Source of the DNA: Gemmatimonadota bacterium
GTDB lineage: Bacteria; Gemmatimonadota; Gemmatimonadetes; Gemmatimonadales; Gemmatimonadaceae
Length of the DNA stretch: 38,269 bases
Assembly (NCBI GenBank): GCA_016200495.1
Contig: JACQES010000139.1
Location: 1-38,269 of the forward strand
Reading direction: 5' to 3'
In this document: positions 1-38,269 of the stretch, piece by piece
Position numbering within the stretch: position 1 is the stretch's first letter
How the letters are laid out: every line of letters starts with the position of its first letter
Notes under the pieces: generated by a model
What the model saw: only the letters and a program-made list of their open reading frames with translations
Database searches by the model: none
Told to the model about the DNA's origin: nothing
Program-made: the position numbers and the translations under genes

Positions 1-2
1 CC

Positions 3-1034
3 CCGCTGGGCCCCGACGGCATGCGCGTCGGCACCGACCTGGCCAAGGTCGGCGACTCGATCCTGCTCCGCACCACGTGGCCCCCCGCGGGACAGGCGCG
101 CTTCGTGGCCGCCGTGCGCGGCAAGCGGCTGCTGCTCGACCTGGCGCGCGTGGACCTCGACGTCCGCAAGGACACGGCGCGCGCGCGCGCCTACCGCACG
201 GTGATTCCCGCGCACTCGCCGCTGCCGGTCGGCACGCCGTTCACGCTGCACGGCAAGTTCGGCACGGTGACGACGCGCATCACGGGCTTCGACGTGTGGA
301 CGTCGCGCGTGGTCGCGACGCTCGAGCTCACGCCGCACATCGACTCGCTCGCGAAGAAGGACGATCGCATGACGGCGGTGGCGGAACGCGACGGGGTGGT
401 CGTGCCCGCCTCGGCGGCTGCGTCGCCCGCTGCGGCGTCACCGGCCGCGACGTCGCCGGCCGTGAAGGGAGGCGCCGCACCGCCCTCGGGCGCCACGCCT
501 GCGGCCGGGGCCGCGACGCCCGCGCCGAGCGCCGCGCCCACGCCCGGCAAGGGTGGCCCTGCCGCCGTCGCGCCGGACACCACGCCCTGCACGCGCGACT
601 CGCTCGGCGCCGACCTCAAGGCGCGCGAGAAGTGGCTCAAGGATTCGCTCGAGACGGTGGTGAAGACCACGCCCCGGCCGGCGTACACCGGGTTCACGAA
701 GAAGGCGATCACGCGCGCGACGCGCGTGCAGGGGTGCTTCGGCTTCGGGCGCCTCGCGATGGCCGTGATGCTGCGCGACGACCGCGGCGAGTGGTTCGTC
801 GAGCGCGTCGTGATCGTGGACGACAAGGGGAAGGTCACGCCGCTCAAGGTGCTCGACCTGCGCTTCCGCGCCCACGAGCTCCTCGGCGCGTACGACGTGG
901 ACGGCGACGGCATCGACGAGCTCGCGACGCGCGCCACCACCGAGCGTGCGGGGGCGGTCACGATCCTCAAGCTCGACCTCAAGGGGAAGAAGCTCGAGCG
1001 GCTCGCCGCCGGCTTCGCCTGGGAAGACTTCTAG
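3..1034 (+). CDS. Hypothetical protein, 5' end outside window
   Basis: The reading frame is open from the window edge (base 3), so the true start may lie upstream; the first ATG inside is at 21, with no clear ribosome binding site. The visible part has an N-terminal section of about 125 residues rich in beta-type sequence, then about 60 residues of low-complexity Ala/Pro/Thr/Ser linker, then a C-terminal section of about 145 residues. The C-terminal section ends with a DVDGDGIDEL stretch, an Asp-rich loop like those of calcium-binding FG-GAP/VCBS repeats. I do not recognise the family. The long linker suggests a secreted or periplasmic two-domain protein. It is convergent with the DUF4126 gene, with only 4 bases between the stop codons. 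Confidence 0.7.
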   Translation, partial: PLGPDGMRVGTDLAKVGDSILLRTTWPPAGQARFVAAVRGKRLLLDLARVDLDVRKDTARARAYRTVIPAHSPLPVGTPFTLHGKFGTVTTRITGFDVWTSRVVATLELTPHIDSLAKKDDRMTAVAERDGVVVPASAAASPAAASPAATSPAVKGGAAPPSGATPAAGAATPAPSAAPTPGKGGPAAVAPDTTPCTRDSLGADLKAREKWLKDSLETVVKTTPRPAYTGFTKKAITRATRVQGCFGFGRLAMAVMLRDDRGEWFVERVVIVDDKGKVTPLKVLDLRFRAHELLGAYDVDGDGIDELATRATTERAGAVTILKLDLKGKKLERLAAGFAWEDF

Positions 1035-1038
1035 CGCG

Positions 1039-1677
1039 CTACGGCGCGCGCGCCGGTGGCTCCTCGCCGTCGACGAGCGGCTCGACCAGCCACTTCCGCG
1101 CCAGGCGCACGATCGTCCGCACGAGCACCACCGCCACCACGAGCAGCACGACCACGATCCCGGCCGCCCAGTAGGGATGCGTGGTCGCGAGCCAGGTGAG
1201 CCCGCCCGCGAGCACGTCCTCGCCCGTGGAGAGGAGCCAGTTGGAAAACGGCTCGGGGCTCACGTTGGCCGCCGCGCGCGTGCTCGCCTTCGCGCCGTGG
1301 CTCGTGAGCGCCACCGTCCCCGCCAGCAGCGCCGCGCCCACCTTCCAGCCGTCGGGCAGTCCGGACAGCGCGCCGATCGCGAGCAGCGCCGCCGCGGCGG
1401 GCCGGATGAGCGTGTGGACCGCATCCCACGCATTGTCCACGAACGGCACCTTGTCGGCGAGGAACTCGACGAGGAAGAGGATGCCCGCGATGGCGAGCAC
1501 GGCCGGATGCGACAGCACCCCCAGCGTGCCGGGCAGCGTCGTCCATCCCGCGAGTTGCACGAGCCCGGCGATGAGCACGGTGGCGTACAGATTGAGCCCC
1601 GCGGCGAAGCTGGAGCCGAGAATCAGGCCCAGCAGTTCGGCGGCACCGGGGAACGCGGGGGCGTCGGTGACGGGCAT
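1039..1677 (-). CDS. DUF4126 family membrane protein
   Basis: A 212-residue integral membrane protein matching the DUF4126 pattern as I know it. It opens with a hydrophobic segment containing SSFAAGLNLYATVL, followed by further hydrophobic helices, a VPFVDNAWDAVHTLIRP segment, a GAKASTRAAANVSPEPFSNW segment, and a final membrane helix next to basic residues (RTIVRLARKW). The function of DUF4126 proteins is unknown. It starts at ATG 1677 with no strong Shine-Dalgarno sequence. It is not closely coupled to the response regulator gene upstream, from which two hairpins separate it. Confidence 0.85.
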   Translation of the reverse strand: MPVTDAPAFPGAAELLGLILGSSFAAGLNLYATVLIAGLVQLAGWTTLPGTLGVLSHPAVLAIAGILFLVEFLADKVPFVDNAWDAVHTLIRPAAAALLAIGALSGLPDGWKVGAALLAGTVALTSHGAKASTRAAANVSPEPFSNWLLSTGEDVLAGGLTWLATTHPYWAAGIVVVLLVVAVVLVRTIVRLARKWLVEPLVDGEEPPARAP

Positions 1678-1750
1678 GGCGAGAGTGTCGCGCGCGCGCG
1701 GACGAGGCGCAATGGGCGTGCCTTCGACGGGGGACCGTGACGCGACAAAC

Positions 1751-1772
1751 GCGACCGCGTCCTCGCGGTCGC
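1751..1772 (-). terminator. Terminator of regulator/kinase operon
   Basis: A perfect 9-bp stem (GCGACCGCG/CGCGGTCGC) with a 4-base loop lies just downstream of the response regulator stop. On the minus strand it is followed by GTTTGTC, a weak T-rich tail. A second hairpin (TCCCGGGC/GCCCGGGA, 1777-1796) overlaps the end of the regulator gene. Together they probably end the kinase/regulator transcript. Confidence 0.55.
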
Positions 1773-1785
1773 CCGATCCCGGGCG

Positions 1786-2415
1786 TCAGCCCGGGAGGAG
1801 CCCGCGGTCGATGGCGTAGCGGATCAGCTCGGCGGTGGACTTGGCGCCGAGCTTCTCGGCCAGCCGCGCGCGATACGTGCTCACCGTCTTGGGGCTGATG
1901 TCGAGCCTCCCGGCGGTCTGCTTGAGCGATTCGCCCGCGGCGAGCGCCTGCAGCACCTCGAGCTCGCGCTCGGACAGCTCGGGCGGCGCGGCGCCCTGGT
2001 CGCGCAGCGTGCGGGCGAGCCCCGCGGCCTGCTGCTCGGTCACGAACGGCTCGCCGCGCGCGACCGTGCGCACGGCCAGCGCGAGCTGCTCGATCGAGTG
2101 TTCCTTGTTGAGGAACCCCAGGGCGCCCATGCGGATCACGCGCGCGGCGTAGGTCTCCTCGGGGAAGCCCGAGACGACGAGGATCGCCACGTGGGGGAAC
2201 TCGGAGCGCATGCGCGCGAGCGTCTCGCCGACGGGCGGACCCGGCATGCGCACGTCGAGGAGGAGGACCTGCGCGTCGGTCGCGGGGAGCCGCTCGAACA
2301 GCTCGCCCACGGTCCCGGCCTCGCCGACGACCGCGAAATCGGGCACGGACGCGAGGCGCGCCGCGAGGGCGTCGCGCAGCATCGCGTGGTCATCGGCAAC
2401 GAAGATCCGGATCAT
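1786..2415 (-). CDS. NarL/FixJ-type response regulator
   Basis: A 209-residue regulator. The N-terminal receiver domain has acidic residues D8-D9, the phosphoacceptor D54 in LLLDVRMPG, and the conserved Lys in LNKEHS. The C-terminal LuxR-type helix-turn-helix (about 145-205) begins LSERELEVLQALAAGESLKQ and contains SPKTVSTYRARL. The start codon overlaps the stop of the upstream kinase gene as ATGA (2412-2415), so the two are translationally coupled and form a cognate pair. It should act as a cytoplasmic DNA-binding transcription factor activated by phosphorylation. Its signal and targets cannot be read from the sequence. Confidence 0.95.
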   Translation of the reverse strand: MIRIFVADDHAMLRDALAARLASVPDFAVVGEAGTVGELFERLPATDAQVLLLDVRMPGPPVGETLARMRSEFPHVAILVVSGFPEETYAARVIRMGALGFLNKEHSIEQLALAVRTVARGEPFVTEQQAAGLARTLRDQGAAPPELSERELEVLQALAAGESLKQTAGRLDISPKTVSTYRARLAEKLGAKSTAELIRYAIDRGLLPG

Positions 2416-4019
2416 GGACGGTCCTCCGCCTCGAGGGAGAGGGACGCGGTGATGGTGGTGCCCGCCCCCGTGCTGCCGTGGATCGACACCGCACCCCCGA
2501 TCGCCGCCATGCGCTCCTGCATGCCGAGCAGGCCGAGCGCGAGCGGGTCGGCGAGGCGGTCCGGGCGGAAGCCGACGCCGTCGTCGCGGATCGAGAGCCG
2601 GATGCCGCCGGCGTGCGCGTGCAACCCCACGCGCACGCTTCGGGCCCCGGCGTGCCGGATGACGTTGGTGAGCGCTTCCTGCGCGACGCGGAACAGGGTG
2701 TAGGCCTCGTCGCGCGGCAGGCGCACCTCGTCGAGCGCGAGCTCGAGGGCGAGCCCGGCGCGCTGACAGGTCCGGGTCGCGGCGGCCTCGAGCGCGGCGG
2801 CGAGCCCGAACTCCTCGAGCAATGGCGGCCGGAGCTCGCCCGAGATCTCGCGCGAGGCGTTGATCGACGCGTCGACGTCGTCGCGGATCTCGAGCAGGGC
2901 GTCGCGCACGTCGGCGGCCTCGGGGCGCTCGGCGAGCCGCTGGAGCCCGATGCGCGCCATCGTGAGCGCCTGCCCGAGCCGGTCATGGATGTCGCGCGCG
3001 GCACGGGCCTGCTCCTCGGCGCGCACCTGGTCGAGGCGCCGCACGAGCTCGCGCAGCCGCTCGGTGGCGGTGGCGTTGACGCCGTCGACGATGCGCTGGG
3101 CGGTCACGTCCTCCCAGATCGCGATGAAGGCGCTCAAGGGCGGGATGCCGATGTGGTTGAAGCCCGAGGCCGAGATCTCGCGCCACTCGCCGGAGGCGGC
3201 GCGCACGCGGAACTCGGCCCGACCGCGCGCGCCGGGGGTGGCGAGGGCGCGATGGAACGAGACCTCGGCCACGCCATTGTCCAACGGGTGGACGAACTCC
3301 TTGACGTGCCGGCCCACCAGTTCCTGCGGTGCGTAGCCGAGCACCTGCTGCACCGAGGGGCTGACGTACGAGATGCGCGCGTCGGCGTCGAAGAGGAGCA
3401 GGACGTCCGACGTCTCGGCCACGAGGAAGCGGAGGCGTTCGTCGTCGAGCAGCGCGACGGGGGACGGGTTGTCGTGCGGACGGATGTCGCGGGCGCTGAT
3501 GGCGAAGCCCGACGCGGTGGGGATGACGGTCGCGTGGATGTCGGCGCGCATGACGCGCGACGGATACACGACGCGCTGGACGTGGCCCGTGGCGCGCATG
3601 CGCGCGATGGCCGCCTCGAGGAGCTCGGGCAGCGGACCGAACGGGGGGTCGCCGAGCCGCTTCCCGACGAAGTCGGCGGGCACGCCCCCCGCGTTCATCG
3701 CGGCGGCCGCGCTCACGAACGTCAGGACATCGCGATCGTCGAAGACCACGACCGGTTCCGCGATGCCATCGAGGATGGCACGCAGGTCGTCCGTACTGCC
3801 GGCCGTCAGTTCCACCGTGTGCATGTCGACTCCCGCGCCGCGATGCTGCTTCGCCACGGCGGGCGCCGCCCCCTCCGGACGGGGGAGGTCGTGCGGCGCC
3901 GGACTCCGGCGCAATTCACGCGGCGAGGTCGCACTCGCGTGCGACCGGCCCGGGGGCCGTCGCGTGGTCGCGGCGGCACTGCCGCTCGCACGCGTCACAT
4001 CCACGTGTCGTTCATCCAT
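2412..4019 (-). CDS. PAS-domain sensor histidine kinase (HisKA_3 type)
   Basis: A cytoplasmic kinase of about 535 residues with no membrane segment. A Pro/Arg-rich leader (about 1-75) is followed by two PAS domains (about 75-180 and 190-310), a HisKA_3 dimerisation domain with the phospho-His H345 in AARDIHDRLGQAL, and an HATPase_c domain with an N-box (ALTNVIRHA) and G-boxes (DDGVGF, LGLLGM). This architecture pairs with NarL-type regulators, and the regulator follows with an ATGA overlap. The start is uncertain. ATG 4121 lies upstream of a good promoter and is unlikely. ATG 4019 sits 7 bases after TAGATT and fits leaderless initiation. ATG 3824 (470 residues) has a GGGAG site and begins just before the first PAS domain. 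The ligand is unknown. Confidence 0.9.
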   Translation of the reverse strand: MDERHVDVTRASGSAAATTRRPPGRSHASATSPRELRRSPAPHDLPRPEGAAPAVAKQHRGAGVDMHTVELTAGSTDDLRAILDGIAEPVVVFDDRDVLTFVSAAAAMNAGGVPADFVGKRLGDPPFGPLPELLEAAIARMRATGHVQRVVYPSRVMRADIHATVIPTASGFAISARDIRPHDNPSPVALLDDERLRFLVAETSDVLLLFDADARISYVSPSVQQVLGYAPQELVGRHVKEFVHPLDNGVAEVSFHRALATPGARGRAEFRVRAASGEWREISASGFNHIGIPPLSAFIAIWEDVTAQRIVDGVNATATERLRELVRRLDQVRAEEQARAARDIHDRLGQALTMARIGLQRLAERPEAADVRDALLEIRDDVDASINASREISGELRPPLLEEFGLAAALEAAATRTCQRAGLALELALDEVRLPRDEAYTLFRVAQEALTNVIRHAGARSVRVGLHAHAGGIRLSIRDDGVGFRPDRLADPLALGLLGMQERMAAIGGAVSIHGSTGAGTTITASLSLEAEDRP

Positions 4020-4026
4020 CGCGATC

Positions 4027-4032
4027 AATCTA
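4027..4032 (-). promoter_or_regulatory. TAGATT -10-like box before the kinase start
   Basis: TAGATT on the minus strand ends 7 bases before ATG 4019, which would place the transcription start at or next to the start codon. It is one of several similarly placed boxes in this window. Confidence 0.4.
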
Positions 4033-4089
4033 CTCCGGGCGCCGGTCCGACACATCGCGGCGACTGGCACGTGACCGCCATCGCGTGGC

Positions 4090-4117
4090 ACAATACACCA
4101 CGCTCGGGCTGCGTCAA
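4090..4117 (-). promoter_or_regulatory. Sigma-70-like promoter upstream of the kinase gene
   Basis: On the minus strand TTGACG (4112-4117) is followed after 16 bases by TATTGT (4090-4095), a good match to the -35/-10 consensus in an AT-richer stretch. Transcription would start near 4083, giving a leader of about 60 bases to ATG 4019. ATG 4121 lies upstream of the whole promoter. Confidence 0.5.
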
Positions 4118-4214
4118 GCAATCAGGTTGACCGAATTCGACGGAAATATCGAATCGTCAGGAAACAGTCGTCTGGCGCGCCTTGAGCGCGCCCTCCCGCT
4201 CCCTCCACATCAAC

Positions 4215-4565
4215 ATGTCCCCCCTCGCGCGCACCGTGATCCTGCTCACGCTCTCGAACGTGTTCATGACGTTCGCCTGGTACGGGCACCTGCGGACGCT
4301 GAGCGCGAAGCCGTGGTGGATCGCCGCGCTCGTGAGCTGGGGGATCGCGCTCTTCGAATACCTGCTGCAGGTGCCCGCCAACCGGATCGGGCACGAGGTC
4401 ATGAGCGTCGGGCAGCTCAAGATCATCCAGGAGGTGGTGACGCTCTCGGTCTTCGTGCCGTTCGCGTGGCTCTTCCTCAAGGAGCCGCCGCGGCTCGACT
4501 ACCTCTGGGCGGCGCTCTGCCTCTGCGGCGCGGTCTACTTCGTGTTCCGGGGCAGCCCGGCCTGA
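4215..4565 (+). CDS. DMT family protein (DUF486)
   Basis: A 116-residue small multi-helix membrane protein of the DUF486 group within the drug/metabolite transporter superfamily. Hallmarks are the opening helix with SNVFMTFAWYGHL, then KPWWIAALVSWGIALFEY, LQVPANRIG, QLKIIQEVVTLSVF, and a last helix ending in VYFVF. There are four predicted membrane segments, the normal length for the family. The ATG at 4215 matches the family N terminus; an in-frame TTG at 4182 would add 11 residues but lacks support. The substrate is unknown. It lies 84 bases before the TVP38 gene and could share its transcript. Confidence 0.92.
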   Translation: MSPLARTVILLTLSNVFMTFAWYGHLRTLSAKPWWIAALVSWGIALFEYLLQVPANRIGHEVMSVGQLKIIQEVVTLSVFVPFAWLFLKEPPRLDYLWAALCLCGAVYFVFRGSPA

Positions 4566-4649
4566 ACCGCGGGGGGCGCGGCAATCCGGAACGGGGGGAA
4601 CGCGCGTAGGCACGATGTCCTACCTGCTGCTGTCCCCCATCTTCCGCCG

Positions 4650-5414
4650 ATGCCCCCCGTGCCCGCCTCCGTCCCGTCGCCCGCCACGCCACGTTCGCGC
4701 GGCCTGCCGTGGGGCCGCCTGCTCGTGCTGGCGGCGCTGCTCGTGGCCGTGGTCGTCGCGGGGCGTCGCGCCGCCGCCCTGGTGCCGGCCTTCGCCGCGT
4801 ACATCAATGGCCTGGGCACGCTCGGCGCGGTGGTGTTCGTGGTCGGCTACGCGCTCGCCTGCGTCGCCTTCATCCCCGGTTCGCTGCTGACGCTCGCCGC
4901 CGGGGCGATCTTCGGGCTGGCCAAGGGGGTCGCGCTCGTGTTCGTGGGGGCCACGCTCGGCTCGACGCTCGCCTTCCTGATCGCGCGGTACGCGGCGCGT
5001 GGCTGGATCGAGCGCAAGCTCGCGGGGAACGCGCGCTTCGCCGCCATCGATCGGGCCATCGGCGCCGACGGCCGCCGGATCGTGACGCTGCTGCGGCTGT
5101 CGCCCGCCTTCCCGTTCTCGCTCCTCAACTACGCGCTCGGGCTCACGCAGGTGCGCCTCGCCGACTACCTCGTCGCGGCGCTCGGCATGCTGCCGGGCAC
5201 GGTGCTCTACGTGTACTACGGCCGCCTGGCCGGCGACGTCGCGGCGCTCGCGAGTGGCGCGCAAGCGCCGAAGGATGCCGGCTACTACGCCGTGCTCGGG
5301 CTCGGACTCGCTGCCACGATCCTCGTCACCGCCCTCGTGACCCGCACGGCGCGTCGTGCCCTGCGGGATGCGACCGAGGGTCCCGCCGCCCTCCCGGGCT
5401 CCGCGTCCCCATGA
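4650..5414 (+). CDS. TVP38/TMEM64 family membrane protein (VTT domain)
   Basis: A 254-residue membrane protein of the TVP38/TMEM64 (SNARE-associated Golgi protein, VTT) family, relatives of DedA. After a short basic N terminus and one helix it has the family core: FIPGSLLTLAAGAIFG, then GATLGSTLAFLIARY, and RLSPAFPFSLLNYALGLT. The last two helices follow, with a C-terminal tail of about 20 residues. The end overlaps the start of the flavoprotein gene by ATGA (5411-5414), so they are co-translated. TVP38 and mercuric-reductase-like genes are often neighbours or fused in other bacteria. The transported substrate is not established. Confidence 0.93.
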   Translation: MPPVPASVPSPATPRSRGLPWGRLLVLAALLVAVVVAGRRAAALVPAFAAYINGLGTLGAVVFVVGYALACVAFIPGSLLTLAAGAIFGLAKGVALVFVGATLGSTLAFLIARYAARGWIERKLAGNARFAAIDRAIGADGRRIVTLLRLSPAFPFSLLNYALGLTQVRLADYLVAALGMLPGTVLYVYYGRLAGDVAALASGAQAPKDAGYYAVLGLGLAATILVTALVTRTARRALRDATEGPAALPGSASP

Positions 5415-6943
5415 GCCACACCGTGCCGCCGCCCGCGATCCGCCTCGAGCCCGCCGACACGCACAACGCGCGGCTCCTCGCGCAGGTGCACCCGGCGGGG
5501 TGGCAGAACCCGGTGCCCACGTCGCGTTATCACGTCGTGGTGATCGGCGCGGGCACGGCGGGGCTCGTCACCGCCAGCGCCGCGGCGGGACTGGGCGCGC
5601 GCGTCGCGCTCATCGAACGCCACCTCATGGGGGGCGACTGCCTCAACGTCGGGTGCGTGCCGAGCAAGGGGCTCATCGCGCCGGCGCGCGCGTGGGCGGC
5701 GGCGCGCACGGCGGCGCGCGACTTCCACGGACCCACGACCGCGGCCGGCGGCGACTTCGGCGCGGTGATGGAGCGGATGCGCCGGCTGCGCGCCGACATC
5801 AGCGTGGTTGACGGCGCGCCCCGCTACCAGTCGCTGGGCGTGGACGTCTTCCTCGGCGACGGGCGGTTCACGGCCCCCGACGCGATCGAGGTCGGCGGGG
5901 CGACGCTCCGCTTCCGCCGCGCGGTGATCGCCACCGGCGCGCGCGCGGCCGCGCCACCGATTCCCGGACTCGCGGGCACGCCGTATCGCACCAACGAGAC
6001 GATCTTCTCGCTGACGACGCTGCCCAGGCGGCTGCTCGTGATCGGCGGCGGCCCGATCGGCTGCGAGATGGCGCAGGCGTTCGCGCGGTTCGGGAGCGAG
6101 GTGACGCTCATCGACCGCTCGGCGCAGGTGCTCCCGCGCGAGGACGCCGACGCGGCGCAGCTGGTGCAGGACGCGATGGGGCGGAGCGGGGTGCGCTTCC
6201 GCTTCCACGCCGCCATCGCGCAGGTCGTGCACGCGGACGGCATGTTCCGCGTCACCATCGACCGCGACGGCAAGCGCGAGGTGCTCGAGGGCGACGAGCT
6301 GCTGGTCGCGATCGGGCGCGCGCCCAACGTGGACGGCCTCGGGCTCGATCATGCCGGCGTGGCGTTCGAGCCGAGCGGCGTGACGGTGGACGACCGCTAC
6401 CGCACGACCAACCCACGCGTGTACGCCATCGGCTACGTCGCCAGCCGGTTCCAGTTCACCCACGCGGCCGACTTCATGGCGCGCACGGTGGTGCAGAATG
6501 CCCTCTTCTTCGGGCGGAAGCGGGGCAGCGCGCTCGTGATCCCGTGGGCCACGTACACGAGCCCCGAGCTGGCCCACGTGGGCCACACGGAGGCCTCTGC
6601 GCGCGCGGCCGGCCTCGCGGTCACGACGATCACCGTGCCATTCCACGACGTGGACCGCGCGCGCCTCGACGGCGAGACCGAGGGGTTCGTGCGCGTGCAC
6701 CTCGCGGCCGGGAGCGATCGGATCGTCGGCGCGACGATCGTGGCCGAGCACGCCGGCGACCTGATCGCCGAGTTCACGCTGTGCATGACGAACGGCCTGG
6801 GGCTCGGCGCGATCGGCCGCACGATCCACCCGTATCCCACGCAGGGCGAGGCGCTCCGCAAGGCCGCCGACGCCTACAACCGCACCCGGCTCACCCCCGC
6901 GGCGAAGCGCTTCTTCGCCGCCTGGTTCCGCTTCTTCTCCTGA
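5411..6943 (+). CDS. Mercuric-reductase-like FAD/NAD(P) disulfide oxidoreductase
   Basis: A 510-residue class I pyridine nucleotide-disulfide oxidoreductase. An N-terminal extension (1-38) precedes the FAD Rossmann motif GAGTAGLVTA. The redox disulfide C77/C82 is in GGDCLNVGCVPSKG, the second nucleotide-binding motif is GGGPIGCEMAQAFARFG, and the dimerisation domain ends with IHPYPTQGEA, carrying the interface His. It lacks the N-terminal HMA domain and C-terminal Cys pair of true MerA, so it is probably not a mercury detoxification enzyme; a quinone or other disulfide/electron-transfer role is possible. An oddity is IGYVAS at about residues 340-345: the family normally has Asp where Tyr342 stands, and that Asp contacts the FAD ribityl chain. 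The start ATG overlaps the TVP38 stop. Confidence 0.93.
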   Translation: MSHTVPPPAIRLEPADTHNARLLAQVHPAGWQNPVPTSRYHVVVIGAGTAGLVTASAAAGLGARVALIERHLMGGDCLNVGCVPSKGLIAPARAWAAARTAARDFHGPTTAAGGDFGAVMERMRRLRADISVVDGAPRYQSLGVDVFLGDGRFTAPDAIEVGGATLRFRRAVIATGARAAAPPIPGLAGTPYRTNETIFSLTTLPRRLLVIGGGPIGCEMAQAFARFGSEVTLIDRSAQVLPREDADAAQLVQDAMGRSGVRFRFHAAIAQVVHADGMFRVTIDRDGKREVLEGDELLVAIGRAPNVDGLGLDHAGVAFEPSGVTVDDRYRTTNPRVYAIGYVASRFQFTHAADFMARTVVQNALFFGRKRGSALVIPWATYTSPELAHVGHTEASARAAGLAVTTITVPFHDVDRARLDGETEGFVRVHLAAGSDRIVGATIVAEHAGDLIAEFTLCMTNGLGLGAIGRTIHPYPTQGEALRKAADAYNRTRLTPAAKRFFAAWFRFFS

Positions 6944-6982
6944 GGCGCGCGTCGCGCGCCCCGACCCCATGGAGTTCCACCG

Positions 6983-7777
6983 ATGCCCGTCCGCACCGCC
7001 CGCCGCCTCGCGGCGCTCGCCCTCGTGATGACCACCGCGACCGTCGCGCGCGCGCAGGCGTTCGACCACGCACCGTTCGACGCGTTGCTCCGGAAGCACG
7101 TGGTGAACGGCATGGTGAACTACGACGCCTTCAAGGCCGCCCCCGAGTTCGGCGGCTACCTCAAGGCGCTCGCCGCCACCGATCCGGCGACGCTGGCGCG
7201 CGACGAGCAGCTCGCCTTCTGGATCAACGCATACAACGCGTACACGATCCAGCTGATCATCGCGCACGGCGAGACGGAAAGCATCCGCAACATCAACAAG
7301 ACGCTCTTCCTCAAGCTCAAGGGCCCGTGGGCGGAGCCGCTGGCGACGGTGGGCGGCAAGGCCTACACGCTCGACGACATCGAGCACAGGATCATCCGCC
7401 CGACGTACAAGGAGCCGCGCATCCACTTCGCGCTCGTGTGCGCCGCCATGGGGTGCCCGCCGCTCCGCTCGGAGGCGTACACGGGGGCGCGGCTCGGCGC
7501 CCAGCTCGACGACCAGGGGGCGCAGTTCATCCTCAAGTCGCCGGGCAAGAACCGCGTGGACGTCGCGAGCCGCACGCTCTACCACTCGATGATCTTCGGC
7601 TACTACAAGGAAGACTTCGGCGGGAGCGTGAAGGACGCGGCCAAGTTCATGGCCCGGTGGTACCCCGACGGCCCGGAGAAGCAGCTGCTCCTCTCGGGCG
7701 ACTTCAAGGCGGTGCAGACCGAGTACGACTGGACGCTCAACAGCCAGGCCAACGCGAAGAAGCTCGCGCAGCGCTGA
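6983..7777 (+). CDS. DUF547 domain-containing exported protein
   Basis: A 264-residue protein with a Sec signal peptide cleaved near ARAQ (about residue 25). The mature part matches DUF547: VNYDAFKA, LAFWINAYNAYTIQL, IHFALVCAAMGCPPLRSEAY, and KDFG-like and WTLN segments. The Cys in AAMGCP and the His in IHFALVC are the conserved positions that have led others to compare this fold with thiol proteases or transglutaminases; activity is unproven. It starts at ATG 6983 with GGAG 8 bases upstream. It lies 39 bases after the flavoprotein gene in the same direction, so TVP38, flavoprotein and DUF547 probably form one operon, a grouping I recall from other bacteria. Confidence 0.92.
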   Translation: MPVRTARRLAALALVMTTATVARAQAFDHAPFDALLRKHVVNGMVNYDAFKAAPEFGGYLKALAATDPATLARDEQLAFWINAYNAYTIQLIIAHGETESIRNINKTLFLKLKGPWAEPLATVGGKAYTLDDIEHRIIRPTYKEPRIHFALVCAAMGCPPLRSEAYTGARLGAQLDDQGAQFILKSPGKNRVDVASRTLYHSMIFGYYKEDFGGSVKDAAKFMARWYPDGPEKQLLLSGDFKAVQTEYDWTLNSQANAKKLAQR

Positions 7778-7817
7778 GTCGCTCCGTCTGACGCAGCGCC
7801 ACGCGGGTGTCGCCGGG

Positions 7818-8486
7818 CTACGGCGCCGAGGTGCGCGAGGCGGCGTTCGCGACGATCGCCACTTCGACGCGACGGTTCGCCTGGCGCCCTTCGGCGGTGT
7901 CGTTCGAGCCGACGGGTTCGAGTTCGCCCCGGCCCGACGCCTTGAGGCGCGTCGCCGCGACGCCCTGCGCGGCGAGGTAGGTCGTCGCGGCCGTGGCGCG
8001 GCGCTCCGAGAGCGCCTGGTTGTGTGACGTGGTGCCCGTGGCGTCGGTGTGCCCGACGATCAGGATGTCGGTGTTGGGGTACTTGCCGAGGCTCTCGGCG
8101 AGGTGCCGCAGGTTGGTGCCCGCCTCGGCGCGGATCTGGTCGGAGTCCACGTCGTAGAGCAGGCTCGAGGCGAACGAGACGGCGATCCCCTCACCGACGC
8201 GCGACACGGTCGCGCCCGGGATGTCCTGCGCGATCTGCTTGGCCTGCTCGTCCATCCGGCTGCCGATGACCATGCCGGCCGCGCCCCCGACGACGGCGCC
8301 GATGATGGCGCCGCGCGTGGTCGAGCCGATCGCATGGCCGATCGCGGCGCCCGCGGCGCCACCGACCCCGGCGCCGATGAGGCCCCCTTCGCCCTTCTTG
8401 CCGAGCGAGGCGCATCCGCCGAGGAGGAGGGAGCCCGCGAGCGGGAGCAGCGCGAGCCGGGTCGAACGGAGGGTGGGGCGGATCAT
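7818..8486 (-). CDS. OmpA-family lipoprotein with glycine zipper
   Basis: A 222-residue outer-membrane lipoprotein. The signal peptide ends in the lipobox LLLGGC, so C25 is the lipidated residue. Next comes a glycine-zipper segment (about 35-80, repeated GAxxGxxxG spacing) and a C-terminal OmpA domain (about 105-215) with DIDSD-like strand, ILIVGHTDATGTTSHNQALSERRA, and NRRVEVAI. The OmpA domain binds peptidoglycan and anchors the outer membrane to the wall. The start at 8486 overlaps the stop of the upstream secreted protein (ATGA, 8483-8486), so the two are coupled. Length and domain order are normal for YiaD-like proteins. Confidence 0.94.
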   Translation of the reverse strand: MIRPTLRSTRLALLPLAGSLLLGGCASLGKKGEGGLIGAGVGGAAGAAIGHAIGSTTRGAIIGAVVGGAAGMVIGSRMDEQAKQIAQDIPGATVSRVGEGIAVSFASSLLYDVDSDQIRAEAGTNLRHLAESLGKYPNTDILIVGHTDATGTTSHNQALSERRATAATTYLAAQGVAATRLKASGRGELEPVGSNDTAEGRQANRRVEVAIVANAASRTSAP

Positions 8487-9019
8487 GGGAGCCTCGAGGT
8501 GGGTGGCGCGTGGAAGGGGCGTGCGAGCGTGACGCGAATGGCGGTGCCGACGGGCACCACGACGGTGCGGTCGGCGCGCGCGCCGGCCTCGGTGCGCGCG
8601 GTGGACGCGGGATGGCGCGTCACGTGCCACGGCACCGGTGCGACAGAGCCGGCGATCGGCGCGTGGCGCTGGCCGATGCGGACGCTCTGCACGGTGAGTG
8701 CGACGCGCTCGGCGAGGGCGTCGCGCATCTCGTCGTCGTCGATGTGCGCGATCTCGAGCGCGAGCAGCGCGCCCGAGGGGATGACGATGACGCCGCCCGC
8801 GTCGCGCACGGGGGCCGAGACGCGCGCGTGGACGATGTCGCCGGCATGATCGGCGCGCGACGAGAGGTAGCGGTCGAGGACGGCGCGGACTTCGGTGCCG
8901 GGCGCGAGCGCCTTCGCGGCGTGGCCGGCGCTCGTCGCGTCGGCGAGGGCCGGGAGCGCGCGCCACCCACCGGCCAGGACGGCGACGGCGAAGAGGGCCA
9001 CGAAGGTGGGGCGGGGCAT
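8483..9019 (-). CDS. Secreted protein with VirB10/TrbI-like beta segment
   Basis: A 178-residue protein with an N-terminal hydrophobic signal sequence (to about residue 27). The mature part shows LAPGTEVRAVLD, followed by DIVHARVSAPVRDAGGVIVIPSGALLALEI and, near the end, VVVPVGTAIRVTLARPF. This pattern of a start motif, an IPxGS-type strand and a closing basic strand resembles the C-terminal beta domain of TrbI/VirB10 proteins, but no other conjugation gene is nearby. It is probably a periplasmic or envelope protein co-opted for another job. It is translated just ahead of the OmpA lipoprotein in a two-gene unit. The specific function is unknown. Confidence 0.75.
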   Translation of the reverse strand: MPRPTFVALFAVAVLAGGWRALPALADATSAGHAAKALAPGTEVRAVLDRYLSSRADHAGDIVHARVSAPVRDAGGVIVIPSGALLALEIAHIDDDEMRDALAERVALTVQSVRIGQRHAPIAGSVAPVPWHVTRHPASTARTEAGARADRTVVVPVGTAIRVTLARPFHAPPTSRLP

Positions 9020-9180
9020 GCGGGCCCGCAGCGGGCGGGCGGAAGTCGGGATCGAGCGGGCCGGCGCCTCGCGGCGCGGACACCACGCCGGCTTCCTGGC
9101 TGCGGCGGGGCTATGCGAAGGCTAGGACCGACGGGGGCACGCGCCCATCGCCTGATGGGCTGACGGCGGGTTAGTCCGTT

Positions 9181-9201
9181 CGCGTCACGCGTCACGCGTC
9201 A
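9181..9201. repeat. Short tandem repeat, three copies of CGCGTCA
   Basis: Three head-to-tail 7-base copies, with a fourth degenerate copy after 9201, lie in the 232-base gap (9020-9251) between the secreted-protein gene and the orphan regulator. I see no gene or clear promoter in the rest of this gap. Confidence 0.6.
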
Positions 9202-9251
9202 CGCCACGCGTCGCCGGGCGTTCGCGGCGCCGCGAGCCGCCACGTCGCGCG

Positions 9252-9908
9252 CTAGCTGCCGAGCGACTCGCGATGCGAATACGCGGCAATCTGGAGCCGC
9301 GTGTGGAGCGCGAGCTTCTCCATGACGTTCCGGACGTGGCTCTTGACGGTGTGGGTCGCGATGTCGAGCCGCTGCGCGATCTCCTTGTTGCTCAGCCCCT
9401 CGCCGATGAGCTCGATGACCTCGCTTTCGCGGCGCGTCATGCGCACGGCGTCGGCGATCTCCTCGCGCCCGCGGCCGCGCACCTCGCGCGCGATCTGCGT
9501 GAAGAGCGACTCGGTCATGCTGGGGGGCAGGACCTTCTCGCCGCGGGCCACGTGCTGGATCGTGGTCACGAACTCGTCGAAGGTCGCGTCCTTGAGCACG
9601 AAGCCGGCGATGCCGGCGTTCACGAACTCGCGGATCTCCTCGTTGGTCGGGGCCACGTCCATCACGACGAGGCGTGCGTCGGGCGCGCTCGTCCGGAGGC
9701 CGGTGGCGACGCTCAGGGAGTCCTCGTCGCGGAGGCCGACGTCGAGCAGCACGACGTGCGCCTCCGCGCGCGCGAGCGCCGAGGCGTCGCCGGGCAGGAC
9801 CGCCATGGCATGCATGCCCGCCACCGCGTTGAGCATCTTCGCGAGGGCGTCACGCACGAGGCGATTGTCGTCGAGGATCGCGACACGGATCGTGTCGGGC
9901 GTCGGCAT
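9252..9908 (-). CDS. NarL/LuxR-type response regulator, orphan
   Basis: A 218-residue regulator with an N-terminal receiver (IRVAILDDN, phosphoacceptor D56 in HVVLLDVGL, Lys in FVLKDA) and a C-terminal LuxR helix-turn-helix (about 150-210: MTRRESEVIELIGEGLSNKEIAQRL, then THTVKSHVRNVMEKL). The receiver region around AVLPGDASALARA is less typical. No kinase lies in the same direction; the kinase/regulator pair at 10156-11801 is divergent and could supply the phosphate, which is an inference. ATG 9908 was chosen because the receiver begins a few residues later; the open frame extends further upstream without recognisable sequence. Confidence 0.92.
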   Translation of the reverse strand: MPTPDTIRVAILDDNRLVRDALAKMLNAVAGMHAMAVLPGDASALARAEAHVVLLDVGLRDEDSLSVATGLRTSAPDARLVVMDVAPTNEEIREFVNAGIAGFVLKDATFDEFVTTIQHVARGEKVLPPSMTESLFTQIAREVRGRGREEIADAVRMTRRESEVIELIGEGLSNKEIAQRLDIATHTVKSHVRNVMEKLALHTRLQIAAYSHRESLGS

Positions 9909-10155
9909 CAGGCGGCGAGCGTCCGGGGGGGAGGTCCGACCGGCCACGGATTGCGTCCATGCGCCGTGGCTACGCCTGCAAGGTGAGTCCCTCGCCTGAT
10001 TGCCGCATCCCTCGTTGGTGCGATGGCGCCCGGGGGGCGGTACGAGATAGAGTGCCTCCACGTCGGTTCCGCCCGACCCGATGCCGGGTTGCGCGGGGGA
10101 CGTTCGCGCGGGCGCCGCGCGAGGCCGCACCCCCTCGTTGCCACGGCAGGACCGC

Positions 10156-11322
10156 GTGACCGAAACGCTTGAGTACCGGCCTGACGCCGCCGTGGTGCCC
10201 GATCGCGATGCGATCGCGGCCGCCCTGCCGATGGACGTCATCGACGTCCTGCGTCATCCGCTGCTCGTGCTCGACGAGGCATCGCGCGTGCTGCGGGCCA
10301 ACGAGGCGTTCCTCCGGACGTTCCACGTCTCGGCAGACGACACGATCGGCGCGCCGCTCGCGAGCCTCGACGGCGGCGCCTGGAATCAGCCGGCCGTGCA
10401 CGCCCACCTGCAGGCCCGGCTGGACGGTGCATCGGACGCGACCGACCTGGAGCTCGACGGGGTGTTTCCGCACGTCGGCCGGCGGATCCTCCAGTGCAAC
10501 GCGCGCGCCTTCCGCGAGACGACAGGCGGCCGGCGCCTGCTGCTCCTCGGCATCGAGGACGTGACCGAGCGGCGCGCGACGAGCCATCGGCTCGCCGCGC
10601 ACGGGCGCGAGCTGCAGCGCTCCAACGAGGCGCTGCAGGAGTTCGCGCTCGTCGCGTCGCACGACCTGCAGGAGCCGCTGCGCAAGATCATCGCCTTCGG
10701 TGACCTGCTGGCGCAGCATGCCGGTCCCGCGCTCGACGACGAGTCGCGCGCCCACCTCGGCCGGATGCAGGCGGCCGCGACCCGGATGCGCGAGCTCATC
10801 ACCGCGGTGCTCGCGTACGCGCAGGTGACCGCGCGCGCCCGCGCGTTCGCCGATTGCGACCTCGCGACGCTCGTGCGCCGCGTGATCGAGGAACTCGAGG
10901 CGCAGGTCACCGCGACGGGCGCCATCGTGACGGTGGGTCCGTTGCCCGTGATCCAGGCCGACCGCCAGCAGTTGCACCAGCTCCTCACCAACCTGGTCGC
11001 CAATGCGCTCAAGTACCGTCACGCGGGCCGCCTGCCCGTGATCCACGTCGAGGCCACCACCGACGCGCACGACCGGTGCGTGCTCACGGTCGCCGACAAC
11101 GGGATCGGGTTCACGCAGGAGCAGGGGGAGCGGATCTTCCGCATGTTCGAGCGGCTGCATGCGCGCGCGGCCTACGCGGGTTCGGGGATCGGGCTCGCGA
11201 TCTGCCGGCGCATCGTCGAGCGCCACGGCGGCACGATCGTGGCCCGCGCGCAACCGGGGCTGGGCGCGACCTTCGAGGTGACCCTCCCGATCGCGCACGA
11301 CGCGGCGGGAGTGGCGGCATGA
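10156..11322 (+). CDS. PAS sensor histidine kinase (HisKA type)
   Basis: A 388-residue cytoplasmic kinase. A PAS-like sensor (about 28-140; VIDVLRHPLLVLDEASRVLRAN, ending IEDVTERR) leads into a HisKA domain with the phospho-His H169 in ASHDLQEPLRKI. The HATPase_c domain (about 260-385) has LLTNLVANALKYRH as N-box and DNGIGF and GSGIGLAICRRI as G-boxes. The HDLQEPLRKI form is typical of kinases that work with Rcp1-like single-domain regulators, and exactly such a gene follows with an ATGA overlap (11319-11322). The GTG at 10156 has AGGA 5 bases upstream; an in-frame ATG at 10081 is less likely. No chromophore-binding GAF domain is present. Confidence 0.93.
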   Translation: MTETLEYRPDAAVVPDRDAIAAALPMDVIDVLRHPLLVLDEASRVLRANEAFLRTFHVSADDTIGAPLASLDGGAWNQPAVHAHLQARLDGASDATDLELDGVFPHVGRRILQCNARAFRETTGGRRLLLLGIEDVTERRATSHRLAAHGRELQRSNEALQEFALVASHDLQEPLRKIIAFGDLLAQHAGPALDDESRAHLGRMQAAATRMRELITAVLAYAQVTARARAFADCDLATLVRRVIEELEAQVTATGAIVTVGPLPVIQADRQQLHQLLTNLVANALKYRHAGRLPVIHVEATTDAHDRCVLTVADNGIGFTQEQGERIFRMFERLHARAAYAGSGIGLAICRRIVERHGGTIVARAQPGLGATFEVTLPIAHDAAGVAA

Positions 11323-11801
11323 CCGAGCGCCGCCACAAGGTGCCCATCACGATCCTCGTCTGCGACGACGATCCCGAGGACCGGCTGCTCACGGAGCGCG
11401 CGCTCATCGACGCGCACGTGGCCAACCGGATCCGCTTCGTCGAGGACGGCGAGCAGTTGATGGACTACCTGCACCAGCGGGGCGCCTTCGCCGGCGAGCG
11501 CGGCCTCGCGCCGAGGCCGGGGCTGATCCTGCTCGACCTGAACATGCCCAAGCTCGACGGGCGCGAGGCGCTCCGCCTCATCAAGGGCGACGAGTGGTTG
11601 CGCAGCATTCCCGTGGTGGTGCTCACCACCTCGCGCCTCGAGGAAGACATCGTGCGGAGCTACGACCTGGGGGTGAACTCGTTCATCACCAAGCCCGTCT
11701 CGTTCAGCGGCCTCGTCGACGCGATGCGGGTGCTGGGGCGCTACTGGCTCGAGATCGTCGAGACGCCCCCGGAGATCGAGGACCGCCAGCCGCGACCGTA
11801 G
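11319..11801 (+). CDS. Rcp1-like single-domain response regulator
   Basis: A 160-residue CheY-like receiver without an output domain. It has the acidic pocket DDDPEDR (16-22), phosphoacceptor D73 in LILLDLNMPKLDG, a conserved Thr/Ser region VVVLTTSR, and Lys in FITKPVSF. The long segment between the first acidic pocket and D73, with ALIDAHVANRIRFVEDGEQLMDYL, is the signature of the Rcp1 group that partners with PAS/phytochrome-like kinases. It is translationally coupled to the kinase gene. Its output is probably protein-protein interaction or phosphotransfer, possibly to the divergent orphan regulator at 9252-9908; that link is inferred from position only. Confidence 0.94.
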   Translation: MTERRHKVPITILVCDDDPEDRLLTERALIDAHVANRIRFVEDGEQLMDYLHQRGAFAGERGLAPRPGLILLDLNMPKLDGREALRLIKGDEWLRSIPVVVLTTSRLEEDIVRSYDLGVNSFITKPVSFSGLVDAMRVLGRYWLEIVETPPEIEDRQPRP

Positions 11802-11820
11802 GCGGCACCGGCACTCCCAA

Positions 11821-11866
11821 ACGCACGACGCCCGCCCCGTGACCGACCGGGGCGGGCGTCGTGCGT
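11821..11866. terminator. Bidirectional terminator hairpin, 18-bp perfect stem
   Basis: ACGCACGACGCCCGCCCC (11821-11838) is exactly complementary to 11849-11866, with a 10-base loop. It sits between the converging ends of the Rcp1-like gene (11801) and the secreted hypothetical gene (11876). There is no T-run, as is common in such GC-rich genomes. Confidence 0.7.
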
Positions 11867-11875
11867 CGTGCGTGA

Positions 11876-12253
11876 CTACTGCAGGTAGTTCCACAGGCCG
11901 ATGATGGCGACGACGCCACCGCCGATCATGATGACGTTGCCTGCCGAGCCGTTCACGAGCGCGCCCGCGACCATCACGGCGGCGCCGGTGATCATCAGCG
12001 CGACGCTGTTGCCCTTGTCGCCCACCATCGGGGCCGGCGCCGGCAGGGTGGCGGTGCGCGCGGCGCGCGTCGAGATGCCGACGACATCGCTGCCCGCGAC
12101 GGGCGCGAAGGAGGTCGCGGCGATCGGCGCCTGCGGGGACGACGCGCGGACGACGTCGGTGGCCGGCGCCGCGAGGGACGCATCCTGCGCCGCCGCCGGA
12201 ACGGCGAAGAGCAGGGCGAACGCGGTCGTGGTGAAGAAGCGGGACAGAGTCAT
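11876..12253 (-). CDS. Small exported hypothetical protein
   Basis: A 125-residue protein with a clear signal peptide (MTLSRFFTTTAFALLFAVPAAAQ, shown in part: FALLFAVPAAAQ at the cleavage site). The mature part is Ala/Pro/Thr-rich for about 55 residues and then has a glycine-rich hydrophobic stretch of about 40 residues (LMITGAAVMVAGAL, MIGGGVVAIIGLW) that could span a membrane twice. I do not recognise a named family. The leader contains TATCTC about 40 bases upstream of the start, a possible -10 box. Confidence 0.7.
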   Translation of the reverse strand: MTLSRFFTTTAFALLFAVPAAAQDASLAAPATDVVRASSPQAPIAATSFAPVAGSDVVGISTRAARTATLPAPAPMVGDKGNSVALMITGAAVMVAGALVNGSAGNVIMIGGGVVAIIGLWNYLQ

Positions 12254-12503
12254 CGGAAACGCTCGAGGTGCGGGACAGCGGACGGGAGACGAAGAGATAC
12301 GCGGCCCCTGACGCGGGGACCATCGCACGGAAGGCGTAATGCCGCCGCGCGGCGTGCGTGCGCGTACCCGATGGCGTAGCGCCGCCTCATGCCCTCGTGT
12401 GATACCCGGTCGCGTGGTGACGCGCGATCCTTCGTCATCGGGGCCGGCGTCCCTCGATGTCGCTTCGCTCCACGTCGCCGATCCCCCCGTCACGGAATTC
12501 CCC

Positions 12504-12713
12504 ATGCGCCAGCTCGCCGCCATTGCCCGCCCTCCTCGCGCCTCGCTCGTGCCCGACCTGCTGCGCATCGCCGCGGTGAGTGCGATCGCCCTGCTGCTCG
12601 CCGCGTGCGACGTGCACGAACCGACGGGCCCGGTGCAGCGCGTGCCGCAGTCGCTCGTGGCCCCCGCGTCCGCGGCTGCCGCACCGGTGGTGACGCCCCG
12701 CGTCGCGCGGTGA
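12504..12713 (+). CDS. Small lipoprotein, hypothetical
   Basis: A 69-residue peptide with a basic N terminus, a hydrophobic stretch and a lipobox (ALLLAAC) followed by DVHEPTGP, then a short Ala/Pro/Val-rich tail. It is probably a lipidated envelope peptide of unknown role. ATG 12504 was chosen because the signal sequence begins shortly after; longer in-frame starts upstream add only low-complexity sequence. Its stop overlaps a GTG (GTGA, 12710-12713) that begins the beta-barrel gene, suggesting coupling. Confidence 0.65.
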   Translation: MRQLAAIARPPRASLVPDLLRIAAVSAIALLLAACDVHEPTGPVQRVPQSLVAPASAAAAPVVTPRVAR

Positions 12714-13537
12714 GTGGCGTGCGCGGCGCACGCCGCTTCCTCCTGAGCCTCGCCGTGGTCGCGGCCTGCACGGCGCGCGGTGCCGGCGCGCAGCAGCGCG
12801 GCACGATGGAGTTCGGCGTCTTCGCCTCGTACTCCTCGTTTGATCCGGCGCTCGACATCGTCTCGGGGTGGGGCGCCGGCGGACGCATCGGCATGTACGC
12901 GGCGCGGTACCTCGCGGTCGAGTTCGAGGGCGGCGGCGGCGACGTGGCGCGCACCTTCAACCGCACCAACGTCAACGTCGGGAACCTGTCGATGCGGCTC
13001 CTCCTGGTGCCCGTCCAGCTCGGGCGCGTCGCGCTCCTCGCGGGACTCGGCGGCGACTTCACCGACACGTTCGAGATGCAGAGCTACGGCGTGCACGCCC
13101 TGCTCGGCCTCCGCGTCGCGCTGACCGACGCGCTTGCCGTGCGGGTGGACGGCATCGACTCCTACCTCGCGAACGGCCGGCGCACCAATGCGGCCCTCCA
13201 CATCGGGCTCAGCGTGCTGCGCAGCGCGGGCGGCCGGCCCGTGACCGCCCAGCGCCCCGACTCGGTGAGCGCGGGCGAAACGCGCCGCCTGCGCGCCTCC
13301 GAGACCGGCTACGACGCGCTGCGCGACTCGCTCGACGCCAACCGCGCGGTGCCGCGCGCGGCGTCGTCGACGAGCGCGCTCGCGATCATGGAGGCGATGA
13401 TCTACTTCGCCGGGAACAGCGCGCGCGACACGCAGGAGGCGTCGCACCGGCGCGCGGAATTCCGGCTCCTCGTGGCGGACCCGTGGCTCAAGGCGCCGCT
13501 GAAGGACGCCCCGCCGGTGCGCACGCCGGCGTCGTGA
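12710..13537 (+). CDS. Outer-membrane beta-barrel protein with eroded OmpA tail
   Basis: A 275-residue protein. A signal peptide (about 1-28, ending GAGAQ) is followed by an OmpA-like eight-stranded barrel (about 32-170: EFGVFASYSSFDP, YLAVEFEGGGGDV, LRVALTDALAVRVDGID). The C-terminal part (about 190-260) contains AMIYFAGNSARDTQEASHRR and AEFRLLV, which resemble the first strand and last helix/strand of an OmpA peptidoglycan-binding domain joined directly, as if the middle were deleted. GTG 12710 overlaps the lipoprotein stop and gives the complete signal peptide, so I prefer it to the internal ATG 12806. It probably sits in the outer membrane; function unknown. Confidence 0.75.
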   Translation: MSGVRGARRFLLSLAVVAACTARGAGAQQRGTMEFGVFASYSSFDPALDIVSGWGAGGRIGMYAARYLAVEFEGGGGDVARTFNRTNVNVGNLSMRLLLVPVQLGRVALLAGLGGDFTDTFEMQSYGVHALLGLRVALTDALAVRVDGIDSYLANGRRTNAALHIGLSVLRSAGGRPVTAQRPDSVSAGETRRLRASETGYDALRDSLDANRAVPRAASSTSALAIMEAMIYFAGNSARDTQEASHRRAEFRLLVADPWLKAPLKDAPPVRTPAS

Positions 13538-13666
13538 GGCTCCGCGCCGTCGCGCCCTGGCGGCGCGTGGCCGGCGCCGTCTTGCGCGCGCGCCAGGTCG
13601 TCGTCCCCGCACCGTGCCCGCCACGCCGCACACGGAACGCGCCGTTCCCCTTCCCCTGATCCTCCC

Positions 13667-14086
13667 ATGATCACGCCCACGATCCCGCTCGCCACGCAGC
13701 TCGAGACGGAGCGCGAGTCCCTCGCGCAGAACTTCGCCGCCCTCGAGCAGAAGGCCAGGGCGCTCGCCGACTGGCGCCGCCCCATCGCGGCGCATCCGTG
13801 GGCGACGCTCGCCACCGCCGCTGCCGCCGGCGCGCTCCTCGCGGGCGTGCTCAAGTCGCGGCGCCGCGCCGCACGGCGCGCCCCGGACGACGCGCGCGCA
13901 CCCGGCCACGACGGCGACGCTGCCATGCACCCGGTGATCGGGCAGCTCGCGACCCTGGCCGTCGAGGCGGCGACTGCGCGGGCCCTCGGCTGGATCGAGG
14001 AGCTCGCGGCCCCTGACGAGCCCACCGTCACGCCCGATCGCAGGGCGAACGGGTTGCCGGCGGTCCGGCCCGGCGTGCGCCCCTAG
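13667..14086 (+). CDS. Small membrane protein, DUF883/DUF3618-like
   Basis: A 139-residue protein with an N-terminal amphipathic helix (about 10-40, TERESLAQNFAALEQKARAL), then WRRPIAAHPWATLATAAAAG and one short membrane segment ending in basic residues (KSRRRAARRA). A second helical part (about 88-113) follows. The HPW-x-hydrophobic-segment layout recalls ElaB/YqjD (DUF883) and DUF3618 proteins, which tether to the inner membrane, but the match is loose. It starts at ATG 13667, 129 bases after the barrel gene, in a gap without other features. Confidence 0.65.
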   Translation: MITPTIPLATQLETERESLAQNFAALEQKARALADWRRPIAAHPWATLATAAAAGALLAGVLKSRRRAARRAPDDARAPGHDGDAAMHPVIGQLATLAVEAATARALGWIEELAAPDEPTVTPDRRANGLPAVRPGVRP

Positions 14087-14120
14087 GCGACCGCCGGCAT
14101 CGCGCGCCGGACGCGGACGG

Positions 14121-15515
14121 TCAGGCCGTTACCGCCTCCGCCGCGCGTCGCGTCGGCCGCGCGATCTGCGCGTAGTACTGCTCGCGCAGCCCGAGGGCGT
14201 TCACCTCGCACATGCTGCGGAGTTCCCCGCCCACGGGCACGCTGAACACGCAGTGCTGCACGCGCTCCTGCCCGAGCGGCGTCTCGAGCTGCGCGCGACT
14301 CATGAAGTGATGGCTCACGAACAACAGGCCGTGCGTGCGCAGGCGGCCGGTCGCGAACTCGCGCGCCGCGCGCCACGGGCGGCCCTCGCCGAGGCGCGCG
14401 AGCCAGTGCCACGCGTAGGCGCCCAGGTGGCGCGCGAAGAAGCCCGGCGCGCGCAGCGCGAGTCCGGCCGCGCGCGCGAGCGCCGTGCCGCGGGCGTCGC
14501 GCCGGAACGAGATCCCGCCGAACCGGTCGAGGAATCCGTCCACGACGCGCTCGTCGGTCGCGTCGCCCCGCTGCCGCTCGGGGTGAAACGTCGCGCCCTC
14601 GGGTCGCGCGGCCACCACGCCGTGCACGAACCGGTTGCACGCCGGGTGCCCGAGCCACTTCTGGCCGCCGAGCAGGCGCGCGACGGTGGCAGGCTCGGCG
14701 TCGCCGTAGGTGCCGCGCGCGATCTCGCGCCACAGCGCCTCGACGTCCACGCTGTCGCCCAGCCCGTCCTCGGTGCGGCCCACCTGCGCGATCGGCTGGA
14801 AGCTGATCATGAAGAAGCTGCCCGGGTGCTGCACGAGCCAGCGCACGACGTCCGCCACGCCGCCCAGGTTCTCCGGCGTGATCGTCATCGTCGTCGCGGC
14901 GCGCACGTTGATGCCCGTGGCCGCGCGCGCGCGCTCAAGCATCGCCGCGAACTCCGCGCGCAGCCCGTTCAACTCGGCCTCGGTCGTCGCGTGGCGCCAC
15001 TCGCCGACGCGGCCGCGCTGCGTCGTGTCCACGTGGATGCTGACCTCGGTGAGCCCGCCTTCCCGCACGAGTCGCTCGAGCAGCCCCGGGCGACGCCGGA
15101 ACGAGTCGCCGTGCGTCATCAGCATCGGGATCAGGTCGAGCTCGCGCGCGTAGCGCAGCAGCGCGATCACCTCCTCGACCGGACGCAGCGTGACCTCGCC
15201 GTCGGTGAGCTGCAGGTTGCCCGCGGGGCCCAGCACGGGGCGCAGCGCGCGCATCTGCGCCTTGATCGCCTCCACCGACTCGGCCGGGATCTTGTTCGCC
15301 TCCTCGCCCAGGTAGCAGCCCCGGCACGCGAAGTCGCAGCGCGGCATCGCGCCGATCGTCGCGCCGCACCCGTTCCCCTGCCGGCCGAGCATCTGGTGCG
15401 CCGTGCGCAGCGCCGGCGTGAGCTGCGCCCAGTTCTTCGCCAGGAGGGCGCGTGACTCGGCGAGCACCGGCTCGGTGAAGGCGGACCAGGCGGCGCTGAG
15501 GGACGAGCGGGGCAT
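14121..15515 (-). CDS. Radical SAM protein, MJ0619-like
   Basis: A 464-residue radical SAM enzyme. The [4Fe-4S]-binding motif C60-x3-C64-x2-C67 lies in MPRCDFACRGCYLGEEANK, preceded by the segment NGCGATIG. The SAM-site strands follow (NLQLTDGEVTLRPVEEV, LIPMLMTHGDSF, EVSIHVDTTQRGR). The pattern of Cys-rich lead, GNLQLT-GEVTL and later CNRFVHG resembles the MJ0619-type subgroup, whose members act on lipids or unknown substrates. A C-terminal section of about 150 residues carries HHFMSRAQL and a further Cys pair (HCVFSVP, SMCEVNALG) that could bind a second cluster. ATG 15515 was chosen as closest to the conserved part. The reaction cannot be assigned. Confidence 0.85.
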   Translation of the reverse strand: MPRSSLSAAWSAFTEPVLAESRALLAKNWAQLTPALRTAHQMLGRQGNGCGATIGAMPRCDFACRGCYLGEEANKIPAESVEAIKAQMRALRPVLGPAGNLQLTDGEVTLRPVEEVIALLRYARELDLIPMLMTHGDSFRRRPGLLERLVREGGLTEVSIHVDTTQRGRVGEWRHATTEAELNGLRAEFAAMLERARAATGINVRAATTMTITPENLGGVADVVRWLVQHPGSFFMISFQPIAQVGRTEDGLGDSVDVEALWREIARGTYGDAEPATVARLLGGQKWLGHPACNRFVHGVVAARPEGATFHPERQRGDATDERVVDGFLDRFGGISFRRDARGTALARAAGLALRAPGFFARHLGAYAWHWLARLGEGRPWRAAREFATGRLRTHGLLFVSHHFMSRAQLETPLGQERVQHCVFSVPVGGELRSMCEVNALGLREQYYAQIARPTRRAAEAVTA

Positions 15516-15787
15516 GGACGGTCGGGCCGAGTGGGGGGAGCGGAGGATGCTACGGCGGTACGGCACGGCGGCAAGCAGATATCGACGGTCGTCGATGTGT
15601 CCGAGCCCCCGCCGCATGCGGTGCCTCCCAGCGGTACGGCGGTGAACGCGCGACCGGATTGCTCCGGTTTCGTGGTCGAATGCACGGAGGGCCGCGCTGC
15701 CCACGCGCGGGTCGCGCATCACGCGCGACGCCGCCCGGCTCGCGGCGGGCCCATCGTCAGTCGCCCCGCCACGAGCGAGATTGCGCC

Positions 15788-16531
15788 ATGGCCTCGTGGG
15801 ACGAACTGCCGCTCCGCTACCGGCTCACCATCCGCGCGTACCCATGGCGACGGATCGCGCCGACGCCGTGGACCACGCTCCGCGTGCCGCTCCGCGAAGC
15901 GCGGGTGGCGCTGGTCACGAGCGCGGGACTCTACCGCCCCGGCGTCGATCGCGACTTCGGCACGCGCGAGGGCGAGGACATCACGATGCGCCTGCTCCCG
16001 AGCGATGCCGCGCTGGATGCGCTCGCGATCGGCCAGACGAGCGACGCCTTCGATCGCTCGCCCCTCGAGCGCGACCGCAACCTCGCGCTCCCGCTCGACC
16101 GGATGCGCGACCTCGTGGCCGACGGCACGATCGGGGCGCTGGCGCCACGCGTCGTCAGCTTCAACGGCAGCATGCTCGCCCCCGGCCGCTTCCTTCGTGA
16201 CACGTCACCCGGCGTCATCGACGCGCTGCGCGCCGACCAGGTGGACGCGGCGCTCTTCGTGCCCGTCTGACCCACCTGTACGCAGTCGGTCGGACTGCTC
16301 GCGGCGAAAGTGGAAGAGGCGGGGATCCCGACCGCGGCGATCGCGCTCGTGCGCAGCGTCGCCGAGCGCCTCGCGGCGCCGCGCATGCTCGCCGTGCCGT
16401 TCCGGTTCGGGCAGCCGCTCGGCGAGCCCGGCGACGCCACCGGCCAGCGCGCCGTGCTGCGCGCGTTGCTCGCGTTGCTGGATGATGACGGCCCGGGTCC
16501 GGTCCTGCGCGACTACCAGCCCTCGGCATAG
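15788..16531 (+). CDS. GrdB-family selenoprotein with in-frame UGA (Sec161)
   Basis: A 247-residue protein if UGA 16268-16270 is read as selenocysteine. Before it the frame reads VALVTSAGLYRPGVDRDFG, LPLDRMRDLVADGTIGALAP and DAALFVPV; after it the same frame reads PTCTQSVGLLAAKVEEAGIP, then LAVPFRFGQPLGEPG, up to TAG 16529. The pattern matches the glycine/sarcosine/betaine reductase selenoprotein B family, whose active site is U-x-x-C-T; here Sec161-P-T-C164-T. A SECIS-like hairpin lies just downstream. It is much shorter than true GrdB, and no GrdA/GrdC gene is near, so it is a short stand-alone relative of unknown substrate, presumably a redox protein. Alternatives are a pseudogene or a sequencing error, but both halves keep clean coding sequence. 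The sel machinery is not in this window. Confidence 0.85.
16276..16304 (+). promoter_or_regulatory. SECIS-like hairpin for UGA recoding
   Basis: Starting 11 bases after the UGA, GCAGUC (16282-16287) pairs perfectly with GACUGC (16293-16298) around the loop GGUCG. A 2x2 internal loop separates it from a lower 4-bp stem (16276-16279 with 16301-16304, including two G-U pairs). Bacterial SECIS elements are short hairpins inside the coding region just after UGA, with G at the start of the apical loop, bound by SelB. Position (loop 18 bases after UGA), size and loop all fit. Confidence 0.7.
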
Positions 16532-16585
16532 CGTGTGCCGGCGGCGCGACCTCGCGCGCACCGGTCGCTCACCGGCGCGCGAACG

Positions 16586-17203
16586 CTACGCTGACGGCCC
16601 GTTCGCCAGCACGCGCCGCGCGAACGCCAGCCGCTGCACCACCGTCGCCGCGAGCAGCGCGATCCACGTCCACGCGATCGCCACGGTGAACTGCGGCACG
16701 AGGAGCAGCAGCACGTACACGGCGGTCGTCTCGCCGGCCTCCGCGTACCCGGGAGTGAAGGCAATCGAGCGGTTGGTGAGGCCGCCGCGCGCCTGCAGCC
16801 CCTCGAGCAACGACGCCACCGCGAGCGTGAGCGTCGTGACGAGCAGGTAGCCCACGAGGATCAGCGTCCACGCGATCGGGTGCGCCGGGTGCACCACCGC
16901 GAAGCCGACCACCATCGCGCCGTAGGCGAGCATGTCGAGCGTGAGGTCGAGCACGCCGCCGAACGGCGTGCCGCGCCCCGTCTCGCGTGCCAGCACGCCG
17001 TCCACGCCGTCGAGCACGCGGCTCGCGAGCCACGCCACGAGCGCGAGGCGCGGGTGATGCGCGCCGACCAGCACGCCGGCGCCCACCCCCAGCGCGCAGG
17101 CCGCCACCGTCACCTGGTTGGGCGTGACCCCCGCGCGCGCGAGGGCGCGTACGGGACCGCCCACCATCGCGGGAAAGGCGCGTCGGAACGGCTCGTCGAA
17201 CAT
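16586..17203 (-). CDS. CDP-alcohol phosphatidyltransferase family protein
   Basis: A 205-residue integral membrane enzyme. The family catalytic motif D-x2-DG-x2-AR-x8-G-x3-D-x3-D is complete: D65, D68-G69, A72-R73, G82, D86 and D90 in LDGVDGVLARETGRGTPFGG and the following LDLTLD. About six membrane helices are predicted. Members transfer a phosphoalcohol head group from CDP to an alcohol (glycerophosphate, inositol, serine or similar) at the inner membrane; the acceptor cannot be told from this sequence. The last hydrophobic segments end in RLAFARRVLANG. ATG 17203 lies 6 bases after TAAGTT, so the mRNA may be leaderless. Confidence 0.93.
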   Translation of the reverse strand: MFDEPFRRAFPAMVGGPVRALARAGVTPNQVTVAACALGVGAGVLVGAHHPRLALVAWLASRVLDGVDGVLARETGRGTPFGGVLDLTLDMLAYGAMVVGFAVVHPAHPIAWTLILVGYLLVTTLTLAVASLLEGLQARGGLTNRSIAFTPGYAEAGETTAVYVLLLLVPQFTVAIAWTWIALLAATVVQRLAFARRVLANGPSA

Positions 17204-17209
17204 CAGGGC

Positions 17210-17215
17210 AACTTA
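17210..17215 (-). promoter_or_regulatory. TAAGTT -10-like box, probable leaderless promoter
   Basis: On the minus strand TAAGTT ends 6 bases before the ATG of the phosphatidyltransferase gene, placing the likely transcription start at the start codon. Confidence 0.45.
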
Positions 17216-17301
17216 GGCGCGAGCGCCCCGGACGCGGGCAGGTCTGGGGCGGGACATCGCGCACACCGCCGCATGCGCCACCGTCGCGATCGGTCCGTCG
17301 C

Positions 17302-20136
17302 CTAGAACCCCCAGCGCACCGACAGCTGCAGCTGCCGCGGCGGGCCGGGATTGAAGTTGTAGATCGGGTCGCCCACGCGCCCCGTCTGCACGCGGCTGCC
17401 GCCACCGCCGACCCCGTTCGCGAAGTTTCCCCACGCGGTGTAGTTCGTGAGGTTGAACAGGTCGGCGCGGAACTCGATCACCTGCGCGCCCACCGCCATC
17501 AGGTACGTCGCGCTCAGGTTCACGTTCTCGTAGTGCGGCAGCTGCTCGACGTTGCGGTCCACGCCGTAGTAGCGATCGTTGTTGCCGATGAAGCCGTTGC
17601 CGCGGATCGGCCCCGAGCCGAGGAGGTCGTAGCGCGACTGCGAGCCGCCGGTCGTCACGCCGGCCACGCGCGTGAACGGCTGCCCGCTCTGCAGGTCGGC
17701 CACCGCGCTGAAGCGCCACGCGGCCCACGGCGTCCACACGGTGCGCAGCGTCGCGCGGTGCGTGCGGTCGTTGTTCGCGCGCCCCCACTCCGTGCTCGAG
17801 CACGGTGCGCCGGTGAGCGCGTCGCGCCGGTCCTCGCCGAAGCAGTTGCGCTGCGTGGCCGAGAAGTTGATGTCCTCCGCGTCGCTCATCGCGCGCGAGA
17901 GCACGTAGTTCGCGTCCACGGTGAGCGAGCGCGCGAGCCGCTTGCGCGCGCTCAGGTAGAGTCCGCCGTAGAGCGACTGCCCGCCCGACTGCGCCGCGCT
18001 CAGGCGACGATAGCCCGTGGTGCCGGGATTCTGCGGGCGGAACGCGTCGCCCGGGCACGAGCTGGCCGAGGCGCACACCTGGTTGGCCGTGTCGGCCGGG
18101 GTCAGCGCCTTCTGCACCGGGTTGAGGTCGAGCAGGCGCGGCAGGTTGATCGTGCGGCTGCCGACCACGTCGACGCTGAAGCCCCAGTCGTCGCCCACCT
18201 GCAGCTGGTAGCCGAGCGTCGCCTGGTAGCCCATCGGCATCTTGAGGCCGAAGGGGAAGAAGGCGAACACCTCGTGCGGCGGGAGCGTCCCCGCGGCTGC
18301 GGCGAGCGCGGCGGCGTTCTGCCCCTGCCCGAACGCGGGCGCGCTGGCGCCGCTGAACGTGACGGTCGCGTTGCCGTTCACGCCGAGCTGCTGCGCGTCG
18401 GAGTAGGTGGCATACGGGAACTTGCCCGCGTACATCCCGATGCCGCCGCGCACCACCGAGCGCGGCGTCGCGTACCAGTTGAACGACACGCGTGGCTGGA
18501 ACCCCGAGAGGTCGGCCGAGCTCAGGCCGCGACTCGTGATGTCGTCGTAGTCCCAGCGGAGCCCGGTGATGAGCGTGAACGACGGCGTCACCTTCCACCG
18601 GTCCTCGATGAACGCGCCGTACACCGTCTGCGACAGGTTCACCTGCTGCGGCCGCGCATCCACCGTGTACGAGAGCACCTGCACGTTCGACGGGATGTCC
18701 GAGTAGCGCACCGGACGCCCGTTGGGCGGGTTGATGTTGCCGTTGTTGACCACCACGTACGAGCCGAGCGGGTTGGTGCCCGCCGCGAACAGCTCGAACC
18801 CCGATCGCACGATGTCGCCCCCCACGCGGAGCGTGTGGTCGGTGCCGATGGCGCGCTCGTACACGTCGCGCAGCTCGAGCTGCAGCTCCGTCTCGTCGAA
18901 GACGAAGTTGGTCGAGCCCACCACGGCCTGCGGCGTGTACGACGGGCCCGGGCCCACGATCGTGACCTGCGGCTTGCTGAAGTCGGAGTTGGCGGGCGGG
19001 AAGTACCAGTGATACGTGCCCACCTGCGCCGAGATCGTGTTGCTCGCGTTGCCGCCGTCGAGCGAGGTGCGGTGCGTGAGCGCGTACAGCCCGCCGATGC
19101 GCCGCGTCACGTTGTCGGCCTCCGGGGTGACGATCCCCGAGCCGGTGCCCGCGCGGTCGGTGATCGAGAACGCGGCGCGGAAGGTCGTGAACTGCTCGCT
19201 GTTCCACGCCTGGTCCACGCGGCCGAACAGCCCCCAGGAGCTGTACCCGATCGTCCGCATGCGGCCGGACAGCTGGAACCGCTTGAACCCCTGCTGGTCG
19301 CGCGCCACCGCGGCGGGGACGGCGCCATAGGGGATCTTGTTGTCGCCGTCGACGCCGAGCCCGAGGCCGGGACGACCATAGAGGAAAAGCTCGCCGTGGC
19401 GCACGTTCGAGCCGCCGCGCGTCACCTGGTTCACGATCCCGCTCGGACTCCGGCCGTACTCGCTGGAGTAGCTGTTGACGAGCGCGTCCATCCGGTCGAG
19501 TCCGGCCAGCGGGAACTCGACGCGCGGGCCGCCGAGGAACCCCTCGGTGTTGTCGAGGCCGTCGAGGAGGTACGTGGTGTAGAGCGAGTTCTGCGCGTTG
19601 AACGAGAGCTGGGGCGCGTCGCCGAAGAAGCCGGCCGCCTGCGTGATCCCGGGAATGTTGAAGAGGAGCGCGATCGGGTCCCGCGCGTCGGTCGGCAGCG
19701 CCTGGATCTCCGCCTTCTCGATCGAGCCGCCGGTGGCCGCGTTCTCGGTGTTGAGGAGCGGCCGCTCCTGGGTCGCGAGGATCGTCGTCGCCACCAGCGT
19801 GTAGAGCGGCGCCAGCGTCACCCCGATCGGGCGCACCTCGCCGGCGTTGAGCGCCGACACCGGGATCTCGACCGGGCGGAAGCCGATCGCGCTCACCTTC
19901 ACGCGCACGTCCCCCGTCGGGACCGACAACCGGAAGCGGCCCGCGGCGTCGGCATCGGCCTTGTTCGCCCCATCGGCCGTCTCGACGCGCGCGCCGCCGA
20001 TCGGGCGCCCGCCCTGCGAGCGGACCGTGCCGCTCACGGTGGCCTGCGCGACCTGCGCGCGAGCGGGGGAGGGCACCCCGCTGGCCACGAGTGCGGCGGC
20101 CAGGAGGGTCGGACGAATCAGACGCGACAGGGTCAT
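17302..20136 (-). CDS. TonB-dependent receptor with carboxypeptidase-regulatory domain
   Basis: A 944-residue outer-membrane receptor. The signal peptide ends near PARAQ (residue 28). A CarboxypepD_reg-like domain (about 30-115: VSGTVRSQGGRPIGGARVET, FRLSVPTGDVRVKVSAIGF) precedes the plug (about 120-235: LPTDARDPIALLFNIPG, TTYLLDGLDN, YSSEYGRSPSGIVN). A 22-strand barrel of about 700 residues then ends with the terminal aromatic strand QLQLSVRWGF. This Oar-like architecture is common in Gemmatimonadota and Acidobacteria and imports siderophores, oligosaccharides or peptides using TonB energy; the ligand is unknown. ATG 20136 gives the signal peptide. An ArsR regulator lies directly upstream on the same strand and may control it. 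Confidence 0.95.
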   Translation of the reverse strand: MTLSRLIRPTLLAAALVASGVPSPARAQVAQATVSGTVRSQGGRPIGGARVETADGANKADADAAGRFRLSVPTGDVRVKVSAIGFRPVEIPVSALNAGEVRPIGVTLAPLYTLVATTILATQERPLLNTENAATGGSIEKAEIQALPTDARDPIALLFNIPGITQAAGFFGDAPQLSFNAQNSLYTTYLLDGLDNTEGFLGGPRVEFPLAGLDRMDALVNSYSSEYGRSPSGIVNQVTRGGSNVRHGELFLYGRPGLGLGVDGDNKIPYGAVPAAVARDQQGFKRFQLSGRMRTIGYSSWGLFGRVDQAWNSEQFTTFRAAFSITDRAGTGSGIVTPEADNVTRRIGGLYALTHRTSLDGGNASNTISAQVGTYHWYFPPANSDFSKPQVTIVGPGPSYTPQAVVGSTNFVFDETELQLELRDVYERAIGTDHTLRVGGDIVRSGFELFAAGTNPLGSYVVVNNGNINPPNGRPVRYSDIPSNVQVLSYTVDARPQQVNLSQTVYGAFIEDRWKVTPSFTLITGLRWDYDDITSRGLSSADLSGFQPRVSFNWYATPRSVVRGGIGMYAGKFPYATYSDAQQLGVNGNATVTFSGASAPAFGQGQNAAALAAAAGTLPPHEVFAFFPFGLKMPMGYQATLGYQLQVGDDWGFSVDVVGSRTINLPRLLDLNPVQKALTPADTANQVCASASSCPGDAFRPQNPGTTGYRRLSAAQSGGQSLYGGLYLSARKRLARSLTVDANYVLSRAMSDAEDINFSATQRNCFGEDRRDALTGAPCSSTEWGRANNDRTHRATLRTVWTPWAAWRFSAVADLQSGQPFTRVAGVTTGGSQSRYDLLGSGPIRGNGFIGNNDRYYGVDRNVEQLPHYENVNLSATYLMAVGAQVIEFRADLFNLTNYTAWGNFANGVGGGGSRVQTGRVGDPIYNFNPGPPRQLQLSVRWGF

Positions 20137-20185
20137 GAGGATGCGTGCTCGGGATGTGGAGCCCCCCGCGCACGCCGTCGCGCGC

Positions 20186-20207
20186 GGAAGACATGGAGAT
20201 ATGTTCC
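20186..20207. promoter_or_regulatory. Imperfect palindrome overlapping a possible receptor promoter
   Basis: GGAA-G-ACAT and ATG-TTCC form an inverted repeat with a 6-base centre. On the minus strand it contains TATCTC (20196-20201), a plausible -10 box about 60 bases upstream of the receptor start. This would suit a repressor operator, possibly for the adjacent ArsR-type protein. Confidence 0.35.
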
Positions 20208-20273
20208 GCCGTCCATACGTCGGGGCGCGCCGGTCCGGATGCATCCACCGGCCACCCCGCCGACGGATAGGAC

Positions 20274-20630
20274 TCAGCGGCCCCGCGGGTTCCGCTCGAT
20301 CCGGACGTGCTGCAGCGTGGCGACGTCGGCGCCCGCGAGCAGCTGGTCGAAGAAGCCGTCGCCGATGCGCCGCCAGACCTCGACGTTCAGGCGGTAGTTC
20401 ACGAACTGTCCGTCGCGCTCGTCCACCACGAGCCCGGCGTTCCGGAGGATGCCCAGGTGATGGCTGCAGTTGCTCTGCGGGAGGCCGTGGTGCGCGCACA
20501 ACTCGCTCACGGTGCCCGGCCCCTGCGCGAGCGAGAGGACGAGGTGGAGTCGCGTCTCGTGGCTCAGGAGGCCGAGCCAGCGCGCCGCGAGGGCGACGTA
20601 GGCGGGATCGAACGTGCGACGGACGGGCAT
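20274..20630 (-). CDS. ArsR/SmtB-family transcriptional regulator
   Basis: A 118-residue winged helix-turn-helix protein: ALAARWLGLLSHETRLHLVLSL (first helices), GTVSELCAHHGLPQSNCSHHLGIL (recognition helix region) and LVVDERDGQFVNYRL (wing). It has His and Cys residues in the recognition region (ELCAHHGL, SNCSHHL), where ArsR-type metal or redox sensors sometimes bind ligands, but a full classical ELCVCDL metal site is missing. It probably represses its neighbours: the TonB receptor lies downstream and the symporter is divergent. ATG 20630 is preferred because a TATCAT box at 20668-20673 would start transcription between the longer ATG candidates (20669, 20687) and 20630. Confidence 0.9.
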   Translation of the reverse strand: MPVRRTFDPAYVALAARWLGLLSHETRLHLVLSLAQGPGTVSELCAHHGLPQSNCSHHLGILRNAGLVVDERDGQFVNYRLNVEVWRRIGDGFFDQLLAGADVATLQHVRIERNPRGR

Positions 20631-20667
20631 GCGGGGTGGGGCGCGGGTCGGGAGTGGCCGGCTCCCC

Positions 20668-20677
20668 ATGATACGAT
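20668..20677. promoter_or_regulatory. Overlapping divergent -10-like boxes
   Basis: On the minus strand TATCAT (20668-20673) faces the ArsR gene; on the plus strand TACGAT (20672-20677) faces the symporter gene. They overlap by two bases, so one bound regulator could control both directions. No convincing -35 boxes are visible. Confidence 0.35.
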
Positions 20678-20707
20678 GCCGGCGCACGGCCGGATGCGGC
20701 AGTCGGC

Positions 20708-22126
20708 ATGACCCTGATCGACCTCGCGGGCTTCGCCCTCGTCATCGCCGCCCTCGTGCTGGTGGGCCGTCGCGCCGCCGCGAGCGCCGAATCCTACCTG
20801 GTGGCCGATCGGTCGGTGGGGCTCCTGCCGCTCGTGGCGACGCTCGTGATGACCGAGTTCAACACGAGCACGCTCCTCGCCTTCAGCGCCTCCGGCTATC
20901 GCGCGGGCCCGATGGCGCTCTCGCTCCCGTTCGTCTTCCTCGTCGGGCTCCTCTTCTATACGGGCACCGTCGCGCGCCCGTGGAAGCGGTTCAACCGCCT
21001 GAGCGTGGCCGAGCTCTTCACCGAGCGCTACTCCCCCGCGCTGGGCCGGCTCGCCTCGGGGCTCCTGCTGCTGGCGATGACCGGGTTCAGCGCCACGTAC
21101 GTCAAGTCGCTGACGCTCATCTTCACCCCGCTCATGCCGGGGCTCGATGCGTGGGTGCTGAGCGCGCTGCTCACCGTGGTGGTGGTGCTGGTCGTGATCT
21201 CGGGCGGGCTCGAGAGCGTGGTGCGGAGCGACGTCGTCGGCTTCGCGCTCACCATCGTGCTGCTGCCGGTGATCGCGATCATCGGATGGACCAGGCTCGG
21301 GCCCGGTGCCATGGACGCCGCCTTTCCGCCCGGACAGCGCACGTTTGCCCCCTGGGCCCAGTGGGCGAGCCCGGTGCTGCCGTTCCGGTTCGTGACGACG
21401 CTCATCGTCCTCACCTGCTTCACCTACATCGCGGCGCCCTGGTACGGACAGAAGATCTTCGCGGCCCGGGACGAGCGCACCGCGTTCGCGGCCGTGGGCA
21501 TCAGCGCCGTGCTCATCTTCCTCCTCTACGGCGCCATGGTCCTCGGCGCCGCCATGTTCCGCGCCAGCGGCGTGGCCCTGGACGATCCGCAGCAGGTGGT
21601 GCCGCAGATGATCGCCACGTGGCTCCCTGCGGGGCTCAAGGGGGTCGGCATCGCGATGCTGTTCACCGCGGCGCTCACCACGCTTGCCGGGGTCTGGAGC
21701 GCGATGGCCGCCATGGTCGCCGCCGACTTCCAGCTGCGGGGCGGCATGTCGGTGCGCGGCCAGCGGCTCATCATCGTCGCCTTCGCCGTGCTCTGCTGGC
21801 TCGGGGCGAACCTGCTGGTGGACGACATCCTCAACCGGCTCATCCTCGCCAACATCCCGGTGGCGGCGCTCAGCTTCGCGCTGCTGGCCGGGTTCCACTG
21901 GCCCCGCGCCACGACCGCCGGCGCGTGGGCATCGGTCGTGGTCGGCGTCGCCTGGGGCATCGGCTGCTTCGTGGTCGTGGGCGAGGCCGGCGGTTACACC
22001 TGGCCGTGGGCCATCTATGGCATTCCCCTCATCTTCATGACGGGGGTCGGGGTGTCGCTCGCGACCGGTGCCCCGGAGAGTTCACCACAGAGGCACGGAG
22101 GCACGGAGAAGGCAGAGAACGGCTGA
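20708..22126 (+). CDS. Sodium:solute symporter family protein
   Basis: A 472-residue transporter with about 12 membrane helices. Family hallmarks are SAESYLVADRSVGLLP near the N terminus (SSS first-helix exit), TEFNTSTLLAFSASGYRAGP, SVAELFTERYSPALGRL, VVISGGLESVVRSDVVGF and APWYGQKIFAARDERTAF. It should use the sodium gradient to import an organic solute; the substrate cannot be read. An oddity is the last 15 residues, ending SSPQRHGGTEKAENG. They are encoded by the left arm of the repeat element at 22084-22218 and not by native transporter sequence, so the original stop was probably replaced when the repeat arrived. It is divergent from ArsR. Confidence 0.93.
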   Translation: MTLIDLAGFALVIAALVLVGRRAAASAESYLVADRSVGLLPLVATLVMTEFNTSTLLAFSASGYRAGPMALSLPFVFLVGLLFYTGTVARPWKRFNRLSVAELFTERYSPALGRLASGLLLLAMTGFSATYVKSLTLIFTPLMPGLDAWVLSALLTVVVVLVVISGGLESVVRSDVVGFALTIVLLPVIAIIGWTRLGPGAMDAAFPPGQRTFAPWAQWASPVLPFRFVTTLIVLTCFTYIAAPWYGQKIFAARDERTAFAAVGISAVLIFLLYGAMVLGAAMFRASGVALDDPQQVVPQMIATWLPAGLKGVGIAMLFTAALTTLAGVWSAMAAMVAADFQLRGGMSVRGQRLIIVAFAVLCWLGANLLVDDILNRLILANIPVAALSFALLAGFHWPRATTAGAWASVVVGVAWGIGCFVVVGEAGGYTWPWAIYGIPLIFMTGVGVSLATGAPESSPQRHGGTEKAENG

Positions 22127-22218
22127 AGCTGGTTGGGCCTGCACGGCGGCTGCGCGCTTCCAAGCCCGAACAATTCAATCAGTTCTCGCAGTACTCCGTG
22201 CCCCCGTGCCTCTGTGGT
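22084..22218. repeat. Interspersed inverted-arm repeat element, copy A
   Basis: The left arm (22084-22107, ACCACAGAGGCACGGAGGCA and 4 more bases) is complementary to 22195-22218 with one mismatch. The 87-base centre contains an inner hairpin-forming stretch (GGTTGGGCCT against AAGCCCGAAC) followed by AT-rich sequence. It shares arms and general layout with copy B at 23825-23992. The left arm overlaps the symporter reading frame. Confidence 0.8.
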
Positions 22219-22324
22219 ATCAGCCCCAATAGCCGCCACCTCTCGGTGTGCCCGATGTGCTCGGTGGTGAAAGCTTCTCGGCCGACGGGCACACGACCCC
22301 TGCCCCCAGACGCTCCTCTCCCCC

Positions 22325-22330
22325 TACATT
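22325..22330 (+). promoter_or_regulatory. TACATT -10-like box for the thiC transcript
   Basis: TACATT lies 6 bases before the first paired base of the TPP riboswitch (22337), so transcription would begin exactly at the aptamer. No clear -35 box is visible. Confidence 0.45.
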
Positions 22331-22336
22331 CAGCGT

Positions 22337-23802
<1,466 letters not shown>

Positions 23803-23874
23803 TCGCTCGGCACGAACGGACAGCACCACAGAGGCACGGAGGCACGGAGAAGCGCGAGGAAGCGTGAACCTGAT

Positions 23875-23917
23875 GGGGCCCGGCATCGAGACTCGATGCC
23901 CGGGCCCCGATTGTTTT
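23875..23917 (+). terminator. Intrinsic terminator of thiC
   Basis: GGGGCCCGGCATCGAG (23875-23890) pairs with 23892-23908 (one bulged C) around a minimal loop, followed by GATTGTTTT (23909-23917). It is the most canonical rho-independent terminator in the window, 72 bases after the thiC stop and inside repeat copy B. Confidence 0.85.
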
Positions 23918-23952
23918 CGCGACTCCCAGCACATGCGTAGTGCTCGCCGCCC

Positions 23953-23984
23953 TCCGTGCCTCCGTGCCTCCGTGCCTCCGTGCC
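23953..23984. repeat. Tandem repeat, four copies of TCCGTGCC
   Basis: Four exact 8-base copies lie head to tail, running straight into the right arm end TCTGTGGT (23985-23992). Copy A has only about two such units, so the array has expanded here. Confidence 0.9.
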
Positions 23985-23988
23985 TCTG

Positions 23989-24040
23989 TGGTGAAATCCG
24001 GCCGTCCTCCGTGTCGCGGTGGTGAAACTCGGCCGTCCTC
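23989..24040. repeat. Direct repeat TGGTGAAAnnCGGCCGTCCTC
   Basis: 23989-24009 and 24020-24040 are 21-base direct repeats with two mismatches. A weaker relative (GGTGGTGAAAGCTTCTCGGCC) occurs at about 22264-22284 downstream of copy A, so this is probably the outer part of the element. The rest of the gap to 24088 holds no gene. Confidence 0.65.
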
Positions 24041-24088
24041 GAACACCGGGAGTGTGACGCCCGTACCCACCCGTCGGTCTATAGGGTG

Positions 24089-24805
24089 ATGCGGAAGCTC
24101 CTCCTCCCCCTCGCCTCGTGCCTCCTCGCCGCCTGCTGGGCCGGCGGCGTGCCGCGCGTGGCGCCCGAGGGCGCGCCCTCCGATGGCGGCGCGCGCGTGA
24201 CGGCGCGCAGCGAGCCGCGCCCGGTCGCGCAGTCGCGCGACGTCCGCCGCTCCGGCTCCGCGATGCCGGCCGCGCCGTCGCACGGGCCCTCCTCCGGGGA
24301 TCCCGAGGCGGCCACGGCGGCCAACGCCGCGCGCGGCGCCACCGAGATCGAGGCGCTCAAGGAGATGGAGCTCATGGTGCCCGTGGACGGCATCGCCCCC
24401 GCGCAGATCCCGGATACCTACTGGTCGAAGCGCGATAACGGTCGGCTTCACCGCGCGGCGGACATCATGGCCCCCAAGGGCACCCCCGTCGTCGCACCAT
24501 CCGAAGGGATCGTCCTCAAGGTCGGCCGCAACCAGACCGGCGGCATCGTCGTGTACACCACCGACACCGAGCGCCGCTTCGTCTTCTATCACGCGCACCT
24601 CGACCGGATCGCCGACGGCCTCGCCGATGGCGCGACCCTTCGCCAGGGCGACCTCCTCGGCTACGTCGGCACCACCGGCAACGCACCGCCCAACGCGCCG
24701 CACCTCCATTTCCAGGTGATGCGCATGCCCGCCGATGGCCGCTACTGGGAAGGGATGCCGGTGGACGTACGCCCCTTCCTGCTCAAGCCCGGTCGCGCCC
24801 GCTAG
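24089..24805 (+). CDS. M23 family metallopeptidase lipoprotein
   Basis: A 238-residue protein with a lipoprotein signal (MRKLLLPLASCLLAAC; the lipidated Cys is near residue 15), a disordered Pro/Ala/Ser linker (about 20-85) and a C-terminal LytM/M23 domain (about 110-230). Zinc-binding pattern: H-x3-D in LHRAADIMAPKGTPVVAP, a His in VFYHAHLD, and the HLHF motif in NAPPNAPHLHFQV. It should cleave or bind peptidoglycan cross-bridges from an outer-membrane anchor. ATG 24089 has AGGG immediately upstream; an in-frame GTG at 24086 would add one residue. The gene is followed closely by yhbY. Confidence 0.93.
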   Translation: MRKLLLPLASCLLAACWAGGVPRVAPEGAPSDGGARVTARSEPRPVAQSRDVRRSGSAMPAAPSHGPSSGDPEAATAANAARGATEIEALKEMELMVPVDGIAPAQIPDTYWSKRDNGRLHRAADIMAPKGTPVVAPSEGIVLKVGRNQTGGIVVYTTDTERRFVFYHAHLDRIADGLADGATLRQGDLLGYVGTTGNAPPNAPHLHFQVMRMPADGRYWEGMPVDVRPFLLKPGRAR

Positions 24806-24815
24806 GGCGCCCGTC

Positions 24816-25127
24816 ATGCCGCTCACGTCGAAGCAGCGCGCGGAACTCCGCGCCGAAGCGCATCACCTGAGCCCGCTCGTGCACGTCGGGCACCACGGCG
24901 CCAACGACGCGCTCCTCCAGTCGCTCGACGACGTGCTGCGCACGCACGAGCTCGTGAAGCTCGCCTTCACCAAGGGCGCCGACGAGAAGCCCAAGGCGAT
25001 CATCGCCGACATCGCCGCCAAGGTGAACGCCGAAGTCGTGCAGGTCATCGGCCGCACCGCGACGCTCTACCGCTGGAACCCCGACCTCAAGCGGAAGAAG
25101 GACGACCCGCCGCCCTGGCGGGGCTGA
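24816..25127 (+). CDS. yhbY: YhbY family RNA-binding protein
   Basis: A 103-residue CRM-domain protein: LTSKQRAELRAEAHHLSPLV, HVGHHGANDALLQSLDDVL, ELVKLAF and VVQVIGRTATLYR. The GxxG-like HVGHHGAND loop and the IGRTATLYR end are the family signature. YhbY binds the pre-50S ribosomal subunit and takes part in ribosome assembly; it acts in the cytoplasm. The start ATG 24816 is where the CRM fold begins, 10 bases after the stop of the M23 peptidase gene, so the two are likely co-transcribed. The basic C-terminal tail (LKRKKDDPPPW) is variable in the family. Confidence 0.95.
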   Translation: MPLTSKQRAELRAEAHHLSPLVHVGHHGANDALLQSLDDVLRTHELVKLAFTKGADEKPKAIIADIAAKVNAEVVQVIGRTATLYRWNPDLKRKKDDPPPWRG

Positions 25128-25131
25128 GCGC

Positions 25132-25153
25132 GCGGCGCGCGACGGCGCGCCGC
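25132..25153. terminator. Bidirectional hairpin between convergent genes
   Basis: GCGGCGCGC (25132-25140) pairs perfectly with GCGCGCCGC (25145-25153) around a 4-base loop, just after the yhbY stop (25127) and touching the stop of the convergent lipoprotein gene. No T-run. Confidence 0.5.
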
Positions 25154-25893
25154 TACAACGTCGCGAACCAGTTCATCACGACCAGCGGCAACCCGCTGAA
25201 CGACACGGGGCGCACGACGACGCGGGCATTCCGCCCCGGGCTGATCCCCGCGATCTCGAAGGTGCCGTCGAGCGTGCCCAACGCGTGCGTGCAGATGTCG
25301 CCGAACGTGCTGCCGGGAATCAGGCAGAGCGTCGAGACCCCCGAGTCCCATCGGCTCGCCGAGAAGGAGCCGCTGTCGGCCTGGAAGCGCGCGTCCACCT
25401 TGAGGTTCGCCAGCGACGCGAACCCCGCGTGGCCATCCAGCGTCTTCGTGATCCCGGTCCCCTGGAGCCAGAGCAGCGAGTCGGCGTGCAGCGACACCAC
25501 CATCACGCGGTCGACCGTGCCCGTCTCCGGGTGAAAGCCGTCCCAGCCGATCACGGAGAGCATCGCGAACTTCGACGAGGTGGCGAACCCGGAGCTCAGC
25601 ACCTTGATGTTCATCAGCACCGCGACCGCCTTGTAGCGGCCCCCGAGCGGGGCCTGCGCGGCGGGGGTCGTGATGACCGAATCCAGCTGGATTTCGCCGG
25701 CCGTCTCCGCGTACTGGAGCGCGGCGGCTGCCGTGTACGGGCCGGGATCTCCCCCGATCGAGGCGGAGAGGGTGTTGATCACGGCCTCGAGCTCGCCGCG
25801 CGCGAACGGCGTGGGCGAGGGCGCGGTCGGGTCCCAGCAGCTAGCGAGCGATGCCGCGGCGATCGTCACGGCCAGGCGTGCGCGCAGGGTCAT
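25153..25893 (-). CDS. Lipoprotein of unknown function
   Basis: A 246-residue predicted lipoprotein: the signal sequence ends in SLASC followed by WDPTAPSPTPF. The mature part is mostly predicted beta strand (GGRYKAVAVLMNIKVLSSGF, VDRVMVVSLHADSLLWLQGTG, NARVVVRPVSFSGLPLVVMNW) with two Cys (LCLIPGSTFGDIC) that could form a disulfide. ATG 25893 has a strong GGAGG site 5 bases upstream and gives the lipobox; the frame continues upstream without signal-like sequence. A TAACGT box at 25941-25946 (minus strand) may be its -10. I do not recognise the family. Confidence 0.85.
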   Translation of the reverse strand: MTLRARLAVTIAAASLASCWDPTAPSPTPFARGELEAVINTLSASIGGDPGPYTAAAALQYAETAGEIQLDSVITTPAAQAPLGGRYKAVAVLMNIKVLSSGFATSSKFAMLSVIGWDGFHPETGTVDRVMVVSLHADSLLWLQGTGITKTLDGHAGFASLANLKVDARFQADSGSFSASRWDSGVSTLCLIPGSTFGDICTHALGTLDGTFEIAGISPGRNARVVVRPVSFSGLPLVVMNWFATL

Positions 25894-26047
25894 CGGGCCT
25901 CCGAGGTTCGGCGGGGGGACGCTCGTGCCTCCCACCACGGACGTTAGGGCGCCCGTGGGCATGGCTCCACGTCCCCTTACACGGCTCGGCGGAGTCGGAT
26001 CCGCAATGGCGTGGTAGCGCCCCTCGCGACCCCCCTGCCGTCGGCGC

Positions 26048-28432
26048 TCAGCGAGGAGCGAGGCCGAGCATCCGCCATGGCGTCAGGGGGATTTCCAGCG
26101 GCTCCGCGCCGAGCGCATCCGCCACCGCGTTCGCGATCGCCGGCGCCGTCGGGATGATCGGCGGCTCCGCGAGCCCGCGCGCGCCGACGTGGTTGGCCGT
26201 CGCGTCCGCGCCGCCCACGCAGAAGGCCTCGATCACCGGCGCGTCCACCATCGTCGGCACCTTGTAGTCGTGCAGCGACGGGTTGAGTGGCAACCCCAGC
26301 GACGCGTCGAGCACGCGCTCCTCGAACAGCGCGTAGCCCAGCCCCTGCAGGATCCCGCCCTCCAGCTGCGACTCGGCCAGCGTCGGGTTGAGGACGCGCC
26401 CGCAGTCGTGCGCGGCCACGATCCGCAGCACGCGCACCACGCCGGTGTCCACGTCCACCTCGACCTCCGCGAACTGCGCGCCGAACGAGAAGATCCCCGT
26501 CTTCGGCACGTTGGGCCCGCGCGACCCGCGCCCGATGATGCACACCTCGCCGAGCTTCTTCGCCACGGCGGCGTAGGTCATCGTCTGGTCGGTCGCGCTC
26601 GAGCGGATCGTGCCCGCGCTCGCGCTCAGGCTCTCGGGCGCCACGCCCAGCATCTCCGCCGCCGCCTCGAACAGCTGCGCGCGCGCATCCTCCGCCGCCA
26701 TGCGCACCGCGGGGGCGACGCTGGGCGTCGTCATCGAGCCCCACGAGTTGCCCGTGTACGGCAACCGCTCCGTGTCGCCGATGACGCACCGCACCTGCGC
26801 CAGCGTCATGCCGAGCGCCTCGGCCGCCACCTGCGCGAACACCGTGCGCGCGCCGGTGCCCAGGTCCTGCGTGCCCGTGAGCACCGTCGCGGTGCCGTCG
26901 GCGTTGAGCCGCACCAGCGCGTACGCGGGCGGGCCCCCACCGGTGCCCCAGCACTGCGCCGCCACGCCGATGCCGCGGCGCACGCGACGGCCGTCGACGA
27001 CGGCTTCGCGCGCGAGCGATGCGGACGCACCGCGTGACACACGCGCGTCGCGTGCGACAGCCGCGCGAGCGTCGCCGCCCGCGAGCGCCGCGCGCCGTTC
27101 GCTCCACCCGAACCGCCGCGCCCCCTCCTCGTAGCAGCGCAGCAACCCGTTGCCCGACCACGGCCGCTGCTTCTCCTCGTCCTTCTTGGCGAAGTTCTTC
27201 ACGCGGAGCGCCACCGGATCCATGCCGAGCTTCCGCGCGAGCAGGTCCATCGCGCGCTCGAGCCCGAACGCCCCCTCGGCGTGCCCCGGCGCGCGGAAGG
27301 CCTGCATCGCGCTCGTGTTCACGAGGGCGAACGCCTCCGTCGTGTGCACGTTCGGACACGAGTAGAGCTCGTGATAGATCTTGGCCGGCCCGCCTTCCCA
27401 GCCCATCACGCCGAGCGGGATCTCGGCTTCGCACCGGATCGCGGTGAGGCGCCCGTCGCGGCGCGCGCCGAGCGTGATGCGCTGGAGCGAGGCCGGCCGG
27501 TTGCCCGTGTCGAGTTGCTCGCCCTCGCGGTCCACGAGGCAACGCACCGGCAGCTGCAGCCGCCGCGCGAGGAAGGCGGCCGCGTAGGTGTGCGGACCGG
27601 CCGCGTTCTTGGCGCCGAATCCGCCGCCCATGAAGTCGCAGAGCACGCGCACGTGCGTGTGCGGCAGCCTGAACGCGGCGGCCAGGTTCGCGCGCACGCG
27701 GAACACCCCCTGCGTGCTCTCCCACACCACCAGGCGGTCGCCCTCCCACTCGGCCACCGCGCCGTGCGGCTCGAGCGCGGAGTGGAGCGCGCACGGCGTG
27801 CGCACCGTGAGCGACACGGTGACCTGGGCCTTGGCGAGCCCCGCCGCGATGTCGCCGCGCGACTCGACGAGCGGCGAGTTGAGCGCGAGGTTGCTCCCGC
27901 TCCCCTTCACCGAGGGGGCGCCCGGCGCGACCGAGGCGTCGTACGTGACCACGAACGGCGCCGGTGCCACGCTCACGCGGACCGCGGCCGCCGCCGCGCG
28001 CGCCGCGCCCAGCGTCTCCGCGCACACCGCAGCCACCGGCTGGCCGCTGTAGCGGATCGTGCGCTCGAACAGCTTGGCGCCGCCGCTCGCCAGCTGGCCC
28101 GCGACCTCGTCGGCGGTGATCACGTCGAGCACGCCGCGCATGGCGCGCGCGACCGAGGCATCGACCGTGGCGACGCCGGCGGCCGCGTGCGCGCGCACGA
28201 GGACGGCGTGCAGCATGCCGGGGCGCGCGATGTCGGCGGTGTAGCGGGCGCGGCCGGTGGTCTTCTCGAGCGCGTCCACGCGCGGCGCGCGCTGCCCGAC
28301 GATCGTGAGCGCGGCGTCGTCGCCCCATGGGGCGACGTCGAAGGCCGGCATCTCGACGACCTTCACCTCCTCGCGCCCCTCGACCTCGACCGTGGTCGTG
28401 ATGAAGCGCCGCCCCTTCCTGGCGCGGGCCAT
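26048..28432 (-). CDS. Xanthine dehydrogenase family molybdopterin-binding subunit
   Basis: A 794-residue large subunit of a molybdenum hydroxylase. Family features in order: RAPRVDALEKTTGRARYTADI, LHAVLVRAHAAAGVAT, LEPHGAVAEWEGDRLVVWESTQGVF, DFMGGGFGAKN, FRAPGHAEGAFGLERAMDLLARKL, GTQDLGTGARTVFAQVAAEALG, EVEVDVDTGVVRVLRIVAAHDCGRVLNP, and near the C terminus HVGARGLAEPPIIPTAPAIA, where the Glu corresponds to the catalytic base. It binds the molybdopterin cytosine dinucleotide cofactor and hydroxylates an aromatic or aldehyde substrate, which cannot be named. It is paired with the small 2Fe-2S subunit; no FAD subunit is nearby. The start could be ATG 28432 (GGAGG 9 bases upstream) or 28468. Confidence 0.95.
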   Translation of the reverse strand: MARARKGRRFITTTVEVEGREEVKVVEMPAFDVAPWGDDAALTIVGQRAPRVDALEKTTGRARYTADIARPGMLHAVLVRAHAAAGVATVDASVARAMRGVLDVITADEVAGQLASGGAKLFERTIRYSGQPVAAVCAETLGAARAAAAAVRVSVAPAPFVVTYDASVAPGAPSVKGSGSNLALNSPLVESRGDIAAGLAKAQVTVSLTVRTPCALHSALEPHGAVAEWEGDRLVVWESTQGVFRVRANLAAAFRLPHTHVRVLCDFMGGGFGAKNAAGPHTYAAAFLARRLQLPVRCLVDREGEQLDTGNRPASLQRITLGARRDGRLTAIRCEAEIPLGVMGWEGGPAKIYHELYSCPNVHTTEAFALVNTSAMQAFRAPGHAEGAFGLERAMDLLARKLGMDPVALRVKNFAKKDEEKQRPWSGNGLLRCYEEGARRFGWSERRAALAGGDARAAVARDARVSRGASASLAREAVVDGRRVRRGIGVAAQCWGTGGGPPAYALVRLNADGTATVLTGTQDLGTGARTVFAQVAAEALGMTLAQVRCVIGDTERLPYTGNSWGSMTTPSVAPAVRMAAEDARAQLFEAAAEMLGVAPESLSASAGTIRSSATDQTMTYAAVAKKLGEVCIIGRGSRGPNVPKTGIFSFGAQFAEVEVDVDTGVVRVLRIVAAHDCGRVLNPTLAESQLEGGILQGLGYALFEERVLDASLGLPLNPSLHDYKVPTMVDAPVIEAFCVGGADATANHVGARGLAEPPIIPTAPAIANAVADALGAEPLEIPLTPWRMLGLAPR

Positions 28433-28491
28433 CAGCGGACGCCTCCGCGCGTCTGGCGGGCGGCGCACGAGGCGCAGGCGAGCTTCATCAT
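28432..28491 (-). CDS. Possible 19-residue coupling ORF
   Basis: A tiny frame, MMKLACASCAARQTRGGVR, starts at ATG 28491 overlapping the small-subunit stop (ATGA) and ends at TGA 28432-28434, overlapping the large-subunit ATG by one base (TGATG). The exact stop/start overlaps on both sides suggest that it carries ribosomes across the gap, whether or not the peptide (with a CxxC) has a job. It may also be chance. Confidence 0.35.
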   Translation of the reverse strand: MMKLACASCAARQTRGGVR

Positions 28492-28967
28492 CGCGCCCCC
28501 TCCGGCAACGCGCCGTATTCCCCCCGCGCCACCGCCAGGATGGCCGCGATGATCTTCGGGTAGGTGCCGCACCGGCACAGGTTGCCCACCATCGCCTCGC
28601 GGATTTCCGCTTCGCTCGGATTCGCGTTCTGCGCGAGCAGCGCCGCGGCGCTCACCACCTGGCCCGGCGTGCAGAAGCCGCACTGCGTCGCGTCGAGTGC
28701 GGCGAAGGCGATCTGCAGCGGATGCGGCGCGGCGGGGGACCCGAGCCCCTCGATCGTGGTGATCTTCGCGTCGTCCACGGCACCCACGAGGGTCAGGCAG
28801 GCGTACTCGGGGCGCCCGTCCACGAGCACGGTGCAGGCACCGCACTCCCCGTGGCCGCACCCTTCCTTGGTGCCGGTGAGCGCGAGCTGCTCGCGCAGCA
28901 CGGTGAGCAGCGAGGCGTGGCCGGGGGCGTGGACCTCGCGCGCGCGGCCGTTGACGTGCAGGTGCAT
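28488..28967 (-). CDS. (2Fe-2S)-binding small subunit of molybdenum hydroxylase
   Basis: A 159-residue small subunit with two [2Fe-2S] clusters. The N-terminal plant-type cluster uses C37, C42, C45 and C57 (GCGHGECGACTVLVDG, YACLTL); the C-terminal cluster uses C96, C99, C131 and C133 (QCGFCTPG, GNLCRCGTYPKI). It passes electrons from the molybdenum centre of the large subunit, encoded next on the same strand. Length and spacing are normal for the CoxS/IorA group. ATG 28967 lies 6 bases after TAGATT, implying a leaderless message. Confidence 0.96.
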   Translation of the reverse strand: MHLHVNGRAREVHAPGHASLLTVLREQLALTGTKEGCGHGECGACTVLVDGRPEYACLTLVGAVDDAKITTIEGLGSPAAPHPLQIAFAALDATQCGFCTPGQVVSAAALLAQNANPSEAEIREAMVGNLCRCGTYPKIIAAILAVARGEYGALPEGAR

Positions 28968-28973
28968 GGCGAG

Positions 28974-28979
28974 AATCTA
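28974..28979 (-). promoter_or_regulatory. TAGATT -10-like box, probable leaderless promoter
   Basis: On the minus strand TAGATT is followed by 6 bases and then the ATG of the small-subunit gene. Transcription would start at the start codon of the two-subunit operon. Confidence 0.45.
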
Positions 28980-29093
28980 CGCGCGCGATCCGGCGACGTC
29001 GGGTCCCGGCGCGGGCCGACACGAGGATGCCGCCGCGCGTGCCGGCGGCCGGCCTTCGCGGGCGCGCGCACCCATCGCGGGTACACAACGCAA

Positions 29094-29117
29094 ACGGCCG
29101 CCCGTGCAGGCGGCCGT
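29094..29117 (-). terminator. Terminator of the acetyltransferase gene
   Basis: ACGGCCGCC (29094-29102) pairs perfectly with GGCGGCCGT (29109-29117), loop 6 bases, 23 bases after the acetyltransferase stop. On the minus strand it is followed by TTGCGTTGTGT, a broken T-rich tail. Confidence 0.65.
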
Positions 29118-29140
29118 GGGTCGTGCCAGGTCGGGCTCGC

Positions 29141-29599
29141 CTACGCGAGCACCTTCCGGAAGCAGCGCTTGGGCAGCACGTCCACCCCTTCACGCTTGAG
29201 CCGCGCCCACTGGGCGAGCTTCTCGGGGTAGGCGTTCACGTCGGCCAGCTCGTAGCCGAGCGCGCCGAAGAAGCCGTCCTGCAGCGAGAGCGCGAACAGC
29301 TCCTGGTACTGCCGCGTGGCGGCCACGGCCTCGACCCCCTGCACGACGAGCGAGCCGAGCCCCTTGCCGTGCTGCGACGGCGCGACGGCCACCGACGCGA
29401 CCTCGGCGAGCGAGGGCGAATACTCGGTGAGCGAGGCGCAGGCGAGCACGTGGCCCATCGCATCGGCCGCCACCACGTAGTGGTCGAGCTCGCGCGCGAC
29501 CTGCGCGGCCGAGCGCGGCAGCATCAGCCCCGCGGGCGCGAAGGTGCCCACCAGGTCCACGATCTGCTCGACGTCCGAGGCGTGCGCGGCGCGCACCAT
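29141..29599 (-). CDS. GNAT acetyltransferase, ArgA-like (N-acetylglutamate synthase type)
   Basis: A 152-residue single GNAT domain. It begins MVRAAHASDVEQIVDLV and has LMLPRSAAQVAREL, YVVAADAMGHVLACASL, the acetyl-CoA site VASVAVAPSQHGKGLGSLVVQGV, FALSLQDGFFGALGYEL and a C-terminal LPKRCFRKVLA. LMLPRS and the FF..LGY..V segment are typical of the short ArgA group, which makes N-acetylglutamate, the first step of arginine synthesis; assignment to that reaction is likely but not certain. No arginine gene is adjacent. ATG 29599 matches the family start, but a GTG at 29701 sits 6 bases after TATGCT and would add 34 low-complexity residues. Confidence 0.88.
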   Translation of the reverse strand: MVRAAHASDVEQIVDLVGTFAPAGLMLPRSAAQVARELDHYVVAADAMGHVLACASLTEYSPSLAEVASVAVAPSQHGKGLGSLVVQGVEAVAATRQYQELFALSLQDGFFGALGYELADVNAYPEKLAQWARLKREGVDVLPKRCFRKVLA

Positions 29600-29707
29600 C
29601 GGATACTGCGCGTCGAACAGCGCGAGCGTCGGCGGCCGGCGGCGCCAGGGGGCGCGTGCCGGGACGATGGCGGTGGGGGTTGCGAGCGCGAGATTATGCA
29701 CGACAGA

Positions 29708-29713
29708 AGCATA
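29708..29713 (-). promoter_or_regulatory. TATGCT -10-like box upstream of the acetyltransferase
   Basis: It lies in an unusually AT-rich stretch on the minus strand (CATATTTATGCTTCTG). It is followed after 6 bases by an in-frame GTG (29701), so transcription probably starts there; whether translation does too is unclear. Confidence 0.45.
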
Positions 29714-29829
29714 AATATGCTGGTCGGGACACGCAAGGGGGTGGGAACGGGACCCCCCGGGACCGGGGTAGCAGGGCGGTCCCGCACCGGGACGCCCGGC
29801 CGGGCGCAACGCCAAGGGCCCGGCCCCGT

Positions 29830-29835
29830 TAGCTT
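29830..29835 (+). promoter_or_regulatory. TAGCTT -10-like box before the FKBP gene
   Basis: TAGCTT ends 9 bases before ATG 29845. No Shine-Dalgarno sequence is present in between, fitting a leaderless or nearly leaderless message. Confidence 0.4.
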
Positions 29836-29844
29836 ACCTGCCGC

Positions 29845-30354
29845 ATGTCCATCACCTCCCGCTCCAGCCTGCGCCTCCGGGTCGCCGCCATCGCCATCGG
29901 GGCCGCCTCGGCGATCCTCGTCGCCTGTGAGAATCCCGCCGCCGGCAACCAGGCCGCGCAGACCGATCCGCTGACGGCGCAGTACGACTCGTCGCTGCAC
30001 ATCGACATCACCCAGTACGCGGTTACGACCAACGGCGCCTTCACCAAGGACTCGGTCGTCGGCGGCGGCAACGTGGTGGCGACCGGCAAGACGATCTCGC
30101 TCCGCTACGTGGGTCGCCTGATCGACGGCACGATCTTCGACCAGGACACGGCGACGGGGGCCCCGGTGCTCTCCTTCACGGTGGGCGCGGGCACCGTGAT
30201 CAAGGGGTTCGACGAAGGGGTGGTCGGGATGCGCGTCGGGGGCAAGCGCGTCATCATCGTGCCGCCCAAGATCGGCTACGGAGCCACGCCCCGCGCGGGG
30301 ATTCCGGGCAACTCGATCCTCATCTTCAGCATCAGCCTGACCTCGTCGAACTGA
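29845..30354 (+). CDS. FKBP-type peptidyl-prolyl isomerase lipoprotein
   Basis: A 169-residue protein. The signal peptide ends in the lipobox ILVAC followed by ENPAAGNQ, so it is probably anchored in the periplasm. A linker (about 30-70) leads to one FKBP domain (about 75-168): ISLRYVGRLIDGTIFDQD, FTVGAGTVIKGFDEGVVGMRVGGKR, VPPKIGYGATP and IPGNSILIFSISL. The active-site residues Tyr, Phe/Asp, Val-Ile and Tyr of GYG are present. It speeds proline isomerisation during folding of exported proteins. A hairpin overlaps and follows the stop. It has its own likely promoter. Confidence 0.94.
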   Translation: MSITSRSSLRLRVAAIAIGAASAILVACENPAAGNQAAQTDPLTAQYDSSLHIDITQYAVTTNGAFTKDSVVGGGNVVATGKTISLRYVGRLIDGTIFDQDTATGAPVLSFTVGAGTVIKGFDEGVVGMRVGGKRVIIVPPKIGYGATPRAGIPGNSILIFSISLTSSN

Positions 30355-30384
30355 CGCGGGGCGCGGGGTTCACCCCCCCGTCAG
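30351..30384 (+). terminator. Hairpin after the FKBP gene
   Basis: CTGACG (30351-30356, including the stop codon) pairs with CGTCAG (30379-30384), with an inner GGGG/CCCC pairing after one mismatch. No T-run. It separates the FKBP gene from the ferredoxin promoter. Confidence 0.4.
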
Positions 30385-30391
30385 GCCGGGC

Positions 30392-30397
30392 TATCTT
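30392..30397 (+). promoter_or_regulatory. TATCTT -10-like box for ferredoxin
   Basis: TATCTT lies 59 bases upstream of the ferredoxin ATG, immediately after the FKBP hairpin; it would give a leader of about 50 bases. Confidence 0.35.
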
Positions 30398-30456
30398 CCT
30401 CGGCTCTCGGGCCGCCGCGGCGCGGCCCCTCCGATCTCTTCCGACTCACGCGTTCC

Positions 30457-30720
<264 letters not shown>

Positions 30721-30730
30721 GCCGGACCGT

Positions 30731-30764
30731 GGCGTTCCCCGCCGACGATCATCCGGGGAACGCC
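30731..30764 (+). terminator. Hairpin between ferredoxin and HAD genes
   Basis: GGCGTTCCCC (30731-30740) pairs perfectly with GGGGAACGCC (30755-30764), loop 14 bases, 10 bases after the ferredoxin stop. No T-run; it may terminate or only partly reduce transcription into the HAD gene. Confidence 0.5.
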
Positions 30765-30790
30765 GGCCCCACCGCACGGGACGTGCGCGC

Positions 30791-31522
30791 ATGACCGCCC
30801 CGCTGCGCGCCGTCACCTTCGACTACTGGGACACCCTCGTCGAGGGGACCGTCGAGCGCGAGCGCACGCAGATGCGCCGCGCCGCCTTCCGCGAGCTGCT
30901 CCACGACCTCGGCCATCCCGCCACCGAGGACGAGGTGGCGGCGCTCCACCGCGAGGTGGCCCGCGACCTGGACCGCTGGTGGCGCGACGAGCATCGCGGC
31001 TACACGACCGAGGAAGCGGTCACGCACCTCCTCGCCAAGCGCGACATCGGACTTCCGCACGACGACCCGCGCGTGAAGCGCGCCGCGCAGGCGATCGACG
31101 AGGCGCTGATGGTGCACCCGCCCGAGCTGCTGCCCGGCGCGGCGGACGTCCTCGAGCGGCTCGCCGTGCGGTTCCGCCTCGCGATCGTGAGCGACACCGG
31201 GATCGCGAGCGGCCGCGCGCAGGACCGCGTGCTCGACCTCCGCAACATCCGCCGGCTCTTTGTCGCCACCGTCTATTCGGCCGACATCGGCTGGGCCAAG
31301 CCGCGCCCCGAGATCTTCCGCGCCGCGCTCACCGCGCTCGCGGTGCCGCCGGCCGAGGCGCTCCACGTGGGCGACATCGAGCGTACCGACATCGTGGGCG
31401 CGATCGGGATGGGCATGCGCGCCATCCGCGCCGACATCGTGCGGTCGTCAGGGTCGAGCGACGCCGAGCTGGTCGGCACCACGCTCCACGAGATCGCCGA
31501 CTACCTGCTCGCGCAGGACTGA
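30791..31522 (+). CDS. HAD family hydrolase
   Basis: A 243-residue HAD-superfamily enzyme with an inserted helical cap (about 20-105). Motif I is FDYWDTL with nucleophile D11 and T15. The residue two after the nucleophile is Trp13, not Asp as in ordinary phosphatases; this is also so in haloacid-dehalogenase-like members. Motif II is IVSDTG, motif III Lys is in WAKPRPEIF, and motif IV is HVGDIERTDIVGA. The substrate is unknown; a small phosphate ester or haloacid-type substrate is possible. It lies 70 bases after ferredoxin, with a hairpin in between. Confidence 0.9.
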   Translation: MTAPLRAVTFDYWDTLVEGTVERERTQMRRAAFRELLHDLGHPATEDEVAALHREVARDLDRWWRDEHRGYTTEEAVTHLLAKRDIGLPHDDPRVKRAAQAIDEALMVHPPELLPGAADVLERLAVRFRLAIVSDTGIASGRAQDRVLDLRNIRRLFVATVYSADIGWAKPRPEIFRAALTALAVPPAEALHVGDIERTDIVGAIGMGMRAIRADIVRSSGSSDAELVGTTLHEIADYLLAQD

Positions 31523-31590
31523 GCGCGCGTCGCGCGGCCCGGGCGCGATCAGGCCGTCGCTCGAGAACGCCCCGGGACCGCGCGCCGCGC

Positions 31591-32376
31591 TCAGCCCAAT
31601 CCGCCGAGGAACGGTCGCAGCTCGTCGGCCACGGCCTCCGGCGTCTCGAACGGCGCGAGGTGCCCCGACGCCGGGATGTGCACCAGGCGCCCGCCGGAAA
31701 TCGCCGCCGTCATCGCGGTCATTTCGGTGGGAGTCGTGATGGCGTCCTCCTCGCCCACGAGGCAGAGCGTCGGCACCGTCAGGGTGGCGAGCACGGGCGT
31801 CTGGTCGGGGCGATCGCGCATCATGCGCAGCGCCGCGACGATGCCGTTCACCGGCTGGCGCAGCATCATCGCGCGCGCGGCCGCGACCACCTTGGGCCGC
31901 GACGCCCGCGTGGTGGCGCCGAGGATGTTCGGCATCATCGCGCGCATGGCCCCCTCGGCCCCGTCGCGCTCGGCCATCGAGATCATCTGGTCGCGCCGGG
32001 TGCGCCCCTCGAGGGTGTCGCCGACGGCCCGCGTGTCGGCCAGCACCAGCGCGCGCACGCGCGTGGGGTGGCGACGCCAGAGGGCGAGCGCGACGTAGCC
32101 GCCCATGGAGAGGCCGACGATCGCGGCGCGCTCGACCTTGAGGGCGTCGAGGCACTGCACGACGCGGTCGGCCATCGCATCGAGGGTCGTGACCCCCGGC
32201 AGCACGGGGCTCTCGCCAAAGCCCGGCAAGTCCGGGACGATGGAGCGCATGCCCGGCCCGAGGACCTCCGCGAGCGGACTCCAGAAGGTCCGGTCGAGCA
32301 GGTAGCCGTGAAGGAAGGCGATCGGGAGCCCATGGCCGGAATCGGACAGGGCGAGGGCGGTGCGGGCGGTGGACAT
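31591..32376 (-). CDS. Alpha/beta fold hydrolase
   Basis: A 261-residue alpha/beta hydrolase of the RsbQ/BioH/3-oxoadipate enol-lactonase type. It has an oxyanion-hole strand PIAFLHGYLLDRTFW, DLPGFGES, the nucleophile S90 in IVGLSMGGYVALAL, the acid in LCLVGEEDAITTP and His in IPASGHLAPFETPEAV. A helical cap lies at about 125-190. It probably hydrolyses a small ester or lactone in the cytoplasm; the substrate is unknown. It converges with the HAD gene and is divergent from RNase D, 87 bases away. The start has no evident Shine-Dalgarno sequence. Confidence 0.93.
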   Translation of the reverse strand: MSTARTALALSDSGHGLPIAFLHGYLLDRTFWSPLAEVLGPGMRSIVPDLPGFGESPVLPGVTTLDAMADRVVQCLDALKVERAAIVGLSMGGYVALALWRRHPTRVRALVLADTRAVGDTLEGRTRRDQMISMAERDGAEGAMRAMMPNILGATTRASRPKVVAAARAMMLRQPVNGIVAALRMMRDRPDQTPVLATLTVPTLCLVGEEDAITTPTEMTAMTAAISGGRLVHIPASGHLAPFETPEAVADELRPFLGGLG

Positions 32377-32450
32377 GATCGAATGTTGGTGGACGGAGAC
32401 CACCGGGCACACCCCCAAAGCATGGGGGAGGCGAGGGGCCATCCCGGCAC

Positions 32451-32456
32451 TAGATT
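32451..32456 (+). promoter_or_regulatory. TAGATT -10-like box before RNase D
   Basis: TAGATT is followed by 7 bases and then GTG 32464, with no Shine-Dalgarno sequence, so the rnd message is probably leaderless. Confidence 0.45.
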
Positions 32457-32463
32457 CGTCCAC

Positions 32464-33786
32464 GTGAATCGCCCCGGCCACGCCCATCCGCTGGACTATC
32501 TCGACACGGCGCAGGACGTCGAGGTGTTCCTCGACGCCATCGCCGGTACGCGGGCGATCGCGCTCGACACGGAAGGGGCGAGCTTCCACAAGTACCTCGA
32601 CCGGATCTACCTGCTGCAGCTGTCGGTCGACACGCGGAGCGCGATCATCGATCCGCTCCCCATCGGCACGCCCGCCAAGCTCGGCGCGCTGCTCGAGGAT
32701 CCGAAGGTCGAGGTCGTGTTCCACGACGCCGACTACGACCTGCGCCTGCTGCACCAGGACTACGGCTGGCGCGTCACCAACATCTTCGACACGCGCATCG
32801 CGGCGCAGCTGCTCGGGCTCACGGCGTTCGGGCTCGCGGCGCTGCTCGAGCGCTACTTCGGGCTCAAGCTCGACAAGAAGCACCAGCGCGCCGACTGGAG
32901 CATGCGCCCGCTCACGGCCGACATGCTCGACTACGCGGCGCAGGACACGCGCCACCTGCTCGAATTGCGCGACCTCCTGCGCAACGAGCTCGAGCGGAAG
33001 GGCCGCTGGGCGTGGGCGGCCGAGGAGTTCCAGCGGCTCGAGGGGACGCGGTGGGAGCCGGAAGATCCGGGCTCGGCCTTCCTCAAGATGAAGGGGGCGC
33101 GCGACCTCACGCGTCGCGAGCTCGCGCGGCTCAAGGAGCTCGTCGCGTGGCGCGACGGGATCGCGAAGCAGCTCGACCGCTCGACCTTCCGCGTGATGGC
33201 CAACGAGGTGCTGTTCGAGGCCGCGCGCGCCGGCGCGACGACGCGCGAGCAGTTGGCGGCGATCAAGGGGATGCCGCGCGGCATGCTCGAGCGCCAGCAC
33301 GCGGAGATCCTGGCCGCGATCGCCGCGGGTGATGCGGTGGCCGAGGCCGACCTGCCGCGCTTCCCGAAGGCGGCCAAGTGGGACAAGGATCCCGACTTCG
33401 ACGCCAAGGTGGCGAAGCTCAAGACGGTGCGCGACGAGGCGGCCAAGCGCCTCGAGCTCGACACCGGCGTGCTGTGCGCGCGCGACCGCCTCGAGGCCGT
33501 GGCGCGCCGCGTGCCGCGCACGCGCGAGGAGCTGGCCGAAGTGAAGGAGCTGCGTCGCTGGCAGGCCGAGGAGATGGGGGCCGAGTTCATCAAGGCGCTC
33601 GCCGAGTTCGCGCCGCGCGCCGCCGGCGACAAGGCGCCGGCCGCGCGCGCGACGACGCCGGCTGCGGGCGCGACGACGCCGGCCGCGGGCGGTGACGGAT
33701 CGCCCAAGGCGTCGGCGGCGAGCTCCGCCGCGCGCGTCACCAGCCCGTCGCGTCCCCCGAGCGACTCGCCATACAAGGACGGCTGA
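32464..33786 (+). CDS. rnd: Ribonuclease D
   Basis: A 440-residue 3'-5' exoribonuclease that trims tRNA and other stable RNA ends. The DEDDy nuclease domain (about 10-180) has D35 and E37 in ALDTEGASFHKYLDRIYLLQ (in parts), Asp in VVFHDADYDL, and the Y-x3-D motif in DYAAQDTRHLLEL. Two HRDC-like helical domains follow (about 215-300 and 310-385). The C terminus (about 390-440) is a low-complexity tail with repeated Ala-Thr-Thr-Pro-Ala. The GTG at 32464 fits leaderless initiation; an in-frame ATG at 32422 would add 14 residues. The flavoprotein gene follows 10 bases later in the same direction. Confidence 0.95.
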   Translation: MNRPGHAHPLDYLDTAQDVEVFLDAIAGTRAIALDTEGASFHKYLDRIYLLQLSVDTRSAIIDPLPIGTPAKLGALLEDPKVEVVFHDADYDLRLLHQDYGWRVTNIFDTRIAAQLLGLTAFGLAALLERYFGLKLDKKHQRADWSMRPLTADMLDYAAQDTRHLLELRDLLRNELERKGRWAWAAEEFQRLEGTRWEPEDPGSAFLKMKGARDLTRRELARLKELVAWRDGIAKQLDRSTFRVMANEVLFEAARAGATTREQLAAIKGMPRGMLERQHAEILAAIAAGDAVAEADLPRFPKAAKWDKDPDFDAKVAKLKTVRDEAAKRLELDTGVLCARDRLEAVARRVPRTREELAEVKELRRWQAEEMGAEFIKALAEFAPRAAGDKAPAARATTPAAGATTPAAGGDGSPKASAASSAARVTSPSRPPSDSPYKDG

Positions 33787-33796
33787 GGCACGAGCG

Positions 33797-35020
33797 ATGA
33801 GCGCCTTCGAGCACGCCGGAACGCCCGAAGGCGTGGGCGACACGCGCCCGCCGGCGCTCGCGACCGATGCGCTGCGCGGCGCGCGCATCACGGTGGTGGG
33901 CGCGGGGGCGTTCGGCGGGTGGACCGCGCTCTGGCTGCTCCGCGCGGGCGCGCAGGTGACGCTCGTGGATGCGTGGGGCGCGGGGCATGCGCGCTCATCG
34001 AGCGGCGACGAGACGCGCGTGATCCGCGCGACCTACGGGCCGAGCCGCACGTACACGCAGTGGACCGACGCCGCGTTCGGCGAGTGGCGCGCGCTCGAGG
34101 CGCTGACGGGGCGCACGCTGCTCACCGCCTGCGGCGCCCTGTGGATGTACGCGCACGACGACGACGCGTACGCGCGCGCGGCGACGCCGCTCCTGGCCGA
34201 GGTGGGGCGCACGCTCGAGGTGCTGACCCCCGACGAAGTGCGGCGTCGCTTTCCGCAATTCAGCGTGGACGACGTGCGCAACGCGTACTTCGAGCATGGC
34301 GCCGGCTTCCTGCGCGCGCGGCTCGGCTGCCAGGTGGTGGCGGGGCAGTTCGTGCGCGAGGGCGGGCAGGTGGTGCAGGCGCAGGTGACGCCGGGACGCG
34401 TGGCGCGCGGCCGGATGGCGGCGGTGCGCACGCAGGACGGCACGACGCTCGAGGCGGACCAGTTCGTGTTCGCCTGCGGGCCCTGGCTGGGACGGATGTT
34501 TCCCCGGCTGATCGGCAACGCCGTGCTCCCCACGCGGCAGGAGGTGTTCTACTTCGGCACCCCCGCCGGCGACCCGCAGTTCGAGCCGGAGCGGTGCCCC
34601 GTGTGGCTGCACTCGACGGCCACCGGCCTGAGCTTCGGGATCCCGGGGAACGAAGGGCGGGGGATGAAGGTAGGAGACGACGTGCGGGGTCCCCGAATCG
34701 ATCCGACGCGCGCGAGCCGCGCGCCGAGTGCACGCGCGCTCGCCTGGGCGCGGGCGGAGATTGCCGCGCGCATCCCCGCGCTGGCGCACGCGCCGGTGGC
34801 CGAGGCGCGCACCTGCGTCTACGAGAACTCGCCCGACGGGCACCTGATCCTCGACCGGCATCCGGCGGCTGAGAATGCGTGGATCGCGGGGGGCGGATCG
34901 GGGCACGGCTACAAGCTCGGGCCGCTCGTGGGGCGGCACCTGGCCGCGCGCATCGCGGGACAATCGGCGGGCATTGAGGCGTTTACCATTGCGCGTCTCG
35001 CGTCCATGACCCCAGCGTAG
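33797..35020 (+). CDS. FAD-dependent oxidoreductase, monomeric sarcosine oxidase-like
   Basis: A 407-residue DAO-fold flavoenzyme. The FAD motif is ITVVGAGAFGGWTALWLLRAGAQVTLVDAWGAG (in parts), followed by SSSGDETRVIRATYG, a hallmark of the MSOX/MTOX group. Late in the sequence, RTCVYENSPDGHLILDRHP places C340 where monomeric sarcosine oxidase has the Cys that binds FAD covalently. The end has GGGSGHGYKLGPLVG. It probably oxidises a secondary N-methyl amino acid to imine and H2O2, but the natural substrate is unknown. A 27-residue N-terminal extension precedes the FAD fold. It follows rnd by 10 bases; the next gene begins 4 bases after its stop. Confidence 0.92.
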   Translation: MSAFEHAGTPEGVGDTRPPALATDALRGARITVVGAGAFGGWTALWLLRAGAQVTLVDAWGAGHARSSSGDETRVIRATYGPSRTYTQWTDAAFGEWRALEALTGRTLLTACGALWMYAHDDDAYARAATPLLAEVGRTLEVLTPDEVRRRFPQFSVDDVRNAYFEHGAGFLRARLGCQVVAGQFVREGGQVVQAQVTPGRVARGRMAAVRTQDGTTLEADQFVFACGPWLGRMFPRLIGNAVLPTRQEVFYFGTPAGDPQFEPERCPVWLHSTATGLSFGIPGNEGRGMKVGDDVRGPRIDPTRASRAPSARALAWARAEIAARIPALAHAPVAEARTCVYENSPDGHLILDRHPAAENAWIAGGGSGHGYKLGPLVGRHLAARIAGQSAGIEAFTIARLASMTPA

Positions 35021-35024
35021 GCCG

Positions 35025-35819
35025 ATGCGCCGGACCCTTGCCGCCCTGATGGTCGCCGTTGCCGTGCTGGATGCGCGGCTGGCCGGCGCGCAGGCGCTGC
35101 GGGGCAAGGTGATCGCCGCGGGGGAGGGACCGGCGCGCGGCGTCGAGGTGCGGCTCTTCGCCGACTCGTCAGGGTGGTTGATCGGCGTGAAGGCGTCGAC
35201 GATGACGGACTCGATCGGGGACTTCCTGGTCGTCGCCCCATCGCCGGGCAATTACGTGCTCGACGTGCGGCGGATCGGGCTCAAGCCGGCGCGCTCGTCG
35301 CCGTTCTCGCTCAAGGCGGGCGACACGGCGGAGATGGTGGTGCGCACGGAGCGCCACATCGCGACGCTGGGCGGCGTCGAGGTGCGGGCCGACTCGGGCA
35401 ACTCGGTGGACTTCACGCGCGGCTTCAGCACGCGGCGTGCGCGGCTCAAGGGGCACTTCCTCGACCGGGCGGAAATCGAGAAGCGCGGGGCGGTGACGGC
35501 GTTCGACGTGTTGGCGGGGATCCAGGGGATCCGGATCGTGGACGCGACGGCGGGCGGGTCGAACGAGATGCGGATCGTCGCGGACCGCGGCGGCCGCTCG
35601 TTCCAGCAGGGCGGCGTGCAGTGCTTCATCGCGACGTTCGTGGACGGGATCGAGTACGACCAGATGGAGCTCGCGCGCACGCTGCGGGCCGCGGACTTCG
35701 AGGCGGTGGAGCTCTACACGCAAGCCGAGACGCCGAGCGAGTTCCGGAAGATGAACTCGTCGTGCGGGACGGTGCTGTTCTGGACGCGGTCGTCGAGCGT
35801 GGCGAAGAAGAAGGGGTAG
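35025..35819 (+). CDS. Exported protein with carboxypeptidase-regulatory and TonB-plug-like domains
   Basis: A 264-residue protein with a signal peptide (cleaved after LAGAQ, about 23). A CarboxypepD_reg-like beta domain (about 25-110: LRGKVIAAGEGPARGVEVRL, GNYVLDVRRIGLKPAR) leads to a section resembling a TonB receptor plug (about 115-260: LDRAEIEKRGAVTAFDVLAGIQGIRI in parts, QCFIATFVDGIEYD, EAVELYTQAETPSEFR, SCGTVLFWTR). There is no barrel, so it is not a receptor itself. Such stand-alone proteins are frequent in Gemmatimonadota; their role is unknown. It begins 4 bases after the flavoprotein stop, likely the last gene of the rnd operon. Confidence 0.85.
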   Translation: MRRTLAALMVAVAVLDARLAGAQALRGKVIAAGEGPARGVEVRLFADSSGWLIGVKASTMTDSIGDFLVVAPSPGNYVLDVRRIGLKPARSSPFSLKAGDTAEMVVRTERHIATLGGVEVRADSGNSVDFTRGFSTRRARLKGHFLDRAEIEKRGAVTAFDVLAGIQGIRIVDATAGGSNEMRIVADRGGRSFQQGGVQCFIATFVDGIEYDQMELARTLRAADFEAVELYTQAETPSEFRKMNSSCGTVLFWTRSSSVAKKKG

Positions 35820-35873
35820 CGCGGCCCGACTCGACGTGCGCCGCGCCACGAGGCGCCGCGTCGTGCGCCGACG

Positions 35874-36272
35874 CTAGAACCCGAGGTACGCCCGCACCCG
35901 CGGCTCGATCCGCTCGGGGCTCCAGAAGGGGCTCCACACGAGGTTCATCTTCACGTCGCTGACCCCCTCGACCGCGCGGACTTCCTTCTCCGCCTCGGTC
36001 ATGATCTCCGGGCCCGACGGGCAGCCGGGCGAGGTGAGCGACATGTCGATGTTGACGACCGAGCCCTCGACGTTGATCGCGTAGATCAACCCGAGATCCA
36101 CGATGTTGAGGTTGAGCTCGGGGTCCTTCACGCGGCGCAGCGCGAGCTTGACCAGGTCCTCGGTGACGGCGCCCGGGGCGCTCGCGGTGGCCGGCGCCGT
36201 CGCGGTGGCGTCAGCCGGGGCCGAGGGATCGGCTGGGAGTCCGGCGGTGGCGGTGAGGTCGGGACCAGTCAC
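35874..36272 (-). CDS. DUF59/MIP18 family protein (SufT/PaaD-like)
   Basis: A 132-residue protein. An Ala/Pro/Thr-rich leader (1-35) is followed by the DUF59 fold: VKLALRRVKDPELNLNIVDLGLIYAINVEG (in parts), VNIDMSLTSPGCPSGPEIM and VKMNLVWSPFWSPERIEPRVR. DPEL-x3-IVDLGLIY and the Cys in SPGCP are diagnostic. Relatives (SufT, MIP18, PaaD) help build or deliver Fe-S clusters; no suf or paa gene is nearby here, so the partner is unknown. It starts at a GTG (36272) only 6 bases after TAGAAT, with no Shine-Dalgarno sequence, consistent with a leaderless message. Confidence 0.92.
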   Translation of the reverse strand: MTGPDLTATAGLPADPSAPADATATAPATASAPGAVTEDLVKLALRRVKDPELNLNIVDLGLIYAINVEGSVVNIDMSLTSPGCPSGPEIMTEAEKEVRAVEGVSDVKMNLVWSPFWSPERIEPRVRAYLGF

Positions 36273-36278
36273 GCGCGA

Positions 36279-36284
36279 ATTCTA
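36279..36284 (-). promoter_or_regulatory. TAGAAT -10-like box, probable leaderless promoter
   Basis: On the minus strand TAGAAT is followed by TCGCGC and then the GTG start of the DUF59 gene; the surrounding stretch is AT-richer than average. Confidence 0.45.
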
Positions 36285-36382
36285 ACACGAAAACGTGTGC
36301 GAATCCACGGCGCAAGGGCCAAGTGGCGCTCGCGTGGTGACTTGCGTGATGTGGCGAAGGGCGGAGCCGGACCCTGCGGGGC

Positions 36383-37831
36383 CTACTTGTGCTTCTTCTT
36401 GGGCCCCGGCTTCGGCTTGGCGGCGGGCTTGCCCTTGGACTTCGGGCCGCCCTTGCTCGCGTGGGCGCTCGCGCCCGCCTTCGCGCCCTTGCCCTTGCGG
36501 GCCCCGCGGCCGCGACGCGGCTTCGGCATCGGGCGGTTCCATTTCCGGTACTCCGTGTCGGCGCGGTAGCTGACCGGGCGCGTGACGAAGTTGAGCGGAT
36601 CGTCCACGACGCTGACGCTCGCGGCGTCGGCCAGGTCGGCACGGACGTCGGCGATGACGAGGGCCGGGCGGCGCGCGCGGGCCGCGTGCACGCGGTTGGT
36701 GAGCAGCACGACGAACAGCTCGCGATCGGGATCGATCCAGAGGCTCGTGCCCGTGTAGCCGGTGTGGCCGTAGCTGCGCTCGCTGAAGAACTGGCCGCAG
36801 CCGCCGTGCTCGGTGGCGCAGGTGTCCCAGCCCAGCGCGCGCGTGCCCGCCGCGCGGCGCGTGAAGAGGCGCACCGTGCTGTCGGCGATGATGCGCGTCC
36901 CCTCGTACACGCCGTTGTTGAGCATCATCTGCGCGAAGACGCTCACGTCGCTCGCGGTGGCGAAGAGCCCCGCGTGCCCCGCGATGCCGCCCAGGGCGAA
37001 GGCGTTCTCGTCGTGGACCTCGCCGCGGAGCGGATAGCCGCGCGGTGGGGTGACCTCGGTGGGGGCGACGCGCTTCGTGTACGACGCGTCGGGGCGGTAC
37101 ATGGTGCTCGTCATCCCGAGCGGCTCGAAGACGCGCGCGCGCAGGAACTGGTCGATCGGCTCACCGGCGGCGGCCTCGGCCACCCACCCCATGAGGTCGG
37201 CGCCCAGGTCGGAGTAGATGTAGCAGTCGCCCGGCTTGCAGACGAGATCGGTGGTGATGACGGCGAACTTGGCGTCGCCCGGCGTGTTGGCGATGCGCCA
37301 GAGGTCGCGGCCGGCGGGGAGCCCGGAGCGATGCTCGAGGAGCATGCGCACGGTGACCAGGTTCTTGTCGCCCCCCGTGAACGCGGGGATGTACTTGGAG
37401 ACCGGGTCGTCGAGGCCGAGCTTGCCCTCGTCGAACAGGATCATGAGCGCGGTGGTGGTGCCGACGACCTTGGTGAGCGAGGCGAGGTCGTAGATGGTGC
37501 GATCGGCATCCACGTCGTCGTCGGTCGTGTTCCAGCCGAGCTTGCCGTAGCCGCGCCGCAGCACGGCGGCGCCGCGGCGGCCGATGACGACGGCCGCGCC
37601 GGGGAAGCCGCCGGCCTTCATCCCCTTCTTGATCACGCGATCGATCGCGGCGAGCCGCGACGCCGACATCCCGACCGCCTTGGGGGCGCGCTCGGGCAGG
37701 CCTCCCGCGGGCGCCGACGCGACCGCGCGCGACAGGTGCCCGTCGGCCACCGCGCGCGCCCCGAGGGCGAGCGTGGAGCGACCGCCAGCGGCCAGCGCCG
37801 CCGAGGCGAGGAGGGGAAGGAGCGTGATCAT
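36383..37831 (-). CDS. Serine hydrolase (class C beta-lactamase/esterase family)
   Basis: A 482-residue penicillin-binding-protein-like serine hydrolase. It has an N-terminal hydrophobic signal-like segment, then the catalytic S-x-x-K at S118-K121 (YDLASLTKVVG), the YSD motif (CYIYSDLGADLMGW, Tyr as general base) and HTGYTGTSLW, replacing the KTG box. It probably hydrolyses esters, peptides or D-amino-acid bonds in the periplasm. EEG-like helices (DEGKLGLDDPVSKYIP) are typical of the family. An oddity is the last 46 residues, almost entirely Lys/Gly/Ala/Pro/Arg, a strongly basic tail that could bind acidic polymers. AGGGTAG lies just before ATG 37831. Confidence 0.93.
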   Translation of the reverse strand: MITLLPLLASAALAAGGRSTLALGARAVADGHLSRAVASAPAGGLPERAPKAVGMSASRLAAIDRVIKKGMKAGGFPGAAVVIGRRGAAVLRRGYGKLGWNTTDDDVDADRTIYDLASLTKVVGTTTALMILFDEGKLGLDDPVSKYIPAFTGGDKNLVTVRMLLEHRSGLPAGRDLWRIANTPGDAKFAVITTDLVCKPGDCYIYSDLGADLMGWVAEAAAGEPIDQFLRARVFEPLGMTSTMYRPDASYTKRVAPTEVTPPRGYPLRGEVHDENAFALGGIAGHAGLFATASDVSVFAQMMLNNGVYEGTRIIADSTVRLFTRRAAGTRALGWDTCATEHGGCGQFFSERSYGHTGYTGTSLWIDPDRELFVVLLTNRVHAARARRPALVIADVRADLADAASVSVVDDPLNFVTRPVSYRADTEYRKWNRPMPKPRRGRGARKGKGAKAGASAHASKGGPKSKGKPAAKPKPGPKKKHK

Positions 37832-38055
37832 CTACCCTGAGTATGGGCGCGTGGAGCGCAAAGTTCCAGCAGACAACGACATACCGGATTCCTGACAGGG
37901 GTCCGGATGCCTCATTTCGAGGACGAATCCGGGGGCGAGGGGCAACGTAGGGTGTCGCGGGCGCGCCGGAGGTGGCGCGCGGGCGGGGAGTGGCCTCCCG
38001 CAGCCAGTTCGTGCAACCTTCGCGCCACGCCGAGTGACCAAGGCTATGGATCCGC

Positions 38056-38269
38056 ATGACTGACGACCAGCTCACCGTACAACGCGCCATCCAAGGGGAT
38101 GAGCGAGCGCTGCGTTCCTTGTGGACGCGGTACTCGCCGTACGTGGACGCCGTGGTGCGCCGGCTGGTGAACGATCCGGATGCCGCGGCGGACGTCGCCC
38201 AGGAGGTCTGGATCCAGATCTTCAAGGCGCTGCCGACGTGGCGCGGAGAATCGGCGTTCTCGACATGGG
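38056..38269 (+). CDS. ECF RNA polymerase sigma factor, 3' end outside window
   Basis: The first 71 codons of a sigma-70 region 2 protein: VQRAIQGDERALRSLWTRYS, DAVVRRLVNDPDAAADVAQEVWIQIFKAL and PTWRGESAFSTW match the region 2 core of RpoE/SigW-like extracytoplasmic-function sigma factors (DAAADVAQEVW-x-IFKALPTWRG). The gene runs off the window. ECF sigma factors usually sit beside an anti-sigma gene, which would lie beyond 38269. The upstream gap (37832-38055) holds GCAACCTT at about 38014, like an ECF -35 element, so the gene may activate itself; this is only suggestive. It is divergent from the serine hydrolase. Confidence 0.93.
   Translation, partial: MTDDQLTVQRAIQGDERALRSLWTRYSPYVDAVVRRLVNDPDAAADVAQEVWIQIFKALPTWRGESAFSTW

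Follow-up and report, generated by a model that had tools for sequence, protein, structure and literature searches.

This locus raises the question of whether an in-frame UGA codes for selenocysteine (Sec) and, if so, to which family the encoded protein belongs. The window, i.e. the whole stretch of DNA analysed (38,269 nucleotides), is contig 290 of a metagenome-assembled genome (MAG), an assembly of 4.1 Mb in 431 contigs that is 86% complete. Gene calling with translation table 11 ends at UGA 16268-16270. An earlier note on this DNA had placed this codon within a frame that continues to a TAG, and this was borne out by homology crossing the UGA: the NCBIfam PrdB model TIGR04483 aligns with residues 24-231 of the translated frame (E 9.4e-34). 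The frame (15788-16528) reads M...U161...A, contains a single in-frame UGA and is closed by the stop codon TAG at 16529-16531.

15788 to 16531, plus strand: predicted gene for a PrdB-like selenoprotein of 247 residues, closed by TAG, with Sec161 and Cys164 as a UxxC motif (U-P-T-C-T-Q-S)
16268 to 16270, plus strand: predicted selenocysteine codon, in-frame UGA at residue 161, TGA in 28 of 29 homologues and TGC in one

The open frame by itself is weak evidence for a gene at 15788-16531, because antisense open reading frames of more than 100 amino acids overlap the same GC-rich stretch. The start ATG is supported, since the N-terminal pattern M-A-x-x-x-x-L is common to close homologues. To define the residue at the UGA, we compared the homologues of the phylum. 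Among 395 Gemmatimonadota genomes, 33 gave a homologue match and 29 homologues covered the site. Here, we found TGA in 28 and a cysteine codon (TGC) in one (genome G229), where the motif is CAMC. When UGA was read as cysteine in the alignment, residue 161 and Cys164 were invariant across the 29 homologues. In the genome of the same genus (G123), frame and UGA are kept at 75% identity over 243 residues; these are also the values for the nearest named record, a Gemmatimonadetes MAG. When the two genes of this genus were compared by codon position, an excess of third-position changes was seen both before and after the UGA, although the numbers are small and not decisive. Outside the phylum, Sec occupies the same column in Acetoanaerobium PrdB, Ligilactobacillus PrdB and Peptoclostridium GrdF, and Cys is found there in Enterococcus PrdB, Paraclostridium PrdB and the alphaproteobacterial homologues of Roseomonas and Haematobacter. 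Thus, aligning homologues at residue 161, as the earlier note had proposed, gave either Sec or Cys.

These data bear on the possibility that the UGA is simply a premature stop, i.e. that we are dealing with a pseudogene, a truncated gene or a sequencing error. The end of the table-11 gene call and the fact that selB was not seen in the MAG would be compatible with such a stop, but the same UGA recurs in 28 genomes, which span several families and have diverged flanks, and the part downstream of it is conserved at the protein level and carries a covarying hairpin (see below). Because of this recurrence, and of Sec or Cys elsewhere, sequencing error, which the earlier note had named as a refuting case, and decay are excluded. 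Since both the UGA and the frame beyond it are conserved, a premature stop is already contradicted, and we give it a negligible probability.

Bacterial Sec insertion involves a hairpin downstream of the UGA, and a candidate is present in the window.

16282 to 16298, plus strand: putative bacterial SECIS-type hairpin (GCAGUC, loop GGUCG, GACUGC), loop beginning 17 nt after the UGA

Across the homologues, the stem begins some 13 nt downstream of the first UGA nucleotide and the loop is GUG or GGUCG. This GU-loop hairpin stands at a fixed distance 3' of the UGA, and it shows compensatory changes. In 25 sequences, 90% of the pair cells were paired and 20 cells carried changes on both sides. None of 500 shuffles reached either the pairing or the double-change value, and registers in which the hairpin was slid gave 16-51% pairing. 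Synonymous recoding that keeps the protein yielded 5.19 +/- 0.20 pairs, as compared with an observed mean of 7.2 of 8. The exact significance of all these statistics is optimistic, the sequences being related. In the Cys homologue of G229 the hairpin is lost: it formed 4 of 8 pairs, as many as synonymous recoding of that gene gives. For the window hairpin alone, 19% of the synonymous recodings did as well; the evidence is therefore comparative, and the significance comes from the set. In a distant subclade (loci L038, L040 and L041), the UGA is kept and a 6-7 bp stem with GU in the loop lies about 10 nt further downstream. This shifted hairpin is a SECIS candidate.

The genome itself carries parts of the Sec machinery. 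We detected a tRNA-Sec (71 bits; anticodon TCA according to ARAGORN) and, on the same contig, a selD gene with an in-frame UGA (CAGU, within ARCAGUASK), which encodes a Sec-containing selenophosphate synthetase. This selD (contig C142, locus L063) occupies positions 3861-4778 of the minus strand and beyond, reads ARCAGUASKMG around the UGA, and is separated from the tRNA-Sec by about 0.1 kb. SelA is present only as a C-terminal part at a contig end. No SelB was found in this 86% complete MAG; the best match, a 400-aa open reading frame beside EF-G and ribosomal protein genes, is EF-Tu and was rejected. SelB is present in the same-genus genome G123, and among the 33 genomes with a homologue SelA was found in 31 and SelB over cut-off in 27. 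The proposal of the earlier note that this organism inserts selenocysteine is supported by the tRNA-Sec, selD, the selA fragment and the homologues; of the sel genes to be sought in the same genome, only selB was missing from the incomplete MAG and was seen in relatives only.

A tRNA-Sec (E <= 1e-10) was found in 277 of the 395 phylum genomes, which documents wide use of Sec in the Gemmatimonadota; our literature search yielded no paper devoted to it. With Sec use this common, the machinery is required for the Sec reading of the gene but does not speak for it specifically. Scans that scored part of the candidates gave no convincing tRNA-Sec in six carriers of the gene (G123, G168, G158, G347, and G343 and G361 with 48-50 bits only), and none was found near selA or selB in five scan-negative genomes. 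In the single-contig genome G158, a UGA homologue occurs together with SelA and SelB, yet neither the Rfam scan nor the vicinity of selA and selB gave a clear tRNA-Sec. In these carriers, the negative outcome may stem from a miss of the scan or from a tRNA-Sec gene that has diverged or is missing.

If UGA were read as an ordinary sense codon throughout the genome, or by non-specific read-through, the frame would also be open, since TGA would then stand for a residue. However, of 18 genes of the window that were examined, 11 have TGA as their stop codon, the homologue without UGA at the site carries Cys there, the hairpin downstream is conserved, and the genome has a tRNA-Sec, so that the chance of such a reading is practically nil. 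Taken together, the comparative data indicate that 15788-16531 is almost certainly a selenoprotein gene with Sec at residue 161. For the explanation as a whole, a PrdB-like selenoprotein with Sec161 in a UxxC motif, we estimate a probability of about 0.9.

To which family does this protein belong? The earlier note had called it GrdB-like. The relationship to the family holds, but the best full-length match is PrdB and not GrdB. The GRDB profile PF07355 scored 25.4 bits (gathering threshold 22) over profile positions 222-344 of 347 and covered only the part before the UGA. Matches to the Grd models begin beyond position 220, and with 247 aa, as compared with about 430 aa for GrdB, the protein has no N-terminal half. 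It is not "short", as had been supposed, since about 240 aa is the normal length of PrdB-like proteins. Thus, by sequence comparison it is closer to PrdB than to full-length GrdB, with normal length and no truncation.

The near full-length PrdB match and the PF07355 score over cut-off might also be taken to mean that the protein is a true subunit, either PrdB of D-proline reductase or GrdB of glycine reductase, with a partner that was missed. The characterised D-proline reductase PrdB works with PrdA. Against this possibility, TIGR04483 gave 116.9 bits, which is below its equivalog cut-off of 300, and PF09338, the model for the pyruvoyl-type subunit (PrdA/GrdE), had no match in 32 of the 33 carrier genomes, the 86% complete own genome included. 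The protein was indeed stand-alone, as the earlier note had stated, in that no GrdE/PrdA-type partner was found in its genome. In our tree, four annotated or clostridial-type PrdB sequences form a clade of their own (support 99/100) with the window protein outside, and neither the GGGG element nor the UGTC motif of PrdB is kept. Because its genome lacks a PrdA/GrdE-type partner, its score falls below the PrdB cut-off and it stands outside the PrdB clade, the protein probably does not act as a reductase of D-proline or glycine, and a true PrdB or GrdB subunit is very improbable. The sole carrier of PF09338 is genome G146 (contig C75, 4719-6553), in which a second UGA-containing PrdB/GrdB homologue lies about 100 bp away; a genuine two-subunit reductase may thus exist in this phylum.

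For the stand-alone PrdB-like selenoprotein, the gene neighbourhood offers a candidate electron donor.

5489 to 6943, plus strand: flavin pyridine-nucleotide disulfide oxidoreductase with a CxxxxC motif (CLNVGC), matched by NCBIfam PRK06370.1-3; putative electron donor
6983 to 7777, plus strand: DUF547 protein, a recurrent companion of the disulfide reductase
4686 to 5387, plus strand: open reading frame homologous to the 238-aa open reading frame located ahead of the disulfide reductase gene of G343
14121 to 15722, minus strand: radical SAM protein with distant similarity to TrsS and Tes, transcribed divergently to the selenoprotein gene; the two genes are also neighbours in G123

In eight genomes from six genera (own genome G000, G123, G130, G367, G168, G284, G343 and G186), a gene for a flavin disulfide reductase is found close to the homologue, and in G367, G168 and G186 the two are separated by 2-20 bp. 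In the window, the reductase is located 9 kb upstream of the selenoprotein gene, and the functional link there comes from the relatives. This neighbourhood in eight genomes, within 20 bp in three, suggests that the stand-alone protein is a UxxC redox enzyme fed by the reductase. The homologue at 4686-5387 is probably a TVP38/TMEM64-type membrane protein. The radical SAM protein at 14121-15722 weakly resembles the (seleno)protein TrsS and the tetraether synthase Tes. Two neighbours, a 1147-aa outer membrane protein and a CDP-alcohol phosphotransferase, are syntenic in five related loci and were set aside, as they have no evident redox link.

In two genomes, the neighbours hint at arsenic. In G284 and G343, the homologue and a gene for a glycosyltransferase overlap. 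The glycosyltransferase of G284 exceeds the TIGR04283 cut-off, and that of G343 is 47% identical to this arsenosugar-type enzyme; in G343, ArsS adjoins as well. The protein might thus be an accessory enzyme of ArsS-type arsenosugar biosynthesis, for instance one reducing pentavalent methylated arsenic. However, a search for ArsS gave no match in the own genome; it occurs in only 6 of the 33 carriers, compared with 28 of the 362 other genomes, and was rejected as a general partner. We consider such a role unlikely, and because ArsS is absent from the own genome and from most carriers, the arsenic link is treated as a lead for a subset of genomes.

To obtain information on the active site, we inspected an AlphaFold model (pLDDT 93.6). 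The UxxC is located between strand 154-158 and helix 164-177, and U161-P-T-C164 is predicted at the helix start after the strand. No relative was found in the PDB by sequence, and a fold search gave no match at E <= 0.001; for this reason no mechanism was borrowed from a solved structure. We propose that Sec161 would attack or reduce a small substrate and that Cys164 would resolve the reaction, the two residues forming a reversible selenenylsulfide. This bond would be re-reduced by the flavin disulfide reductase encoded near many orthologues, or by thioredoxin. A redox role of the UxxC with support by the flavoenzyme has roughly even odds.

On a broader scale, the clade may be a separate family, namely a one-subunit Sec enzyme without a pyruvoyl subunit, with its own flavin disulfide reductase and, in some members, an arsenosugar-type cluster. 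We put this forward tentatively, at somewhat below even odds. In surface seawater, PrdB-like proteins are reported to rank with the most abundant selenoproteins (PMC1088965, PMC2398784). If true, a separate stand-alone family could explain why "PrdB" is so common there, where Stickland fermentation is unexpected. In this clade, almost all species retain Sec, a partner of the PrdA type is lacking and a flavin reductase gene recurs nearby, which provides concrete candidates for the search for a stand-alone function.

Compared with known systems, the window protein shares with PrdB (TIGR04483) a length of about 240 aa, a Sec near residue 150-160 in UxxC, about 30-33% identity over nearly the full length, and the exchange of Sec and Cys among relatives. 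In contrast to PrdB, it comes without PrdA or a prd operon, scores under the cut-off, belongs to a separate clade, and has UPTC instead of UGTC and no GGGG. With GrdB, GrdF and GrdH (PF07355) it shares the C-terminal domain and the Sec in UxxC, but those proteins measure about 430 aa and include an N-terminal half, which is lacking here, and the window protein has no GrdE-type partner. The alphaproteobacterial proteins annotated as "Glycine/sarcosine/betaine reductase selenoprotein B family protein" (Roseomonas, Haematobacter) resemble it in having no reductase partners annotated within 6 kb and in carrying CPxC for UPxC; they differ in that they are Cys proteins of about 300 aa in a distant clade. 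On a Roseomonas haemaphysalidis plasmid (locus L099, 5911-8296), such a Cys form lies tail to tail with SelO. PrdB-type UxxC selenoproteins are an established family. Studies of marine metagenomes report them as abundant (PMC1088965, PMC2398784), and recent reviews include them (PMC9312934, PMC13188914). The marine "PrdB" selenoproteins (Sargasso Sea, Global Ocean Sampling) belong to the same Pfam family, have UxxC with Sec in most copies and bear the PrdB name by homology; what the window gene adds to these is genomic context, the lack of a partner of the PrdA type and a hairpin that covaries within one phylum. Thus, the gene is a further member of a known selenoprotein family, its putative stand-alone role being the point of interest.
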